Part shown: piece after piece, positions 1-64,000 of the stretch
Layout of the letters: the number at the start of each line of letters is the position of its first letter
How positions within the stretch are numbered: the first letter of the stretch is position 1
Assembly: GCA_038831005.1 (NCBI GenBank)
Contig: JAWBKZ010000002.1
Location: 1-64,000 of the forward strand
DNA length: 64,000 bases
Reading direction: 5' to 3'
Source of the DNA: Ignisphaera sp.
GTDB taxonomy: Archaea > Thermoproteota > Thermoprotei_A > Sulfolobales > Ignisphaeraceae
Program-made: the position numbers and the translations under genes
Notes under the pieces: generated by a model
What the model saw: only the letters and a program-made list of their open reading frames with translations
Told to the model about the DNA's origin: nothing
Databases searched by the model: none

Positions 1-252
1 AAGGCTTTGAGGGAGGAGGTTTCTAAGCTTTGGGAGAATCAGAATAGGCTTTGGGAAGAAGTTAAGGCTTTGAGGGAGGAGGTTTCTAAGCTTTGGGAGA
101 ATCAGAATAGGCTTTGGGAAGAAGTTAAGGCTTTGAGGGAGGAGGTTTCTAAGCTTTGGGAGAATCAGAATAGGCTTTGGGAAGAAGTTAAGGCTTTGAG
201 GGAGGAGGTTTCTAAGCTTTGGGAGAATCAGAATAGGCTTTGGGAAGAAGTT
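1..252 (+). repeat. Four tandem copies of a 63-bp repeat inside a coding region
   Basis: The unit beginning aaggctttgagggaggagg recurs with no visible difference at 1-63, 64-126, 127-189 and 190-252, then diverges at 253 (agagacttg). 63 bp equals 21 codons, three heptads, so copy number can change without shifting frame. More copies may lie upstream of the window. Identity at DNA level points to recent expansion or ongoing homogenisation. Confidence 0.97.
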
Positions 253-738
253 AGAGACTTGAGAAAAGATTTCATAATGTTTGATAAACGTTTAACTAGT
301 CTAGAGAAACGTATTGATAGATTAGAGAAAGGTATGAGTTCTCTTGCTAAAGCTGTTGGTGTTACTCTTGATCACTATACAGCTACATTTGTTGAAGAAA
401 TCCTTAGATCTAGTGGTATACCAGAGGATAAGATCGACGTTAGAGTTGAGGTAGTTCTATCGTTTAAAGACATAGAAAGAGAAGTAGATATATTCAACAA
501 AGATCCTCTAGTCGTAGGAGAAGTAACAACATATATAGATAGCATCGAAAACGCTAGAAAAGAACTCAACAAACTTCTAGAAGACATAAAGTTTGCAGAA
601 CCTATATTCAACAGAAAAGTCTTTATGGCTATACTAGCTGTAGAGAATATACCTAAAGATGTTGCAGAATTTCTTGAAGAAGAATGTAGACGTCACGGCA
701 TTAAGCTTATATATGGAAAAGAAATAGAAAAACTGTAA
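1..738 (+). CDS. Coiled-coil protein with PD-(D/E)XK-like C-terminal domain, 5' end outside window
   Basis: The frame is open from the first base, so the gene starts upstream of the window; a TTG at 7 is not a convincing start. The first 84 codons are four exact copies of a 21-residue heptad-type repeat rich in Glu, Leu, Trp and Lys, followed by more coiled coil to about base 340. The C-terminal 120 residues contain the pattern REVDIF-x7-GEVTT, the Asp...Glu-x-Thr layout of PD-(D/E)XK-type folds. This matches the archaeal DUF3782-type proteins as I remember them. Function is unknown; nuclease activity is an inference from the motif. It is followed by the convergent tRNA-Arg gene. Confidence 0.75.
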   Translation, partial: KALREEVSKLWENQNRLWEEVKALREEVSKLWENQNRLWEEVKALREEVSKLWENQNRLWEEVKALREEVSKLWENQNRLWEEVRDLRKDFIMFDKRLTSLEKRIDRLEKGMSSLAKAVGVTLDHYTATFVEEILRSSGIPEDKIDVRVEVVLSFKDIEREVDIFNKDPLVVGEVTTYIDSIENARKELNKLLEDIKFAEPIFNRKVFMAILAVENIPKDVAEFLEEECRRHGIKLIYGKEIEKL

Positions 739-802
739 GTAATATACAATATATCAATTAATAACCGTAACTTACCATAACAAACAAAAATATTTAAATA
801 TG

Positions 803-881
803 TGGCGGGCCCGAGGGGATTTGAACCCCTGACCACCGGCTCCGAAGGCCGGCGCTCTATTCCTGGCTGAGCTACGGGCCC
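803..881 (-). tRNA. tRNA-Arg (anticodon TCG), CCA encoded
   Basis: Read on the minus strand from 881, the 7-bp acceptor stem GGGCCCG pairs with CGGGCCC. The anticodon stem CCGGC/GCCGG encloses the loop CTTCGGA with anticodon TCG (reads CGA). The T arm is AGGGGTTCAAATCCCCT. The discriminator G at 806 is followed by an encoded CCA (805-803). No intron. A T-rich stretch downstream on the minus strand (about 782-800) can terminate transcription. A TATA-like CTAAAAACC lies about 20-25 bases upstream (about 899-910). Confidence 0.97.
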
Positions 882-1101
882 TTTAGATGTCTGTATCTGA
901 GGTTTTTAGATCTTGATTAATATTATAACTTTGTTTATAGATTAAGGATGTTACTTGAATTTATAATTGATTAGAGCTGGCTATATAGCTTTAGGTATTT
1001 CATAGATTGGAGATGCAATAGATGAAGATTGTTATTATGGTTCATTTCTCGATTACGGTATCTTGTGTATTCTGGTAATTGATCTGAATTTTGATTATTT
1101 G

Positions 1102-1160
1102 TTTCAGTCTCGGGTTCTTACATCATTTGTTCAGAAGCAGCAGGCCTTACATCATCATCT
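1102..1160 (-). ncRNA. C/D box guide RNA candidate
   Basis: Read on the minus strand: C box ATGATGT (1155-1149, overlapping a second register ATGATGA at 1158-1152), a 14-nt guide, D' box CTGA (1134-1131), a 4-nt spacer, C' box ATGATGT (1126-1120), a guide of exactly 12 nt (AAGAACCCGAGA) and D box CTGA (1107-1104). A TATA-like AAAATATTTAAG lies at about 1192-1181, some 25 bases before the C box, so the RNA would have its own promoter. This is the layout of archaeal 2'-O-methylation guide RNAs that assemble with L7Ae, Nop5 and fibrillarin. Targets were not determined. The rest of the 882-1349 gap shows no gene. Confidence 0.8.
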
Positions 1161-1349
1161 ATGTTTTTTGTTGTGTGGCTTAAATATTTTGACTTCTTAT
1201 ATGTGTTATGTAGTTTGTTACTAGCTATTTTGTAATAGCGTATTAGTTGGGGTTTGTTCTGGCCTTAATAATCATAAGGTATGTAGACAATCTCTATTGT
1301 TTATAATATCTTGATTACTTGTAGTGATGTGGTTAAACAAGTTAGATCT

Positions 1350-2252
1350 CTACTTATTGATATATTTCTCTTTAATGTAATTAAGTATTGAGAGGGTAGC
1401 TACTATGGCTTCTTCTGTTCTTATATTTTCGACTCCTTGTCTAGGTACAAAGTTAACGATATAGTTAGCATACTTATCGATATCTATACCCTCATTTATT
1501 GCTATCTCGTCTACATCTAGGTAAGGTCCTCCAAAGACTACTAACACATTATGTTTATTTCTAAAATCATCTACAATATAGTTCTCTAAATAGTATAACG
1601 GTTTACCCTTCTTTGATGCTACAATAATTAGATAACCATTCTTATACACAAGATCAAGCATTTCTTTCAAAGAACTTATGCTCTGCACCCTATATCCCCA
1701 GTAAATATCTAGAGACTCTCTATCAACAATCTCTACATAATAATATCTACCATCTTCATGAACTATCTCTACAGTAACCCGGGTATTTACACTAGGGCAT
1801 CTACCTCTCATTACACCTTTCTTATCTAGACCAAGCTCAATTAAGCATTTACTCTCTGATCTACTAATAACGATACCCTCACGATATTGTGTATCAAATA
1901 TCTCTGGAGGAACATGGTGTGGTGTTTTAAGTGGAGGTAAAAGTCCTACATACCTTAGTTCTTGAGTAATTGGTACAACGATTTTCTTCATATATGGTGG
2001 AACCTCCATATAGTTGAGTATGCTTTGAATAAATTTCACGTGATCAGCATCTGTATCTGGATCTCTGTATATGAATATATTTTCGACACGAAATATTGCA
2101 GCAGCTCTACCTATAGATCCTACCTTTAGTGTCTGTTCACGTAGAGTCTTTGCATCTGATACCACTGATGCTGGTATAGCTATAGATATGAATGGTTTTG
2201 TTCTAAGAGGCCTCATGTACCTTCTATACACATCTACTTCATCTATCTTCAT
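1350..2252 (-). CDS. SPOUT-family putative RNA methyltransferase (COG2106 type)
   Basis: 300 residues. The N-terminus (ISIAIPASVVSDAKTLREQT, then GSIGRAAAIFRVENIFIY) matches the archaeal/eukaryotic SPOUT family that includes yeast YGR283C and human SPOUT1. A central segment (VGLLPPLKTPHHVPPE onward, about residues 100-180) fits the inserted OB-like domain. The C-terminal part has the glycine-rich VFGGPYLDVDE, expected for the trefoil-knot SAM site. The family is thought to modify rRNA; the exact target is not evident. It is a stand-alone gene whose start ATG is 2252. Its upstream gap holds two RNA candidates. Confidence 0.85.
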   Translation of the reverse strand: MKIDEVDVYRRYMRPLRTKPFISIAIPASVVSDAKTLREQTLKVGSIGRAAAIFRVENIFIYRDPDTDADHVKFIQSILNYMEVPPYMKKIVVPITQELRYVGLLPPLKTPHHVPPEIFDTQYREGIVISRSESKCLIELGLDKKGVMRGRCPSVNTRVTVEIVHEDGRYYYVEIVDRESLDIYWGYRVQSISSLKEMLDLVYKNGYLIIVASKKGKPLYYLENYIVDDFRNKHNVLVVFGGPYLDVDEIAINEGIDIDKYANYIVNFVPRQGVENIRTEEAIVATLSILNYIKEKYINK

Positions 2253-2317
2253 CTATCTACAACCTGAAAATCTATAAACTTGCTACCGCTTATAGATATC
2301 TATTAGTGATGTAGGTC

Positions 2318-2380
2318 TAGATGATGATCCCTTCATGCACTGAATATGTAACGAAATGATGTGTGCTGGGATACCTGAGA
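2318..2380 (+). ncRNA. C/D box guide RNA candidate
   Basis: C box ATGATGA (2321-2327), guide of exactly 12 nt TCCCTTCATGCA, D' box CTGA (2340-2343), 11-nt spacer, C' box ATGATGT (2356-2362), guide of exactly 12 nt GTGCTGGGATAC, D box CTGA (2375-2378). A TATA box (CTTATAGAT, about 2289-2298) is centred 27 bases before the C box. Two 12-nt guides plus a well-placed promoter make chance unlikely. The predicted targets are TGCATGAAGGGA and GTATCCCAGCAC, with methylation expected opposite the fifth guide base from each D box; I could not assign them to a particular RNA. Confidence 0.85.
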
Positions 2381-2450
2381 ATTTCAACATTATCTACATA
2401 GCATAAATACTAACAACGTTAATAAAGAGTTATACAAAATACAGTTAATG

Positions 2451-2523
2451 CCCCCTGTGGCCAGACTCGTGTGAATATGATCCATAAGGTGATAATGATC
2501 ACGAGATCTCCGCAGGGGGTACA
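2451..2523 (+). ncRNA. Stable hairpin, possible H/ACA-type small RNA
   Basis: CCCCCTGTGG (2451-2460) pairs with CCGCAGGGGG (2510-2519) over 10 bp with one G-U. AGA/TCT plus CTCGTG/CACGAG (2463-2471 with 2500-2509) form an inner stem after a CC bulge. The apical loop of 28 nt contains two related strings, TGAATATGATC and TGATAATGATC. The outer stem is followed after one base by ACA (2521-2523), as in archaeal H/ACA RNAs. A TATA-like TTAATAAAG is about 28 bases upstream. The internal loop is short for a pseudouridylation pocket, so H/ACA is only a suggestion. Either strand could form the stem. Confidence 0.45.
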
Positions 2524-2567
2524 GGAATCCCATGGTATAGAGAAAATATACCAATGCTCTTTATCCA

Positions 2568-3020
2568 CTAACCTATTATGGCAATAGGTTGACCAATATC
2601 AATGAAGCTTTTCTCTTTCGTTAATATCTTCTTTATCTTACCGTTAAAGGGACTTTTCAGCTCTATTACCATCTTCATAGACTCTATAATCGCTATAGAC
2701 TGACCTTGGCCAACAGTATCACCTTCATTAACAAGAAGCTTCACGAGTCTCCCAGGTATATCGCTACGAATAACCATACCATCTGCCTCTAAATTGTTTA
2801 AAGTTTGCTGAGGTATAGATTCAGTAGCTATAATATCCGATTTTTCTGCAATTTCTCTTGCTATACCACTATCTCTTGCTGTACCACTAAGTAGCTCTTT
2901 AGTTACATGAATCACGTATTCTCTATTCCCAATTCTAGCTACATAGGTATCCTTCTCTTTCTCATATACCTCTACCTCATACTTTTTATTATTGATAATA
3001 ACGGTGAGCTTTGTCCCCAT
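2568..3020 (-). CDS. Biotin carboxyl carrier protein (biotin/lipoyl domain)
   Basis: 150 residues. The C-terminal 75 residues are a biotinyl domain with the motif ESMKM; Lys116 is the expected biotinylated residue. The family usually has AMKM, so Ser replaces Ala here. The N-terminal 40 residues resemble the pre-domain found in carrier subunits of acyl-CoA carboxylases and sodium-pump decarboxylases. It would shuttle carboxybiotin to the carboxyltransferase encoded divergently next door. A TATA-like TCTTATATATC lies at about 3053-3066 and an AGGT-containing leader precedes ATG 3020. No biotin carboxylase subunit is in the window. Confidence 0.92.
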   Translation of the reverse strand: MGTKLTVIINNKKYEVEVYEKEKDTYVARIGNREYVIHVTKELLSGTARDSGIAREIAEKSDIIATESIPQQTLNNLEADGMVIRSDIPGRLVKLLVNEGDTVGQGQSIAIIESMKMVIELKSPFNGKIKKILTKEKSFIDIGQPIAIIG

Positions 3021-3129
3021 TACCAGTACCTACTTAGTGATGAATTCCGGAGAGATATATAAGATTTAATATAGCTGTTCAAAAACCTATGCACATAGTG
3101 TTACATCTTCTATGGATCCTTAGGAACCC

Positions 3130-3143
3130 GTATCCTTGGATAC
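3130..3143. promoter_or_regulatory. Palindrome in the divergent promoter region of the biotin-enzyme pair
   Basis: GTATCC (3130-3135), two bases, then GGATAC (3138-3143) form a perfect 6-bp inverted repeat midway between the divergent starts at 3020 and 3259. The flanking TATA boxes are about 3053-3066 (minus gene) and about 3217-3225 (plus gene, CTTAAATAG). It could be an operator shared by both genes. Support is positional only. Confidence 0.35.
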
Positions 3144-3258
3144 CTACATGCAGCTCCCTACTCCATATGTCAATCATTAAGAGATGCATAACGTAATATG
3201 GATACTCTTCAAAAGTCTTAAATAGTTGCTCTCCACCATTATCTGGAAGGTATTAGTA

Positions 3259-4842
3259 ATGAGCTTAACTCAGGAAGGTATACGTAGAGAAATTCAAGAG
3301 CTTAGAGAAATGGTCAGCAGAGCTAGAATTGGTGGTGGACATGAAGCTATAGAGAAACAGCATTCCCAGGGAAAGCTTACAGCAAGAGAAAGACTTGATC
3401 TACTGTTTGATAGTGGAAGCTATATAGAGATAGACATGTTTGTTATGTCTAGAGCTACAGAATTCGATATGGATAAAAAGAAGGTTCCTGGTGATGGTGT
3501 TGTTACAGCATTTGGTAAAGTTGATGGTAGATATGTTGTAGGTATTGCACAAGACTTTACAGTAATAGGTGGATCTGTAGGAGAAATGCATGCTTCAAAA
3601 ATCGTTAAAGCTCTTCAATATGCTTTAAGTGTAGGTGTTCCAGTAGTTTTCCTAAACGATTCTGGTGGTGCTAGGATACAGGAAGGAGTAGATTCTCTTA
3701 AAGGTTATGGAGACATATTCTATATGAATGTAGCTGCTTCTGGTGTTATTCCACAAATAGCCGTGATCATGGGTCCTTGTGCTGGAGGTGCTGTATATTC
3801 ACCTGCTTTAATGGATTTCATCATAATGGTCGAAAAAACATCATACATGTTCATTACAGGTCCTCGTGTTGTTAAAGCAGCTTTAGGTGAAGAAGTAACA
3901 GAAGAAGAGCTTGGAGGACCTCAGATACATATGTCTAAGAGTGGTGTAGCACATTTTGTTGCTAGAGATGATAAGGAAGCTATATATCTTGTTAAAAAGC
4001 TCTTGAGCTATCTACCATCAAATAATATGGAGATGCCGCCAAGAGTAGAGACAGGTGATGATCCAGAGAGGGTTACATCATCTCTAGACACCATAGTGCC
4101 TGAAGATACTAGAAAACCCTACAACATGTATGAAATAATAGAAAATGTTGTAGACAGAGGATCATTTTTTGAGATTCAAAAAGAGTTTGCTAAAAACGCT
4201 ATAATTGGTTTCGCACGAGTAAACGGCTATGTTGTTGGAGTAGTCGCAAATAACACAATGTACTACATGGGCGCACTCGATATAGATTCTTCAGATAAGA
4301 TAGCCAGATTCGTAAGATTTTGTGATGCATTCAATATACCGATAATCACATTCGTAGACGTACCAGGATTTGTACCTGGTACATATCAAGAGCATAGAGG
4401 AATCATAAGACATGGAGCTAAGATAATATATGCCTATAGTGAAGCCACAGTACCTAAGATAACGGTAATCGTGAGGAAAGCCTATGGAGGTGCCTACATA
4501 GCGTTAGGCTCAAAACATCTTGGAGCAGACATGGTTTTTGCATGGCCTACAGCAGAAATAGCTGTTATGGGTCCTGAGGCTGCTGCTGAAGTTATTTGGC
4601 GCAAGAAGCTTGACGCTATAACTGATCCTAGTGAAAGAGAGAAGATGTTGCAGAAACTTGCAGAAGAATATAGAGAGAAACTCGCGAAACCTTATTACAC
4701 TGCTTCTAGAGGTTATATCGATATGGTCATAGAGCCTAGTATAACTAGATCGATGATAGCAAAAACACTAGAATTCTTGTTGTCAAAGAGGGAAATTAGG
4801 TTGAGGATTCCACCTAAGAAGCATGGATTGATGCCTCTATAG
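3259..4842 (+). CDS. Acyl-CoA carboxyltransferase subunit (propionyl/methylmalonyl-CoA type)
   Basis: About 527 residues, the normal length of PccB/MmdA proteins. The crotonase-like halves carry SGGARIQEGVDSLKGYG and GPCAGGAVYSPAL in the first half and DVPGFVPGTYQEHRGIIRHGAK, KAYGGAYIALGSK and MGPEAAAEV in the second; these bind the acyl-CoA and biotin. It transfers carboxyl between biotin and an acyl-CoA. I chose ATG 3259 because a GGAAGGT box sits just before it; an upstream TTG at 3226 lacks one. With the divergent carrier protein it forms two parts of a carboxylase or methylmalonyl-CoA decarboxylase; the sequence does not decide which. Confidence 0.93.
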   Translation: MSLTQEGIRREIQELREMVSRARIGGGHEAIEKQHSQGKLTARERLDLLFDSGSYIEIDMFVMSRATEFDMDKKKVPGDGVVTAFGKVDGRYVVGIAQDFTVIGGSVGEMHASKIVKALQYALSVGVPVVFLNDSGGARIQEGVDSLKGYGDIFYMNVAASGVIPQIAVIMGPCAGGAVYSPALMDFIIMVEKTSYMFITGPRVVKAALGEEVTEEELGGPQIHMSKSGVAHFVARDDKEAIYLVKKLLSYLPSNNMEMPPRVETGDDPERVTSSLDTIVPEDTRKPYNMYEIIENVVDRGSFFEIQKEFAKNAIIGFARVNGYVVGVVANNTMYYMGALDIDSSDKIARFVRFCDAFNIPIITFVDVPGFVPGTYQEHRGIIRHGAKIIYAYSEATVPKITVIVRKAYGGAYIALGSKHLGADMVFAWPTAEIAVMGPEAAAEVIWRKKLDAITDPSEREKMLQKLAEEYREKLAKPYYTASRGYIDMVIEPSITRSMIAKTLEFLLSKREIRLRIPPKKHGLMPL

Positions 4843-4865
4843 GGTTTCTATAGAGTTTGTAGAGA

Positions 4866-5594
4866 ATGACTCCAAAATTTCACGAAATAGTTAGAGATGA
4901 GTATCTAGATAGAATTCTAATGTATGCTAAAGTACTGATTGAAGTAGAGAATATCATAGAGGAATTGATAGAGGATATTAATGCAGATGCTACAGGTCTA
5001 AGTCTAAAGATTGAAGGGATATATACCGATAGAATAGATAATGTGGTAAAGGTGTATACAAACTTAGATAAGAGATGTAGCTTAGAGAAGAAAGTGGACA
5101 ACATATCGATAGAGATAGAGTGCAAAAATGTGTATCCTAACTCCAATGAAGTTTATATATCGCTAATCGTAGAGTTAATGAGGCTAGCAATAAAATTTCT
5201 TAAACCATATATAAATAGAAACAAAGAATACATGCTTATAACAATTCTAGGTAGTAAGACTAGCGGTACACTTGTTCTCGAAGGTGAAGAAAAGAACATA
5301 GTAATACCATATATTCCCGGCACAATATTTATTTGCCACACTCATCCAAAAACATATTCAGCGATTTTCTCTAAAAACGATATACTCTCTTTACTTGATA
5401 TTCTATCTAACCAAGGCTTTGGATCCTGCGTTATAACACCTTCTACACAACTTACCATATACAGATACAGACCATTCGTCATAGAAGACTACTACAAGTT
5501 ATTTAGAATAGCCAAAGAATACGAATACCTAGATCATGTGCTGTTTCATAGAATTGGCTTCTCATCCCTAGAGAGTATATACAGTATAATCTGA
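4866..5594 (+). CDS. JAMM/MPN-like metalloprotein, uncharacterised
   Basis: 242 residues. The C-terminal half contains CHTHPKTYSAIFSKND, which has the His-x-His-Pro...Ser-x2-Asp arrangement of JAB1/MPN/Mov34 metalloproteases; the spacer between the second His and Ser is eight residues rather than the usual seven. Upstream acidic residues (LVLEGEEKN) could supply the catalytic Glu. The N-terminal 100 residues match nothing I recognise. It follows the carboxyltransferase by 23 bp on the same strand, so they may be co-transcribed. Substrate is unknown; desampylase-like isopeptidase activity is conceivable but not shown. Its stop abuts the stop of the convergent HD gene with no gap. Confidence 0.6.
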   Translation: MTPKFHEIVRDEYLDRILMYAKVLIEVENIIEELIEDINADATGLSLKIEGIYTDRIDNVVKVYTNLDKRCSLEKKVDNISIEIECKNVYPNSNEVYISLIVELMRLAIKFLKPYINRNKEYMLITILGSKTSGTLVLEGEEKNIVIPYIPGTIFICHTHPKTYSAIFSKNDILSLLDILSNQGFGSCVITPSTQLTIYRYRPFVIEDYYKLFRIAKEYEYLDHVLFHRIGFSSLESIYSII

Positions 5595-6383
5595 TTATTC
5601 TCTGGGATATATCTTGGTAAACCTTGTGGGAATAGCTATATAGATCTCTACATACTTATCCAATCCACTTGTTTTAACCTTAGGTAACAGAACTTCTTCA
5701 AGCTGAAATAGACCTGCATATTCATCCATATGCATAACTATTTTAATTGGTTTTTCAGTACCTTGCTCTACTTCAACTCTCTTTATAGTTATAGCTGAAA
5801 CAGCATGCATATCTAGTTTACCTAATTTATAGGGAACTCTTGCTCTACCTTCAGCCATATCGAGTCCATCACCAATTTTCACAACACCACATTCTGTTGT
5901 TAGACACCGAACACTGTATTCTGTAGCGTATATTGCATGCATAATTTCTTGCCTAATGGCGATAAGCCTTCTATCTACAAAGCCTAGCTTTGGTAATAAC
6001 CTATTGAGTATGTCTTTAGCTAAAAGAGCTCCTAGAAACTCGTGGTTAGCTCTATGAATAGCATTACCTATATCATGAAAATATGCTGCAAATAGTACAA
6101 CAAGTTTAGCTTCATCTACATTCCTGGTTGTTCCATCTCTCATCGTAGTTAACTCTATATTGTTACGAATGAGAATATCTACAAGTTCTAAAGCTACGCC
6201 TGCAACTATCCTTGCATGGACTATTCCATGATCATTGTATCTGAGCCTTGTAACAGCCATAATATTGCTCATCTTCAATAGCTCTAAAACCTCATCATCT
6301 TCTTCAAGCATACGAAATGCTGATCTTAGAAGAGATGAAGTTTCAACATGTTTGTAGATGAGTTGAGAGGACACGGTAACCAT
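5595..6383 (-). CDS. HD-domain phosphohydrolase
   Basis: 262 residues from ATG 6383. Metal ligands of the HD superfamily are visible in order: HGIVHARIV (first His), YFHDIGNAIH (the HD pair), RANHEFLG and QEIMHAIYAT, ending with KIGDGLDMAEGRAR (distal Asp). Such proteins hydrolyse nucleotides or phosphoesters; the substrate here is unknown. I prefer ATG 6383 over GTG 6392 because GAGGTG sits 6 bases before the ATG. A TATA-like CCTTAAATTT at about 6433-6443 is directly abutted by an inverted repeat. It is convergent with the JAMM-like gene. Confidence 0.85.
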   Translation of the reverse strand: MVTVSSQLIYKHVETSSLLRSAFRMLEEDDEVLELLKMSNIMAVTRLRYNDHGIVHARIVAGVALELVDILIRNNIELTTMRDGTTRNVDEAKLVVLFAAYFHDIGNAIHRANHEFLGALLAKDILNRLLPKLGFVDRRLIAIRQEIMHAIYATEYSVRCLTTECGVVKIGDGLDMAEGRARVPYKLGKLDMHAVSAITIKRVEVEQGTEKPIKIVMHMDEYAGLFQLEEVLLPKVKTSGLDKYVEIYIAIPTRFTKIYPRE

Positions 6384-6442
6384 AATGAGCACCTCTATCT
6401 ATGGAACATTACGAATAGTATATTACATATAGAAATTTAAGG

Positions 6443-6463
6443 TATGTACTAAAAATGTACATA
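6443..6463. promoter_or_regulatory. Inverted repeat next to the HD-hydrolase TATA box
   Basis: TATGTAC (6443-6449), 7 bases, then GTACATA (6457-6463): perfect 7-bp arms immediately upstream of the TATA-like element that serves the gene starting at 6383. The position would interfere with TFB/TBP binding, so a repressor site is plausible. This is inferred from symmetry and position only. Confidence 0.4.
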
Positions 6464-6506
6464 TGTAGAGCGTTATTTACATTGTTAGAGATACAGTTGT
6501 ACAGCA

Positions 6507-7019
6507 TCACGTTTTCAAGACCTCATTAACTCTCTCTGTAAAGGTTTGTAGAATCCTCAAATAAGTCGATATACTGTTCAAGATAGAGGTACTGTCGCCG
6601 TAAATGAGATACACGGAGGGTTCAATAATAGCTGGAAGATTTTTTGTTTTCAATACTTTAACTAAGAATGTATCGTTTTTAGCTGTTTTCTCTACCAGAC
6701 ATACATGGTTTTCTATCTCCATATATCCTACAAATCTTTTAGACAAACCCTTGGGGGCAGATTTTATTCCTATCTTCCTCCATACACTGTCGTCCGATTT
6801 AGCAATCTTTACCACAAGCCTTAAATAGATATTGAAGAACCCCTTTATACTGGATAAACATTTTATACCTTCTTCTATATCGCCAAGAAGCAAAATATGT
6901 AGAATTCTTTTTTCGCTATTCCCATACAGTTTCTTGACAAAACATTGGTTAGCTATTTTAAGTGCTTTTGTGTAGCCGAAATCCGGATCAATAGTTATAT
7001 CAACTATGGCTTGGATCAT
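6507..7019 (-). CDS. Hypothetical protein downstream of valS
   Basis: 170 residues with no motif I recognise. It has alternating hydrophobic strands and helices without membrane segments or metal-binding clusters, so it is probably a small cytoplasmic protein. ATG 7019 is preceded by AAGGTTAG at suitable spacing. It begins 14 bp after the valS stop on the same strand, so it is probably in the same operon. That context hints at a translation role, but nothing in the sequence confirms it. Confidence 0.7.
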   Translation of the reverse strand: MIQAIVDITIDPDFGYTKALKIANQCFVKKLYGNSEKRILHILLLGDIEEGIKCLSSIKGFFNIYLRLVVKIAKSDDSVWRKIGIKSAPKGLSKRFVGYMEIENHVCLVEKTAKNDTFLVKVLKTKNLPAIIEPSVYLIYGDSTSILNSISTYLRILQTFTERVNEVLKT

Positions 7020-7033
7020 AGCTGTAGCTAACC

Positions 7034-9493
7034 TTAATCATGGACTAAGTATATACTGGGTGTAAGCTCTATGTATGCTTCTAGAGACGGTTTTCCTGAT
7101 TTAACGTTGCGAACCTTATGTAGGGTTTTTATGTCTTTTGCGAATATTAGTAACTCTTCTGGTACATAAACTATACTGTCTAGAGGTTCAGAAAGTTTCA
7201 TACCCTTCTGTTTTTTGTATCTCCATATAGCGCTATTTAGCTCTATAATCTTGTTCAGAACCTCAACATATCTAGTACCATAAGTTTCTACTGGCTGTGG
7301 AATCAGTTCTATGTGTATTGATTTCGTTCCATATAGTTTTCTCCATATATAGTCGGTTACAAACGGCATTATGGGAGCAAGCATTAGAAGTATTTGTTTA
7401 AGTAATGTATGTAGCGTATACCAAGCGCTTTTCTGTTCTTTTTCTGTATATCCGCTAAAATTGTAGGCTCTTGCTTTAACCATCTCTAGATAGTGATCAG
7501 CTAGTATATTCCATACGAAATGGTATAGGGTGTGGATAGCTGTATAGAAATCGGTTCTTTCATAACTTTTTCTCACCTCTTTTATAACTTCATTGAGTTT
7601 GCTTAATATTGCTAGATCAAGTGGGTAAAGCTCATCGATATGCTCTATTATTGGAAACATTGATATAAAGCGTGCAATATTGAGGAGTTTTACTACGAAG
7701 AGTATACCGGTTCTCATAAGTTGTTCAGAAACTCTATAGTCGCTTCCAAGTTTAGCTGTAGCAGCTGCCCAATACCTTATAGCATCAGCACCGTATTTTT
7801 CTATAAATGGTTCTGTGTATAGCACGTTACCTTTACTTTTGTGCATAGCTTCTCCTTTTTCATCGAGCCCCATACCATTTATTCTAACGATATCAAAAGC
7901 AGGCTTCTTGTATAGAAGGTATAATCTGAGTATCGTGTAGTATAGCCAAGTCCTAATGATTTCGTAACCCTGAGGCCTCAGAGTCTTAACCCGATTCTTT
8001 ATATAGAGATCAAATATATATGGATATTTCGTTCTACCTGTGGCATAAAGAACCGATATAGAGGAATCAAACCATGTATCAAATACCTTAGTTTCACCAA
8101 CAAGTTCTTCTTTAGGTGCTTTACATACTGGACAGCTATCCCATGGCGGAGGATCTCTCCAAGGTCTATAGTATCTACCTGGCTCAGGAACAAGTATAGA
8201 TTCACAAGCTCTACACTTCCATACCGGTACCTCTGTAGCGTAGTATCTTGTTTTAGATATAGGCCAGTCCATAGCCAACGAATCGATCCAGTTAATTAGC
8301 CTCTGTTTAAACTCTTCTGGAATGAATTCTATTCTCTCTACAATACTTTTCAGCTCATCTCTGTATTCAAGTTGTTTTAAGAAGTATTCTCTTGTGTGTA
8401 TAAATTCTATTGGTGTACTACACCGCCAACAAGTAGGAACATCTCTGGTAATCGTCTCTATCTTGACCAAGTATCCATTCTCATTAAGTAGTTCTACAAT
8501 TCTCTTTCTTGCTTCATGAACACTTAGGCCAGCTATAGGCCCGGCTTCACGGTTCATATAGCCATTTTCATCAATTATTATCCTAGGTTCCAAGTTTAAT
8601 TCACGCACAATCCTTACATCTGCTTGATCACCGTAGCTACAGATCATCATGATACCTGTACCGAATCTGGGATCTACATAGTGGTGCTCAACTATATCAA
8701 TAGTACGATTATATATCGGTACTACAGCCTTTCTGTTTCTCAAATTCCGGTATCTCTCATCATGTGGATTATAGGCTAGAACGAGACATGCACCAAGTAG
8801 TTCTGGTCTTGTTGTAGCTATAGTTATTGTGTCTCCACCTTCTATTGGGAATGCTATGTAGTATAGTTCTGAGATCTCTTCTTTATATTCGACTTCTGCT
8901 TCAGCTAAAGCAGTCCTACATCTGGGGCACCATATAACAGCTCTTTCAGCTTCGTATATCAGTTTCTCTCTCCACATTTTTATGAATGTTTCTTGCGTTA
9001 TTTTTCGGTATTCTTCGCTATCAGTACCTTCTCTCCAGTATTCGAAAATACATCCTAATCGTCTCCATATGTTTATAAACTCTTTCTCTACTTCATCTAG
9101 ATGTTTTCTACAGAGATCAAGGAATTTCTCTCTACCTTCAACTGTTTTTGAGGCTTCATGAGGATTGATCTTATATGTCCTTTCAACAAAAACTTCTATA
9201 GGTAGACCGTTTCTATCTCCATAGAATGGTACTAAGACATTGTAGTTCAGCATCCTGTATGCGCGAGCAACCATATCTATCTGTACGTAGCTTGCAATTT
9301 GACCTATATGTGGTTTACCTGAAATATATGGTGGAGGAGTATCTATCACAAGAGTAGGTTTACTAGGATCGTAGACAAATTTATAAAGATCTTCTTTTTC
9401 CCATAATGTAGATAATTGAAGCTCATAATCTTTGTTCCACCTAGTTTCCAATATCTTGGGAACAAAACTTCTTTGCAGATAACTGTTCTCCAT
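7034..9493 (-). CDS. valS: Valyl-tRNA synthetase
   Basis: About 819 residues. Class I synthetase: the HIGH-type motif is SGKPHIGQ (about residues 58-65) after the archaeal-style DTPPPY, followed by DRNGLPIEV. The editing domain has TTRPELLGA and a YGDQAD segment. WCPRC and further CxxC knuckles bind zinc. DTWFDSSIS is typical of archaeal ValS, and the KMSKS loop is MHKSKGN, with His in the second place. The C-terminal helical anticodon domain ends in a long basic region. I chose ATG 9493 over the TTG at 9526: a GTGGTG box precedes it, and a TATATA element at about 9524-9536 would put the TSS just upstream of the ATG. Confidence 0.93.
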   Translation of the reverse strand: MENSYLQRSFVPKILETRWNKDYELQLSTLWEKEDLYKFVYDPSKPTLVIDTPPPYISGKPHIGQIASYVQIDMVARAYRMLNYNVLVPFYGDRNGLPIEVFVERTYKINPHEASKTVEGREKFLDLCRKHLDEVEKEFINIWRRLGCIFEYWREGTDSEEYRKITQETFIKMWREKLIYEAERAVIWCPRCRTALAEAEVEYKEEISELYYIAFPIEGGDTITIATTRPELLGACLVLAYNPHDERYRNLRNRKAVVPIYNRTIDIVEHHYVDPRFGTGIMMICSYGDQADVRIVRELNLEPRIIIDENGYMNREAGPIAGLSVHEARKRIVELLNENGYLVKIETITRDVPTCWRCSTPIEFIHTREYFLKQLEYRDELKSIVERIEFIPEEFKQRLINWIDSLAMDWPISKTRYYATEVPVWKCRACESILVPEPGRYYRPWRDPPPWDSCPVCKAPKEELVGETKVFDTWFDSSISVLYATGRTKYPYIFDLYIKNRVKTLRPQGYEIIRTWLYYTILRLYLLYKKPAFDIVRINGMGLDEKGEAMHKSKGNVLYTEPFIEKYGADAIRYWAAATAKLGSDYRVSEQLMRTGILFVVKLLNIARFISMFPIIEHIDELYPLDLAILSKLNEVIKEVRKSYERTDFYTAIHTLYHFVWNILADHYLEMVKARAYNFSGYTEKEQKSAWYTLHTLLKQILLMLAPIMPFVTDYIWRKLYGTKSIHIELIPQPVETYGTRYVEVLNKIIELNSAIWRYKKQKGMKLSEPLDSIVYVPEELLIFAKDIKTLHKVRNVKSGKPSLEAYIELTPSIYLVHD

Positions 9494-9710
9494 ACTTATA
9501 TACACCACTATTAAGGTGGTTACCAATTATATATCAGGTCCCAAATGTTCTGAGTTTTAGGATCTGGTGAAGTACTGATATAAGTTCTTGTGTAAAGGAT
9601 AAAATCTTTTATCTAGCTTAATAAAGAAAACCTTCTGGAAGCTACTTCGGTTTGATGTGCTATAAACTTATTAATTTTCGATGATAGTGTGGTGATATAG
9701 AGGGATTTAT

Positions 9711-11156
9711 ATGGTTCCACCCCTAAAGAAGATAGACGATGTTATTTGGATGATACCGAAAGAGTACAAGAAGTGTATGCATGTACCTGCTATAATATAT
9801 GCTGATGAATTTCTACTTAATAAAATGAAGGAAGATGCAACACTAGACCAGGCCGCGAATGTTTCTTGTCTGCCTGGCATAGTAGCAGCGAGCTATACTC
9901 TTCCAGATGGACACCAAGGCTATGGTTTCCCTATAGGTGGTGTGGCGGGCTTCACGTTAGATGAAGGTGTTGTTAGTCCTGGAGGTGTTGGCTACGATAT
10001 TAATTGTGGTGTTCGTGTACTTAGGACTAATCTATCCATGAAGGATATCAAGCCCAAAATTAAGGATATTGTTGAGTATCTATTCAGAAATATTCCAAGT
10101 GGTGTTGGTGCAACAGGTAAGCTTAGACTAACCATGTTGCAACTAGATGAGGTTCTAGAAGAGGGTGCTCAATGGGCCTATAGACAGGGGTATGGTACGG
10201 AGAGAGATATAGAGCATACAGAGTCTAGGGGTAGGCTTGACTGGGCTGATGCAGATAAGGTTAGTAGGAAGGCTAAAGAGAGGGGTGCTCCACAGCTAGG
10301 GACCTTGGGTAGCGGTAATCACTTCTTGGAGGTGCAGATTGTTGATAAGATCTATCTACCCGAGATAGCTAAGAAGATAGGGATATTCGAAGAAGGGCAG
10401 GTAACACTAATGGTCCACACAGGTTCTAGAGGACTTGGACATCAGGTTGCAAGCGACTACTTAATGGTTATGGAGAGAGCAATGAGGAAATACGGAATAA
10501 ATCCTCCAGATAGAGAACTTGCAGCAGTACCCTTCAATAGTCCTGAAGGTCAAGACTATTTTGCGGCTATGGCAGCAGCAGCAAATTATGCTTGGGCTAA
10601 TAGACAGATAATAATGCATTGGGTTAGAGAATCATTTGCACGTGCTGTAGGTATCGAGGCTGAGAAGCTAGACATAGAATTGATATATGATGTTGCACAC
10701 AACATAGCTAAAGTAGAAGAACACGAAGTAGAGGGAAAAAAGGTGAAGCTGGTTGTACATAGAAAAGGAGCAACACGAGCTTTTCCACCAGGACATCCAG
10801 AGATTCCACTAGACCATAGAGAATTTGGTCAAATAGTTCTTATACCGGGGAGTATGGGTACAGCAAGCTACATAACTATAGCGGGATCGAGAGCTAAAGA
10901 GACTTGGTGGTCTGCACCTCATGGAGCTGGTAGATGGATGAGTAGAGCAGCAGCAACAAGAGCCATATCGCCGAGAGAGGTTATGGATATGCTAGAAAGG
11001 AAGGGAGTTATGGTGAGAGCAGCAACAATGCGAGAACTTGCTGAAGAAACTCCAGATGCGTATAAGAATGTAGATAAGGTTATCGATGTAGCGACAAGAG
11101 CGGGAATTGTTAGACCTATTGCTAGATTGATACCACTAGCTGTGATAAAAGGGTGA
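9711..11156 (+). CDS. rtcB: RNA-splicing ligase RtcB
   Basis: 481 residues, full length. It joins 2',3'-cyclic phosphate and 5'-OH ends during tRNA splicing and RNA repair, using GTP and Mn2+. Visible motifs: GYDINCGVR (Cys99 and Asp96, metal ligands), LGTLGSGNHFLEVQ, MVHTGSRGLGHQ, RKGATRAFPPGHP with the region of the guanylated His, and HGAGRWMSR near the C-terminus. ATG 9711 follows a GGTGATATAGAGGG leader. It is monocistronic here; in archaea archease often accompanies RtcB, but no archease gene is in the window. Confidence 0.97.
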   Translation: MVPPLKKIDDVIWMIPKEYKKCMHVPAIIYADEFLLNKMKEDATLDQAANVSCLPGIVAASYTLPDGHQGYGFPIGGVAGFTLDEGVVSPGGVGYDINCGVRVLRTNLSMKDIKPKIKDIVEYLFRNIPSGVGATGKLRLTMLQLDEVLEEGAQWAYRQGYGTERDIEHTESRGRLDWADADKVSRKAKERGAPQLGTLGSGNHFLEVQIVDKIYLPEIAKKIGIFEEGQVTLMVHTGSRGLGHQVASDYLMVMERAMRKYGINPPDRELAAVPFNSPEGQDYFAAMAAAANYAWANRQIIMHWVRESFARAVGIEAEKLDIELIYDVAHNIAKVEEHEVEGKKVKLVVHRKGATRAFPPGHPEIPLDHREFGQIVLIPGSMGTASYITIAGSRAKETWWSAPHGAGRWMSRAAATRAISPREVMDMLERKGVMVRAATMRELAEETPDAYKNVDKVIDVATRAGIVRPIARLIPLAVIKG

Positions 11157-11233
11157 TAAATGATAGAGATTAGAATAATCAAAAAATTGATTGATTGTGT
11201 GATACAAGGTTCGAATAAATAGGGCTAAAAACA

Positions 11234-11290
11234 TTACTTCTTCTTTTGTTCCTCTTTCTTTTCTTCTTTCTTTTCAGGCTTCTTCGACAT
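11234..11290 (-). CDS. Possible 18-residue Lys/Glu-rich micropeptide
   Basis: ATG at 11290 to TAA at 11236-11234 encodes MSKKPEKKEEKKEEQKKK. A TATA-like GCTTAAGA at about 11320-11328 would place the TSS about 6 bases before the ATG, i.e. leaderless. The composition (Lys and Glu only after residue 5) resembles the charged tails of archaeal ribosomal or chromatin proteins, but purine-rich DNA can give such a frame by chance. It lies in the 262-bp gap between the convergent rtcB and PRTase-like genes, which otherwise shows nothing. Confidence 0.3.
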   Translation of the reverse strand: MSKKPEKKEEKKEEQKKK

Positions 11291-11418
11291 GAGTTATACA
11301 TCGATTTCTAACAAGTTACTCCGTCTTAAGCCCTCTTGTTCAATAAGCTATAACTACAGCAAGATATTTGTTACACATCTTGTTGTAGAGTAATATAAAT
11401 GTACAGATCTATATGGCT

Positions 11419-12129
11419 CTATATTGTGGTTACATAGAATACCAAGGACGTTATACTTGTTATCGCAAAATCTAGACAATCAGTACTGATGTATACTGTA
11501 GCTATTCCTTGTACCTTCATGTTGCTAGACTTTAGCAGTAGCGATATTGTTTTAAGCTTCTCTAAATCATCTATAAGTATATCCACTAGAAAAATCTCCA
11601 CATCTTCATCGATACACATTTTTGGAAGTAGAAAGAATTCAAGTTCATTATTTCGTGACGAGTAGTACCATGCAACTTTAATTTTAGTATCTATAATTTT
11701 TCTACTGAATGGCGGTATACAGAGTTTTGCACCTAATTCCCAAGCCAAAATCGATGCAAAAGGTATGGCGTATTCTGAGAGAGGAATTATTAAGCCTATG
11801 TCTATGTTTTCTAGCATATCCTCTAGCTTTAATGAGTATATAGAGAGGAAACCTATATCAGAGGCTATACCGTAGATATTGTCTTTATACTTATCAACTA
11901 TATCTGATATAGTTCTATCAATAATCTTCATATTATTGAGTTTAGTGATGATATCCATAGCTATTTCGTCACTAGGTATCGCTATCATATTAACATATTT
12001 CCAGATATTCTGATAAGGTATATCAAGTAACGTCTCTAGATGTCGTAAACTATAGAGGTAGTTTAGAGCTTTAAGCATCTTCATTAGCTTTATCTTTTCG
12101 TTACGCTTCAAATGTCTAGAGTTTACCAC
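11419..12129 (-). CDS. HTH/phosphoribosyltransferase-like regulatory protein
   Basis: 236 residues. Residues about 20-60 (LRHLETLLDIPYQNIWKYVN) form a helix-turn-helix typical of crenarchaeal PRTase-like proteins. The C-terminal part has the Rossmann-like IPFASILAWELGAKLCIPP, and VEIFLVDILIDDLEKLKT occupies the place of the PRPP loop but is degenerate (the family consensus is VDDvxxTGxT). Loss of a clean PRPP motif suggests a ligand-sensing regulator, comparable to GfcR/PyrE-like regulators, rather than an enzyme. GTG 12129 is preceded by GGGGAT. Assignment is by pattern only. Confidence 0.65.
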   Translation of the reverse strand: MVNSRHLKRNEKIKLMKMLKALNYLYSLRHLETLLDIPYQNIWKYVNMIAIPSDEIAMDIITKLNNMKIIDRTISDIVDKYKDNIYGIASDIGFLSIYSLKLEDMLENIDIGLIIPLSEYAIPFASILAWELGAKLCIPPFSRKIIDTKIKVAWYYSSRNNELEFFLLPKMCIDEDVEIFLVDILIDDLEKLKTISLLLKSSNMKVQGIATVYISTDCLDFAITSITSLVFYVTTI

Positions 12130-12268
12130 AGATCCCCACTAATGTATCTATAGAAACGTGATAACGACCAAATTTTTAAGTTGATAAACTCTACACATAA
12201 TTATCTAGACCAAGGAGAGGGAGTACTGTTCATTGATAACTAGTAAATTACATCAATGTTCTAGCTAC

Positions 12269-13471
12269 TTAGTCTTTATTTAGAGTAGCTCTTTCTATTT
12301 TCCTCCAATAGTGATACAAATTCTCAAGTGCCTTTCTTTTGAGTTTACCATCAAGTTTAGAACTATTTATAGCATCTTCTAGAAATTGTATAGTGTTCCT
12401 CATTATATCGAACTTTACTGGAAAAGGTATACCATCTTTACCACCGTGTGCAAAAGAGTAAGCAAAAGGATCTATCGCATGAGTCACAGGATCTCTGAAA
12501 GAGGGGACCTCGCCATATATTAGATCAGCTACAAGAACTAGAGCTCGTATGAACTCAGGACCTACATGGAGAAGAAGAGAATCAAAGTTTTCTGTAAATG
12601 TTTTAACAACATGGTTTAGAACATCTTCAATTCTTTTTATATTAGTAATAGGTCTGTATAGTATTGGATTAACATTTTTTAAGTAATCCACCTTCTTCGA
12701 TTCTCCGCTAAACTCTATATCTGTAGATCTATTGCTGGTCCATTGTTCAAGAGATGCATCCTTTCTAAGTAATCGATTAACAGTCGCTATATAGTTCAAT
12801 ATCTTTTTAGGATTCTCATCAAGGAGATCTAGAATAAGCTTTTTTGTTGAATACGATTCTCTATCCATAAGATTAATGACATTTGATTTCATGTTGCATG
12901 CGATACCACTATGGGGATTGATGTCGGACGATATATTATTTGCATGTATATGGTATCTTCTAGCCATTCTTTTAGAAACATCCATACCTTGTTGTATAAC
13001 TGTCCAAGCACCTTCTCTAGACAGGACAAGACTGTGTATATACAGTGTGTATCCATCCTGTAGAGCGACACTATCTATCTTAGCGCTAAGTCTACTAACA
13101 TACCTTAGGTAATCTACATCTAGATCAAATCTATCTAGATACTCAATTTCTTTAACACAATTTCTGGCATCTACACCTTTACCTCCAACTACAGCTAGAC
13201 CTATATCACCAAACGTATCTATATTTGCAAAACTCTTCAGAACATATAAAACAACTGTTGTAGATCCACTACTATCCCAATCCATACCTATAACGTTATT
13301 AAATGCTTGAAACCATAATGGGTCGGAAAGTCTCTTAACGAGTTCTATAGATCCAAAAACATCGACTATATACATAGCTATAGCTCTTCCCAATCTCTTC
13401 ATGAGTTCTAGTAGATGTGGAGGGACATGCCCGTTGTGGAGAGGTAGTTCTGCAACACCATGTATATACAT
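12269..13471 (-). CDS. DUF763 protein
   Basis: 400 residues from ATG 13471. The start YIHGVAELPLHNGHVPPHLLELM is the hallmark N-terminus of DUF763, and LVLSREGAWTVIQQGMDVSKRMARRYH is the family's second conserved block. The C-terminal 130 residues include GPEFIRALVLVADLIYGE, consistent with a helix-hairpin-helix-like region. Function is unknown; distribution is archaea and some thermophilic bacteria. The 20 codons upstream of 13471 were excluded because family members begin at the chosen Met, and a TATA-like TGTTTATAAC (about 13515-13527) fits a TSS between them. Residues about 230-260 look less conserved. Confidence 0.85.
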   Translation of the reverse strand: MYIHGVAELPLHNGHVPPHLLELMKRLGRAIAMYIVDVFGSIELVKRLSDPLWFQAFNNVIGMDWDSSGSTTVVLYVLKSFANIDTFGDIGLAVVGGKGVDARNCVKEIEYLDRFDLDVDYLRYVSRLSAKIDSVALQDGYTLYIHSLVLSREGAWTVIQQGMDVSKRMARRYHIHANNISSDINPHSGIACNMKSNVINLMDRESYSTKKLILDLLDENPKKILNYIATVNRLLRKDASLEQWTSNRSTDIEFSGESKKVDYLKNVNPILYRPITNIKRIEDVLNHVVKTFTENFDSLLLHVGPEFIRALVLVADLIYGEVPSFRDPVTHAIDPFAYSFAHGGKDGIPFPVKFDIMRNTIQFLEDAINSSKLDGKLKRKALENLYHYWRKIERATLNKD

Positions 13472-13661
13472 AATTACACGCACTATACAGTACTGTCCAG
13501 CAAACATGATGTTTATAGGTGTTATAAACACTGAGACCTGTGAAAGTACTTGAATTATTAGGGAAATCTTAGAGCAGTCGTCCTGTTGTTAGTGGTTGGA
13601 AGTCGTTTCTGCATAGATGTATATTAAGCTTAATAGTGATTCGGTATGGTAGGTAGACTAT

Positions 13662-15215
13662 ATGGCTTCAGATAGATATGCTATAAGTGTAACACCAGAT
13701 CTAGCTCTAGATGTAGGATACACATATGCTGGTGGTTTAGGTGTTTTAGAAGGAGATAAGTTCTATGCTGCCGCAAGATTAAACGTAAACTATATCGTGA
13801 TGTCCTTCTTCTATAGACATGGTTATGTAGACTACGAATTCGATTCTGATTGTACACCCAAGCCAAAAGCTCAAGAACAACCGGAGGAATTCTTGAAGAA
13901 TCTATCTACTGAAGATAGATTTAGTGTCAAGGTAGTGGGACTAGATGTAAGTATTGAAGCTCTTGTTTACAGGTATGGTTCTGCTAAAGCGATATTCTTC
14001 AACGTTCTATCGCCTGAGGAGATAGCAAAAGCTACGGATAGAATATATATCGAGAATGGCAATGAAGAAAGAGTATATAAATATATTCTGCTTTCTAAAG
14101 CTGTTGCTGAATACATTAAGAGGAATATAGAATTAGAAGATATAGCGTACATAGATCTTCAAGAAGCGTATACAGCATTACTACCCCTCCAACTAAAGAT
14201 TCCAGGAAAATATAGATTAGTAATTCATACAGCAGGTATATGGGGTCACCCATCTTTCCCAAGATACATTCTTGAGAGAGAATATGGGTACAAATTCATA
14301 GAGCCAGATATACTGTTAACGGAAATAGGATTAGCTGCTTCTCAACAAGCATTTGCTGTTTCAGCTAAACACTACGATGTTCTTTTGAAGATATTTCCAC
14401 ACTTTAGTGAAAAAATAAGCTATGTAACTAATGGTGTTAACATTGAGCGGTGGATGAGGAAAGAGATAAGAGAAGCATATCAATCCCTAAATCTCTCAAT
14501 AGATAGATTAGTAAAACTCAAGGAAAAAATATGCTGTGAACTCGAGACTTTTCTACAGAGATATAAAAAGGATGTATCTACAGATGGAAAGTTCATAGTT
14601 ATATGGGCTAGAAGAATTACGGAATACAAAAGGCCGTGGATGGCTATAAGGCTAGCTAAAGAGTTGAAAGATATGCCAATACTCTTCATATTTGGAGGTA
14701 AAGCCCATCTCAAGGATCAATCAGGACTAGAATATATGAAGATCTTTAGGAAGATGCATAACGAGATGCCCAATGTTGTCTTTATCCACGATTACGATGT
14801 CGCTAAAGCAAAAATCCTTCTATCAGCATGCCACGTACTTCTCTTTACACCATTCTCAGGGCTAGAATCATGTGGAACAAGCTACATGAAGGCCGCACTA
14901 AATGCTGTACCATCTATAGCCTCTAGAGATGGTGGTGTACTTGAATTTATTGTAGATAACGTTAATGGATGGCTATTCGGCGAAGACATAAGAGAACCCA
15001 TAGAGATCGGTAGTCAGAAAGCTATGGAGATTAACGAGAGAGAATATTCAGAACTTAGAGAAAAACTGATAAAGATATACAAAATATTTAAAGAAGAACC
15101 CGAGAGATACTATGGAATAGCACTTTCAGCTCTAAGATCCTTCGTACCTAGAGCAAGTATGTATAGAGTACTAAAGGAATACTATCCAGATCTAGTAAAA
15201 ATACCAATAGTCTAG
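13662..15215 (+). CDS. Alpha-glucan phosphorylase-like glycosyltransferase (short form)
   Basis: 517 residues. YTYAGGLGVLEGDK near residue 20 is the N-terminal GGLGVLAGD motif of glycogen/maltodextrin phosphorylases. YVTNGVNIERWM corresponds to their ITNGVxxxxW, ARRITEYKRPWM to the RFxEYKRQ block, and LESCGTSYMKAALN to EASGTGNMKxxLNG, whose Lys carries pyridoxal phosphate. It should release glucose-1-phosphate from storage glucan. At 517 residues it is much shorter than classical enzymes of about 800 residues, like other crenarchaeal short forms. ATG 13662 is preceded by GGTAGG. It is transcribed alone and divergently from DUF763. Confidence 0.8.
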   Translation: MASDRYAISVTPDLALDVGYTYAGGLGVLEGDKFYAAARLNVNYIVMSFFYRHGYVDYEFDSDCTPKPKAQEQPEEFLKNLSTEDRFSVKVVGLDVSIEALVYRYGSAKAIFFNVLSPEEIAKATDRIYIENGNEERVYKYILLSKAVAEYIKRNIELEDIAYIDLQEAYTALLPLQLKIPGKYRLVIHTAGIWGHPSFPRYILEREYGYKFIEPDILLTEIGLAASQQAFAVSAKHYDVLLKIFPHFSEKISYVTNGVNIERWMRKEIREAYQSLNLSIDRLVKLKEKICCELETFLQRYKKDVSTDGKFIVIWARRITEYKRPWMAIRLAKELKDMPILFIFGGKAHLKDQSGLEYMKIFRKMHNEMPNVVFIHDYDVAKAKILLSACHVLLFTPFSGLESCGTSYMKAALNAVPSIASRDGGVLEFIVDNVNGWLFGEDIREPIEIGSQKAMEINEREYSELREKLIKIYKIFKEEPERYYGIALSALRSFVPRASMYRVLKEYYPDLVKIPIV

Positions 15216-15545
15216 TCACAACATACCACATCAAACAATAAACAAGACCATGAATATACTAAACCAAGACACCAAACACCAAGCACATAATTCTGGCTTT
15301 TCAACCATAGGCTTGGAAAAACCTCGACCAAATTTACATCAACGTATACAGTCTATGTATGCAACATTAGCTTAGTGAATCCACCTCGAATAAACCTTGC
15401 TACAAACAATATAGACTCTCTATGTGCCTAGAGTCTGCTTGACTGTAGATGTGTAGGTATTTTGTTGCTATTTAAAACTGTTCCAAAAATATAAGGTCTG
15501 TTTATTGCAGTGCATAAGTGATTGCATGGAGTAGTGTGGTTGAAG

Positions 15546-15960
15546 ATGAAAATGGTCTAGTTCTACATCAAGCTGATTGTATTGTTGTTATTGATTATTG
15601 CTCTCTCGATAACTACATCAGCTCTAATCTCTATGAACATATTGACAAATATATCAGATGCATTAAGAGGTGTTGAGAGTAGTAGCATAACGTCAAGTAG
15701 ATTGGTGGATAGCATGTATACCAGTTGTAAACTTTATGTATTCCTTCTTGTTTCCAGAATTCGTGAACTGATCGACGTTAGAGTTAATAGAATTTTTTGT
15801 CGTTCATTGTTACGATGATTCTATTATAGCTCCTGTTAGCATTATTCCAAGAAGATTCATCCGAACTCATATAGTGATTACTAACGAGAGTGCTATCGTT
15901 TCGGACACAGACGATGGTGTACTATCTAAAGAAGATGTTCTAACGATACTCAATAGATAG
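15546..15960 (+). pseudogene. Degraded gene for a small membrane-anchored protein
   Basis: ATG 15546 (MKMV) runs into TAG at 15558-15560. The same frame then stays open and encodes a strongly hydrophobic anchor (KLIVLLLLIIALSITTSALI) plus a polar stretch, ending at TGA 15816. A second frame, offset by one base, is open from 15772 and reads ELIEFFVVHCYDDSIIAPVS, then a segment ending DDGVLSKEDVLTILNR, stopping at 15960. The frames overlap between 15772 and 15815. One nonsense and one frameshift would restore a protein of about 135 residues. The family is not recognised. The 15216-15545 stretch before it holds nothing I can support. Confidence 0.6.
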
Positions 15961-16196
15961 ACACATTCTGTACAGATACTGCTCTGAAGATATATATCCT
16001 GACACATTATCTTGTTTGTGTAGCTATATGAAACCTCTACTTTTTGGTTGTGGATCAAATTTGTGGGTAAAAAATGTGTGGATATGATTTATTGCCATAA
16101 TTCATCAACTATCTGTCTCAGTGTTTAGTGAATGTTTTTGAGTTGATACCTATAGATATATAAGGTTCTTTTGCATCATTATTTTCTAGGTGGGTT

Positions 16197-16481
16197 ATGC
16201 ATATCGTTAAATCTCTTCAAGATTATCTTTCAGTATTGAATAGGTTTAGGAGAATAGTAGTTATTGGCGAGAATTGTGCTGATTGTCATGTCTTTTTAAA
16301 GCGTTATTCTCGTTGTCTAGAGGGTTTCGAGATAGTTTTACTTCCCGTTAATATAGATGATGATCTTCTCGATTTCTTCTTCTCCATCGGTATTCTAGGA
16401 ATACCCATAGTCATTATCGATGGTAAACATTTCTGGGGCGATATCAACCATCTAGGTGAAGTTGTGTGTTCCTCTCAATAG
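16197..16481 (+). CDS. Small thioredoxin/glutaredoxin-fold protein with CxxC
   Basis: 94 residues. VVIGENCADCHVFLKRY has the redox-active CxxC (Cys27, Cys30) after a first beta strand, and GILGIPIVIIDGKHFWGD has the cis-Pro segment of the thioredoxin fold. It lacks the WCGPC of true thioredoxins, so its partner is uncertain. GGTGGG lies directly before ATG 16197, and a TATA-like ATATATAAGG is at about 16155-16165. It stands alone, downstream of the degraded gene. Confidence 0.75.
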   Translation: MHIVKSLQDYLSVLNRFRRIVVIGENCADCHVFLKRYSRCLEGFEIVLLPVNIDDDLLDFFFSIGILGIPIVIIDGKHFWGDINHLGEVVCSSQ

Positions 16482-16538
16482 CCTGATATGATCTTATGTA
16501 GATATCTACTTATTAGTAGAGCTCTCTTTTATTTAACT

Positions 16539-16680
16539 ATTAGTTATGTTGACAACAAGATTGGTTAACAGTATAACTAATGATATTGAATGTAATTATG
16601 CAAAGTTGGTGTAGGTCTGGTGTTGTCAAGAAGTCATTGTATATTATGAAGACACAGAGATCCTGTTTGTGCGTCTTCAT
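16539..16680. repeat. Cluster of inverted repeats in the gap before tRNA-Gly
   Basis: Three perfect inverted repeats are nested here: ATTAGTTAT (16539-16547) with ATAACTAAT (16573-16581); TTGACAACA (16549-16557) with TGTTGTCAA (16621-16629); and ATGAAGAC (16646-16653) with GTCTTCAT (16673-16680), the last enclosing a short CACA/TGTG helix. No open frame is evident in 16482-16923, so this may be a structured transcript or a remnant of an element. No transposase or C/D boxes are seen. Confidence 0.4.
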
Positions 16681-16893
16681 TGTACATGATTAACGCTTAG
16701 CTGGGTATCTTTCTAGGTAGAGAGCTAGTAGAGGTTTCACTACACTTCTAGGGCTTCTGTTACATGATCTACACTCTAGTAGTTGTTTATGTCAACTTCT
16801 TTCTATTCCTAGAATTATTTGAAGTCATTGGCTTCGATATGTTATAAAACAAGTATATGGTCTATAGACATTGTATTCGATGTATCTTCAGAC

Positions 16894-17023
16894 GCTATTT
16901 AAATGAGTTGAGAACTAATTATTTGGTGCGGCGGCCGGGATTTGAACCCGGGATCTCCGGCTTGGAAGGCCGGCGTCCTAGACCAGGCTAGACGACCGCC
17001 GCCATAAAAATAACTCATTTTGT
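16894..17023 (-). repeat. Copy A of an inverted 130-bp duplication containing tRNA-Gly
   Basis: Compared with 41407-41535 on the plus strand, this block differs only by the anticodon base (T versus C) and one extra D-loop base. It includes 20-21 bases of leader and more than 30 bases of trailer. Weaker similarity continues past the 3' side (both copies have ATACAATG about 25 bases further). The two copies are inverted and about 24.4 kb apart. Confidence 0.95.
16924..17002 (-). tRNA. tRNA-Gly (anticodon TCC), CCA encoded
   Basis: On the minus strand from 17002: acceptor GCGGCGG pairs with CCGCCGC, the anticodon loop CTTCCAA carries TCC (reads GGA), the T arm is CCCGGGTTCAAATCCCGG, the discriminator is A, and CCA is encoded. 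The D loop (CTGGTCTAGG) is one base longer than in the Gly-CCC gene at 41428. Leader and trailer carry AAATGAGTT and AACTCATTT, so the precursor ends can pair. The whole 130-bp block 16894-17023 is nearly identical to 41407-41535 on the other strand. Confidence 0.97.
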
Positions 17024-17050
17024 CTAACTAAATAAGCTATCATGACTTAA

Positions 17051-18073
17051 TTAGGCTATCTTCTGTTCTATTGTTTTGTCTGTTAGTATTTCTTTTATGG
17101 TTTTTTCTCTCCATTGTGCTATTCTTCCGAAGAGTATAATGTCGTGGTTTTCTAGTAGTTGCTCAAGTTCCTTAAGGATGTTTTCATTTACTTTATTTAA
17201 TAGACCGTAGGTGATGTTTGTATAGTGTCTCTTCAGCGTATCTATCGGGTTTGTTATTCTATGTTTTTTTAATTCGGATGATATCTTCTCTCTTATCCCG
17301 GGTATGAGTGGGTACTGTTTTGTGTAACTTGTTGTTGTATACATTATCTTTTTGTTGTGTAGGTGTAATGTTATAGTCGTATGTATTTTTGATGCCTTAG
17401 TTGCGTGAGTATATATTGTTATCAAGTTCTTTTTGGGTTCTATACTTTTAGCTAGAGTTGTATAAATGTATAGCGATACGTATTCTAGTTCAAGTTGGTT
17501 TAGGAATTGCTCAATAATGTTCTTAATGCTGTTTGGATACAGGTTTTGAGATAAGAGCTCTAGAGGCCATGTGTACACTATCTTGCTGTACTTTACGATT
17601 GTTCCTGTTGATAATGCTAAAATCTTTTTCTCTACATCGATCTTCCTTATATTAGCTACCGAATGTATCGGTCTATATGTTGGAAATCTGTATGATTTCT
17701 TCAATTTAGTGAAGAGCTCTACATCAAAACAAAGCCTATTGCTATTTAGCCATCTTGTAAACCAATTCATCTGGACATCGATATCAATGAAACCTACGGT
17801 CTTTAGAACGTAGTCACCTGATTTCAAAACGCTATGCGTAACCTCATAACATTTAACATCTATTCCGAGACTATGAAAAAAATTTGCTTCATCAGGGTCT
17901 ATGAATAATGGAGCTTTAGCAACAGTATCTCCTCCATCTAATAATTGGATATACCCTCCATCACCTCCATGAACATCAACAGCTAGAGCATTCCTGTTGT
18001 ATAGTTTCGCTACATAAAGTGCTTTTAAAGCTGAAATCCCTGAACCTATTACAACAACATCTACATCCATCAT
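17051..18073 (-). CDS. FAD/NAD(P)-binding oxidoreductase-like protein
   Basis: 340 residues. The N-terminal DVDVVVIGSGISALKALYVAKLYN is a Rossmann dinucleotide-binding motif, followed by AVDVHGGDGGYIQLLDGG where flavin amine-oxidase and UDP-galactopyranose-mutase relatives contact FAD. Near the C-terminus IILFGRIAQWREKTIKE fits the second FAD contact (GRxxxW) of that group. Substrate is unknown, and the middle 200 residues are divergent. It ends about 50 bp from the tRNA-Gly gene, on the same strand. MM at the start leaves 18073 or 18070 as initiator. Confidence 0.75.
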   Translation of the reverse strand: MMDVDVVVIGSGISALKALYVAKLYNRNALAVDVHGGDGGYIQLLDGGDTVAKAPLFIDPDEANFFHSLGIDVKCYEVTHSVLKSGDYVLKTVGFIDIDVQMNWFTRWLNSNRLCFDVELFTKLKKSYRFPTYRPIHSVANIRKIDVEKKILALSTGTIVKYSKIVYTWPLELLSQNLYPNSIKNIIEQFLNQLELEYVSLYIYTTLAKSIEPKKNLITIYTHATKASKIHTTITLHLHNKKIMYTTTSYTKQYPLIPGIREKISSELKKHRITNPIDTLKRHYTNITYGLLNKVNENILKELEQLLENHDIILFGRIAQWREKTIKEILTDKTIEQKIA

Positions 18074-18311
18074 AGATGTTCCAAAAAGCGATATACTGTA
18101 TACAGAATTAAAAATATGAAGAATTCATTACCACCACAACTTTAGCTAGAGAAATAATAGAATTAAGTCATCGCACTCTAGACATATGAGAATCATAGCT
18201 GCATATAATAGGCTATACAATTGTATACAAAGATTGTATTTGTTCATATAGTTTCGTGATTAATGAATGATTATATCTAATATAAGAGTTGAACTAGTTA
18301 GTATTTAATGA

Positions 18312-18659
18312 TCAAGTTATTGCAGCTGAAAGAAGTAAATGATCTTTCTCTATAATACCTGCAGGTACAAGTGCTTCATATCTCTTCCTTCTTTTGTTCT
18401 GTTTCACGTAATCGAGAACATATTCGATGATTTCTTTAACTGATGGCGCGTAACCTGCAAAAGCTTTTGTACCACCTATGATTATTATTGGAAGAGACTT
18501 AATGGAAGAGCTTATGGTATCGCTCCACGTGTTGTAAGGCACAATCACGATCTTGATACCGTACTCTTTCTTAAGAACTTCTGCAGCGTGTTGAAGATTG
18601 TCTAGAGCGCCTGTACTTACAGGATCTAATCCTATAATTGCTAGTACCTCGATCAACAT
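18312..18659 (-). CDS. Small thioredoxin-fold-like protein without CxxC
   Basis: 115 residues. The beta-alpha-beta start (EVLAIIGLDPVSTGALDNLQ) and SLPIIIIGGTKAFAGYAPSV, resembling a cis-Pro strand and final helix, suggest a thioredoxin-like fold, but there is no cysteine pair. A basic KQNKRRKRYE segment precedes the C-terminus. Function is unknown. ATG 18659 is divergent from the gene at 18720, and the 60-bp gap must hold both promoters. Confidence 0.55.
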   Translation of the reverse strand: MLIEVLAIIGLDPVSTGALDNLQHAAEVLKKEYGIKIVIVPYNTWSDTISSSIKSLPIIIIGGTKAFAGYAPSVKEIIEYVLDYVKQNKRRKRYEALVPAGIIEKDHLLLSAAIT

Positions 18660-18719
18660 GTTACATATCCCACAGATAAAAACTTAAACATATCGATACA
18701 TATATTAGCAGGCAGACAC

Positions 18720-19001
18720 ATGGCTGAAACTATGTGGTTCAACTACAGAAAGACACCTCTAGGTACAGCTGTTAGAGAGACCATGACGGCTATAGTAGGC
18801 GTATACACATCTAGAGAAGAGGCTGAGAAAGATATGGAACAACTCAGAGAAATTCTTTCAGCAAATCTAAAAATAGTGGATATAGCTTTTAACGAAAACT
18901 ACGAAAAGATGTGTCTTCTCGATCCAGATATCGCCGATGTACATGTTCAGACCAGAGGAAGATACCTACTGGTAGCTGTATGGAGTGCTACCGAACCTTA
19001 A
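18720..19001 (+). CDS. Conserved-looking hypothetical protein, 93 residues
   Basis: No family recognised. MTAIVGVYTSREEAEKDMEQLREIL and RGRYLLVAVWSATEP suggest a small alpha/beta protein of ferredoxin-like topology, in which the first strand carries a TSREEAE helix cap. No cysteines cluster and there is no membrane segment. ATG 18720 follows AGGCAGACAC. It is convergent with the membrane protein at 19009, with 7 bp between stops. Confidence 0.65.
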   Translation: MAETMWFNYRKTPLGTAVRETMTAIVGVYTSREEAEKDMEQLREILSANLKIVDIAFNENYEKMCLLDPDIADVHVQTRGRYLLVAVWSATEP

Positions 19002-19008
19002 CACCAGA

Positions 19009-19770
19009 TCAGATGTTTGGTAGGGGAACATCCATAACGTATGCTACGAGACTTACGGCTATAGGTAACGTTAAATTGTCTTCAGGACTTAAGAGCTCAA
19101 CAGTTATTGCTACGAAACTCAGAGTAATAGAATTAATAATGTTCCAATTTAGGGTATAGATCAGTACTGTGAATATGGTGAAAGTTGTTAGAATAGATAA
19201 ATCAGTATGTTTTAGGAACTTCCTTCTGGTTTGCGTAGACATTGAGATAATAGAAGAAAGAGCGTCGACTATACCCAATGCCAAAATCCCGTACACAGCT
19301 ACATGGCTGAAAAGCACGTAACTTATCGTTATAGATAGCAGAGCAAATGTTACACATATGTAGCCGTACCTCAACTCATAGCTTCTTTCAACACTTGAAA
19401 TAATATCTATAAGCCTTTCCTCATATCGCGAGAACATCTTATCTATGTTTTCAAGAATATCGGTATTACCCTTCACGACAGTTTCCAGACTACTCAAGAA
19501 TTTCTTTCTAATATCTCCAAGAACATGTATGAATCTGTCTCTTAGGTTCGGTACACGTATCTGTAGACTGTTTATGAATGCTGCTGTAAAGAGGAGAATA
19601 ACCATAGTTAGTAGCGTAGGGTCTAGAGAATAAGAGAGTAGAGTATTCATGAACTCTCTATAGGGTTGTGAGAAAGGAATTATTAGTATAAGAGATAGTG
19701 TTAGATGTATGGTTTTTCTCAAGATATTCGATGTGTATATTGTTTTGAAGCTTCTCGAAATTATATTCAT
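19009..19770 (-). CDS. Membrane protein of the dolichol/phytol kinase (CTP-dependent) type
   Basis: 253 residues, about six or seven hydrophobic segments. LRKTIHLTLSLILIIPF at the start, ALGIVDALSSIIS in the middle and VELLSPEDNLTLPIAV near the end align with the RKxxH, GDAxASxxG and ExxSxxDNxTxP signatures of the dolichol kinase/phosphatidate cytidylyltransferase family. The usual KSxEG is replaced by KHTDLS, so activity is uncertain. Its ATG overlaps the upstream stop (TAATG at 19770), so it is translationally coupled to the preceding gene in an operon headed by the PAPS-reductase-like gene. Confidence 0.7.
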   Translation of the reverse strand: MNIISRSFKTIYTSNILRKTIHLTLSLILIIPFSQPYREFMNTLLSYSLDPTLLTMVILLFTAAFINSLQIRVPNLRDRFIHVLGDIRKKFLSSLETVVKGNTDILENIDKMFSRYEERLIDIISSVERSYELRYGYICVTFALLSITISYVLFSHVAVYGILALGIVDALSSIISMSTQTRRKFLKHTDLSILTTFTIFTVLIYTLNWNIINSITLSFVAITVELLSPEDNLTLPIAVSLVAYVMDVPLPNI

Positions 19771-20360
19771 TAATTAGTTTCACCTACATTGGTTCTTATG
19801 TAATCACGTATCTCGAACTCTATATACTCATATCCACCACTCTTCTTACCTCTAAAACCATATATAGCTAGAATATTATTTCCAACAATATCCCATTTTT
19901 CATTACCTTGACCCATATCTACCTTGATTATTCTCGATGAGGGTGGAAATATCCAATATGCTACATAATCATATTCAACTACCTCGGGACTATACCTATT
20001 CTCATACATATTCAATCCAATTCTTATGGGAGCTCTAAATCTTATACCGAAAACAATGTAAGGTCTTCTCTTGCTTCCCCTAAAACCAATATCGATCATA
20101 ACAACCCTAGGACTGACCTTGATACCGTTAACAACCACAATCTCTTCATCGAGAAATTCCTGCATATTCGTCCAAAGCTTAGATACCTCTCCATTGAATG
20201 CTTTCTCATCCTTCATTATAGTTCTATAATATTCATATGGATCATTATAATCGAACACTAGATAATAAGATATGCATCCCAAAGAGACATAGAAAAACCC
20301 TTGCGCATAGATAGGTTCTACATGTTTACCCGCTTCTTCTAGAAATTTTTGAGAAGCCAT
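19770..20360 (-). CDS. Hypothetical crenarchaeal protein in the PAPS-reductase operon
   Basis: 196 residues, no recognised domain. Aromatic- and Arg-rich strands (PYIVFGIRFRAPIRIGLNMY, YVAYWIFPPSSRIIKVDMGQ) suggest a beta-rich soluble protein. It lies 14 bp after the PAPS-reductase-like gene, and its stop codon overlaps the next start by one base. The three genes are thus one transcription unit, and this one may assist the same, unknown sulfur- or lipid-related task. No start ambiguity is apparent at ATG 20360. Confidence 0.7.
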   Translation of the reverse strand: MASQKFLEEAGKHVEPIYAQGFFYVSLGCISYYLVFDYNDPYEYYRTIMKDEKAFNGEVSKLWTNMQEFLDEEIVVVNGIKVSPRVVMIDIGFRGSKRRPYIVFGIRFRAPIRIGLNMYENRYSPEVVEYDYVAYWIFPPSSRIIKVDMGQGNEKWDIVGNNILAIYGFRGKKSGGYEYIEFEIRDYIRTNVGETN

Positions 20361-20374
20361 AGAACATCAACTCG

Positions 20375-22462
20375 TTAGGTATTCTGAAGAGTATTAAAGA
20401 AGTATGAAGCTTCTGCATACTCTCTATTCTCCGTATTCTTTCGAGGTCCTAAACCATATGCCATCTTCCTTACATACTCTTTTATCTTCTCCATAACCTC
20501 TTCATGATGTTCTCTACTCTCTCTACGCCATGCCTCTGGATCATTTAGAAGTATGGAGGCAACAACATGTTCTACATAAACTTCAGCTACAGGACAGTTA
20601 TATACACAGAATCTACATCCTGTGCATCGATCTCTATTAACAAAAGGCCTAGTCCTTCCATTAAAGTACGAAACTTTTGCAGCTTCTGAAGGACATATCG
20701 TTTCACAAGACCTACATCCGGTGCAGAAGCACCATCTGTAGAATAGTTTCAGGACATCTATGAGTCTTTCGATACTGTTGCTCTCTGTTAATGTTAAGCT
20801 TATTTTTCCTTTAACGTCAAGCGATATATAGGTGTTAAACCATTTGATGAACACACGATTTCTATCTACGTCAACTTCGTATTGATCTGGTTTAAGTATA
20901 GAGATTTGGTTCTCTAGAAACTCCATATCTATAGGTATCATCATCTTTACTTCAAAACCACCATTATCTCGTCTAACTATCTCTATACTGGGATCTGACA
21001 TGGATTTAAAGCTTTGGAACCAATTATCAATGCTGTTAGATACTTTAAGTCTTCTAGCTAGCATAGACTTATATCTTGCTGGTCCAGCCCATCTCCATAA
21101 TCCGTAGTCTATCCATTCTCTAGGCATATTCATTCTCTTAGCCCAATACTCTAGAACCTCGAGCCATTTACTCCATAAATCTCTATGTGTTTGTGAAACA
21201 AGCTCAAGCTCCGCTAAAGTTGAGGCAGGACACATAAAGCAACCGATTCTTTCATAACCCATGAAGTAGAGGGGGTTCACAGACACTTTATTCATGAATA
21301 TGTAGAGCCATACCTCAAACTGGGACCATTCATTTATAGGCGAGATATTCAGCAACATTGGAGCCCATCGCAGTCTCCATACACTTGGACTTCTTGCTCT
21401 ATCTATAGACTCGTATGCTCTCTGACCAACAACATTTAATCCACCAGAGCTCCATAAACTTTTTACGGTATAGGCTAAAGGAGCTAGTTTACAAACCTTG
21501 CAACACCACCTATAGTCTCTACCAGGTATCCCTAACTCGTTTACTGTTTTCCAGAACTTATCTTGAGCTGAAGCCTCGATAAGTTCTAAACCATAACTTT
21601 TAACAATACTGTAGACAGTTGATACTGTCTCGGGAAGCTCTACACCTGTATTATTGAATAGTATGATTGGGTTTAGCCCTAAATCCAGTACCAGATGAAG
21701 ACTTACGAGACTATCTTTACCACCACTAAAAGACACTATCACAGGTTTATCTATCTTCTCATTCATAATAGCTATGAATTTCTTAGCTCTCGAAACCAGT
21801 ATGTTCATATATTCCCCATGAGCTTTAACCACATCATCTATGGTAGTCTTTCTATATAGATCGCTACTCAGGGCAACACTATCTGTTGCCGAAGAACCCC
21901 ACCAACTATGAACCATTACCTTACCTTTCCCCTTAGAGTAACCCAGACCAACAACATTGTTTCTGGGGTCAAGTAGGATTACCTGTTTTTCAGGTTCTAT
22001 AACTTTATCTATACGAATTATATCAGAATGTTTATAGTACTTCTTATGCACAGTAATGGTTTCAACTACATCAGGATAACAGGTGTACAGCTTTATTGCC
22101 GAAGTTCTTGACAACCTAAATCTCCATTTTCTAAGCAGGGGATCAAAATATAGACGCCCCATCTGAGTTCCATCGATCACAATTTCCTTCATTTCATCGT
22201 AATATGGAGCTTTATTCACAAGCGCTATAGATCTACCCACAATATCGTTGAATCCTTTAGATGTACCAAACTCATAGATATATGCTGCATAAAGAGACTT
22301 GTAGTCTCTTTCAAAAGCAAGTCTAGCATCTCCTGGATCAGATAATGGAATTCTTATCGCTTTACTTCTGCATCTAGGGCATATTTCCTGTAGTATAGGT
22401 ATGTTGCAGTTAAGACACCACCAGATCCTCTTAACCTTTGGCCAATAGATCTTCTTGGGCAT
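20375..22462 (-). CDS. PAPS-reductase-family protein fused to a 2[4Fe-4S] ferredoxin domain
   Basis: 695 residues. An N-terminal zinc ribbon (CLNCNIPILQEICPRC, about 14-30) is followed by a PUA-like region. The PP-loop ATPase domain has VIVSFSGGKDSLVSLHL, then WCCKVCKLAPL and GCFMCPASTLAEL, the Cys-containing segments of this family. The C-terminus has two ferredoxin motifs, CTGCRSCETICP and CTGCRFCVYNCP. Homologues are called PAPS reductase, but the extra zinc and Fe-S parts suggest adenylation-dependent sulfur transfer or another redox reaction rather than plain sulfate assimilation. It is the first gene of a three-gene operon. Confidence 0.88.
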   Translation of the reverse strand: MPKKIYWPKVKRIWWCLNCNIPILQEICPRCRSKAIRIPLSDPGDARLAFERDYKSLYAAYIYEFGTSKGFNDIVGRSIALVNKAPYYDEMKEIVIDGTQMGRLYFDPLLRKWRFRLSRTSAIKLYTCYPDVVETITVHKKYYKHSDIIRIDKVIEPEKQVILLDPRNNVVGLGYSKGKGKVMVHSWWGSSATDSVALSSDLYRKTTIDDVVKAHGEYMNILVSRAKKFIAIMNEKIDKPVIVSFSGGKDSLVSLHLVLDLGLNPIILFNNTGVELPETVSTVYSIVKSYGLELIEASAQDKFWKTVNELGIPGRDYRWCCKVCKLAPLAYTVKSLWSSGGLNVVGQRAYESIDRARSPSVWRLRWAPMLLNISPINEWSQFEVWLYIFMNKVSVNPLYFMGYERIGCFMCPASTLAELELVSQTHRDLWSKWLEVLEYWAKRMNMPREWIDYGLWRWAGPARYKSMLARRLKVSNSIDNWFQSFKSMSDPSIEIVRRDNGGFEVKMMIPIDMEFLENQISILKPDQYEVDVDRNRVFIKWFNTYISLDVKGKISLTLTESNSIERLIDVLKLFYRWCFCTGCRSCETICPSEAAKVSYFNGRTRPFVNRDRCTGCRFCVYNCPVAEVYVEHVVASILLNDPEAWRRESREHHEEVMEKIKEYVRKMAYGLGPRKNTENREYAEASYFFNTLQNT

Positions 22463-22586
22463 ACATGTTTCACTTGCATAACTACTCTAAGCTAACTTGT
22501 ATCTACGTTTAAATAGCTGAAAAACCCACCGTATTGTTCTGGAATACGTGTGTTGTCGATAAACGAGATATTGGCTGGGTAATCTA

Positions 22587-23414
22587 ATGAAGGAAAGCAA
22601 GATGAGCGATATTGTGGTAAACTATTTTATAGAAAAAGGAGAACTGTTCAGAAGAATTATGGACTCCAGGATCATGACTACAAGAGCTAAGAAGATAGCT
22701 AAAGGTATAGCCAAACAATTGATTATGCTAAGCATAGAGAAAGGATATGTACTAGATGTGGGATGTGGTACTGGGAGGATATCTCTAGAGCTCGCTGAAA
22801 TGGGCTACAATGTGGTAGGTATAGATATTTCTCCCATATACATAGATATTGCTTCTGAAAGAGCTAAATCCAGAGGTTTAAGCAATAGAGTTACGTTCAT
22901 TCTCTGTGATGCAAGATCTATAGATCAGTGTGACTTTGGTTCTACAAGATTTGATGCAGTGATATTTGTATGGTCTTCTGTCATAGGGTATTATGATGGG
23001 GAAACAGATGTACATATACTGAATACCGTTAAGAATATAGTTAAAGATAGTGGAGTATTAATGTTGGTAGATTTCGTGAACAAAGATTACCTAGTTATGG
23101 AGTTAGGACTCATAGGGTCCAAGCCTGTGGCATATGATTATGACGATGTTATGGTACTTGAGCATACAATATTTAATCCAGTTGCAGGCGAGATACTAAT
23201 AAAGCAGCGATTCTACAAAAAAGAGGGACCCCATCACATGTTTCTGGATGAAGCTATGTTTAGAATGAGGATCTATAGTTTAAGCGAACTTGTAGATATA
23301 GCTAGAAGAAGTGGTTGGTGTATCCATAAGGTTTTGAAGGATGTTGAAGGAGAGCCGGGCTATACACCACTCAAACCATTGAACATTATATTCACGTTAT
23401 GTAGAGAACACTAG
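22587..23414 (+). CDS. Class I SAM-dependent methyltransferase
   Basis: 275 residues. YVLDVGCGTGRISLELAEMGYNVVGIDIS is motif I plus the acidic residue of motif II; FDAVIFVWSSVIGYY is the motif IV region. The C-terminal half contains strand-rich segments seen in small-molecule methyltransferases of the UbiE/Methyltransf_25 kind. Substrate is not deducible. ATG 22587 follows GGGTAATC; an internal ATG at 22602 is an alternative. It is divergent from the PAPS-reductase operon, with the shared 124-bp gap holding both promoters. Confidence 0.85.
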   Translation: MKESKMSDIVVNYFIEKGELFRRIMDSRIMTTRAKKIAKGIAKQLIMLSIEKGYVLDVGCGTGRISLELAEMGYNVVGIDISPIYIDIASERAKSRGLSNRVTFILCDARSIDQCDFGSTRFDAVIFVWSSVIGYYDGETDVHILNTVKNIVKDSGVLMLVDFVNKDYLVMELGLIGSKPVAYDYDDVMVLEHTIFNPVAGEILIKQRFYKKEGPHHMFLDEAMFRMRIYSLSELVDIARRSGWCIHKVLKDVEGEPGYTPLKPLNIIFTLCREH

Positions 23415-23471
23415 ATGATATTCATAAACTTAAGTTCAGTTTTTAACTCTATAAATGTGTATAGTGGTTTT

Positions 23472-23531
23472 GGATGATGTATGAGTCCCGCGGAACAGAT
23501 CAGGTAATGATGTAACCACGACCACTGACAC
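23472..23531 (+). ncRNA. C/D box guide RNA candidate upstream of NOG1
   Basis: C box ATGATGT (23474-23480), a 15-nt guide region, D'-like CAGA (23496-23499), 7-nt spacer, C' box ATGATGT (23507-23513), an 11-nt guide AACCACGACCA and D box CTGA (23525-23528). A TATA box CTATAAATG (23449-23457) is centred about 21 bases before the C box. D' deviates from CTGA, which is common at internal D' boxes. The RNA ends only about 10 bases before the ATG at 23539, so it may be processed from, or share a promoter with, the NOG1 mRNA. Confidence 0.75.
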
Positions 23532-23538
23532 TAACACC

Positions 23539-24618
23539 ATGTCCCGGTGCTCTAAATTGGGAAACAATGAAAATGCATGTTTAGAGAAGAGCTTTAGAAT
23601 AGCTCCAATAACATTTAATGATATAAGGAGCAAGGTGTTAGAAACATTTAAGGAAAGAGTTTCTGTGCCTTATAGAGCTAAAGGGAATCAAACTAGGATC
23701 TGGATACTTAGGTATCTTCTAAAATGTGAAAAAGTTTTTCAGGTAATAGTAACAAGTCTAGGTTCTATTGCTAGACTCCCTACAGATCTCAATTCATTCT
23801 ATCTAGACATGCTCAATATAGCTAGCGATAATAAGTACATCGATATAGTTACCAATGCTAAAAAAGCTGTAACGATAGTAAGCAATCTATGGAGGGAATA
23901 CCGTAAACACATCCTTAGTAGCACATCTCCTGAAGAAGCTAAACAAAGAGCAAGAGAATTCGTTGGTCGAGCTCTTTCTGTCGTTAAGAGAGATACCAGG
24001 TACTTCAACTATCTACCAGATATCGTTAAGACTGCACGTACCATGCCTTGTATTGTCTCATCTAATCCAACGTTCATAGTATCGGGAATGCCTCAGGTAG
24101 GAAAATCGACACTTGTATCCAAAATCTCTACGGCTAAACCCAAGGTATCGCCATATCCCTTTACCACTAAAACTATAGTTATGGGTCATATAGCTATAGG
24201 TGATGTAGTTATACAAATAGTTGATACACCAGGGCTTTTGGATAGACCGCTAGAAGATATGAATGCTATAGAGAGAAAAGCAATATCAGCACTTAAACAC
24301 ATAAATGCTGTAGTTATATACTTGATGGATCCTTCTGGTGATGCCTACTACGACTTCAGATCGCAAATAAATGTGCTTAAATCAGTTGAATCACTTATAG
24401 GTAGAGATAGAATTATTGTTGTGTTCAATAAAGTTGATAGAGTTAGTAACGATAGGATTGCCTATTATGCAGAACTTGTTGAGAATACTGCTGGCCACGA
24501 AGTTAAGGTAACGATAAGTGCCTTAAATGGATACAACTTAGATCTACTTATCTTAGAAGCTCTAAAGAAATACGATAGCATCTATAAGACTAATTACGCT
24601 GTATACCTCATCAGATAG
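23539..24618 (+). CDS. NOG1-like ribosome-biogenesis GTPase
   Basis: 359 residues. The N-terminal helical domain (about 1-170) typical of NOG1 precedes an OBG-family G domain: G1 [12 protein letters not shown]2 YPFTTKT, G3 [10 protein letters not shown]4 NKVD, G5 SALNG. NOG1 acts in assembly of the large ribosomal subunit. The start is uncertain: ATG 23539 has no clear ribosome-binding site, lies right behind a C/D RNA, and the first 15 residues ([15 protein letters not shown]) look non-conserved; TTG 23557 is possible. The gene is convergent with elf1. Confidence 0.9.
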
Positions 24619-24642
24619 CTGTTCAATAACTATTTATAGGAA

Positions 24643-25071
24643 TTATTGTGGTTCTTCTTCTATATCTATATCTATAGGTATCTCTGATTCTTCGCCATGG
24701 GGCTCTACCTCTATGTTTTCCACATCTTGAACAGATGCTTCACTACTTACAGTCTCGGCAGTTGTCTCTTCTTTCTTTTCTTCTACTGTTTCGCTATGAA
24801 CTATATCGAGCACCTTTGAGTATATCCAAAATTCATCGGCTATAGATGGAATCTCATTGAATCTATGTTCGAAGCCACAAACATTACATATAACCTCTGC
24901 ACTCCTTTTCTCACCAGTTTTATCGGTTTTTATCGATATAGTTAGACTATGAGGATTACCACAAACAGGACACTGCTTAAGGCTTTCATAAGCCTTGACC
25001 TTCCTAGCTTCTTGCATCATCTTTTTAACTACTTGCCAGGTTCTTCGCCACTTACTTCTACGTTTAGCCAT
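24643..25071 (-). CDS. Elf1-type zinc-ribbon transcription elongation factor
   Basis: 142 residues. A basic N-terminus (AKRRSKWRRTWQ) and a zinc ribbon CPVCGNPHSLT...VICNVCGFEH match the archaeal/eukaryotic Elf1 family, which binds elongating RNA polymerase. The last 45 residues are a Glu/Asp/Val-rich acidic tail, longer than the roughly 90-residue core of the family. ATG 25071. It is convergent with NOG1 and divergent from hsp20. Confidence 0.88.
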   Translation of the reverse strand: MAKRRSKWRRTWQVVKKMMQEARKVKAYESLKQCPVCGNPHSLTISIKTDKTGEKRSAEVICNVCGFEHRFNEIPSIADEFWIYSKVLDIVHSETVEEKKEETTAETVSSEASVQDVENIEVEPHGEESEIPIDIDIEEEPQ

Positions 25072-25171
25072 ATATATATCACCCGCATACAGAAATGGAT
25101 TTAGCCTATTTATATAGTTATAGCATTCTCGCCACAGCTTTCTGGAACAACATCTGGAAGATGTTCTATAG

Positions 25172-25188
25172 GTTTATGATCTATAAAC
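25172..25188. promoter_or_regulatory. Inverted repeat abutting the hsp20 TATA box
   Basis: GTTTAT (25172-25177), GATCT, then ATAAAC (25183-25188), directly before and touching the TATA-like ACTTTAAAGC (25187-25196) that fits the hsp20 start at 25251. A second inverted repeat, AACATC/GATGTT, is at 25149-25165. Heat-shock control of archaeal hsp20 genes by repressors bound next to TATA is established in other archaea; this particular site is inferred. Confidence 0.4.
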
Positions 25189-25250
25189 TTTAAAGCTCGC
25201 ATAGCTTAGAACTAAAAGAGTGCTAACCTTGATGCTCTAGGTGTCTCGAT

Positions 25251-25793
25251 ATGAGTGAGCGTAGAAGAAGGAGAAGTATATTCGATATATTTGACGAGCT
25301 GTTTAGAGAGCTACAAGAAGAGCTAGAGGATTTCGAGAGAGAGCTCTCCAAGATACATCCGGTGGATCCCGACGAGTTTTCGGATATCCATAGAAAACCC
25401 ATAGTGTATGGCTTTAGGATCGAGATTGGTCCAGATGGTGTTCCAAGGATACACGAGTTCGGTAATGTTAGGAAGGGTGGTAGAGCACGTATAGTTGTTA
25501 CAGATGAACGTGAACCTCTTGTAGATATCTATGAGGAAGAGGATAGGGTAAGGATCGTGGCAGAGCTACCCGGTGTTGATGAGAACAAGATAAAGGTTGA
25601 AGCTCTAGAGGGTAACAGAATATTAATCGAGGCATCAAACCATGATAAAAAATACAGGAAGGAGCTGGAGCTACCGGTCGAAGTGGATATAGATACGGCT
25701 GAAGCTACCTATAGAAATGGTGTACTAGAGATAACGATAAAGAAGAAACAGAAAGAAAAGAAAGGAAGATCTATACAAATCAAAAAAGCTTAG
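25251..25793 (+). CDS. hsp20: Small heat-shock protein, Hsp20/alpha-crystallin family
   Basis: 180 residues. An N-terminal charged helix (SERRRRRSIFDIFDELFREL) is followed by the alpha-crystallin domain from about residue 85: EPLVDIYEEEDRVRIVAELPGVDENKIKVEA, then ELPVEVDIDTAEATYRNGVLEITIKK with the A-x-x-x-N-G-V-L-E-I signature, and a C-terminal RSIQIKKA with an I-x-I oligomerisation motif. It forms ATP-independent holdase oligomers. ATG 25251 follows AGGTG at 7 bases. Confidence 0.96.
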   Translation: MSERRRRRSIFDIFDELFRELQEELEDFERELSKIHPVDPDEFSDIHRKPIVYGFRIEIGPDGVPRIHEFGNVRKGGRARIVVTDEREPLVDIYEEEDRVRIVAELPGVDENKIKVEALEGNRILIEASNHDKKYRKELELPVEVDIDTAEATYRNGVLEITIKKKQKEKKGRSIQIKKA

Positions 25794-25809
25794 CTAGATA
25801 TACTTTGTT

Positions 25810-26343
25810 TCAACATTTTTTTCTATAATTCTCTCTATATGTATTCACAACTCTTACGCCTCCATAAGGATTCGTTAACCTAATAGTTAGTGGCTTTATA
25901 TTCCCACTAAATATATCGTTGAAAATCTGTAGAATACTTGTACAGCTGTCGGCTAGTTTCTGGTCTGAACATATGATTCTCGTTTTTTCAGCTATTTCAA
26001 GTAGAATCCCATCAATAGTTACGTAGCTACCTAGCGTAAGTTCCCTGAAGTCTACCTCTATACCTATTTCAGGAATACTTATGGTTGTATCTTGAGGTAT
26101 GTAAAGCAATGTATTAAGGTCCTCGGGCCGCTTAACTTCGACTTCTATACATTTTTCTATGCTTTCGCTAATTATTGGTATTATATCGCTTTTTCTGTGA
26201 CCACAATAACTACATTTCAAGGAAACTATTACTATATCCTCATACTGTGTCGAATATTCAGATATCGTTATCTCGGCTTCATTTCTGCATTTAGGGCACA
26301 GTATTGTCTGTTTTGACAGTAGAGATATAGATTGATGATACAT
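25810..26343 (-). CDS. ZPR1-type zinc finger protein
   Basis: 177 residues. CPKCRNEAEITI...LKCSYCGHRKSDI is a four-cysteine zinc finger at residues 17-60 with the typical ZPR1 continuation, followed by the beta-rich ZPR1 core (DTTISIPEIGIEVDFRELTLGSYVTIDGIL). Eukaryotic ZPR1 is a chaperone for eEF1A biogenesis; the archaeal single-module form is less studied. It is convergent with hsp20 with a 16-bp gap. Confidence 0.9.
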   Translation of the reverse strand: MYHQSISLLSKQTILCPKCRNEAEITISEYSTQYEDIVIVSLKCSYCGHRKSDIIPIISESIEKCIEVEVKRPEDLNTLLYIPQDTTISIPEIGIEVDFRELTLGSYVTIDGILLEIAEKTRIICSDQKLADSCTSILQIFNDIFSGNIKPLTIRLTNPYGGVRVVNTYRENYRKKC

Positions 26344-26499
26344 ATCATCACCGGTGTCTACTTCATTGATTACATGGATGGTATATTCCTAAACAAAGGG
26401 TTTTTTATTATGCTTTACACAGTATTTCAATAAGGTTTGAGAAGAACATAAACTTAAAAGCTCTTCAATGGATTTGGTGTACTTAAAGGTGGCTTACTT

Positions 26500-28917
26500 A
26501 TGGTGCTCTCAAAGATATATATGAAAATGTATAGGTTCTGGGACACTCATTCTAGACTTGTAGTGGCGATATTCGTCCTGATTGCATCTATTGTTGCTTT
26601 CTGGTTGAGGATTCAGCAGTATCTCAATGTCATCAATATTGGTATGGGGGTTGTGTATCCTGAGGCTAAGCTGGATGAATTAGATCCATTTGTGAATTAT
26701 TGGATAGTAAACTACATGGATCGTCATGGTATCGCATCTCTACTAGACTTAACGGAAAAAAACCCAGCTACGTGTCTATTCTGGTATCCTGAGTGTCGGA
26801 ATCTCTATTCAACAGAGTTACCAGGGCATCTACTCACGATATATTTCCTGTACCAGTTTGTTAAATTGTTTGGTGTAGAGTTACTAGATTTAATGGCACT
26901 TATACCGCCTATACTTGGTACCTTAGGTGTGATTTTCACAGCGTTAGCAGTAAAAGAATTGACAGATAGTGATATAGCATCAATTATTTCAGCACTTGCC
27001 TATGCACTAGTTTTTCTAAGTAGAGAAGTAGCTGGATTCACAGTTAAGTATAGTTTTGGATTGTTTACGGCTCCACTAGTTCTGTGGCGTCACATACGTC
27101 TACTCAAAAAACCCAACATAGTTAATAGCGTGTTGGCGGGACTAGCTATAGCATATGCAGCAAGCGTATGGACGGGTGTAGGACTTACAGCAGTACCTAT
27201 CTATGTAACGCTAGTTCTTGCACCAATTTTCATAGATTTAACACAAATAAATAACTTTAAGAAGTATACACTAGTTTTTGCAATAGAGATAGCGATACCT
27301 ACTATAGCAATGATCTCTATGAAGGCCTATCATGGTGGAAGAATGATCATATACCTAATATTCCTTATAACTTTCGCCTTCTATATCTTCGGGGCCATAC
27401 TTAGTCTATTCCTAGGCTCTAGAGCTATGCTACATGCTAGGAAGTCTAAGGGTGTTAAGAGAATATTTATAGTATCTCCAACGAAAATATACATAACTGT
27501 ACTGCTTATACTGGTAATAGCGGGTGCAACGATACTAGGTTTAGCGGTATCTGTTCCAGGATTTCTGCACCAACTCACTAGGATTATACCTGTCGCTGGT
27601 AAGATTCTGCTGGGTCTTGGTATTAATCCTGGTGGTGTCGCGGCTACTGTTGCCGAGTACAGATCCGGTGGTGAATATCTTGAGTGGTATATGGTTATAC
27701 ATCTACTATTGCTGATATTCATATTGATTCCTACAGCTCTATATGATGCCTTTAAGAATAGAGCGTATATACCGCTGATATTCTCTATATGGGCTTTCTT
27801 ATCATGGTACGCAACCTACAATACTGTGTACTTTAGCGATTATACTAAGGTGGTTTTTGCCTCAGTAATAGGTTATAGTATAGGTAGATTACTACTTTTT
27901 GCCAAACCGCAGATAACGTACATAGGTAAAGCAGCTAAAATTAAGATAGATTTTACAAAATTTATTGCGCTACTTATAGTCCTATCTATTACCATTCCAT
28001 CTATATATCTAGCTTATGCATCTTCAATAACTTACAACAAGTACCCAATGATAGTGCTAGCTGAAGGTTTTTACACACCTACAGATGTATGGATATCTGC
28101 TTTAAGGTTTCTGCAGAGAAATACCTCTCAAGATTCTCTAGTCATAAGTTGGTGGGATTACGGCTACTGGCTTTCGGTAATAGGGAACAGATCTACAGTA
28201 GCGGATGGAGCTACAATAAATTCTGAGAAAATACAAAAGTTAGCGAGATTCTTTACCAATAGCTATAATGAAACCTATAGGCAGCTGAAAGATTTTGGTG
28301 TATGCAGTAAGAGAGAGGTGTATATAGTTATATTTAGTCCGGTCGATGTCTATATAGTTCCAGAAACCAAGAAACTGTTTATTGCTTTTCCTGTATATCC
28401 CCAAGGCTTTGGCGATATACCTAAATTCATAAGCGCAATAGTTTATCTAGCGACAGGTAGATGGGCTCAAGAGAATCTTACTTATAGTACTTCACTCTAT
28501 CAGTTTGATATATATAGCAATGAATGGATCAATCATGTGCTAACCTCGGGTTCGCTAGGACAGAAAATCACGTCATTTGTATCTCTAAACATAGATTCAG
28601 AAAGAGTCTTAAGTGCAACTCTTCCAAGGCTATTTATGTGGTCAGTATCAAAAGCTTTAGAAGATCTATATCCATCATTTGAACAAACTATTGTGCCTAC
28701 ACTACTTGTTGTAAGTCATGAAGGAAGACTAGCTATATTCTCTGATCCACTAGTCTTTGGATATTCTCTAAGCCCAACAAAACTCAACCAAGATATTTAC
28801 GATATAGCTTACACAGCAATTTCACAACCAATCGAGTTAAGCAACAATATGTATAGATACGTATTCGTGTCTATACTAAAACCTAGAGATGAGTTTTTAA
28901 ACATCATCTGTAGCTAA
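26500..28917 (+). CDS. aglB: Oligosaccharyltransferase, STT3/AglB family
   Basis: 805 residues. About a dozen N-terminal membrane helices, with DELDPFVNYW (acidic catalytic motif) in the first external loop. The C-terminal soluble domain begins near residue 540 with ISWWDYGYWLSVIGNRSTVADGATIN, containing the invariant WWDYG. It transfers lipid-linked glycan to Asn of secreted proteins at the outer membrane face. ATG 26500 follows GGTGG. No other N-glycosylation genes adjoin it. Its last 21 bases overlap the convergent gene 28897-29238. Confidence 0.96.
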   Translation: MVLSKIYMKMYRFWDTHSRLVVAIFVLIASIVAFWLRIQQYLNVINIGMGVVYPEAKLDELDPFVNYWIVNYMDRHGIASLLDLTEKNPATCLFWYPECRNLYSTELPGHLLTIYFLYQFVKLFGVELLDLMALIPPILGTLGVIFTALAVKELTDSDIASIISALAYALVFLSREVAGFTVKYSFGLFTAPLVLWRHIRLLKKPNIVNSVLAGLAIAYAASVWTGVGLTAVPIYVTLVLAPIFIDLTQINNFKKYTLVFAIEIAIPTIAMISMKAYHGGRMIIYLIFLITFAFYIFGAILSLFLGSRAMLHARKSKGVKRIFIVSPTKIYITVLLILVIAGATILGLAVSVPGFLHQLTRIIPVAGKILLGLGINPGGVAATVAEYRSGGEYLEWYMVIHLLLLIFILIPTALYDAFKNRAYIPLIFSIWAFLSWYATYNTVYFSDYTKVVFASVIGYSIGRLLLFAKPQITYIGKAAKIKIDFTKFIALLIVLSITIPSIYLAYASSITYNKYPMIVLAEGFYTPTDVWISALRFLQRNTSQDSLVISWWDYGYWLSVIGNRSTVADGATINSEKIQKLARFFTNSYNETYRQLKDFGVCSKREVYIVIFSPVDVYIVPETKKLFIAFPVYPQGFGDIPKFISAIVYLATGRWAQENLTYSTSLYQFDIYSNEWINHVLTSGSLGQKITSFVSLNIDSERVLSATLPRLFMWSVSKALEDLYPSFEQTIVPTLLVVSHEGRLAIFSDPLVFGYSLSPTKLNQDIYDIAYTAISQPIELSNNMYRYVFVSILKPRDEFLNIICS

Positions 28918-29238
28918 ATCTTCCTCGCCCTCGCCTTCAACATATTCTTCCCCTTCTTCTTCTACTTCACTAGATATGTGTTTACTCCATTCTCCAGCTT
29001 TTACATGAGCCTTCATATGATGGAAGAGATCTTCAGAAGAGAAGAAGAATATAGCATCTATAGATACAGAAGCTGTTGAAGGTTCCGCAAAACTGGGACA
29101 CAGATGCGATATATCTACACAAAGAGGACATACTATAAGACCTGAAGTCAAATCCTGACAAGTCTCGACTTCCAATCCCTCACCCATTTTGTATCTCTTG
29201 CGAATCCATCTAGCCTCCCATCCATAGGACATAAACAT
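28897..29238 (-). CDS. Small zinc-finger-like protein with acidic tail
   Basis: 113 residues. CPLCVDISHLCPSF and, 30 residues later, DLFHHMKAHVKAGEW give a possible C2H2-type metal site. The C-terminal 25 residues are almost all Glu, Gly, Asp and Val. This looks like a crenarchaeal small zinc-finger protein of unknown role. It overlaps the 3' end of aglB by 21 bp tail to tail. The 29239-29545 gap behind its start contains nothing further that I can support. Confidence 0.65.
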   Translation of the reverse strand: MFMSYGWEARWIRKRYKMGEGLEVETCQDLTSGLIVCPLCVDISHLCPSFAEPSTASVSIDAIFFFSSEDLFHHMKAHVKAGEWSKHISSEVEEEGEEYVEGEGEEDLATDDV

Positions 29239-29545
29239 CTCACCTTATCTCAACATCTACCACTATACACCACACACCAGGTGTAACTATATAGCAAGTT
29301 TATTAATCAAAATCATTTTATGCTGTAAACCTGTCGATAATCTTTTAAACAAATTTCCTAATTACGTTCAAGACATATACAACTTTTATATGGATAGATC
29401 GTAAGCCACTGCACTAAATTAGAGAATAGAGCCTCTAGAACTTTACAAACAGTTCACATCACCTACTTTATCTTGATGATATTAACTATCTGTTATCTGT
29501 GGGTGTACCCTAATTAATATCGATAGATAGATTATGAAGTGTTGA

Positions 29546-29630
29546 TGCGGGGGGTGGGATTTGAACCCACGCAGGCCTACGCCATCGGGTCCTCAGCCCG
29601 ACCCCTTTGACCTGGCTCGGGCACCCCCGC
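29546..29630 (-). tRNA. tRNA-Leu (anticodon GAG), CCA not encoded
   Basis: Class II tRNA read from 29630: acceptor GCGGGGG pairs with CCCCCGC, the anticodon stem TCGGG/CCCGA encloses CTGAGGA with anticodon GAG (reads CUC), there is a long variable arm, and the T arm is GTGGGTTCAAATCCCAC. The discriminator A at 29546 is followed by TCA, not CCA, unlike the other three tRNA genes here, so CCA must be added after transcription. A frame on the plus strand across this gene is an artefact. Confidence 0.96.
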
Positions 29631-29727
29631 ATTATTTTATAGACTTGTGCCTATTTTGTGATTTTCTGCAGAAACCTAAAAATATTTATTCTAGTTTCCG
29701 CTTCGATATTATGATAGTGGAGATAAA

Positions 29728-30081
29728 TTATTTTGAGCTAGTCAAAGCTTCTACAAGGCTTTCCTTTTCTTTAATTTCTTTGACCTGTAGTATGAATATC
29801 GTAGGTCTGCCTGGCAGAGGTGTATCGCTACATTTGACTTTCCCATAATCATCGATGTATGAGTATCTGCATTTCTGTTCTTGTGGTGGAGGAGACGATA
29901 TTACGAATATCTGTTGATCGCTAGCCGTTATTATTGTGAAACAATTTCTGGTGTTACATAGTAGTGCCGAGTTTATGTTCATAGTTGTAAGTCTTGAATA
30001 TAGAAACAGTATCATATCTTCAAATGATGTAAGCTCTATAACCGATACCTTCACCTTGTAGTCCACCCTTATGTGAATCAT
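29728..30081 (-). CDS. Hypothetical protein, 117 residues
   Basis: No recognised family. Alternating strands and helices (VSVIELTSFEDMILFLYSRL, NSALLCNTRNCFTIITASDQ) and a Pro-rich loop SSPPPQEQKCRY suggest a small soluble protein. ATG 30081 is preceded by AGGTTG, and a TATA-like element (AAGATATATAGG, about 30094-30105) is a little further upstream. It lies between tRNA-Leu and the radical SAM gene on the same strand but 112 bp after the latter, so it probably has its own promoter. Confidence 0.55.
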   Translation of the reverse strand: MIHIRVDYKVKVSVIELTSFEDMILFLYSRLTTMNINSALLCNTRNCFTIITASDQQIFVISSPPPQEQKCRYSYIDDYGKVKCSDTPLPGRPTIFILQVKEIKEKESLVEALTSSK

Positions 30082-30193
30082 TTATCTTTTCAACCTATAT
30101 ATCTTAATGAGAGGTATAACCAGATCTTAAGTAGAATATCTTATCCCGGTTTTATGTATAGAATTAAGTAATTCTTACCACATAGATATACGA

Positions 30194-31846
30194 TTATGGG
30201 TTTCTGACTATCTTCTGCTTTATATGCACTAGTTCTCCTAATACAATTCTATCACTTAAAGCTTTAACTATCTTAACTCTAGCCAAATAACCTATATACC
30301 TTTTGGAGATCTTCACTAAGGTTACAGGACCGTGGGTTAATGGATATCCAACTAGGTAGTGAGGATATCTATGGTGTTTTGAAGCGATAACTACATCGAT
30401 ATGTCTACCGATAAACTCCATCTTACGGTAGGTGTTGAAGTTCCTAATCTCTTCTTTCAATACTTCTTGATATTTCGGGATTTCTGGATCAAAAGCTCCA
30501 ACAACTTTATCTATTTTTTCGAAAGCTGTTTTAGGTAGAGGCCTAAACTTGTAGAGCACAATTCTTTCCACACCCAGATCTTTCAGAAGGGGTATCACTT
30601 CTATCGTTTTCTTTATATCTTCTACATCTTCGTGGGGAAGCCCATGAATCAGATAAACATATGGTCTCAACCCTTTATCTGCAAGGAGCTTTATAGCGTT
30701 TAAAACATCTTCGCATTTTGATGGTCTGCCAACAATATTTAGGAGTTTATTGCTACAGCTCTCAAGCCCTATGTATACTGCGGTATTCTTGAGGTATCTA
30801 CCTAATACCTCGGCAACCTCTCTATTCATAAGACAAGCTTTAATGTTTTCAATAGATATAGATGCCTTACCTTCGCTTACCTGCTCAATGTTTGCGAGTT
30901 CTTCAAGTAGTTTCTCTATCATATCTATGTTTGGTGAAGGATTGCAGGGATCTGTGAGAATGTCTCGGACTTTAGCATCTCTTCCAAAATCCAGGAAATC
31001 TGGTGCACTTAGAACAATACGTGTAGCTCCAAGATCAAGTAGTCTACGTACTTCTTCGACTATAGAGTATGTATCTCTCGACCTTGCATATCCATGTATT
31101 AATGGAACATTACAGTAACCGCAACCAGGCGGTATACCTGCTGGACATATAACTCTTTTACTTAAATCTTCAGAACTACACACTCTGCACTCACTACACG
31201 AACTAGCGACAGAAGGTCTACAGAAATTACTACAGCCTCTAACAACTTCTACATAGATCCTACATGCCCAATAATATGGATAATTCTCTAAATCATTAAC
31301 CTCGGGTATGACCTTGAAAAGCAGATCCTTAGGTACCCAATAACCTAGACCACCACTTACAATCCTATTTCCACGCTTTATAGCTAAACCCTTTGGAACT
31401 TCCTTACTGCTACCTATTTCGTGAACTATTTCGTAAAACGAACAATAACCACATCTACGGAATAGATAATGAAGAGTATATTCAGCTTCACCAATAAATG
31501 CTACATCAAAATCTAAAGCCTTAAGAACAGCTTCATCTAAAGTTCCCGGACCACCTAAAACAACGAGACCTCTATTTTTTCGAAATCTTTTCAACAATTT
31601 TAAAAGTTTTTGAACCGCAGTAGCATCACTAACCATAAACGATATGGCAACAACATCATAGTTTCTAACAAGTTTCGGATTGCTCATAATGTTTTCGTAG
31701 GGGTGAAGAACAGCTTCAAACCCATAACTCTCGAGTAGAGCGGTAACAAGTCTTGGACCCACACCTATAACATCAAGTGTAGCAAACCTCTTTCCACTAC
31801 AACGCGCATTTGCATCAATAACAAGTACTTTCTCCAAATCGACCAA
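30194..31846 (-). CDS. B12-binding-type radical SAM protein with Cys-rich insert
   Basis: 550 residues. The N-terminal 150 residues have a cobalamin-binding-like alpha/beta domain (YDVVAISFMVSD, LVVLGGPGTLDEAVLK). The radical SAM core has RGCSNFC, then a roughly 35-residue segment with four more cysteines (SSCSECRVC, ICP), then GCGYCNVP. So the usual cysteines are spread around an insertion that could hold a second cluster. PYVYLIHGLPHEDVEDIKK is the later SAM-binding block. A C-terminal TRAM-like tail follows. The substrate is unknown. It is the last gene of the operon beginning with mbf1. Confidence 0.8.
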   Translation of the reverse strand: MVDLEKVLVIDANARCSGKRFATLDVIGVGPRLVTALLESYGFEAVLHPYENIMSNPKLVRNYDVVAISFMVSDATAVQKLLKLLKRFRKNRGLVVLGGPGTLDEAVLKALDFDVAFIGEAEYTLHYLFRRCGYCSFYEIVHEIGSSKEVPKGLAIKRGNRIVSGGLGYWVPKDLLFKVIPEVNDLENYPYYWACRIYVEVVRGCSNFCRPSVASSCSECRVCSSEDLSKRVICPAGIPPGCGYCNVPLIHGYARSRDTYSIVEEVRRLLDLGATRIVLSAPDFLDFGRDAKVRDILTDPCNPSPNIDMIEKLLEELANIEQVSEGKASISIENIKACLMNREVAEVLGRYLKNTAVYIGLESCSNKLLNIVGRPSKCEDVLNAIKLLADKGLRPYVYLIHGLPHEDVEDIKKTIEVIPLLKDLGVERIVLYKFRPLPKTAFEKIDKVVGAFDPEIPKYQEVLKEEIRNFNTYRKMEFIGRHIDVVIASKHHRYPHYLVGYPLTHGPVTLVKISKRYIGYLARVKIVKALSDRIVLGELVHIKQKIVRNP

Positions 31847-31856
31847 GCCTTTGTGA

Positions 31857-32372
31857 TTAGCATGGTATATTCTTAAACAATCTGTGGAGCTTTACCAAAG
31901 CTATAGCTGCATCAGCTACAGCATTAGGTGCTCTGTATACATCCATTTCGGATATCTTTACGATTCTTCCCATAACTAGATCCTCTTTGGTAAACGGGGT
32001 TTCACCTGCCTGAACAACTACACCAATATTCTCTCTATCTTTAAAGTTTATCTCGCATATATCAGGAGCATCATCAACATTATGAACTATGAATAGAGCA
32101 TCATTCATCTTAACCATCTCCTTTAAGTCCTGAAGTCTGGGAAACACCAAGAACCTTCTATCGAGCCTGTAAGCAAGCTTAAAGACCTCGGGCACGCCTG
32201 TTTGAGCTGCTACACCTACGGGTCTTACAACGATAAATGCTGAAACAATACTCATTGAGAACGCTAGCTTAGCTAGGTCATAAAGTCTATGAGGACTTGA
32301 AGGAGCATAGGCTATCAAGTATAGCTGTTGTATGGATATAGTGCTCCACCTCAATCTAGGTATAGTTTTCAC
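31857..32372 (-). CDS. SPOUT-like protein (COG4080 type, often misnamed RecB-family nuclease)
   Basis: 171 residues. Blocks I recognise from the archaeal family: AAQTGVPEVFKLAYRLDRRFLVFPRLQDL and GVVVQAGETPFTKEDLVMGRIVKISEMD. These match a predicted trefoil-knot RNA methyltransferase family rather than a nuclease; automated names often say RecB. The target is unknown. It overlaps the C5-methylase gene by 17 bp and precedes the radical SAM gene by 10 bp, so it is co-transcribed with them. Confidence 0.7.
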   Translation of the reverse strand: MKTIPRLRWSTISIQQLYLIAYAPSSPHRLYDLAKLAFSMSIVSAFIVVRPVGVAAQTGVPEVFKLAYRLDRRFLVFPRLQDLKEMVKMNDALFIVHNVDDAPDICEINFKDRENIGVVVQAGETPFTKEDLVMGRIVKISEMDVYRAPNAVADAAIALVKLHRLFKNIPC

Positions 32373-33300
32373 GTACGTATAAAGCTATGGAGTAAGATAA
32401 TGGTGGAGGAACAGCTTCTCCTACCTGATTGTATTGCTGATCTCTATCACCAAAGAACACATGATTATCTGGGAATCCCATGAGCCTTGCTTGTTCACGT
32501 ACAGTTAGTAGGCGATTTTCATAAGGATGTAAAAACCTTGAGGAACCTAGAACAGTTGGAGCTAAATCATTTGGATCTAGTCTTATATAATTTGGAATTC
32601 TTTTTAAAGCTCCCTGGTAATAGAAGAGAGCTTTACCCCAGACAATCCTAGCCATTCTCTTCAACTTTCTATCAGTAGGATACAGACATGAATTGTTAGG
32701 CAAATCTGTTTCACATGAAATATCATCTAAAACATCCCTTACCAGTACCTTCTTACCAGTAGGCTTAGGTTTCAAAACAACATTAGACACAAATAATCGG
32801 GTTCTTCTACTTGGAGTCCCATAATCTTCTGCCCTAAGCAAATTAAAGAAAATCTGGCTGTATCCAATATAGCTAAATTCCTTAACTATAGACTCCCTTA
32901 TTTCAGATGTATTTAGCGCTGGTACATTCTCCATTACGAATATCCGTGGCTTAAGCTCGCCCACAAGCCTTATGAAGTCTAGAACAAGAGTTCCTTGAGG
33001 ATCTTTGTAGAGGCGGTCCAAGGGATCTTTCTCTCTCTTAGGGTTTGCTCCTGTGAAAGGTTCACAAGGAGGACTACCAATAACTATATCGGGTTTTCTG
33101 CTGATAAAGTATGCTATATCTTTTCCATCTATATCCTTTATGTCTTCAACCAGAACTATTGTGCTAGGGAAATTGAACTTGTATGTCTTTCCACATGATG
33201 GATCGCTATCTATAGCCATAGCTATCTTGAAGCCGGTATCTCTAAAACCTATAGAGAATCCTCCACTTCCACTGAAAAGATCTACAACGGTATATTTCAT
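32356..33300 (-). CDS. C5-cytosine-specific methyltransferase, no partner nuclease
   Basis: 314 residues. Motif I VVDLFSGSGGFSIGF (SAM), motif IV GSPPCEPFTGANPKR with nucleophile Cys79, motif VI FVMENVPAL (Glu124), motif VIII YGTPSRRTRLF, motif X NQVGEAVPPPLSY. Glu80 replaces the Gln of the usual PPCQ. The target-recognition region between VIII and IX is short, as in single-specificity enzymes. No restriction endonuclease is adjacent; it lies 2 bp behind tfe in a housekeeping operon. It could methylate DNA or, like Dnmt2, an RNA; the sequence does not decide. Confidence 0.88.
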   Translation of the reverse strand: MKYTVVDLFSGSGGFSIGFRDTGFKIAMAIDSDPSCGKTYKFNFPSTIVLVEDIKDIDGKDIAYFISRKPDIVIGSPPCEPFTGANPKREKDPLDRLYKDPQGTLVLDFIRLVGELKPRIFVMENVPALNTSEIRESIVKEFSYIGYSQIFFNLLRAEDYGTPSRRTRLFVSNVVLKPKPTGKKVLVRDVLDDISCETDLPNNSCLYPTDRKLKRMARIVWGKALFYYQGALKRIPNYIRLDPNDLAPTVLGSSRFLHPYENRLLTVREQARLMGFPDNHVFFGDRDQQYNQVGEAVPPPLSYSIALYVRENYT

Positions 33301-33302
33301 GG

Positions 33303-33797
33303 CTATACACTTTTCTTCAACTCATCTATTAGCTGTCTAAGGTATGATACGAGTTTCCTATTATCAAGTTCCACAAGTTCTGATCCACACTTTAGACATC
33401 GGAAATTGTTTTCGAAAGCTTCATCAAATGAGTATTGTGTTGAGTCTATAGGGCATATATATGATGTGTGAAGCTCTTCATACGAAAGTCTCTCTTCTAG
33501 AACTCTGATTATCTCTCTTTTTCTCTTTTTTACTGCTTGCTCCAGCATAGGTCTACTGGTAAACCATATATAGTCGTGCCACCGGGTATCGCTTCTTGTG
33601 GATCTATTATAGGCTACAAATCCATGATTTGCTAATTCGTAAAGCAATCTCCTAACATCGTTTACCCTTATGTTGAGTTCAGTGCTTAACTCCTCATCGC
33701 TTTTACCTGTTTCCGATCCTAGTAGAGATACTACAATTCTTTTACCATTTTCACCGGCTATAGCCTCCACAACCTTGAGGAGTGCATCATCACTCAA
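33303..33797 (-). CDS. tfe: Transcription initiation factor E alpha (TFE)
   Basis: 164 residues. An N-terminal winged helix (about 1-90: ELSTELNIRVNDVRRLLYELANHGFVAY...WHDYIWF) is followed by a coiled linker and a C-terminal ribbon ICPIDSTQYSFDEAFENNFRCLKCGSEL. It helps open promoters with TBP, TFB and RNA polymerase. Oddity: the second ribbon cysteine (normally CPxC) is Asp here, leaving three Cys. It overlaps trm56 by 8 bp. Confidence 0.95.
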   Translation of the reverse strand: MSDDALLKVVEAIAGENGKRIVVSLLGSETGKSDEELSTELNIRVNDVRRLLYELANHGFVAYNRSTRSDTRWHDYIWFTSRPMLEQAVKKRKREIIRVLEERLSYEELHTSYICPIDSTQYSFDEAFENNFRCLKCGSELVELDNRKLVSYLRQLIDELKKSV

Positions 33798-34359
33798 CTC
33801 TCTTCACCACCTTATTTTTCGCACTCGGTATAATATAGTATTTTGCATCGTGAAAGCATAACCCTAGTTCTATACCTTTCCAGAGCCTATCGAGAAATAG
33901 AGCTAATGCTGATACTTCTGAATGAGGTTGATTACCTACAGCTATATTGTAGTCGGCAAGTTCATAGAATATCCTCTCGACTTTTTCAGAACCTATAACA
34001 ACTAATATCTTGCTACAGTTCTCTCTGACAATATCTATAGTATTATCGAGAGGTAGACCATACATAGTTAAATGTACAACACATCCACCACTATTTTTAA
34101 AGCTATTGATAAGGTTCACAGAATTTATCCCCATTTCTATCTTGAAGTATCTACCGCCCCAACGATCTACTACCTTCTCTATAGATATCCTAACATTCTC
34201 GTCAACAGCATCGGCAATATAGATCCCTCTAGCTCCAAAAGCTCTAGCAACAAGCGCTACATGTGTAGTTACTCTACGGTCTCTGTTAGGTCTATGTCCA
34301 AGCCTAAGCACATAAACATCTATACCAAGTTCTTCTGGACTTGTTGTACAGTACGACAT
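33790..34359 (-). CDS. trm56: tRNA (cytidine(56)-2'-O)-methyltransferase aTrm56
   Basis: 189 residues. The start DVYVLRLGHRPNRDRRVTTHVALVARAFGA is the signature of aTrm56, and VIGSEKVERIFYELADYNIAVGNQPHSEVSALALFLDRL forms the SPOUT knot. It methylates C56 in the T loop of tRNAs in most archaea. Its start lies 40 bp inside the hflX 3' end and its 3' end overlaps tfe by 8 bp, so expression is tightly coupled. Confidence 0.95.
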   Translation of the reverse strand: MSYCTTSPEELGIDVYVLRLGHRPNRDRRVTTHVALVARAFGARGIYIADAVDENVRISIEKVVDRWGGRYFKIEMGINSVNLINSFKNSGGCVVHLTMYGLPLDNTIDIVRENCSKILVVIGSEKVERIFYELADYNIAVGNQPHSEVSALALFLDRLWKGIELGLCFHDAKYYIIPSAKNKVVKRVE

Positions 34360-35426
34360 AAAGCATCCTTGAGCAAGTCTATGTTGTATCTCTTTAAAGC
34401 TGATATGGTGATGGTATCTATAAACTGTGCTTTATATTCATTAGCTCGTAGCTTGATCAATTCAATTATATTGTTAATGTCTACACCATTAGCTACATCT
34501 ATTTTGTTTAGAGCTATTATCAAAGGCTTACCCAAAGCCCCTATATCCTTTAGTATATTGAGTGAGGTCTTAAATTCAGTTTCTATCTGATCTAAACTTC
34601 TACTTCCATCTACCACCAGTAGCACTACGTCAGCGTTGCTTATCTCTTCTAGAACAGCTCTAAACGCCTCTATAATTCCTATAGGTATGTTCTTGATGAA
34701 GCCTATGGTGTCTGTAACCACGACATTAATACCGCATACTCTGATCATATACGATTTGGGGGAAAGTGTTGTAAACATCTCGGTTCCTGTGGGTTTAACA
34801 AGATTAGTTAAAGCATTGAATAGAGTGGTTTTACCGGCATTTGTGTACCCAACTATAGCTACATGTATAAATCCTTGTTTCTTTCTCTTCTCACGTTCAT
34901 GGGATCTCTTGATTCTAAGTTTATCAAGTTCTTCTGATATCTTCGCTATACGTCTAGTTATGTGTCTGTAGTAGACGTCTATAGCATATCGGCCTAAGCT
35001 TAAGAATCCCGGTAGCTCGCCCGCCTTTACCCTCTTAATCCAGTCGCGAATGAGTGGTAACTGGTGCTTTAATCTCGCCATCTCTATCTGGAGAAGAGCC
35101 TCTCTAGAACCAGCATGATTCTGAAATACGGTTAGAATTATTAGAAGCTTGTCTATAACTTCTATCCCCAGCTCCTTCATTAAACATGTGACATGTCTAG
35201 GTCTAAGTTCATCATATATGCACAACTTCTTGATACCATTGTTCTGAACTATCGATTTAACTTTAGAGAGCTGAAAAGAGCCTAGGTAGCATTTGCTATT
35301 CGTCTTTTTCACATAGATGATCTCTTTTACATTGAAACCAGCCTCTCTCGATATAGACAGTATCTCATCTATATTGTTGCTATCTTCAGCTCTGACTACT
35401 AGTATCGTCTCCTTTTCCTCCAGTAT
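34320..35426 (-). CDS. hflX: HflX-type ribosome-associated GTPase; start codon apparently not ATG/GTG/TTG
   Basis: The conserved HflX N-domain (ETILVVRAEDSNN, ILSISREAGF, YLGSFQLSKV) extends upstream of GTG 35312, but no ATG, GTG or TTG occurs in frame between it and TAA at 35441-35439. A GAGGT box (35438-35434) stands 7 bases before ATA 35426 and 10 before CTG 35423; I list 35426. The G domain is standard: GYTNAGKTTLFNAL, DTIGFIKNIP, NKID, SALKR, preceded by the long helical hairpin typical of HflX. It binds and rescues or splits ribosomes. The operon continues into trm56 with overlap. Confidence 0.85.
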   Translation of the reverse strand: MLEEKETILVVRAEDSNNIDEILSISREAGFNVKEIIYVKKTNSKCYLGSFQLSKVKSIVQNNGIKKLCIYDELRPRHVTCLMKELGIEVIDKLLIILTVFQNHAGSREALLQIEMARLKHQLPLIRDWIKRVKAGELPGFLSLGRYAIDVYYRHITRRIAKISEELDKLRIKRSHEREKRKKQGFIHVAIVGYTNAGKTTLFNALTNLVKPTGTEMFTTLSPKSYMIRVCGINVVVTDTIGFIKNIPIGIIEAFRAVLEEISNADVVLLVVDGSRSLDQIETEFKTSLNILKDIGALGKPLIIALNKIDVANGVDINNIIELIKLRANEYKAQFIDTITISALKRYNIDLLKDALCRTVQQVQKNLV

Positions 35427-35431
35427 ATCGT

Positions 35432-36022
35432 CTACCTCTTATCACTTCTTATATCAACTATTTCTCCCAAGGTCACATACTTATCAATCTTTTCGTTACT
35501 CAGATCATCTTCTACAGCTGGTACTAGTAGCTTTATGTTTAGAACCTCTTCGAGCTTTCTAGCCAGATCTAGTGTAGGTCTAAGTTTACCACTCTCAATT
35601 CTCTTTATAATATTCTCGCTAACTTTTACCTTTAAAGCAAGTGTCCGTGTATCCCATCCAAAAGATTCTCGTGCTTTCTTTATCTTCTCGGAATAATCTT
35701 CAACAAGTTCCCATTGCTCACTAAGGACGGGTTTCCTACCAGCCTTGGGCTTACTTTCCTTAGCTTTAGCTGGACTAGAAATAGTAGTTGTATTGCTGAC
35801 CAAAGGTCTCTGTATAACCTGTTTTGATGATTTATCCACTACTGGATCGGTTCTCGTAACAACTTGTTTTGACGCTCTTGGAGATAACTTTGTGTAACAT
35901 GAGCTACATACTGTTAATAAAACATTATCTATAGCTACTCTCTTTTCTGTTCCCCTATCAATTGGGTTTCCACACATTTCACAATAAATTTGTTCGCTGT
36001 TTTTCTTCAGCTGAACCACCAA
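35432..36022 (-). CDS. Multiprotein bridging factor 1 homologue
   Basis: 196 residues. An N-terminal zinc ribbon CEMCGNPIDRGTEKRV...CSSCYTKL (about 14-45), a variable Lys/Ser/Thr-rich linker, and a C-terminal Cro-type HTH YSEKIKKARESFGWDTRTLALKVKVSENIIKRIESGKLRPTLDLARKLEEVL. This is the archaeal MBF1 layout; it is a transcription- or translation-associated factor. Start TTG 36022 fits a leaderless mRNA from a TATA box at about 36046-36060. First gene of a seven-gene minus-strand operon, divergent from PAN. Confidence 0.92.
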   Translation of the reverse strand: MVVQLKKNSEQIYCEMCGNPIDRGTEKRVAIDNVLLTVCSSCYTKLSPRASKQVVTRTDPVVDKSSKQVIQRPLVSNTTTISSPAKAKESKPKAGRKPVLSEQWELVEDYSEKIKKARESFGWDTRTLALKVKVSENIIKRIESGKLRPTLDLARKLEEVLNIKLLVPAVEDDLSNEKIDKYVTLGEIVDIRSDKR

Positions 36023-36087
36023 GAGATATTAAGGTGGTAAACTGTTTTTATCTTTATACTTGGTAAATAGGTATCTGGTGGACTTTA

Positions 36088-37272
36088 ATGGCTACTGAGG
36101 ATAGCAGTAGTGAGCACTATTCAGAATATCTGGAGTTGAAGGTTAGAGAGCTAGAGACGGAGCTAGAGAGTCTTAGAGAGACTTTGGCTAAATATGCTGA
36201 AGAACTAGAGTACTACAAGTCTCAGGTAGAGAAATTAATGGCACCTCCATTAGTTGAAGCAACGCTTCTAGATGTACTTGATGGCGATAGAGCATTAGTT
36301 AAAAGCTCTTCAGGACCTGTACTTGTTGTACATATTCTTCCAACAGTCGATAGACCTAAACTTAAACCTGGCGTCTCTGTAGCTCTTAACCAACGTGGAT
36401 CAGCTATAGTGGAGGTTCTCCCTAGAGCTGAAGATCCTTACGTCAAAGCTTTCGAGATTGTTGAAAGACCCAGCATCAGGTACGAAGATATCGGCGGTCT
36501 AAAGAAACAAATAGATGAATTGAGAGAAGCTATAGAGCTTCCGCTAAAGTATCCACACAAATTCAAGGCAATGGGTATAGAGCCTCCAAAAGGAGTACTA
36601 CTCTATGGTCCTCCAGGATGCGGAAAAACATTGTTGGCTAAAGCTCTTGCTCATGAAACTAACGCAACCTTCGTAAGACTTGTGGCTTCTGAATTAGCTC
36701 AGAAGTTTATAGGTGAAGGAGCTAGAATTGTTAAAGAACTCTTCACTCTTGCTAGAAAGAAGGCACCATCTATAGTTCTAATAGACGAGATAGATGCTAT
36801 AGCGGCTAAGAGACTCGATGTAGGTACGACAGGTGAGAGAGAAATACATAGAACATTAACACAGCTTCTGGCTGAAATGGATGGTTTTGATCCTTTAGAT
36901 AACGTTAAAGTAATTGCAACAACAAATAGAATAGATGTACTTGATCCAGCAATTCTTAGACCCGGAAGATTCGATAAAATCATAGAGATACCTCTACCAG
37001 ATATTAGGGGAAGATACGAGATACTGAAGATACATACACGCAAAATGCCTCTAGCTCACGATGTAGATCTAATCGAGATAGCTAGACTAACCGAGGGAGC
37101 TACAGGTGCTGAAATCAAAGCCATATGTACAGAGGCAGCTTTAAGAGTCATTAGAGAAGGAAGAGATATCGTTACATCCAACGATTTTATGTACAGCATA
37201 GCCAAGGTTTTGAAAGAGCGATTCAGACCATACATACCTAAACATGTATCTACGAGTATACTCCATCTATAG
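36088..37272 (+). CDS. pan: Proteasome-activating nucleotidase PAN, lacking a canonical HbYX tail
   Basis: 394 residues. An N-terminal coiled coil (about 10-55) and OB domain (about 60-125), then an AAA+ domain with Walker A GPPGCGKT, Walker [10 protein letters not shown] and second region of homology [21 protein letters not shown]. It unfolds substrates for the 20S proteasome. The C-terminus is STSILHL, ending Leu-His-Leu, whereas PAN and Rpt proteins usually end hydrophobic-Tyr-any residue to open the 20S gate. ATG 36088 follows GGTGG. The last 29 bases overlap the PUA gene, and a PAC2 chaperone follows. Confidence 0.93.
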
Positions 37273-37801
37273 GTCTAGGTGTGGAAGACTGATCCCGGCA
37301 ACATTAAGATGTAGAAGTATAGATGAAGAGACTACAGAGATGTTGATGTATATGCTTATTTACCAGTTTGGTGAAGAATCTTCGAGAACTCTAGACCTCA
37401 TAGATTTAGAGAAAATCAAGATATGTTTCTCTCGTAGAACCAAGAGGATCAGAGCTTTTCTATATAGAGACAAGATTTTAAGCATGGTCAGAGCATCAGA
37501 TTTCTATATAGTTCCGCATATAGAGCTAGGTATACTGCTTCATAAAGTCCTACCTTTTCCTAAGCGTCGAGTTGTAGTAGCTAAGGAAATGGTGGACGAT
37601 ATAGTTAAGGGAAACTCTGTATTTGCTAAACATATCGTGAAAGCAGATGAATCTATAAGACCATACGATGAGGTACTGGTTGTTGATGAAGATGATAAGC
37701 TTATCAGTGTAGGTAGAGCATTACTAGATTATGAAACAATGATAACAGCTACTTATGGTGTAGCTGTACAAATTAGAGAAAAGATCGGTGAACAGAAATG
37801 A
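37244..37801 (+). CDS. PUA-domain protein (archaeosine-transglycosylase-type C-terminus)
   Basis: 185 residues. The C-terminal 80 residues ([60 protein letters not shown]) form a PUA domain like that ending archaeal TGT proteins; the N-terminal 100 residues resemble its preceding C2-type domain ([20 protein letters not shown]). The catalytic TGT part is absent. It probably binds RNA. It overlaps pan by 29 bp and the PAC2 gene by 4 bp, so the three are one operon. Confidence 0.75.
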
Positions 37802-38529
37802 GAAAGAGTTATAAGCTTAAGCTACTTAAAAATGAATTCAAAGGTGATAAAACGTACCTCGTTACAGGATTCCAAGGATTTGGAGCAGTAGGGTTCTTAG
37901 CCCCTAGATACATTGTGTCTAAACTCAATATGGATTTTATAGGCTATATAGAGCCTCCTAGCATACCCGACTTTACATCAATCGAAGATTATGGATTCAG
38001 CATGCCTCACGAAATATTCTATAGACATCTAGACAATGGATATAGCATCGTAGTGTTACTCAATAGAGTAAACCCAGAAAGAAAATACATGTCCAGCTTC
38101 ATTAACGAATTTCTAGCTCTCCTAAAGAAGATTCAGATGACAGAGGTTGTGTTGTTCGGTGGACTTGATGCACGTTTTAGAGAAGGTGAAGAAGAGTACA
38201 GATGGCTTAAAACATCATCAAGTAAGAGAGAACTTAGCGCACCTTACTTCATAAAAGGCACCTACATAGTAGGTCCTCTAGCCTCAATCCTTATATCTCT
38301 TCAACAAAACAATATTCCAGCAATAGCTATTCTACCATACACTCAGCCAGAAACAATAGACCATAAGGCTGCCGCAATAGCTGTAAAAATACTGTCATCA
38401 ATTATTAGCACAGAAATTGATGTAGGTGAGCTACTCAGTTATGCAGAAAAGGTTGAAGAGATAGAGAAAATGATTCAAGAACTCTACGATCAACAGATCA
38501 GGAAGAAGGAAAGTTTAATGCATACATAA
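37798..38529 (+). CDS. PAC2-family protein (proteasome assembly chaperone-like)
   Basis: 243 residues. TYLVTGFQGFGAVGFLAPRYIVSKLNMDFIGYIE is the PAC2 N-terminus; VVLFGGLDARF and YIVGPLASILISLQQNNIPAIAILPYT continue the fold, ending in a charged helix. Archaeal homologues (PbaA/PbaB) act in, or resemble, proteasome assembly factors. The ATGA overlap with the upstream gene and the shared operon with PAN support a proteasome-linked role, which remains inference. Confidence 0.87.
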   Translation: MRKSYKLKLLKNEFKGDKTYLVTGFQGFGAVGFLAPRYIVSKLNMDFIGYIEPPSIPDFTSIEDYGFSMPHEIFYRHLDNGYSIVVLLNRVNPERKYMSSFINEFLALLKKIQMTEVVLFGGLDARFREGEEEYRWLKTSSSKRELSAPYFIKGTYIVGPLASILISLQQNNIPAIAILPYTQPETIDHKAAAIAVKILSSIISTEIDVGELLSYAEKVEEIEKMIQELYDQQIRKKESLMHT

Positions 38530-38786
38530 TCTAGTTAAGATTAGGCTTAACTCATAGTATGTATAATATCTATGACACTGTTTATTTCTCTAGTTTATCG
38601 ATCCTTCTCATACGAATAGATATGTCCTTCACAGATTTTTATCTTCCATAAATCACAATAATCTGGTCAGTCTAAATCTCTGTACTACAACCATAGATCT
38701 AAGGAACAACTAGTATAGAAAATAGAACTTAGTACATTTATAGCTCTAAAACCAATACATGCTGGAGTCCCATATATATAGGCTAT

Positions 38787-38845
38787 CTGACTAAATTATA
38801 CGAATTCAATTAAGTATAATTAGTAAGTACCTAAAATTAGTCAGT
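38787..38845. repeat. Overlapping inverted repeats in the gap before glnA
   Basis: ACTAAATTATAC (38790-38801) pairs with GTATAATTAGT (38814-38824) with one bulge, and CTGACTAAATT (38787-38797) pairs with AATTAGTCAG (38836-38845) with one bulge. The two pairings share the left arm and are mutually exclusive. They lie in the 545-bp gap 38530-39075, which contains no gene I can support. Confidence 0.4.
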
Positions 38846-38959
38846 TGCAGAAATTCCACGAATACATCTAGTTCAATTGCTAAAGTAAAGGTAACTAAAT
38901 AGAACATGTATAACATCTTGAATAAATCTCGTTGGACAAACGTCTAGTATTTTCAACAA

Positions 38960-39018
38960 ATTCATCCATACACTTATGGATGAATGTACAAGTATTACTG
39001 TACAAATGTTTATATAGC
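38960..39018 (+). promoter_or_regulatory. glnA promoter with a 26-bp inverted repeat and paired TGTACA boxes
   Basis: A TATA box TTTATATAG lies at about 39009-39017. Upstream, arms ATTCATCCATA (38960-38970) and TATGGATGAAT (38975-38985) form a perfect 11-bp inverted repeat with a 4-base spacer. TGTACA occurs at 38985-38990 and again at 38999-39004. The arrangement next to TATA suggests a nitrogen-responsive regulator, perhaps Lrp-type as for glutamine synthetase in Sulfolobus; the identity of the protein is not known. Confidence 0.55.
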
Positions 39019-39075
39019 TCGCAATATATAGTGAGGACAGAATATTTAGCATCGATTAAAGTGTGGTGTACATTA

Positions 39076-40449
39076 TTGAAAAGCATCGATGAAGTGTTAA
39101 AACAAATTGAAGAAGATAACGTAAACTGGATACTGTTACAGTTCACAGATCTTCTCGGCTCGTTAAGGCAGGTTACAGTATCTAGATTTGTTAACGCTCT
39201 TGTTGGTAGATTCGATGGTAGTAGTGTTAAAGGGTTTGCTAATATCGAGGAAAGCGATTTAAGTCTTAAACCTGATTTCTCGACGTATGCTCTAATTCCA
39301 TGGAATAATGGTACAGCCAGACTGATATGTGATGTGTATCTTACTTCAACACGTCTTTCAAAAGATCCGAGATATGTTGCCCAAAAAGTTGATAATATAC
39401 TACTTGATCAAGGAACTAAGGCATTTGTATCAGCAGAACTAGAGTTCTTTATATTCGATAAAGTTCGTGTGAAAATAGACACATGGAGACAGTACTACGA
39501 GATCTGGAGTAACGAGGGTTACTGGAGTTCTGAAGCACCATTTAATCACACTAAAGATGGTTACTACTCGCATTATCCTAGGGATAGATTTGAGGATCTA
39601 AAGATCGAGATAGGGAATACCTTAAACAACTATTTTGGGTTAAAGGTAGAGGTTCTGCATCACGAAGTTGCTGCAGCATCTCAGCATGAGATAAACTTTA
39701 GGGGAGGATCTGCAACATATCTGGGTGACGCTATTCAAACAGCTAAATTTGTTATCAAATCTCTAGCACATAAAAGAGGCTTTATAGCAACGTTTATGCC
39801 TAAACCTATCTATGGTGATAATGGTTCTGGAATGCATATCCATGTAAGTATATGGAGAAATAATGTCAATCTATTCTATGATCCAAATGATGAATACGCT
39901 GGCTTAAGTCAATTCGCTAGATACTTTATAGGTGGCTTAATAGAGCATGGAAGAGCTCTTTCAGCTATAGTAAGTCCTACAGTAAACAGCTATAAAAGGT
40001 TGGTACCAGGTTATGAAGCACCCGTGTATCTTGTATGGGGAAAAGCCAACAGAAGTGCTGCAATAAGAATACCAGCGTACAATAACTTTGATAATAGTAC
40101 GATAAGGATAGAATACAGGCCACCAGATTCAAGCTCTAATCCATATCTAGCTTCTGCAGCAATAATTCTTGCAGGACTTGATGGTGTTAAAAAGAAGATA
40201 GATCCGGGAAGCCCTACGGACGAGAATGTATATAAAATGAGTAGAGAAAGAAGACGATCGTTAGGAATAAAAGAGCTTCCAAGATCATTAGATGAAGCAT
40301 TAGATGAGCTGGAGTGTGATAATGAATGGCTTAAACCTGCATTCTCTACAGAACTTATAGAGACATATATAGAGCTTAAACGTGAGGAGGCTAGAAAAAT
40401 CATGTCTTATCCAACACCTATAGAGATATTCAGCTATATAAGCGTCTAG
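39076..40449 (+). CDS. glnA: Glutamine synthetase, type I
   Basis: About 457 residues from TTG 39076. The N-terminal beta-grasp is IEEDNVNWILLQFTDLLGSLRQVTV. Catalytic motifs: AELEFFIFD (Glu metal ligands), HHEVAAASQHEINFR, NGSGMHIHVSIW, NRSAAIRIPAY and EYRPPDSSSNPYLASAAIILAG. It makes glutamine from glutamate, ammonia and ATP. No Tyr adenylylation loop is obvious. TTG 39076 is preceded by GGTG at 7 bases and starts just before the conserved region; GTG 39061 is an alternative. nadE follows after 26 bp. Confidence 0.95.
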   Translation: MKSIDEVLKQIEEDNVNWILLQFTDLLGSLRQVTVSRFVNALVGRFDGSSVKGFANIEESDLSLKPDFSTYALIPWNNGTARLICDVYLTSTRLSKDPRYVAQKVDNILLDQGTKAFVSAELEFFIFDKVRVKIDTWRQYYEIWSNEGYWSSEAPFNHTKDGYYSHYPRDRFEDLKIEIGNTLNNYFGLKVEVLHHEVAAASQHEINFRGGSATYLGDAIQTAKFVIKSLAHKRGFIATFMPKPIYGDNGSGMHIHVSIWRNNVNLFYDPNDEYAGLSQFARYFIGGLIEHGRALSAIVSPTVNSYKRLVPGYEAPVYLVWGKANRSAAIRIPAYNNFDNSTIRIEYRPPDSSSNPYLASAAIILAGLDGVKKKIDPGSPTDENVYKMSRERRRSLGIKELPRSLDEALDELECDNEWLKPAFSTELIETYIELKREEARKIMSYPTPIEIFSYISV

Positions 40450-40475
40450 AACCTATACTCTAAATCAGATGGTTT

Positions 40476-41345
40476 ATGCCCCAACTCACATTAAAGCATG
40501 TAGTGGATATAGATTACATAACTGTTGAACACTCTATTTCAAGATTCTTGGTGAACTATCTAGAGGTATCTAGAGGAAGTGGTTATGTAGTTGGGGTTAG
40601 CGGAGGCATAGATTCTGCTACAGCACTAGCTCTTGCTGTAAGAAGTGTAGGGCCAGAGAAAGTGTTTGCATTAATACTACCAGACATTGATACCACTCCT
40701 AGAGATGACGTGGAGGACGCTATAGAACTTGTAGAGAGGTTTGGTGTAGAATACCACATAATAGAGATATCAAGAGCCATACAAATATTCAAAGAATTGA
40801 TACCTCTCTACAGTAACGATATAGCTGATAGACTTCCTCTAGGAAATCTGAGAGCTAGATTAAGAATGTGCATCCTCTACTACTACGCAAATAAACTCAA
40901 TCACCTAGTCCTAGGAACAGGAGATAGAAGCGAATACCTTATAGGATACTTCACGAAATACGGTGATGGTGCAGCAGATATAGCACCACTAACAATACTC
41001 TACAAATCACAAGTGAGACACTTTGCTCAACATCTAGGTATACCAAACAAAATAATCAAGAAACCTAGTGCACCAAGACTCTGGCCAAACCATTTAGCAG
41101 AAGAAGAACTAGGAATAAAATACGAAGACATTGACCTAGTACTTACAGCATACATAGACCTAGGGATACCAGAAAACAAGATATCAGAGATAACGAACAT
41201 CTGTAGAGAAGAAGTAGACAAGATACTGAAACTATATAGATCTAGTCATCACAAAAGGCAAGGAGCAATCATGCCAGACACAAAAATACTCGATATAATA
41301 CAGAAAAAAATTCATGAAAACTTCTATAATCAAGTTCAAGAATAA
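40476..41345 (+). CDS. nadE: NH3-dependent NAD+ synthetase
   Basis: 289 residues. PP-loop VVGVSGGIDSATALALAV (about 38-55), LPLGNLRARLRMCILYYYAN, VLGTGDRSEYLIGYFTKYGDGAADIAPL and KKPSAPRLWPNHLAEEELG are the NadE signature blocks. There is no glutaminase domain, so ammonia is the nitrogen donor, as for the adjacent glutamine synthetase. It is 26 bp downstream of glnA and probably co-transcribed. Confidence 0.95.
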   Translation: MPQLTLKHVVDIDYITVEHSISRFLVNYLEVSRGSGYVVGVSGGIDSATALALAVRSVGPEKVFALILPDIDTTPRDDVEDAIELVERFGVEYHIIEISRAIQIFKELIPLYSNDIADRLPLGNLRARLRMCILYYYANKLNHLVLGTGDRSEYLIGYFTKYGDGAADIAPLTILYKSQVRHFAQHLGIPNKIIKKPSAPRLWPNHLAEEELGIKYEDIDLVLTAYIDLGIPENKISEITNICREEVDKILKLYRSSHHKRQGAIMPDTKILDIIQKKIHENFYNQVQE

Positions 41346-41406
41346 CATGAACATAAACTAGGTATAATGTGGTTATGTACACATCTACAAAACGTTAAAA
41401 AGCCAC

Positions 41407-41535
41407 ACAAAATGAGTTATTTTTATGGCGGCGGTCGTCTAGCCTGGTCAGGACGCCGGCCTCCCAAGCCGGAGATCCCGGGTTCAAATCCCGGCCGCCG
41501 CACCAAATAATTAGTTCTCAACTCATTTAAATAGC
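41407..41535 (+). repeat. Copy B of the inverted duplication containing tRNA-Gly
   Basis: 129 bp matching 16894-17023 on the opposite strand except for one anticodon base and one D-loop base. The ends of the identical block carry AAATGAGTT (41410-41418) and AACTCATTT (41520-41528), which are complementary to each other. The 41536-41856 gap after it contains no gene I can support. Confidence 0.95.
41428..41505 (+). tRNA. tRNA-Gly (anticodon CCC), CCA encoded
   Basis: Acceptor GCGGCGG (41428-41434) pairs with CCGCCGC (41495-41501); anticodon stem CCGGC/GCCGG with loop CTCCCAA, anticodon CCC (reads GGG); T arm CCCGGGTTCAAATCCCGG; discriminator A, then CCA at 41503-41505. A TATA-like GTTAAAAAGCC is about 30-35 bases upstream. 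Almost identical to tRNA-Gly(TCC) at 17002. Confidence 0.97.
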
Positions 41536-41856
41536 ATTCAAAAGTATATCGTATACAATGGTTATTGATCGTATAACTGTGTCTATCATCTATTAGTGTC
41601 GATGAGCTAATAGTATTAACGAGTACAAAGGATTTTCGGTGAAAATTTACGATCTAGTTTTGTTGCATAAGTTATTTGAAAATAGCTATATTGGTGTTCA
41701 TGATGGTGTTTTTCTGTTCATCTAGTTTGAAGTTCTCTAGTTTCTGAATGTTTCTGTCTACTTGAGTTTTCACAATTGTGATAAATTCGAGATGAGTTGT
41801 ACATGAAGTCTAGTGGTAGTGGTGATTGTTGTAGTTTTGGTACTGGTTTATCTATT

Positions 41857-43674
41857 CTAATTCTTCTTATGGATAGCTCTTTTTATTGTCGAGATTATAA
41901 AGGATATGAGTTTGTCTGTTTTTTCAGCGGGTATTCCGATTCGATAGCTTCTAGCTATTGAGTAGAGATTTAGTGTAGCGTGCATTGGTATATACCCTAA
42001 TCTGTAGGCTTCAACAAGATATTCAAGATTATCATCAATAACGATAGCTTCATCACCTTTGCAAAGTTCTATGCATTTTTTGTAGAGGATCTTCTTTATC
42101 GGTCCAAATCCGCTGTCTCTACCAACAATATGGTCTATAGTGTTACTCAATCCTATTTTATCTAATATAATGGTTACTATATCTGTTGGCTGTTTCGTAG
42201 CTATACAGATTCTTGTGTGTTCTCTAAGTTCATTTAGTAGATTAGGTTCTACAAGTAACTCTACATTATCTACAGCTCTAAGCTCATGTTGTTTAACTGC
42301 ATCAGAAAGCTTTTGATATAGATCTAGATCTGTACTCCAATATCTAGTGAGAGTCCTATTAATGGTCTCCCACTTGTATAGAAAACCTTTTTCAATCAAT
42401 AATCTTCTTAACTTGACCCAATTAATAGGTAGCTTAACTAATGTGGCATCGAAATCTGATACTACAACCCTTTTAGAGCTTAGTAAAAATTTTTGAAATT
42501 TGTTGAACCAAGTGTTTAGCTGTTCTCTTGAACTAGATAGATACTGTATCCATCTATTTTTCTCGGATCCAAACTTCTGGAAAGCTTTTGTGGTCTGAAT
42601 AACAACCCTCGGTACATCACTTAGATCTACATCACTTTGTAGAGGATTCGATAAACCTATCTTAAAGAGCTTCAGCCATGTTCTAGGTATCTTCGGTAGG
42701 TATCTAAAGCCGTCCAGAAGCCATGCAAACGAGCCATCTCTAACATATAGTCTTTCCTTTAACTCTAAAGCATGGTCATCACCATAAAGATATAGAGCTA
42801 CTAGAAGTGCTGAAAACCTATACTTCAGCGCTTCAGAGAGATCTATGCTTCCCCAGAATTTAGGGTTCAATTCAATTATATAATAGTCACCAAATTCATC
42901 AATATACCTAGTCTCAACCATTAGTATTCCACTCCATCTAAGTCTATCCACAATCTTTCTACCCAATTCAATAAGTCTAGGGTCTTTCACTATACCCTGG
43001 GCTGCTAAACTAGCTCCACCAATAGGTGTATACTCTACAACTCTCTGGTGAGTGAATTCGATTATCGGGACTCCATTGAACGCTAACGCATAATATCCTC
43101 TAGCAATACCTTCGACATACTCTTGAACAACAACAGGAGATCTAGTTAAAGCTTCTCTAACTGCTGTTTCATAACCTAAATGAAACGATGGGTTAGATGC
43201 ATCACCGAGACCCTTAACCACTATAGGTGGCTTTAGACTATAGATTTTCTCGACATCATCTTCTTTCTCTATAAATACTTGGCGTGGATATAGAGCAATA
43301 TCTCCTAGGATTTCGCTACATCTAACTCTGTTAGATGCTAAAACAATACTCTCATGTGGAGGAGAGATAAGGACTATATCGAGATCCTCAAAATATCTTC
43401 TATTTTTCGAGAATATGTAGAAATCTATAAAATCTATAGGTAAAACAGCTCTACATTGATACATCTTAGCTATACCTGCTACTAAGTAAACCCACTTGTT
43501 ACTATCTCTATCAACTCTAACCATATGCACCTTATCGAAGTATCTAGAGAAGATATGTGGATGATACGTATGAGCCACACCAACAATTGCAAGCTTTAGT
43601 AAACTCTTTATAGATCTAGCTATAGCTACAGATTTTCTAGATGCTATAGAGGCTAAAACTATACAATCTCTCAA
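41857..43674 (-). CDS. ATP-grasp ligase fused to a HAD-superfamily phosphatase
   Basis: 605 residues. Residues about 1-330 are an ATP-grasp ligase: PPIVVKGLGDASNPSFHLGY (ATP-binding lysine and loop), VVVQEYVEG, and YIIELNPKFWGSIDLSEAL (metal-binding acid and Asn). Residues about 390-590 are a HAD hydrolase: VVVSDFDATLVKLP (DxDxT), ICIATKQPTDIV, then Lys in GPIKKILYKK and AIVIDDNLEYL. I know of no standard enzyme with this domain order. It is divergent from a polysaccharide deacetylase 38 bp away, suggesting cell-surface glycan or peptide modification. TTG 43674 follows GAGGT closely. Confidence 0.75.
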   Translation of the reverse strand: MRDCIVLASIASRKSVAIARSIKSLLKLAIVGVAHTYHPHIFSRYFDKVHMVRVDRDSNKWVYLVAGIAKMYQCRAVLPIDFIDFYIFSKNRRYFEDLDIVLISPPHESIVLASNRVRCSEILGDIALYPRQVFIEKEDDVEKIYSLKPPIVVKGLGDASNPSFHLGYETAVREALTRSPVVVQEYVEGIARGYYALAFNGVPIIEFTHQRVVEYTPIGGASLAAQGIVKDPRLIELGRKIVDRLRWSGILMVETRYIDEFGDYYIIELNPKFWGSIDLSEALKYRFSALLVALYLYGDDHALELKERLYVRDGSFAWLLDGFRYLPKIPRTWLKLFKIGLSNPLQSDVDLSDVPRVVIQTTKAFQKFGSEKNRWIQYLSSSREQLNTWFNKFQKFLLSSKRVVVSDFDATLVKLPINWVKLRRLLIEKGFLYKWETINRTLTRYWSTDLDLYQKLSDAVKQHELRAVDNVELLVEPNLLNELREHTRICIATKQPTDIVTIILDKIGLSNTIDHIVGRDSGFGPIKKILYKKCIELCKGDEAIVIDDNLEYLVEAYRLGYIPMHATLNLYSIARSYRIGIPAEKTDKLISFIISTIKRAIHKKN

Positions 43675-43712
43675 CTTACCTCAGAAACAAGCCACTTTAG
43701 GAGGTACTATAT

Positions 43713-44495
43713 ATGCTGTTAGTATTGACACATGATGTTGATTGGGGACGAAAAGGTCCTTCTGTAAACCATGTCCTAGATAGATTAAACAGATTCGACT
43801 TAAACGATAGACTGAGGTTCTTCACTTTACGAGACAATATATACGATGGCGTAACGCTCATAATGGAGTATGAACAGAGACAAGGGGTAAAGTCCACTTT
43901 CTTCTTTAGACCAGTATATGACGATGGTTCAACAGTTGAAGAGTATAGCGATATAGTTTCAGAACTTAGAAGAGGTGGATGGGAGGTTGGTCTACATGCA
44001 AACAATGGCGAAGATCTGAGCTCTATAGCTAGCGAGAAGATGATGGTTGAGAAAGTGTATGTTGAACCAGTTGTCAGTATGAGAGTCCATTACCTAAGGA
44101 TAAACCCAAACGTGATACCAATGCTTAAAACTATAGGTATAAAATTTGATAGCAGTTTGATGCCCTATAGATATGGAGTTTCGAAAAAGAATAGCGGATG
44201 TGTACTGTTTAAAGATGTTATTGAGTTACCTATAACTATTATGGATACATACATGTTCTCATACTGGAAAATAAACCCATTAAACACTTATGAAAAACTT
44301 ATAGAGATACTGAAGATATTATCAAATGAAGGAATCAAACTAGCCACAATTCTTTGGCACACCAATAGTGTCAGAATGATTGGAGGTAAAGACTATCTAA
44401 GATTTGTTGAAGAAATATGGAGACTAGAATGGATTAAACCTATCTGTATGCGGGATCTCAAGGACTATATACATTTATGTAGATTAGATCTATGA
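43713..44495 (+). CDS. Polysaccharide deacetylase-family protein (NodB-like fold)
   Basis: 260 residues. LVLTHDVDWGRK near the start supplies the Asp-x-Asp metal motif, STFFFRPVYDD and GGWEVGLHANNGED the His-containing second motif, and RVHYLRINPNVIPMLKTIGIKFDSSL a later catalytic-site strand. There is no signal peptide or transmembrane segment, so it acts in the cytoplasm or is exported by an unseen route. It would remove acetyl groups from an amino sugar. ATG 43713 follows GGAGGT. It is paired divergently with the ATP-grasp/HAD fusion. Confidence 0.85.
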   Translation: MLLVLTHDVDWGRKGPSVNHVLDRLNRFDLNDRLRFFTLRDNIYDGVTLIMEYEQRQGVKSTFFFRPVYDDGSTVEEYSDIVSELRRGGWEVGLHANNGEDLSSIASEKMMVEKVYVEPVVSMRVHYLRINPNVIPMLKTIGIKFDSSLMPYRYGVSKKNSGCVLFKDVIELPITIMDTYMFSYWKINPLNTYEKLIEILKILSNEGIKLATILWHTNSVRMIGGKDYLRFVEEIWRLEWIKPICMRDLKDYIHLCRLDL

Positions 44496-44605
44496 AGAAG
44501 TTTTAACGATTTACTAATCTGGGGTAAAGTTTTAATAAACTCAAGAATATTGTTAATAAACATAGATCGTATATATAGCTTAATGTTATAGCAATTTAAT
44601 GTACT

Positions 44606-44815
44606 TTATAGAACCTCCAGTACCCCAAACCCACTATAGAGAAAATCGTTATAAGTGTTACTCCTAGTATAGAGGGCTCTCGTTATACTATGAACAATCA
44701 GCGTTAAGGTGATTAATATTAGTGGTAAGCTCCATATAACATAGTGTGGATAAACAAATTGATTAAGTAGAATTAAAGTTAGAGATTCTATAGTAGATAT
44801 TACATAGATACTCAT
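44606..44815 (-). CDS. Possible small membrane protein, 69 residues
   Basis: Two hydrophobic stretches (IESLTLILLNQF and YVIWSLPLILITLTLIVHSI) with a short polar tail. ATG 44815 would be leaderless behind a TATA-like TTCTATAAAG at about 44832-44841, which supports expression. There is no homologue I recognise, and AT-rich DNA can encode such frames by chance. Confidence 0.35.
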   Translation of the reverse strand: MSIYVISTIESLTLILLNQFVYPHYVIWSLPLILITLTLIVHSITRALYTRSNTYNDFLYSGFGVLEVL

Positions 44816-45020
44816 TAAACTAATAGATTTACTTTATAGAAGTGGTAGAGAGTATCATTGGGATCACTATGGAGTAGACTTGAATATGGAAACCATGTAA
44901 TTAGAGATAGATCACTATCTTCTCTATTAATATGGAATAAGAATTGATCTTTAATTGCATCGTCTAAAACACCTAGACATAGATATCAACTCCATCGACG
45001 TTATTATTAGTAATATCTAG

Positions 45021-45048
45021 AACAAGGTATCTAGCTATACTCCTTGTT
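45021..45048 (+). other. Hairpin in the gap before the HTH gene
   Basis: AACAAGG (45021-45027) pairs with CCTTGTT (45042-45048), with TAT/ATA inside, followed on the plus strand by TTCTCTCTT. It could be a terminator-like or structured RNA element. The gap 44816-45234 has no gene I can support. It also contains TACCC/GGGTA (45123-45127 with 45134-45138) and the palindrome GTTATAAC near the HTH gene promoter. Confidence 0.3.
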
Positions 45049-45234
45049 TTCTCTCTTATGAATATGATGAATAAATTTATAGATGAGAATATTTCAAGAT
45101 AGATAGATTTAACCGAAATAATTACCCATTATAGGGTATTTCTAGTTAAGGGTTATAACTGGTTAAAATGTTCTACTACAAAACTTATTTTGTATCTATA
45201 CATGTATTATACTATATCTAGAGAGTGTGTAACG

Positions 45235-45735
45235 ATGGGTATGAGCAGTAAAAGGCTGTTAAAACTTTTAAGTAATGTTGGTACCGAACTCTCGTTTAAT
45301 GATCTATTGACTATGAGTGGACTTTCTCCCTCAACATTACGTAAGTATATTAAAGAGTTAGTTGAGATGGGGTATATTGTTGAAAAGAATGGTAGGTATG
45401 TGATTTCAGAAAAAGCTAAACTTGTACTTGAAGGCGAGAAACTTGGACATAAAATCGTTAGTAGAGATGCGGCTTATCTGTTTACAGACGAGAAAGGATT
45501 GCCATTACCTCTTATGATTGATAGTGTCGAGAAGCTCTATATAGCGGTAAAATATGGATTTGTATCACCAGAAATCGTTGTAGAACATATAGCGAGAGGT
45601 TATTTAACTAAATGGCTTTCAGAAGCTCTTGGAGCTCATATACTAGCAAAACATATCTCAAATACTAAGAATATAGAGGAGATTCTAAAGATATTGGAAG
45701 AATATATCGAATACCATGTGCAGGCAACTAGATAG
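45235..45735 (+). CDS. Winged-HTH transcriptional regulator
   Basis: About 166 residues from ATG 45235. LSFNDLLTMSGLSPSTLRKYIKELVEMGYIVEKNGRYVISEKAK is a clear winged helix-turn-helix (residues about 15-60). The C-terminal 100 residues (DAAYLFTDEKGLPLPLMIDSVEKLYIAVKYG) have no recognised ligand-binding fold. An upstream frame extension from 45190 overlaps the likely promoter (TATTATAC about 45205) and was excluded. A small inverted repeat upstream may be an autoregulatory site. Confidence 0.8.
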   Translation: MGMSSKRLLKLLSNVGTELSFNDLLTMSGLSPSTLRKYIKELVEMGYIVEKNGRYVISEKAKLVLEGEKLGHKIVSRDAAYLFTDEKGLPLPLMIDSVEKLYIAVKYGFVSPEIVVEHIARGYLTKWLSEALGAHILAKHISNTKNIEEILKILEEYIEYHVQATR

Positions 45736-45962
45736 TCAGCTAACCGTCTACATTATCCATACCTCTAGCCACATGTACTAATTGTAGTAAATATATATCT
45801 AGATCTCGGCACAATACCATTATTGATCGTATAGCTTAAAATCAATTAATTTACTATATTTTAGACACATCTAAACTTATAAAGCAAGTATCAAATATGC
45901 ATTAGATGGTCATAGCTAGAGGAAATGTGGTATGGCTGTGTCTTGGGTAAAGGGTGTAGAAC

Positions 45963-46214
45963 TTGGCTATAGTATCGCTAGACAAGGTAACACCAGGTTC
46001 CTGTGTAAAAGTTATTGAGGTATATGTGGATCTGCATTTAAAGAGTAGATTAATTAGTATGGGTATATATAGAGGAGCTATTGTAAAGGTTCTCGGTGTT
46101 TTTCAAGGACATGTAGTAATATCTTTGGATTCAGGTCTCGGTAGAAGAATAGCTCTATCTTACGGTATAGCAAGAAAAATTCTTGTAAGCAGTGACTCAG
46201 CTGTTCTGGGCTAA
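45963..46214 (+). CDS. FeoA-domain small protein
   Basis: 83 residues. LDKVTPGSCVKVIEVYVDLHLKSRLISMGIYRGAIVKVL is the SH3-like FeoA fold with the RLxxMGIxxG signature; VISLDSGLGRRIALSYGIARKI completes it. FeoA domains support ferrous iron uptake by FeoB or act in metalloregulators; neither partner is nearby. TTG 45963 follows GGGTG at 6 bases. A TATA box ACTTATAAAGC is at about 45866-45876. The 3' end precedes or overlaps the Nip7-like gene, so the two share an mRNA. Confidence 0.85.
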   Translation: MAIVSLDKVTPGSCVKVIEVYVDLHLKSRLISMGIYRGAIVKVLGVFQGHVVISLDSGLGRRIALSYGIARKILVSSDSAVLG

Positions 46215-46230
46215 GGATAAAGTTTGGTTA

Positions 46231-46800
46231 ATGTTATTGGTGAATGTTTTGAGCTCTATTGTCTCTAGATATATTGAGAAATGTTTTGGTAAAGAGTGTC
46301 TCAATACCATTTTGTCTGATTATGGTGTGAAGCTGTTTAGTAAAAATAGGCACAGGGAACGTGTTTGCTTAATTCCAAAGAGTGTATCTACAATTGTATC
46401 TATAGATCTAATAAACATTAATGTTGTAGCTGTGGGGATCATAATTGGCTGGATCGAGAAGAATTCGGTATTTATACCTTCAACACATCTATTCAATATG
46501 GTTAGAGAAAAGGGGTTTAGTATTGGCTGTAGCATTGTAGCTAAACAGCATGGTGTTAAGGCTTTTCTATATGGTAGAGATCTTCTAGCTTTATCTGTTG
46601 AAAGATTTCTTTATCCTGTTGAAAAAGATATGTATGTTGCTGTACTAGATTCCGAAGATATGAGTGTTATAGGTATAGGTAAGCTAGTGATAGATCCTTC
46701 TGACTTAGGTAAACTCTTATCTGAAGGCAAGGTTCTAGCACTTGTGGTTAAAAATGTCTTTGACTTAGGTATACTCTTAAGAGATGAAGAATACGTTTAG
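46231..46800 (+). CDS. Nip7-like pre-PUA/PUA protein (ribosome biogenesis)
   Basis: About 189 residues from ATG 46231 (a GTG at 46192 inside feoA would add 13). FSIGCSIVAKQHGVKAFLYGRDLLALSVERFLYP fits the Nip7/UPF0113 core (FLYGxDxL), followed by a PUA domain YVAVLDSEDMSVIGIGKLV and GKVLALVVKNVFDLGILLRDE. Nip7 binds RNA during large-subunit maturation. The first 60 residues are poorly conserved. It follows feoA directly. Confidence 0.78.
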   Translation: MLLVNVLSSIVSRYIEKCFGKECLNTILSDYGVKLFSKNRHRERVCLIPKSVSTIVSIDLININVVAVGIIIGWIEKNSVFIPSTHLFNMVREKGFSIGCSIVAKQHGVKAFLYGRDLLALSVERFLYPVEKDMYVAVLDSEDMSVIGIGKLVIDPSDLGKLLSEGKVLALVVKNVFDLGILLRDEEYV

Positions 46801-46807
46801 CGGTAAC

Positions 46808-47149
46808 TCAGTATTCTCTCCAAGTGTATCCACATTTAGCACATTTATAGAAAGTTGTTGGCGGTTCATCAGCAGCTCTTGTCTGGATCTGCCATGCATA
46901 AATTTCGTTGTATTCACATTTAGGGCATCTAACTTCATTCTTTATTAATACAGCTGTTGGTGGTGCAGAAGATTTTTCATTTTCTACAACAACTGTTTTC
47001 TCCTTCTCGACATGCTTTATTACTCTCGAATATGTATGTTGTTTACTAGCACCTCCTTGTACAAGTTCGTAACCACATTTGCTGCATCTCCATATACGTT
47101 TCCTTGTATCTAGATTCATTATAGATCCACATTTAGGACAGAACATCAT
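46808..47149 (-). CDS. tfs: Transcription factor S (TFS, TFIIS-like cleavage factor)
   Basis: 113 residues. An N-terminal ribbon FCPKCGSIM...RCSKCGYE (residues 3-27), a linker, then the C-terminal ribbon RCPKCEYNEIYAWQIQTRAADEPPTTFYKCAKCGYTWREY. The Asp-Glu of RAADEPPT enters the RNA polymerase secondary channel and stimulates transcript cleavage. It is convergent with the Nip7-like gene (7-bp gap) and divergent from aIF5A. Confidence 0.96.
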   Translation of the reverse strand: MMFCPKCGSIMNLDTRKRIWRCSKCGYELVQGGASKQHTYSRVIKHVEKEKTVVVENEKSSAPPTAVLIKNEVRCPKCEYNEIYAWQIQTRAADEPPTTFYKCAKCGYTWREY

Positions 47150-47296
47150 TGTTCTACACCATCAACAAACATGATGTGTTTAGTCTACTCTTGCTGTCTA
47201 GAACTTTTAAGTGTTTTACATTGCAATAGTTTTTCAGAATAGATATAATTACAATTTTTATTCCCCTTTATTCAACAGAATATAGTAGGTGATAGA

Positions 47297-47692
47297 ATGT
47301 CTATAGAATATGGTGAGCTAGGGGATCTTAAGAATGGTAGTTACGTAGTTATAGATGGTGAGCCCTGCAGAGTTGTAGAGGTCTCCAGAGCTAAAACAGG
47401 TAAACATGGTAGTGCTAAAGTACATTTAGTGGCCATAGGTTTGTTCACCGGTTCTAGAAAAACATTGGTAGGTCCTGCTGACCAGAGAGTTGAGATACCC
47501 ATAATCGATAAAAGGTATGGTCAGGTTATAGCTGTACTAGGCGATAAGGTACAGTTAATGGATCTAGAAAACTATGAGACCTTCGAAGTAGATCTACCAA
47601 CAGATGATGAAGTAAGATCTAAGTTAGGACCAGGCGTAGAGGTAGAATACTGGTCTGTACTCGGTAGAAGGTTTATATATAGGATTAGGTAG
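47297..47692 (+). CDS. Translation factor aIF5A
   Basis: 131 residues. The hypusine loop [11 protein letters not shown] carries Lys36, the residue converted to (deoxy)hypusine; the C-terminal OB fold is [23 protein letters not shown]. It relieves ribosome stalling on difficult peptide bonds. ATG 47297 follows GGTG. First gene of the plus-strand superoperon reaching to 58090; srp54 starts 8 bp later. Confidence 0.97.
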
Positions 47693-47700
47693 CATTCTCT

Positions 47701-49071
47701 ATGTCGTTTCTAGAATCAATTAAGAATCTTGTTATAAATTTTTTAAAGGGTAGAGAACCTTACCATGTAGCTGTAGAAAACTTTGTTAAAGAGCTTCAAA
47801 AAACATTACTGAGAGCCGATGTAAATGTTAAACTCGTTATAGAGCTCACCAACAGGATAAAGGAGAGAGCATTAAGAGAGACTCCCCCAGCCTACGTCTC
47901 TAAGCAAGAATGGTTCATCAAGATAGTTTATGATGAACTTTCATCCCTTTTTGGAGGAGACACAAAACCTAGCGTTTTCCCGGTAAAGACCCCCTATATA
48001 CTGATGATGGTTGGAGTTCAAGGCTCAGGCAAAACCACTACAGCAGCTAAACTAGCCTACTTCTATAAAAGATATGGATACAAGCCATGCCTAATATGTG
48101 CTGATGTATATAGACCTGCTGCTTATGATCAGCTTCTACAACTAAGTAAGACAATTGATGTTCATTTTTGTGGAGATCAAACCAGCAACAACCCTATACA
48201 CATTGTAGTTAAGTGTAGAGATATCTGTATGTCGAGCGGTAGCAACATAATAATCGTGGACACCGCAGGTAGACATGGATACGGTGAAGAAGAGCATCTT
48301 TTGAGAGAAATGCAGGAAATAGCAAAAACCATAAATCCAGACGAAATAGCTTTAGTAATTGATGCAACAATAGGACAAAAAGCATACGATCTTGCTCTGC
48401 GTTTTCATCAAGCTACACCAATAGGATCCATAATTGTTACAAAACTAGATGGTACAGCAAAAGGTGGTGGAGCTCTATCTGCAGTAGCAGCAACTAAAGC
48501 GGTAATAAAGTTCGTAGGAACTGGAGAGAAGACACCAGAGCTCGAGGTTTTTGAGCCTAGGAGATTTGTTGGTAGGATTCTTGGTTTAGGCGATCTACCT
48601 ACACTTATAGATAAGCTGAAATCTGTTGAGGAGCATAAGGAGATTGAGCAGAGAGTATCAAAAGCTATAGCTTTAGGGAAACTCACGCTAGTAGATGTTT
48701 ATCTTCAGATAAAGACCGTAAGAAAGTTGGGTCCTTTGTCCAAAGTTTTACAACTTATACCAGGGTTCTCGATGCTTCCCATAGATGATAAACAGCTCAA
48801 GATAAGTGAAGAAAAGATGGAGAAGTGGCTTGCGATAATGGATTCTATGACTTACGAAGAGCTCAAGAATCCCAAGATAATAGATAAATCAAGAATTATT
48901 CGTATAGCTAGAGGATCTGGTACAACAGTTGAAGATGTTAAAGAGTTGCTGAAGTACTATGAAATGGTGAACAGCATGATTAAGAACATGAAAAGGAGAA
49001 CAGGGATCTTTAAGAAGATGGGTATAGATTTATCGAAACTCCAGATAGAGGGTATTGAGGATACGGGTTGA
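47701..49071 (+). CDS. srp54: Signal recognition particle protein SRP54
   Basis: 456 residues. N domain (1-90), G domain with GVQGSGKTTTAAKLAYFY, DTAGRHGYGEE, TKLDGTAKGGGALS and GTGEKTPELEVFEP, and an M domain from about residue 320 (LGPLSKVLQLIPG, KLAI-type helices, RIARGSGTTVEDVKELLK) that binds SRP RNA and signal sequences. It targets ribosomes to the membrane. Eight bp separate it from aIF5A; its 3' end touches the pus10 start. Confidence 0.98.
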   Translation: MSFLESIKNLVINFLKGREPYHVAVENFVKELQKTLLRADVNVKLVIELTNRIKERALRETPPAYVSKQEWFIKIVYDELSSLFGGDTKPSVFPVKTPYILMMVGVQGSGKTTTAAKLAYFYKRYGYKPCLICADVYRPAAYDQLLQLSKTIDVHFCGDQTSNNPIHIVVKCRDICMSSGSNIIIVDTAGRHGYGEEEHLLREMQEIAKTINPDEIALVIDATIGQKAYDLALRFHQATPIGSIIVTKLDGTAKGGGALSAVAATKAVIKFVGTGEKTPELEVFEPRRFVGRILGLGDLPTLIDKLKSVEEHKEIEQRVSKAIALGKLTLVDVYLQIKTVRKLGPLSKVLQLIPGFSMLPIDDKQLKISEEKMEKWLAIMDSMTYEELKNPKIIDKSRIIRIARGSGTTVEDVKELLKYYEMVNSMIKNMKRRTGIFKKMGIDLSKLQIEGIEDTG

Positions 49072-50363
49072 ATAAAGATATGAATATCCTGGATAAAGCT
49101 ATCGAAATTCTTAAGAAATACCCTCTATGCGATAGGTGTTTAGGAAGGCTTTTCGGTTACCTAGGTAAAGAACTCTCTAACCTAGATAGAGGGAAAGCCC
49201 TAAAATTACTCATAGTGCTTGATCTACATAGGAGACTGCAGGAAAATGAAATAGATCTAGATACTGCTAGAAATATAATCCTAAATACTCAAAAAGCTGA
49301 TGTGCTGAAAAATCTGAACCTAGGTAGTCATGAAGATGGTCTACGGTATTGCTATATATGTGGTAATAAAATTGAGGAATGGATAAACACCTTCTCCGAA
49401 AAAATAGCTTCAGCTATTGTGTCACTAAACGTTCCTTCCTTTATTGTAGGTGTATCCTCGATTGACGAAGCTTCGGATAGAGAGAGCGAGATAGCTAAAG
49501 AATTCGACCTAAAATATTGGGAACACATCAAAAGAGAACTGAAGAGAGAAATAGGCAAAAAGGTAAGGTCGTTAGTAGGAACAAGAATAGATTTTGAGGA
49601 TCCGGGAGCAACATTTATAGTCAATATAGAGAGCGGTAGTGTAGAGATAAGCTATTCGTCATTACTTGTATATGGTCGTTACTGGAAGTTTGGTAGAATG
49701 ATCTCACAGAACAGGTGGATAGATAGAGGGGAAGGAAGAAAGTACGACCTATCTATTGAAGATGTTGTTATCTACACAAAAAACATATTGAGAGCCAATG
49801 ACTACGCCATACATATCGCAGGTCGTGAAGATGTTGATGTGAGAACCCTCGGTAGCGGAAGACCTATAGTGATAGAGTTCAAGACCATCAATAGGGATGT
49901 ATCAATTGAGGAAGTGGAGAGAATACTAAACAGTTATACACCTTGGCTTAGCTTCAGATTAATGATGAGGGTTAACAGAGAATTTGTATCGAGAATGAAG
50001 AGTAGTGCTAAGTCTTCTAGGAAAATCTATAGAGCGATAGTGTACACAGAGATACCTACTTCCGAAGAAAACATGCGCTTTCTTGACTCGTTTTTCAAAG
50101 ATAGAGTTATCGAGCAGAGAACACCCACAAGGGTTCTAAGACGTAGGAAAGATGTTGTTAGAAGAAGAAAAGTTTATCGTGTAAAGTCAGTACATCTAGC
50201 TCCACACCTCTTTGAGGCATTAATCGAGTGTGATGGTGGCCTTTACGTGAAGGAACTTGTAACTGGAGACAATGGTAGATCTACTCCAAGTTTCTCAGAA
50301 GTTTTGGGTTGTAGAACAGAGTGTGTGATGCTTGATGTTCTTTATGTTCATGAGTACATTTAA
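49068..50363 (+). CDS. pus10: tRNA pseudouridine synthase Pus10
   Basis: 431 residues. An N-terminal zinc-binding, THUMP-containing part with CDRCLGRLFG (Cys21, Cys24) and YCYICGNKIEEW; a catalytic domain with GREDVDVRTLGSGRPIVIEFK, where the Asp of RED/VDVR is catalytic, and RVLRRRKDVVRRRKVYRV near the end. It makes pseudouridine 54/55 in archaeal tRNAs. TTG 49068 overlaps the srp54 stop and follows GAGG at 7 bases; ATG 49080 is an alternative. Confidence 0.95.
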   Translation: MNKDMNILDKAIEILKKYPLCDRCLGRLFGYLGKELSNLDRGKALKLLIVLDLHRRLQENEIDLDTARNIILNTQKADVLKNLNLGSHEDGLRYCYICGNKIEEWINTFSEKIASAIVSLNVPSFIVGVSSIDEASDRESEIAKEFDLKYWEHIKRELKREIGKKVRSLVGTRIDFEDPGATFIVNIESGSVEISYSSLLVYGRYWKFGRMISQNRWIDRGEGRKYDLSIEDVVIYTKNILRANDYAIHIAGREDVDVRTLGSGRPIVIEFKTINRDVSIEEVERILNSYTPWLSFRLMMRVNREFVSRMKSSAKSSRKIYRAIVYTEIPTSEENMRFLDSFFKDRVIEQRTPTRVLRRRKDVVRRRKVYRVKSVHLAPHLFEALIECDGGLYVKELVTGDNGRSTPSFSEVLGCRTECVMLDVLYVHEYI

Positions 50364-50419
50364 GCTTTATCTTATACTACATCATTAGATCGGTATCTAC
50401 TGGTGAAGAGGGGAATAAT

Positions 50420-50821
50420 TTGGTAAAAGCTCCACAGGGATTAAGGCACAGAACTAGAAAGATCATGAAGAAAAGCGTTAGAGAGAAAGGTGCTGTACCT
50501 TCACTCAGTAAGATCTTGATAGAATACAGAGTTGGTGACAAAGTCTATATAGATGTTGATCCAGCTATCCATGGTGGTATGCCACATAGGAGATACATAG
50601 GTAGGGTTGGTACTATTGTAGGATTCAGAGGTAGAGCTCTTGAAGTCGAGCTTAGGATTGGTACAAAAACTAAAAGGTTATTCTTATTACCTGAACATTT
50701 GAAACCGGCTTTTGATGTAAATGAGAGAATCAAAGAGACGTTGATTAAGCTTAAGGAACTTGAGAGGATCAGAGAACTGCAAAGAGAACAAATGTTATCA
50801 CTTTTATCTCAACTTAAGTAG
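50420..50821 (+). CDS. rpl21e: Ribosomal protein L21e (eL21)
   Basis: 133 residues. KAPQGLRHRTRKIMKKSVREKGAVPSLSKILIEYRVGDKVYIDVDPAIHGGMPHRRYIGRVGTIVGFRGRALEV is the full eL21 fold. The C-terminal 35 residues (KETLIKLKELERIRELQREQ) form a helical extension beyond the usual roughly 100-residue protein. TTG 50420 is the start, behind GAGGGG. Confidence 0.96.
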   Translation: MVKAPQGLRHRTRKIMKKSVREKGAVPSLSKILIEYRVGDKVYIDVDPAIHGGMPHRRYIGRVGTIVGFRGRALEVELRIGTKTKRLFLLPEHLKPAFDVNERIKETLIKLKELERIRELQREQMLSLLSQLK

Positions 50822-50835
50822 CATACAACCTACCT

Positions 50836-51195
50836 TTGATTGGTGGTACTTTGTCATACCGAATACTAAATTACCGAGATATCCCGAACCCTATTGCTAA
50901 GAAGATTCTCGAAGAATATTTATCGAAACTGTATACAGTAGATGTTGTGGCAGAACCTGCTAGATCAGCACTAGAGTACCTACAGATAGTGTCTAAATGT
51001 GGTCCAGGTAAAGCTGAAGAATTGGTTGAGAAACTTCAGCTCATGAAGCTTAAGGATGTAACTATAGCGCTTATACTCAACATACGTCCTACTACATTAG
51101 ATGAGCTCAGAATGCTTTTAGCTTTTGAAACAGTAACTCCTGAGGAAACAGAACTAAATAAGATTCTCGATCTAGTTAAGGAATATTGTAGCTAA
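50836..51195 (+). CDS. rpoF: RNA polymerase subunit Rpo4 (RpoF)
   Basis: 119 residues, Rpb4 family: YRDIPNPIAKKILEEYLSKL, SALEYLQIVSKCGPGKAEELVEKL and LALILNIRPTTLDELRMLL...TPEETELNKILDLV (HRDC-like fold). It forms the stalk with Rpo7, which is not in the window. It lies 14 bp after rpl21e in the superoperon, the usual crenarchaeal neighbourhood. Confidence 0.95.
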   Translation: MIGGTLSYRILNYRDIPNPIAKKILEEYLSKLYTVDVVAEPARSALEYLQIVSKCGPGKAEELVEKLQLMKLKDVTIALILNIRPTTLDELRMLLAFETVTPEETELNKILDLVKEYCS

Positions 51196-51246
51196 TTTTC
51201 TATTCATAATCTTTACATACATGGATCTCTTCTTAGGGAATATAGT

Positions 51247-51903
51247 ATGAGATTCAAAGGGAAATTTAGAAGGTCTGGTATAGCTGACGAATATGCTATT
51301 GTATTAGACTACATGCCTATGGGCAATCCTTACGATAAACACACCTTTCATAGATCTACACCAGTAGCTCAAGGCATAGGCTCAAAGTATTTCACACTAG
51401 TTGAGATTGTTCCACCCAGAGGTAGAAACCTAGCAATAGGTGAGCGAATTCCCATATCTCTATATCCTAGAGGATACGAGATCAAAGTTTTTGATAGACT
51501 TGCTTATGAAGATCTTACCTCTGTCGCTCGTGCGAATTTAAACAAAGTTGTTCAAGATATAGTCCTGGAGAAAGAGAAGGTATTTGTCGAATTCTTCAAT
51601 ATTGCGGAGGCCATAAACATAAGGTTACATAGTCTGGAGCTTCTACCCGGTATAGGAAAGAAGACCCTTACATCAATTCTTGAGGAAAGAAGAAAGAAAA
51701 GTTTTGAGAATCTTGAAGACCTAAAGAAGCGGGTAAAGATAAGTGATCCAGCGAAAATTATTGTAGAGAGAATTATTCTAGAAATTCGACGTAGTGAAAA
51801 ATATTATCTATTTGTTGAACCTTTTCCTCCATTACCTGATCATGTCTTCCTGAACTATTTGCAACTACTATATGAAAGAGTAGACTATGTTGAACCATGG
51901 TAA
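51247..51903 (+). CDS. DUF655 protein with helix-hairpin-helix
   Basis: 218 residues. An OB-like N-terminal part (EYAIVLDYMPMGNP, GIGSKYFTLVEIVPP) and a C-terminal HhH HSLELLPGIGKKTLTSILEERRKKSFENLEDLKKRV. The family is conserved between rpoF and the rRNA dimethylase gene in archaea, suggesting an RNA-linked function; the biochemical role is unknown. Its stop lies inside the start of the next gene. Confidence 0.93.
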   Translation: MRFKGKFRRSGIADEYAIVLDYMPMGNPYDKHTFHRSTPVAQGIGSKYFTLVEIVPPRGRNLAIGERIPISLYPRGYEIKVFDRLAYEDLTSVARANLNKVVQDIVLEKEKVFVEFFNIAEAINIRLHSLELLPGIGKKTLTSILEERRKKSFENLEDLKKRVKISDPAKIIVERIILEIRRSEKYYLFVEPFPPLPDHVFLNYLQLLYERVDYVEPW

Positions 51904-52757
51904 TGGATCCTCTAAGTCTTTCAAAAAACGAGTTAATTAAATGGATTAAACATACTTTGAAATACTACGGCATCAAACTTAAGAAGAAACTTAGTCAAGT
52001 TATGCTTGTAGATCCTAAATCATATAGAAAGATCTTTGATACTGTTGCTAGTGTAAATGATGCACGAAACAATGTAGTTACAGAAATAGGTTCAGGATTC
52101 GGGACATTAACAGCATCTCTAGCAAGAGCATCAAATCTTTACATAATCGGTATAGAACTTGACAAAAGATTTGCTCCTATATTAAGGGAGGTGCAGGAGT
52201 CCTTTATTAATGTGGATATAGTTATTAGCGATGCGAGACTCCTTCTCCAGTCGATCAGATCTATAGACATGGTTGTTGGAAATCTTCCATACCATATAAC
52301 ATCAGATCTATTAACGGTAATAGGCAAAATCGATGTACGATACGCTTTAGTAACCGTTCAAAAAGATGTTGCTGATAGATTGATAGCTCAACCAGGTACG
52401 AAAAATTATGGCAAAATATCGCTATTTACCCAATACCTATTTGATGTAGAGTTGATAGAGATACTACCACCTAATCTATTTGTTCCACCACCAGAGGTTT
52501 TTTCAGCTATAGTTCTACTGAAACGTAAAAGAACGTACAAGGAGTACAGCTATGCAGAATCTTTAGTGAAGTGCTTGTTTAGTTTTAAAAGAAAGAATCT
52601 ATTGAAATCTTTAAAAAGGTGTCTGAAGAAGAACAATATATGTAGCACGGAATTGAGCGAGAAGATATGGAGGAAGAGAGTGTTTCAACTTGCGCCAGAG
52701 GATATAGATATATTGGCTACTTTATTGAAGAGAACATGTTTAGAGAAGAAAGAATAG
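51897..52757 (+). CDS. ksgA: rRNA small-subunit (adenine-N6,N6)-dimethyltransferase KsgA/Dim1
   Basis: 286 residues. SAM motif VVTEIGSGFGTLTASLA, acidic IIGIELDKRFAPIL, catalytic VGNLPYHITSDLL (NLPY), VPPPEVFSAIVLLKRK and the C-terminal helical domain. It dimethylates two adjacent adenines near the 3' end of 16S rRNA. Overlaps DUF655 by 7 bp. Confidence 0.96.
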   Translation: MVMDPLSLSKNELIKWIKHTLKYYGIKLKKKLSQVMLVDPKSYRKIFDTVASVNDARNNVVTEIGSGFGTLTASLARASNLYIIGIELDKRFAPILREVQESFINVDIVISDARLLLQSIRSIDMVVGNLPYHITSDLLTVIGKIDVRYALVTVQKDVADRLIAQPGTKNYGKISLFTQYLFDVELIEILPPNLFVPPPEVFSAIVLLKRKRTYKEYSYAESLVKCLFSFKRKNLLKSLKRCLKKNNICSTELSEKIWRKRVFQLAPEDIDILATLLKRTCLEKKE

Positions 52758-52771
52758 ACGAAGTAGTGTTA

Positions 52772-53365
52772 ATGGTTACAGAGAGAGTGTACAAACCTTC
52801 GCATGATAGTTATATTCTAGCTTCAACACTCTATGAAGTTCTAAACAACAATGAATTGCGTAGAAATCTGGTTCTCCTTGAAATTGGAAGTGGAACAGGA
52901 TATATATCGATACGTTTATGTATGTCTATATACAGCAATCCCACGAAATACGTAATAGCAATAGATATTGATCCCTATGCTATTTACAGTTCATGGCTTT
53001 CCACAAAAATCAATGGAATGGATATGTACATCGATGTAGTGCAATGTGATAGTGCTTCCTGTATACGTAGCAACTCTATCGATATAGTGTATTTCAATCC
53101 TCCCTATCTCCCGGTATGTGATGATATTCCTGAAGCTATTGCATGGAATGGAGGTAAGAATGGTACAGAAATATGGAGGGAATTCTTCAACAATTCTCTA
53201 AGAATGTGTAGAGATAGATGTCGAATAGTATTCCTATTTTCATCTCTTCAGAATCTAGAAGAAGTACTAGAACATATACAAATATGTGAATATATTGAGT
53301 TACATCAATGTCAAAGCTTTTTCTATGAAACTCTATGCAGTATGGTGGTAGAATGTCGTCAGTAA
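52772..53365 (+). CDS. HemK/Mtq2-type N5-glutamine methyltransferase
   Basis: About 197 residues from ATG 52772. VYKPSHDSYILASTL is the family's N-terminus, LLEIGSGTGYISIRLCMS motif I, IAIDIDPYAI motif II and IVYFNPPYLPV the NPPY catalytic motif. It probably methylates the Gln of the GGQ loop of aRF1 (with Trm112). Frames upstream of 52772 overlap ksgA and look unconserved. The last 13 bases overlap the trmJ start region. Confidence 0.87.
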   Translation: MVTERVYKPSHDSYILASTLYEVLNNNELRRNLVLLEIGSGTGYISIRLCMSIYSNPTKYVIAIDIDPYAIYSSWLSTKINGMDMYIDVVQCDSASCIRSNSIDIVYFNPPYLPVCDDIPEAIAWNGGKNGTEIWREFFNNSLRMCRDRCRIVFLFSSLQNLEEVLEHIQICEYIELHQCQSFFYETLCSMVVECRQ

Positions 53366-54123
53366 TAGTCAAGGTTGTTGTTGTTGGTATAGAGGGTGAA
53401 GCAAATCTAGGGTTTATTGCTAGACTATGCAGAAATTTTGATGTAGATGAACTTGCCCTAGTGAACCCCTTAATCAATCCTTGGTCAGAAGAGGTTCGAA
53501 GATATGCTGCAAATGGTGTTGTATTCATCGATAGCGGTAAAATGAAGATCTATAGCTCTCTAGATGATGCTCTTAGAGATGTTGGGTTAGCCGCATGTAC
53601 ATCGGCTGTTATCAATACGGATTCCAGTGATATTCTTAGAAAAGCAATAGAATTAGAGGACTTCATATCCACAGTCCCTAGCTACAGAAGTATAGCCATA
53701 GTATTTGGTAGAGAAAGTGTTGGTCTCACAAGAGAAGAGATATCGAAATGTCATCTCCTTGTTCATATAGCTGCAAACCCTGAGTATCCTGTTCTAAACC
53801 TTAGTCATGCCATTGGAATAGTTCTCTACAGATTATATAAGACATTAAATAAAACAAGCCTTCTTAACTATGTCGATAAAGTTGATGAAAGACAGTTAGA
53901 GATCTTAGAACGATACATAGATGAATTAGCTTATGCTACTGCAAGAGATGAAAGACACAGACAGTTATTTGCATTAACTTTCAAAAGACTTGTGAGAAAA
54001 TCTATTGCATCAAATCAAGAAGCAGGACTTTTAATAACATTTATAAGGAGGATCGCTAGAAAGCTTAAGTTAGAAGAAAACAACAACAGTACTGAACTTA
54101 ATGGTGTAAAGATATGCCCTTAA
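53353..54123 (+). CDS. trmJ: tRNA 2'-O-methyltransferase TrmJ (SPOUT)
   Basis: 256 residues from ATG 53353, preceded by [68 protein letters not shown] and [20 protein letters not shown] are the knot signatures; the C-terminal 90 residues form the TrmJ-specific extension. It methylates position 32 of tRNAs (C32 in archaea). Overlaps hemK and rpl10e genes by about 10 bp each. Confidence 0.93.
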
Positions 54124-54623
54124 AGCCAGCCCGATGTTATACACATCAAGATAGACCTCCATACACAAGAAAGGAGTATATACATGGAATCCCTATGCCT
54201 AAGATAACGAAATTCGTTATGGGTAATACTAAAATAGATGCAGAAGTTAAAGGCGTTCTCATATCACTTGAAAGAGGCTTTATAAGGCATAACGCTCTAG
54301 AGGCAGCTAGAGTCATGACCCACAAGTACCTAAGCACAAACGTTGGAGATACAAACTATATGCTTGTGATAAAAATATATCCACACCAGGTACTTAGAGA
54401 ACACAAAATGATGGCTTTTGCAGGAGCAGACCGTTTACAAGAAGGTATGAGGAGAGCATTTGGCAAACCCATCGGTACTGCGGCTTATGTAGAACCTGAA
54501 ACTGTAGTTATAGAGATCTATGGGCTTAAACAACATGTAGAACACATTAAAGAAGCTTTAAGAAGAGCTTCAACAAAACTTCCGGTAAAATGCCACATAG
54601 ATATAGTGTACCTAAAGAAGTAG
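54114..54623 (+). CDS. rpl10e: Ribosomal protein L10e/L16 (uL16)
   Basis: 169 residues. [35 protein letters not shown] is the archaeal uL16 start; [31 protein letters not shown] follows. It contacts the A-site tRNA elbow. It overlaps trmJ by 10 bp and precedes dph2 by 5 bp. Confidence 0.97.
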
Positions 54624-54628
54624 GAATC

Positions 54629-55600
54629 ATGGATTTCTGCAAAGATTTTGACTTCGATATAGATAGAGTAGTGAAAGTAGTAAAAGAAAATAAAGTCCAA
54701 AGGATACTTATCCAGCTTCCTGAAGGATTTTATAGATGTTATAACTATATAGCAAAAAGTATAAGAGATCTAGCTGGAGAGATAGATATTATACTTTCGT
54801 TAAATCCTAGTCATGGTCCATGTCTTGTAGATGAATATACAGCAAGAGAGGTAGGTGCAGAGCTTATACTACATTTCGGTCACACAGAATACCCTTTATA
54901 TAGACCCTCTATCAATACATTATTTGTTCCTGTAGAATATGTATCTGCTGATTTCGAGAAAATAGGGAAAATGATTAAGGATATATGTTCTAAAAACAAA
55001 AAGATCTGTATAACAACAACAGCTCAACATACATCCTTAGCGAGAAAACTAAATCATAAAGATTGTGATATTATATTCAAAGGCATTTCTCTAGGATGTA
55101 TGTCCACCAATGTTAGCGGTTGCGCCAACCTTGTAGTTATTGCTGGAGGAATGTTTAATTGCATTTCTCAATACCTAATGGTAAGGTCCAGAGATCCAAC
55201 AATCGATGTAATGTGTGTAGATCCCTATACATACAGATTGTGGTCGCCGGTTAAAGAAGTGGATAGAATTATGAGGATCAGACTTTGGAAAACAGCAAAA
55301 GCTTCAGAAGGTAGGAGGTGGCTTATTGTTACAGGCTTCTATGGACAATCTAGAGAAGATCTTGTTGATGCTCTGTTGGAGAGGTTGAGGAATAAAGGTC
55401 TATACGTAGATGTAGCGAAAGTATTAAAATTGGATAGAAATGTTATCACTAACATAGGGAGCAATTATGATGTTATAGTCGTTGCTTCATGTCCTTATCT
55501 AGCGTTTGATTTTTATGACGTAGATGTACCTGTTATAACTCCAGGTGAGGCTTTAATGGTTATCGATGACATGAAGGATAGGTATGTATATCCATGGTGA
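54629..55600 (+). CDS. dph2: Diphthamide biosynthesis enzyme Dph2
   Basis: 323 residues from ATG 54629, which follows TAGGA; an upstream start inside rpl10e is less likely. Three cysteines for a [4Fe-4S] cluster are in NPSHGPCLVDE, ISLGCMSTNVSG and VVASCPYLAFDFY. This noncanonical radical SAM enzyme transfers the aminocarboxypropyl group of SAM to the EF2 histidine, the first step of diphthamide. The last 7 bases overlap the next gene. Confidence 0.94.
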   Translation: MDFCKDFDFDIDRVVKVVKENKVQRILIQLPEGFYRCYNYIAKSIRDLAGEIDIILSLNPSHGPCLVDEYTAREVGAELILHFGHTEYPLYRPSINTLFVPVEYVSADFEKIGKMIKDICSKNKKICITTTAQHTSLARKLNHKDCDIIFKGISLGCMSTNVSGCANLVVIAGGMFNCISQYLMVRSRDPTIDVMCVDPYTYRLWSPVKEVDRIMRIRLWKTAKASEGRRWLIVTGFYGQSREDLVDALLERLRNKGLYVDVAKVLKLDRNVITNIGSNYDVIVVASCPYLAFDFYDVDVPVITPGEALMVIDDMKDRYVYPW

Positions 55601-56229
55601 GAAGCAGGAAAGAGCTAGAGATCCTGCTTAGTAAAGTACCATACTTAATATCGCCATCTATAGCTCTTGAGCAGTATCTATGTGATAGTTCTGTAGCTTC
55701 AGAACTTCTCTGGATGGCTCATATGTATGAAGGTATAGTGGGTAAATCTGTTGTTGATTTAGGTTGTGGTACAGGTAGGCTTAGTTATGGGGCGCTGCTT
55801 CTTGGTGCTAAGGATGTTATATGTGTAGATATAGATGTTAAGGCGTTAAATGTAGCTAAGGTTTTTCTCGTAAGTGAGGGTTTTAACAATATTCATTTTG
55901 TTAATGCTGATGTGAATTTCCTCGATATTAAGAACATAGATACCGTTGTTATGAACCCCCCATTTGGTGTATATAAAAAAGGACTAGATATAGTTTTTCT
56001 CAAAAAAGCTCTAGAGTTTAAGCCTAAAGCTGTATACACTATACATAAATATAACCCCGAATCTCATATACTCATCTACAGAACTGTGCAAAATGAAGGA
56101 TACACAATTAGGAATATGTTAGTGAGGTTCATGTCCATAGGAGCTGTATACCCGAAACATAGAAAACGCATCCACAGGTTTAAGGTATCTATGTACGCTA
56201 TATCGAGATATAGAGGAATATATGTATGA
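55594..56229 (+). CDS. METTL5-like RNA N6-adenine methyltransferase
   Basis: 211 residues. LEQYLCDSSVASELLWMAH and VVDLGCGTGRLSYGALLLGAKDVICVDIDVKALNVAK form the SAM site; VVMNPPFGVYKKGLDIVFLKKAL carries the catalytic NPPF. C-terminal RKRIHRFKVSMYAISRY is basic. Eukaryotic METTL5 methylates 18S rRNA; the archaeal target is inferred to be rRNA. Overlaps dph2 by 7 bp and csl4 by 4 bp. Confidence 0.9.
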   Translation: MVRSRKELEILLSKVPYLISPSIALEQYLCDSSVASELLWMAHMYEGIVGKSVVDLGCGTGRLSYGALLLGAKDVICVDIDVKALNVAKVFLVSEGFNNIHFVNADVNFLDIKNIDTVVMNPPFGVYKKGLDIVFLKKALEFKPKAVYTIHKYNPESHILIYRTVQNEGYTIRNMLVRFMSIGAVYPKHRKRIHRFKVSMYAISRYRGIYV

Positions 56230-56801
56230 GCAAAAGGATTGCTTTACCTGGCGAACCTCTGTGTAAAGAAGAGGAGTATTTAGCTCATAAGGGTGTGTAT
56301 GTAGATGAAAATGGAATCGTTAGAGCATCTATGGTAGGCGAACCTGTTTACGATAATGCGAACAGACGTGTGCAAATAAAGCCAATTAAAGAATTGAAAA
56401 TACCTAAGACTGGTGAAACTGTCATAGGGTATGTAGATGCTATGAGAGACGATATGGCTTTCATTAAGATAATTGGTTACGATATAGCTAAACCATTCAA
56501 ACACAGTTTCACGGGAGTACTCCATATATCTCAAGTAACAGATGCTAAAGGTGACAGTCTTTACAACTACGTAAGACCAGGAGATTTGATAAGGGTCAAG
56601 GTTCTAAACAGCTATATACCTATACTCGTTACCGCTAAAGAACCCAGACTAGGGGTCATTCTGGCCTTCTGCTCTAGGTGTGGTAACGAGCTCTACAAGG
56701 ATGGAGATAAACTTAAATGTAGTGTATGTGGTAATACCGAGATTAGAAAAATATCTCTAGACTACATGAAGGTCAAAGGTAAGAGAAATGCCAAAGCCTA
56801 G
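56226..56801 (+). CDS. csl4: Exosome subunit Csl4
   Basis: 191 residues. N-terminal barrel (LPGEPLCKEEEYLAHKGVYVDENG), S1 domain (GETVIGYVDAMRDDMAFIKI...GVLHISQV...VRPGDLIRVKVL) and a C-terminal zinc ribbon CSRCGNELYKDGDKLKCSVCGN. It caps the archaeal exosome and recruits DnaG. The stop overlaps the next gene by 14 bp. Confidence 0.96.
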   Translation: MSKRIALPGEPLCKEEEYLAHKGVYVDENGIVRASMVGEPVYDNANRRVQIKPIKELKIPKTGETVIGYVDAMRDDMAFIKIIGYDIAKPFKHSFTGVLHISQVTDAKGDSLYNYVRPGDLIRVKVLNSYIPILVTAKEPRLGVILAFCSRCGNELYKDGDKLKCSVCGNTEIRKISLDYMKVKGKRNAKA

Positions 56802-57414
56802 TGGTAGCTATATAGAGAGATCCTTCTCCTATAGCTGTAATAACGTATCAAAATGTCTTGAAATTCTTGAGAAAATAGATGAAGAGTTATCTCTAGAAGC
56901 TGATCTGCAAATCGAGATGAGATCTAATAAACTAATCATTAAGGTGATAGGATTGGAGCCTAATGTTATATCAGCTATTACAAAAATCAGAGACTTTCTA
57001 TCGATGTATGGATCTCCTAAACACGATCCTAAAAGAGGTATTTCTTCAGAAATTATAGTTAGATACACAAAGAGAATGATACCTCTTGATGTTCTTGCCT
57101 ACGTACTTAAGAAAGAATTCGATATTGATGCAGAAGTAAATGGTTCACTAATATACGCTGATACAGATCTAGATACCGTAATAACTGTAGCAAAAAAGGT
57201 TGCTGAAGTTCAGCAGAAAATTGAGTCTATGCCATACTCGAGTAGTCTAAAGAAGTTGCTTATAGCTGCTGTAGCTATATATAATACTAGCCATGTAGAA
57301 ATCATTGAAGCTCTTCAGAGCCTTGGTTACCTAAATGAGAAAAACGAATTGACAATACCCTGGCTTCAAGCATTAGAAGAACTTGATGATATTTTTAACA
57401 AAAATGATGTGTAG
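56788..57414 (+). CDS. DUF2067 protein
   Basis: 208 residues. RSFSYSCNNVSKCLEILEKIDEELSLEADLQIEMRSNKLIIKVIG and KRMIPLDVLAYVLKKEFDIDAEVNGSLIYADTDLDTVITVAKKVAE match the archaeal DUF2067 family found near exosome and RNA polymerase genes. Function is unknown; location implies RNA metabolism. It overlaps csl4. Confidence 0.85.
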   Translation: MPKPSGSYIERSFSYSCNNVSKCLEILEKIDEELSLEADLQIEMRSNKLIIKVIGLEPNVISAITKIRDFLSMYGSPKHDPKRGISSEIIVRYTKRMIPLDVLAYVLKKEFDIDAEVNGSLIYADTDLDTVITVAKKVAEVQQKIESMPYSSSLKKLLIAAVAIYNTSHVEIIEALQSLGYLNEKNELTIPWLQALEELDDIFNKNDV

Positions 57415-57468
57415 CATAAGAATTTATAGATCAAAATATATTGAAGCAATAGTGTAGTGTGTAGCGCT

Positions 57469-57795
57469 ATGGCTGTGAACTTCATATTGAAGAAGTATAC
57501 AGAAAGAGAGATAAGGATAGTTATACAAGATCAGGATAAATATACATTACCAAATCTGTTAACAAAGCTTGCCTTAAGGAAGCCTGGGGTAACATTTGCA
57601 GGATATATAATAGAGCATCCAATGGTGTCTTACCCAGAAGTAGTTATAGTGACAGATGGTACAAAGAATCCTATGGAGATCCTAGAAGAGGTTATAGCAG
57701 AAGCAAAAGCAATAGCAATCAAATTCTTAGAAACACTAGATATGGTTCTTAAGAATGCAGCTAAAGAAAGAAACACGAATATTGCTCATCAATGA
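57469..57795 (+). CDS. rpoL: RNA polymerase subunit Rpo11 (RpoL)
   Basis: 108 residues from ATG 57469 (a GTG 12 bases earlier is less likely). NFILKKYTEREIRIVIQDQDKYTLPNLLTKLALRKPGVTFAGYIIEHPMVSYPEVVIVTDG is the Rpb11/AC19 fold that pairs with Rpo3. A TATA-like element would be near 57430-57445, so it may have its own promoter. Confidence 0.95.
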   Translation: MAVNFILKKYTEREIRIVIQDQDKYTLPNLLTKLALRKPGVTFAGYIIEHPMVSYPEVVIVTDGTKNPMEILEEVIAEAKAIAIKFLETLDMVLKNAAKERNTNIAHQ

Positions 57796-58090
57796 AGTAG
57801 AAGGTCGTATTGTAGCCACAGTATTGAGGGGAAGAGCTAGAATAGAAAACATTATACCTATTGAAAGCTGTGACAAACTAGTAGAATTCCTGGAATCGAG
57901 GAAAGGAATAGCTGCAGAAATAAACTATGTACTAGATAATAATGTTTGCAGGAGTATGAGTCAGAAGTCAATTAGCTTATCAGAAATAAAGGATAGAGAG
58001 TTAGTAGAAGCAGTAAAAGAAGTTGAAGAAATTATTAAGAAGGCTAAGATGAGAATGATCCAAATTAAATCACGGATGACTAAAATCTAA
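57755..58090 (+). CDS. Hypothetical protein after rpoL
   Basis: Up to 111 residues, overlapping rpoL by 41 bp if ATG 57755 is used; TTG 57782 is a shorter alternative. The N-terminal half is strand-rich (VEGRIVATVLRGRARIENII); the C-terminal 45 residues are a charged helix (LVEAVKEVEEIIKKAKMRMI). No family recognised. Same strand and tight linkage suggest the end of the superoperon. Confidence 0.7.
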   Translation: MQLKKETRILLINEVEGRIVATVLRGRARIENIIPIESCDKLVEFLESRKGIAAEINYVLDNNVCRSMSQKSISLSEIKDRELVEAVKEVEEIIKKAKMRMIQIKSRMTKI

Positions 58091-58304
58091 CAATGTGGTT
58101 TACATGTTTATGGACTTAGTAGATTACAAATAAGTGATGCTATAGAGAATGCGATTTCCTATACACACAATATCGATTCTTATAGTGGCTGATGACACCA
58201 GTATAATATACATTAGTATTGGTCTTCGATTCGAGGTAAACTTATATACTGTAAACACGGTACACAATATCGTGCTACAGACTTTACATGAAGATCTCTA
58301 CATG

Positions 58305-58360
58305 AAGATGATGGCAGGTTTTAAGTACTGACATATGATGATAAACCCACGCTATGATCT
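58305..58360 (+). ncRNA. C/D-box-like element, weak
   Basis: C-like ATGATGG (58308-58314), 13-nt guide, D' CTGA (58328-58331), 3-nt spacer, C' ATGATGA (58335-58341), a 12-nt stretch TAAACCCACGCT, then ATGA (58354-58357) where D should be CTGA. The spacing is right but the terminal D box deviates and there is only a poor TATA (about 58281-58289). It runs into the 3' end of gatB. I list it as a candidate only. Confidence 0.3.
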
Positions 58361-59794
58361 ATACCTATCCAAGAACTTCTTTACTATTTCTACAGTTTTA
58401 ACTGGATCTGCACGTCCTTTAGTTTTCTTCATCACCAGACCAACAATGTAATTTACTGCTCTAGGATTCTCTAATGCATCTTTTACTGCTCTAGGATTCT
58501 CATTCATAACCTCTATAACTGTTCTCTCTAGTGTAGCCTCATCTTCTATTTTTACATATCCTTCACGAATTAAGGTATCAACATCTAGTCCTTCTTTTAT
58601 AATCATGGGCAGCAATTCTTTGAGCATTTTTATCGATATAACTCCTTGATCTAGATATTGAAGGAGTTTAACAACATGCGTTGGCGCTATCTTCAATGAT
58701 TTTACATCTATGTTGTATTCTTTTATCCATCGCAAAAAGTCTGTTATAAGTAGATCTGAAAGTTTCTTGTAGTTTGTATACATCTTGGCACAACTTTCGA
58801 AGAAGTCTGCAAGCCATTTTGATAGTACTAGAATTGATGCTCTATATTCATCTAGTTCGTATTGTTTCATGAATCTCTCTATTCTTGCATCTGGAAGTTC
58901 TGGCATATCTTTAGCCACAGACTCTATAAAGCTCTCAGTTATATGCATAGGCGGTAGATCTGGATCTGGAAAATATCTATAGTCTTCTTCAAATTCTTTA
59001 GATCTTAAAGGTACTGTAACTCCTCTATCGCCATCCCAATGTCTTGTCTCTCTCTTTATATCTCCACCTTGTTCCACTATCCTCTTCTGTCTTATTATTT
59101 CATATGATAGTGCCTTCTCAACTTCTTTTATTGAGCCTATGTTCTTTACCTCAACTCTACTTCCACCAGCTATAGAGATATTCGCATCAACTCTAAAAGC
59201 TCCCTCGAAGGAGGTATCTGTAGCTCCTAGATATTCGAGAATTGCGATAAGTTTTTCAAGAAAAGCTCTAGCCTCTTTAGGGCTCTCTATATCAGGTTCG
59301 GTAACGATCTCTAGTAGAGCAATACCAGATCTATTATAATCCACGAGGCTGTAGGGACTAGTATCTATGCTACCTATGTAGTGTATTTTGCCTGGATCTT
59401 CCTCAATATTTATCCTTCTTATCCTCACAATCTTTGACTTATTATTACTATAGATCTTTATATAACCATTCCTAGCTATTGGTGTAAGCCCTATACCATC
59501 GTACTGACTTATCTGGTAATTCTTAGGTAGATCTGGATAGAAGTAGTGCTTCCTTACAAAAACGAGTTTACCACTTATTTCACAATTAAGTGCTAGAGCT
59601 ACAGCTATAGCATACCCTATGGCTTTCTTGTTTACAGTAGGTAATGTTCCTGGAAGACCTAGACATACTGGACATACATATGTGTTGGGCTTACCACCTC
59701 TATAATCAGTAGGTGTTGAACAGAAAAGCTTACTCTTAAGTGATGTTAGCTGCACATGTATTTCGAGACCTATCTTTACCGATAGTGAAGACAT
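58352..59794 (-). CDS. gatB: Aspartyl/glutamyl-tRNA amidotransferase subunit B
   Basis: 480 residues. GLEIHVQLTSLKSKLFCSTPTDY, YPDLPKNYQISQYD, EDPGKIHY and VDYNRSGIALLEIVTEPDI form the kinase/transamidase cradle; the C-terminal half has the helical and YqeY-type tail domains. With GatA and GatC it converts misacylated Asp-tRNA(Asn) to Asn-tRNA; archaea generally use GatDE for Gln. Starts 6 bp after gatA. Confidence 0.97.
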   Translation of the reverse strand: MSSLSVKIGLEIHVQLTSLKSKLFCSTPTDYRGGKPNTYVCPVCLGLPGTLPTVNKKAIGYAIAVALALNCEISGKLVFVRKHYFYPDLPKNYQISQYDGIGLTPIARNGYIKIYSNNKSKIVRIRRINIEEDPGKIHYIGSIDTSPYSLVDYNRSGIALLEIVTEPDIESPKEARAFLEKLIAILEYLGATDTSFEGAFRVDANISIAGGSRVEVKNIGSIKEVEKALSYEIIRQKRIVEQGGDIKRETRHWDGDRGVTVPLRSKEFEEDYRYFPDPDLPPMHITESFIESVAKDMPELPDARIERFMKQYELDEYRASILVLSKWLADFFESCAKMYTNYKKLSDLLITDFLRWIKEYNIDVKSLKIAPTHVVKLLQYLDQGVISIKMLKELLPMIIKEGLDVDTLIREGYVKIEDEATLERTVIEVMNENPRAVKDALENPRAVNYIVGLVMKKTKGRADPVKTVEIVKKFLDRYRS

Positions 59795-59800
59795 GTTGTA

Positions 59801-61267
59801 TCACACATCAACAATAAAGTCCCTAAGTTTTAGAGCCTCTTCTAGTGATTTAGATATATAGAAAGCTGTAGCCTCATCCATGTAGTTAGTCATGATCTGT
59901 AGACCTATAGGAAGATTGTTGTAAAATCCTACAGGAAGACTTAAAGCAGGTCCCCCTATCAAGTTCGCTATAACTGTATTCAAATCAGCATAGTACATTT
60001 TTATAGGATCTTCTAGAAACTCTCCTATCCTTGGGGGTAGAATAGGTGTGGTAGGGCTTAGAATGGCATTATATTTACTGAATATCTTGTTAAATGTTTC
60101 TTTAAGCATTCTACGAAACCTAAGAGCCTTCAGATAGTACATGTCTCTATACCCCATACTCAGAACATAGGCACCTAGAGCTATCCTCTTTTTAACTTCG
60201 TAACCAAACCCCTTTGTTCTTACTTCACGATAAGTCTCTATCCAGCTCTTGTTCTCGACCTCAATCCTTAAACCATATCTAACACCATCATATCTAGCTA
60301 GATTCGAACTAGCTTCAGCCATAGATATTATGTAGTAAGCAGCTACACATTGTTTAGCATAAGGTATCTCTATTTCCTCACATTCATGATAACTACAGAG
60401 CTTGTCCACAGCTTTGTAGGTTTCATTTCTAACAACATCATCTGAATATTCAAAAAGATCCTTAGCTATTGCTATCTTCAATCTAGGCTCTCTATGAAAT
60501 AGATCATACATCTCTTCACGTATATCACCAACTTTAGTAGGTAGAGATGTGGAATCCTTTGGATCATGACCCGCTATAACATTCAGTAACATCGCTAGAT
60601 CATCTGTATTTCTAGCCATAGGACCTATCTGATCCAGGCTACTACCATAAGCTATAAGACCATATCTACTCACAAGACCATAAGTTGGTTTCAAACCAAA
60701 GGTAGCTGTAAAAGATGATGGATTCCTTACAGAACCACCAGTATCCGATCCTAGAGCAACAGTTACTTCACCAGCTGCTAACGCTGCCGCACTTCCTCCA
60801 GAAGATCCTCCAGGAGATCTAGATAAATCCCATGGATTTCTAGTCACAAAAAATGCGCTTGTTTCTGTAGTAGACCCCATAGCAAATTCATCCATGTTCG
60901 TTTTACCTATTATTATTGCTCCTTCACTCTTTAACCTAGTTATTACTGTAGCATCATAGGGAGGTACATAGTTCTCAAGCATTCTGGATCCACATGTAGT
61001 TCTAATACCTTTCGTAGAGATATTGTCTTTTACAGCAACGGCTATGCCAAACAACCTAGGATGATTCCTACCATCAGCATATCTCTTTATAAGGTATTCA
61101 GCTTCAGCTATAATCTCTTCTAAAGGCCTTAGCGTTATAAATGCTTTTACTTTCTCTTCAACTCTGTAGATCCTATTGTAGACTCTATACAGGTATTCAA
61201 CTATAAGATTAGGGTCTGAATGAAACAGGTCTAGAAGCTTGTACATGGACAACGACGTCAGATCCAA
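59801..61267 (-). CDS. gatA: Aspartyl/glutamyl-tRNA amidotransferase subunit A
   Basis: 488 residues, amidase-signature enzyme. The catalytic Lys is in [13 protein letters not shown]; the signature [38 protein letters not shown] holds the cis-Ser and nucleophilic Ser. It releases ammonia from glutamine or asparagine for GatB. It lies 6 bp after gatC and 6 bp before gatB. Confidence 0.97.
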
Positions 61268-61273
61268 AGAGAA

Positions 61274-61570
61274 TCACTCAGAAATAGTTCTAGGTGCCTT
61301 CACATAGTTATCGATAAGTATAGTATTTTCTTCTAACATACCATGTTCTTCATCAATACTTTCAGTTTCTTCGTCTTCACGTAAAGGAAGCGATATATCA
61401 TGCACATGATATAGGGGCTCCCAATTGTTTAGGTCTTCCACGGTATTTAGCATATTAAACATATCGATTATATTTTTGACCTCTTTTTGAATTCTGTTCT
61501 TCTCATCTTCTGTAAACTTTATTAGCACAAGATTCTCTAAATACTCAATAATATCACTATACATGTTCAT
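61274..61570 (-). CDS. gatC: Aspartyl/glutamyl-tRNA amidotransferase subunit C
   Basis: 98 residues. EYLENLVLIKFTEDEKNRIQKEVKNIIDMFNMLNTVEDLNNWEPLYHVHDISLPLREDE shows the helical start and the Pro-Leu-Arg-x-Asp segment of GatC, which wraps GatA and GatB. First gene of gatCAB. A TATA-like AATAAAAACC about 45 bases upstream of ATG 61570 would serve the operon. Confidence 0.9.
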   Translation of the reverse strand: MNMYSDIIEYLENLVLIKFTEDEKNRIQKEVKNIIDMFNMLNTVEDLNNWEPLYHVHDISLPLREDEETESIDEEHGMLEENTILIDNYVKAPRTISE

Positions 61571-61657
61571 TACCTTGTATTTTTCATAATTTCTAGCTAG
61601 GTTATAAGGTTTTTATTATCTGAATACTATATTAAACAGAGATTCAGGTGGTAGAAT

Positions 61658-62095
61658 ATATATGTAAACGAACTAGTAGAAGAGTTGGTGGAATTTGTTG
61701 AAGATAGGTCAATTATCCTCATGGGTATAGAAGAGCTTCAAGCCATGGGATACAACATTATAAGCTTTATCTTGGATCTAGGTCGAGATGTAGAATATGC
61801 AGGAATATCTTTTGAATACATCATGGCTCTGAATAAGCTAAGGCCTGTAGCGTTGATAGTACATCTCGATCCCAATAAAGTTAGGAACATGAACATGGAG
61901 TATGTAATGAAGGTTCTATTGAGATACAATGGATATCTATACGGTTCTCAAGAAACTGTAGGGTTCCTGGTACCCATCAAGGACAACAACATCAAGTATT
62001 TCATCAAAAATACTGTACCTAAATTTATTGAGGAAATCTCTGGATATCGTATAGAGCCACGTATAACTGGATACACTATTGATTTACAGCTCTAA
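61658..62095 (+). CDS. Hypothetical protein; possible ATA start
   Basis: 136 residues from TTG 61685, or about 145 if translation begins at ATA 61658, which stands 5 bases after AGGTGGT (61646-61652). TTG 61685 has no ribosome-binding site, and the intervening codons (YVNELVEE) continue the helix of VEFVEDRS smoothly. The body is alpha/beta (ILMGIEELQAMGYNIISFIL, LRPVALIVHLDPNKVRNMN) without a recognised family. A nearby ATG (61662) is out of frame and hits TAA at once. Divergent from gatC. Confidence 0.65.
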   Translation: MYVNELVEELVEFVEDRSIILMGIEELQAMGYNIISFILDLGRDVEYAGISFEYIMALNKLRPVALIVHLDPNKVRNMNMEYVMKVLLRYNGYLYGSQETVGFLVPIKDNNIKYFIKNTVPKFIEEISGYRIEPRITGYTIDLQL

Positions 62096-62154
62096 AAAAG
62101 AACTAAAGAAGTTCTCCATGTATTAATACAATCTACGGGTATATGTTTTCTGTT

Positions 62155-62197
62155 CACCACATAATTTATTTAGTATCTAGCTACAGATAATGTGGTG
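62155..62197. promoter_or_regulatory. Inverted repeat flanking the xpb TATA box
   Basis: CACCACAT (62155-62162) and ATGTGGTG (62190-62197) are perfect 8-bp arms. Between them lies an AT-rich TATA-like AATTTATTTAGT (62163-62174); the right arm then sits near the expected TSS, about 45 bases before ATG 62243. Such straddling of core promoter elements is typical of repressor operators. The binding protein is unknown. Confidence 0.45.
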
Positions 62198-62242
62198 CAG
62201 ATATCACGAGGTAATGTATGTTAGATCTTAAGGTATAGCACT

Positions 62243-63910
62243 ATGGATAAGGCAATAGTATTTTATATTAGTGATTGGATAGATGAAGAGGATTTTAAAC
62301 TTCTCACGAAATTCACTAAGTATCTAGGTAGAGAGGAAGGGAAATCAAGATTTCAACTTGATACAAATAAACTTTCTAGAGCAGTTAGAGAGGGTGAAGT
62401 AGAGCCTAGTGATGTGCTAGATATACTGATTGATTATGATGCTGAATTCGAGACAGGATGTATAGATGATGTTAGGAAGATTGTTGAAGATTTTATGCCT
62501 AAAGTGTTGGTAAAGATGCAGAATAACGAAGTGGTTTTGGTTCCAAGCACTTATCTTGGCGAGAAAATCGATGATGTTAAGAAGAAGGGGTGGATAATAT
62601 ATGAGAGGTCTACGAAGATGTTCAAGCTGCTTAAACCTATGTATTTTTTTGATGTTATTGAGACACTGAAAAACAATGGTATTGTCGTTATTAATGAGAG
62701 CAGTATTAGCGATAGAATTGATATACCGTTAAAGATCTCCTTCAAAGGCGAATTACGGGACTACCAGATAGAGGCTCTAGATTCATGGCGTAAGAACGGC
62801 TATAGAGGTATTGTAGCACTACCTACAGGTACAGGTAAGACTATCATTGCTGTATCAGCTATAGCTGAACTTAATGTTAAGACACTTGTAGTAACTTATA
62901 CCAAGGAGCAAATGTTTCAATGGGGAGAAAAGATAGCTGGTTTTACAGGTATACCTAAATCACTAATAGGATTTTTCTATAGCTCCGAGAAACGCATAGC
63001 TCCAGTAACCATTACCACGTATCAATCGGCATTTAGATACATAAAATCGCTTTCACCTTATTTCTCCTTCTTAGTTGTAGATGAAGTACATCATCTGCCT
63101 GCAGACAAATTCAGGTATATAGCTGAAAACATGTTTGCAAAATACAGACTAGGTCTTTCGGCTACAGTCATAAGGGAGGATGGAAGGCATAACGAGCTCT
63201 TCCCACTAATGGGTGGTATCGTCTACAGCAGGTCTGTTGCAGAATTAGCACAACTAGGTTATATAGCTCCCTTCACTATAGAGTCAATCAAAGTAAATCT
63301 TACACCAGAAGAAAAGAAAAAATACAAAGAGCTTATAGAGAGATATAGAAGACTGGTGGCTGGAAAAACTTTTGAAGAAATTCTTGAAGAAGCTAGAAGA
63401 GGAATACCAGAAGCCCTAGAAGCTGTAAAAATTAGAGCAGAACTAAGGATGCTTGTACATAATGCTGAAGAAAAGATTAAAACTGTTGAAGGAATAGTAT
63501 CTAAAGAACTCGAACAAGGAAGCAAAATAATAGTGTTTACACAATATGTAGAGCAAGCCAAAAAACTTGCTGAAAAACTTCAAACACACTACATAATTGG
63601 AGAACTAGATGAAACAACAAGAAGAAGAAGATTAGAAGCCTTTAAACAAGGATTACTGAGAGTACTGGTTCTAACAACAGTCGGCGATGAAGGTATAGAC
63701 ATACCTGACGCAAACGTCGGCATAATTGTAGCAGGCACATCATCAAGAAGACAGTTCATCCAAAGATTAGGCAGAATCTTAAGACCTGCACCAAACAAAC
63801 ATGCAAAACTATACGAGATAATAGTTAAGGGAACATTCGAGGAATTCGAATCTAGAAAAAGAAAAGAAGCTATCAAACTCATGTTCCAGGATCTTCTACT
63901 CAATGCTTAA
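62243..63910 (+). CDS. xpb: XPB-family DNA helicase
   Basis: 555 residues. An N-terminal damage-recognition-like domain (about 80-155), then SF2 helicase motifs: GIVALPTGTGKTIIAV (Walker A), VVDEVHHLPADKF (DEVH), LGLSATVIREDGRHNE containing SAT and the XPB-specific RED motif, then VFTQYVEQAKKL, VGDEGIDIPDANVGII and RRQFIQRLGRILR. Archaeal XPB acts in DNA repair/unwinding, typically with the nuclease Bax1, whose gene would lie beyond the window if present. ATG 62243 follows AAGGT. Confidence 0.95.
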   Translation: MDKAIVFYISDWIDEEDFKLLTKFTKYLGREEGKSRFQLDTNKLSRAVREGEVEPSDVLDILIDYDAEFETGCIDDVRKIVEDFMPKVLVKMQNNEVVLVPSTYLGEKIDDVKKKGWIIYERSTKMFKLLKPMYFFDVIETLKNNGIVVINESSISDRIDIPLKISFKGELRDYQIEALDSWRKNGYRGIVALPTGTGKTIIAVSAIAELNVKTLVVTYTKEQMFQWGEKIAGFTGIPKSLIGFFYSSEKRIAPVTITTYQSAFRYIKSLSPYFSFLVVDEVHHLPADKFRYIAENMFAKYRLGLSATVIREDGRHNELFPLMGGIVYSRSVAELAQLGYIAPFTIESIKVNLTPEEKKKYKELIERYRRLVAGKTFEEILEEARRGIPEALEAVKIRAELRMLVHNAEEKIKTVEGIVSKELEQGSKIIVFTQYVEQAKKLAEKLQTHYIIGELDETTRRRRLEAFKQGLLRVLVLTTVGDEGIDIPDANVGIIVAGTSSRRQFIQRLGRILRPAPNKHAKLYEIIVKGTFEEFESRKRKEAIKLMFQDLLLNA

Positions 63911-64000
63911 CATTATCACGCAAATGTTGATTTATTGGAGTTCAATAGCGCTGTAAAACTGTAAACCATGTAGACGAATTCTATAGACAAACAAAGTATC

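Follow-up and report, generated by a model that had tools for sequence, protein, structure and literature searches.

What is a predicted carboxylate ligase doing when it is joined in one chain to a phosphatase and placed next to a polysaccharide deacetylase? The question is raised by two adjacent genes in the window (the whole stretch of 64,000 nucleotides that was analysed, apparently from the genus Ignisphaera), one encoding an ATP-grasp/HAD fusion protein and the other a NodB/CE4-type deacetylase. The reading we prefer, with a probability of about 0.5, is that the pair represents the archaeal version, with a fused HAD domain, of a widespread module in which an ATP-grasp ligase, a phosphoesterase and a NodB-type deacetylase carry out N-acyl exchange chemistry.

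The fusion protein and its deacetylase neighbour

An earlier note on this DNA had described an ATP-grasp/HAD fusion beside a polysaccharide deacetylase, and open reading frames, folds and recurrence in other genomes confirm that the arrangement is real. An ORF check of the window recovered both genes where they had been described (Table 1). They lie head-to-head with their starts separated by 38 bp, a gap in which GGAGGT precedes the deacetylase gene and GAGGT the fusion gene. At its right edge the gap has an AT-rich stretch, TATATA, that may serve as a promoter; a sigma-70-type promoter scan, which does not cover archaeal promoters, returned no match in these 38 bp. PADLOC matched none of the window proteins to an anti-phage defence model, and a defence-system reading was therefore dropped.

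Table 1. Positions of the features at the locus, numbered from the first letter of the window.
Feature	Position	Strand	Basis
ATP-grasp/HAD fusion protein, 605 aa, TTG start	41857..43674	-	ORF; start consistent with N-termini of orthologues; model with mean pLDDT 93.7
HAD phosphatase domain, residues about 399-605	41860..42480	-	Conserved motifs; HAD_2 matches of relatives
Linker, residues about 331-398, largely one long helix (354-398)	42481..42684	-	Secondary structure of the model
ATP-grasp ligase domain, residues about 1-330	42685..43674	-	Residue conservation; Foldseek matches
Intergenic gap with divergent starts	43675..43712	.	Sequence; head-to-head layout also at orthologous loci
NodB/CE4-type polysaccharide deacetylase (WbmS/VimE-like), 260 aa	43713..44495	+	ORF; conserved residues; Foldseek

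The AlphaFold model of the fusion, for which 25 relatives were aligned, has high confidence over its full length (pTM 0.91). Pfam recognizes the window copy only weakly, at 17.6 bits for HAD_2 (cut-off 23.8) and 16.4 bits for ATPgrasp_Ter, PF15632 (cut-off 29.1). A full-length relative at locus L059 passes both cut-offs (HAD_2, 61.3 bits; ATPgrasp_Ter, 30.6 bits), as does the ATP-grasp protein of L066 for PF15632, and nine of ten fusions match PF15632 at E <= 0.01. The nearest families of the ligase domain are ATPgrasp_Ter and the PRK12767 ‘carbamoyl phosphate synthase-like’ proteins, the latter label also being carried by its nearest NCBIfam models. The window copy differs from ATPgrasp_Ter in falling under the cut-off, in being fused to a HAD domain and in being paired with a deacetylase. 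Foldseek matched the ATP-grasp part to biotin carboxylase, carbamoyl phosphate synthetase and PurK; when the whole fusion was submitted the HAD domain obtained no fold match of its own, because the result was dominated by the ATP-grasp part. Relatives of the fusion match HAD_2 and phosphoglycolate phosphatase-like models. A PDB sequence search returned nothing informative for either the fusion or the deacetylase.

Degenerate catalytic residues in homologues, which the earlier note had named as evidence against its reading, were not seen: both active sites of the fusion are kept across the 23 distinct fusions. In the ATP-grasp domain, which has the fold and the ATP/Mg-binding Lys, Glu and Asn residues of its class, K154, E254, E268, N270 and K272 are identical in 23/23 fusions, as is a motif formed by H209, R211 and GG219-220. 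The HAD domain has a helical cap inserted after motif I and carries motifs I (DxD), II (T/S), III (K/R) and IV (acidic). D407 and D409 of motif I are identical in all 23; T/S493 of motif II (T493 in the window) and K/R527 of motif III (K527 in the window) occur in 22 of the 22 readable rows, and D548 of motif IV in 21 of 22. Motif IV deviates in detail, reading DDN.EY in Ignisphaera as opposed to the usual GD...D.

The deacetylase scores just under two Pfam cut-offs (WbmS-like, PF22537, 24.9 vs 27 bits; Polysacc_deac_1, 22.3 vs 23.1). Its model (pLDDT 91.8) matches the NodB/CE4 structures 3rxz, ArnD (8t0j) and WbmS (3hft) by Foldseek. The WbmS-like deacetylases (WbmS BB0128, PDB 3hft), its nearest Pfam family, share the NodB fold with it, and their association with O-antigen is a further likeness. 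The metal-binding Asp and His residues expected of a NodB fold are present: D8, D10, H95, R124, H126 and D146 are invariant among 18 relatives and H216 is nearly so. Judged by these residues, the catalytic sites of both proteins look intact. The deacetylase begins MLLVLTHDVDW, with its first catalytic Asp pair at residues 8 and 10; since the N-terminus is itself the catalytic strand and has no space for a signal peptide, the enzyme would be cytosolic, and it probably acts on a cytosolic precursor rather than on a finished surface glycan.

Recurrence of the pair within and beyond Ignisphaera

The fusion is present in 8 of the 11 genomes of the genus and the head-to-head pair in 7. Identity of the fusion across the genus is 46-58%, with invariant catalytic residues. 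Genes next to the pair, named by eye, vary: they are ATP-synthase-like in several species and of other kinds in G009, G001 and G000 (the window’s genome). Because the flanking genes differ between genomes, the fusion and the deacetylase behave as a unit within the genus. The sequences thus exclude a chance origin of the fusion and of the pair, given the 46-58% identity, the invariant catalytic residues and recurrence of the pair in distant archaea.

The intact Ignisphaera pair adjoins housekeeping genes and lies outside any glycan cluster. Decayed copies are found in other surroundings. G006 has an intact fusion without a deacetylase neighbour and, elsewhere, a broken deacetylase with one internal stop inside a glycosyltransferase cluster (G006:C3; L052:8407-8701). 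The window’s genome has a decayed second HAD copy immediately upstream of a GT4 glycosyltransferase gene (G000:C4:2629-2875; L053:2629-2875), surviving as two short pieces that correspond to residues 395-448 and 550-590. The GT4 protein at this remnant and the one near the G006 deacetylase remnant are 64% identical. Since decayed HAD and deacetylase copies adjoin related GT4 genes, these sequences link the pair, inside the genus, to glycan genes.

Also in the window’s genome is an exosortase/archaeosortase-like gene (PF09721; G000:C1:150245-151045, L206), absent from the other genomes of the genus that were searched. Of 18 genomes searched, 16 of them with the fusion, only 3 have PF09721, and a reading based on an exosortase/archaeosortase-linked linking sugar was dropped because of this rarity.

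The search for the same fusion and neighbour across archaea that the earlier note had proposed was successful, the deacetylase partner being conserved in other Thermoproteota and in Asgard archaea. Several further Thermoproteota families and two Asgard genomes have full-length fusions. A deacetylase gene lies within 3 kb of 18 of the 23 distinct fusions, and two more pairings are masked by contig ends (in G486, a divergent deacetylase fragment about 65 bp from the fusion; in G453, a split fusion copy followed by a deacetylase), so that about 20 of the 23 are paired. G006, G384 and G529 have the fusion, and no intact deacetylase was found in them. Beyond Ignisphaera, fusion and deacetylase genes often share a strand and in some cases overlap (L062, L131, L134, L137, L138). 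The earlier description of the genes as ‘divergently controlled’ therefore holds for the gene arrangement here but not as a general feature, the divergent layout being mostly local to Ignisphaera and a few relatives.

In the deacetylase tree, the deacetylases beside fusions fall into at least two distinct lineages, and those of L133, L137 and L138 cluster with the deacetylase of an operon that has a PHP-type phosphoesterase (L143). Since more than one deacetylase lineage stands beside fusions, the pairing has been re-formed rather than merely inherited, which argues for a functional link. A possible further, non-fused version of the pair is seen in G026, where the gene of a deacetylase with 42% identity runs into the start of an ATP-grasp gene of weak similarity (L050:10438-12305; E 3e-08).

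Alternation of HAD and PHP phosphoesterases

The closest non-fused ATP-grasp proteins, in bacteria and archaea, often have as neighbours a PHP-type phosphoesterase, encoded separately, and a similar deacetylase, frequently amid glycosyltransferase and flippase genes. A PHP gene lies within 3 kb in 26 of 72 non-fused rows, and in 21 of these 26 there is also a deacetylase; no PHP gene was found within that distance of any of the 23 fusions, and this HAD was near none of the 72 non-fused rows (many loci entered these counts with just 1.5 kb of flank). Rows with all three genes come from Bacteroidota, Planctomycetota, Chloroflexota, Acidobacteriota and archaea. The PHP partners match PF02811 and PF13263 (PHP/PHP_C) and their metal-ligand positions are conserved. 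No CpsB-type model was among the matches listed for them, and the idea that the bacterial partner is a capsule-type (CpsB) PHP tyrosine phosphatase was dropped on that account. Two of the bacterial deacetylases (L077:7294-8826 and L073:7553-8758) have an N-terminal DUF7033 domain that the short archaeal ones lack.

A tree of the ATP-grasp proteins unites all 23 distinct fusions in a single clade (support 100/100), nested among PHP-linked rows under midpoint rooting. This topology, together with the lack of PHP neighbours at the fusions, suggests that HAD replaced PHP probably once, within a conserved ligase-phosphoesterase-deacetylase module. The mutual exclusion of PHP and HAD has a Fisher p of 2.8e-4, a value that is not phylogenetically independent and calls for caution, because the HAD fusions are one clade and hence a single event. 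In the Bacteroidota sample, the more distant ATP-grasp proteins have for the most part neither partner, so the module characterizes the nearer ATP-grasp subfamily. There, a genomic module of three activities (ATP-grasp ligase, phosphoesterase and deacetylase) is very likely real.

Among the closest counterparts of the window pair are ATP-grasp - PHP - deacetylase operons of bacteria and archaea (L069, L071, L073, L077, L143), which have the ligase family, the deacetylase type and a phosphoesterase in third place in common with it. Their phosphoesterase is a separate PHP protein (CehA/McbA-like), whereas here it is a fused HAD domain. The set is not peculiar to archaea, since several bacterial phyla have the same three activities with PHP in place of HAD.

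A proposed N-acyl exchange and its competitors

At related loci, GT4 and GT2 glycosyltransferases, Polysacc_synt flippases and a DegT aminotransferase are among the neighbours, and a Halobellus locus has a GNAT/FemAB-type protein. The glycosyltransferases and flippases of these related clusters favour the surface-modification role suggested in the earlier note, but the position of the intact Ignisphaera pair outside a glycan cluster does not; for Ignisphaera itself such a role is plausible.

We infer what the pathway acts on, how its steps are ordered and where its product goes as follows. The cytosolic deacetylase would strip the N-acetyl group from an amino-sugar precursor, either nucleotide- or lipid-linked. 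The ATP-grasp domain would then convert a carboxylic acid into an activated acyl phosphate and couple the acid to the freed amine, so that the sugar receives a new N-acyl group (for example, aminoacyl or hydroxyacyl). The HAD domain, or PHP elsewhere, would dephosphorylate the donor of the acyl group, the product or some by-product, and the modified sugar would enter a surface glycan or glycoconjugate. The sequence of deacetylation and acylation of the freed amine is suggested by the adjacency of a cytosolic deacetylase and an ATP-grasp ligase, and it fits that adjacency better than does the attachment of an amino compound to a glycan acid, as had been supposed. More tentatively, and at rather less than even odds, we suggest a cross-domain N-acetyl exchange pathway that could be summarized as ‘deacetylate, ligate with ATP, dephosphorylate’; on the archaeal side, PHP would have given way to a ligase-fused HAD.

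The best documented parallel is the Wbp/Vim pathway of Porphyromonas gingivalis (PMC7468200), where VimE was proposed to remove the C-2 N-acetyl group before aminoacylation, the transfer of Ser or Gly being assigned to VimA. CE4-type N-deacetylation followed by addition of an amino acid to the freed amine, as proposed there, is common to both schemes. However, the second enzyme in that pathway is VimA, a GNAT/FemAB-type transferase, and not an ATP-grasp ligase, and a phosphoesterase partner has no part in it. The deacetylase of one bacterial module hits the VimE model at 3.6e-30; the equivalog cut-off of 440 bits is reached neither by the window deacetylase (14.3) nor by that of L071 (104.9). 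With the window protein so far under the cut-off, the VimE/VimA parallel is evidence of a similar way of working, by analogy, and not of membership.

Part of the evidence could be read differently. Mycothiol is made by the successive action of a glycosyltransferase, a phosphatase, a deacetylase and an amino-acid ligase, an order that the activities of the module formally match, and GT4 enzymes are common neighbours while the intact Ignisphaera pair is isolated in housekeeping surroundings; the module might by this logic make a small soluble metabolite and no surface glycan unit. We consider this unlikely, as the enzyme families are unlike those of mycothiol synthesis and the Asgard and bacterial loci have flippases and several glycosyltransferases of the kind typical for polysaccharide assembly. 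Somewhat less likely still is the alternative nearest to the wording of the earlier note, that the ATP-grasp domain turns the carboxyl group of a uronic acid into an amide, with ammonia or an amino compound as nucleophile, and that the deacetylase performs a separate tailoring step. Such glycans often contain uronamides, one of which is made by WbpS in P. gingivalis (PMC7468200), and the ‘carbamoyl phosphate synthase-like’ label of the nearest NCBIfam models points the same way; yet no glutaminase or other ammonia source was recognized beside the fusion at the loci read, and amidation leaves the constant deacetylase partner unexplained.

A kinship with the Ter-operon biosynthetic ATP-grasp/HAD pathway, which would make a nucleoside-like metabolite, seems very improbable. 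PF15632 is indeed the nearest Pfam family, matched by most of the fusions compared, but the window protein falls under its cut-off, a non-systematic look recognized no Ter-type genes around the loci, and we know of no deacetylase in the Ter-operon module. Unrelated roles for the two proteins, with merely coincidental adjacency, might be suggested by the three fusion-bearing genomes in which no intact deacetylase was found. This is strongly disfavoured because the pairing recurs, in about 20 of 23 fusions, in differing orientations and contexts and with more than one deacetylase lineage.

The preferred reading, N-acyl exchange by a ligase-phosphoesterase-deacetylase module, uses enzyme families and a general logic that are known; the combination and the domain replacement are apparently undescribed. 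Literature searches, which included few subscription papers, found no paper that joins an ATP-grasp protein, a PHP domain and a polysaccharide deacetylase, and related searches gave the same result; neither the bacterial nor the archaeal ATP-grasp - PHP - deacetylase operons were found described. The earlier statement that no described pathway has this set agrees with these searches. If the proposal is true, archaea and bacteria have in common a conserved sugar-tailoring module, three groups of poorly characterized genes acquire testable functions, and one phosphoesterase fold has substituted for another in the same gene set in a clean case. It would also offer a concrete route to the unusual N-acyl sugars of archaeal surface glycans, the biosynthesis of which is, to our knowledge, little known beyond a few model species.

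Some loci have a further type of neighbour. In two Acidobacteria, ATP-grasp proteins with no PHP gene near are fused to, or followed by, a P-loop kinase-like protein (L066:5695-7482; L075:6679-7926), and at the L059 fusion locus a kinase-like P-loop gene comes after the deacetylase. These kinase-like neighbours suggest that a phosphorylated intermediate may be involved.
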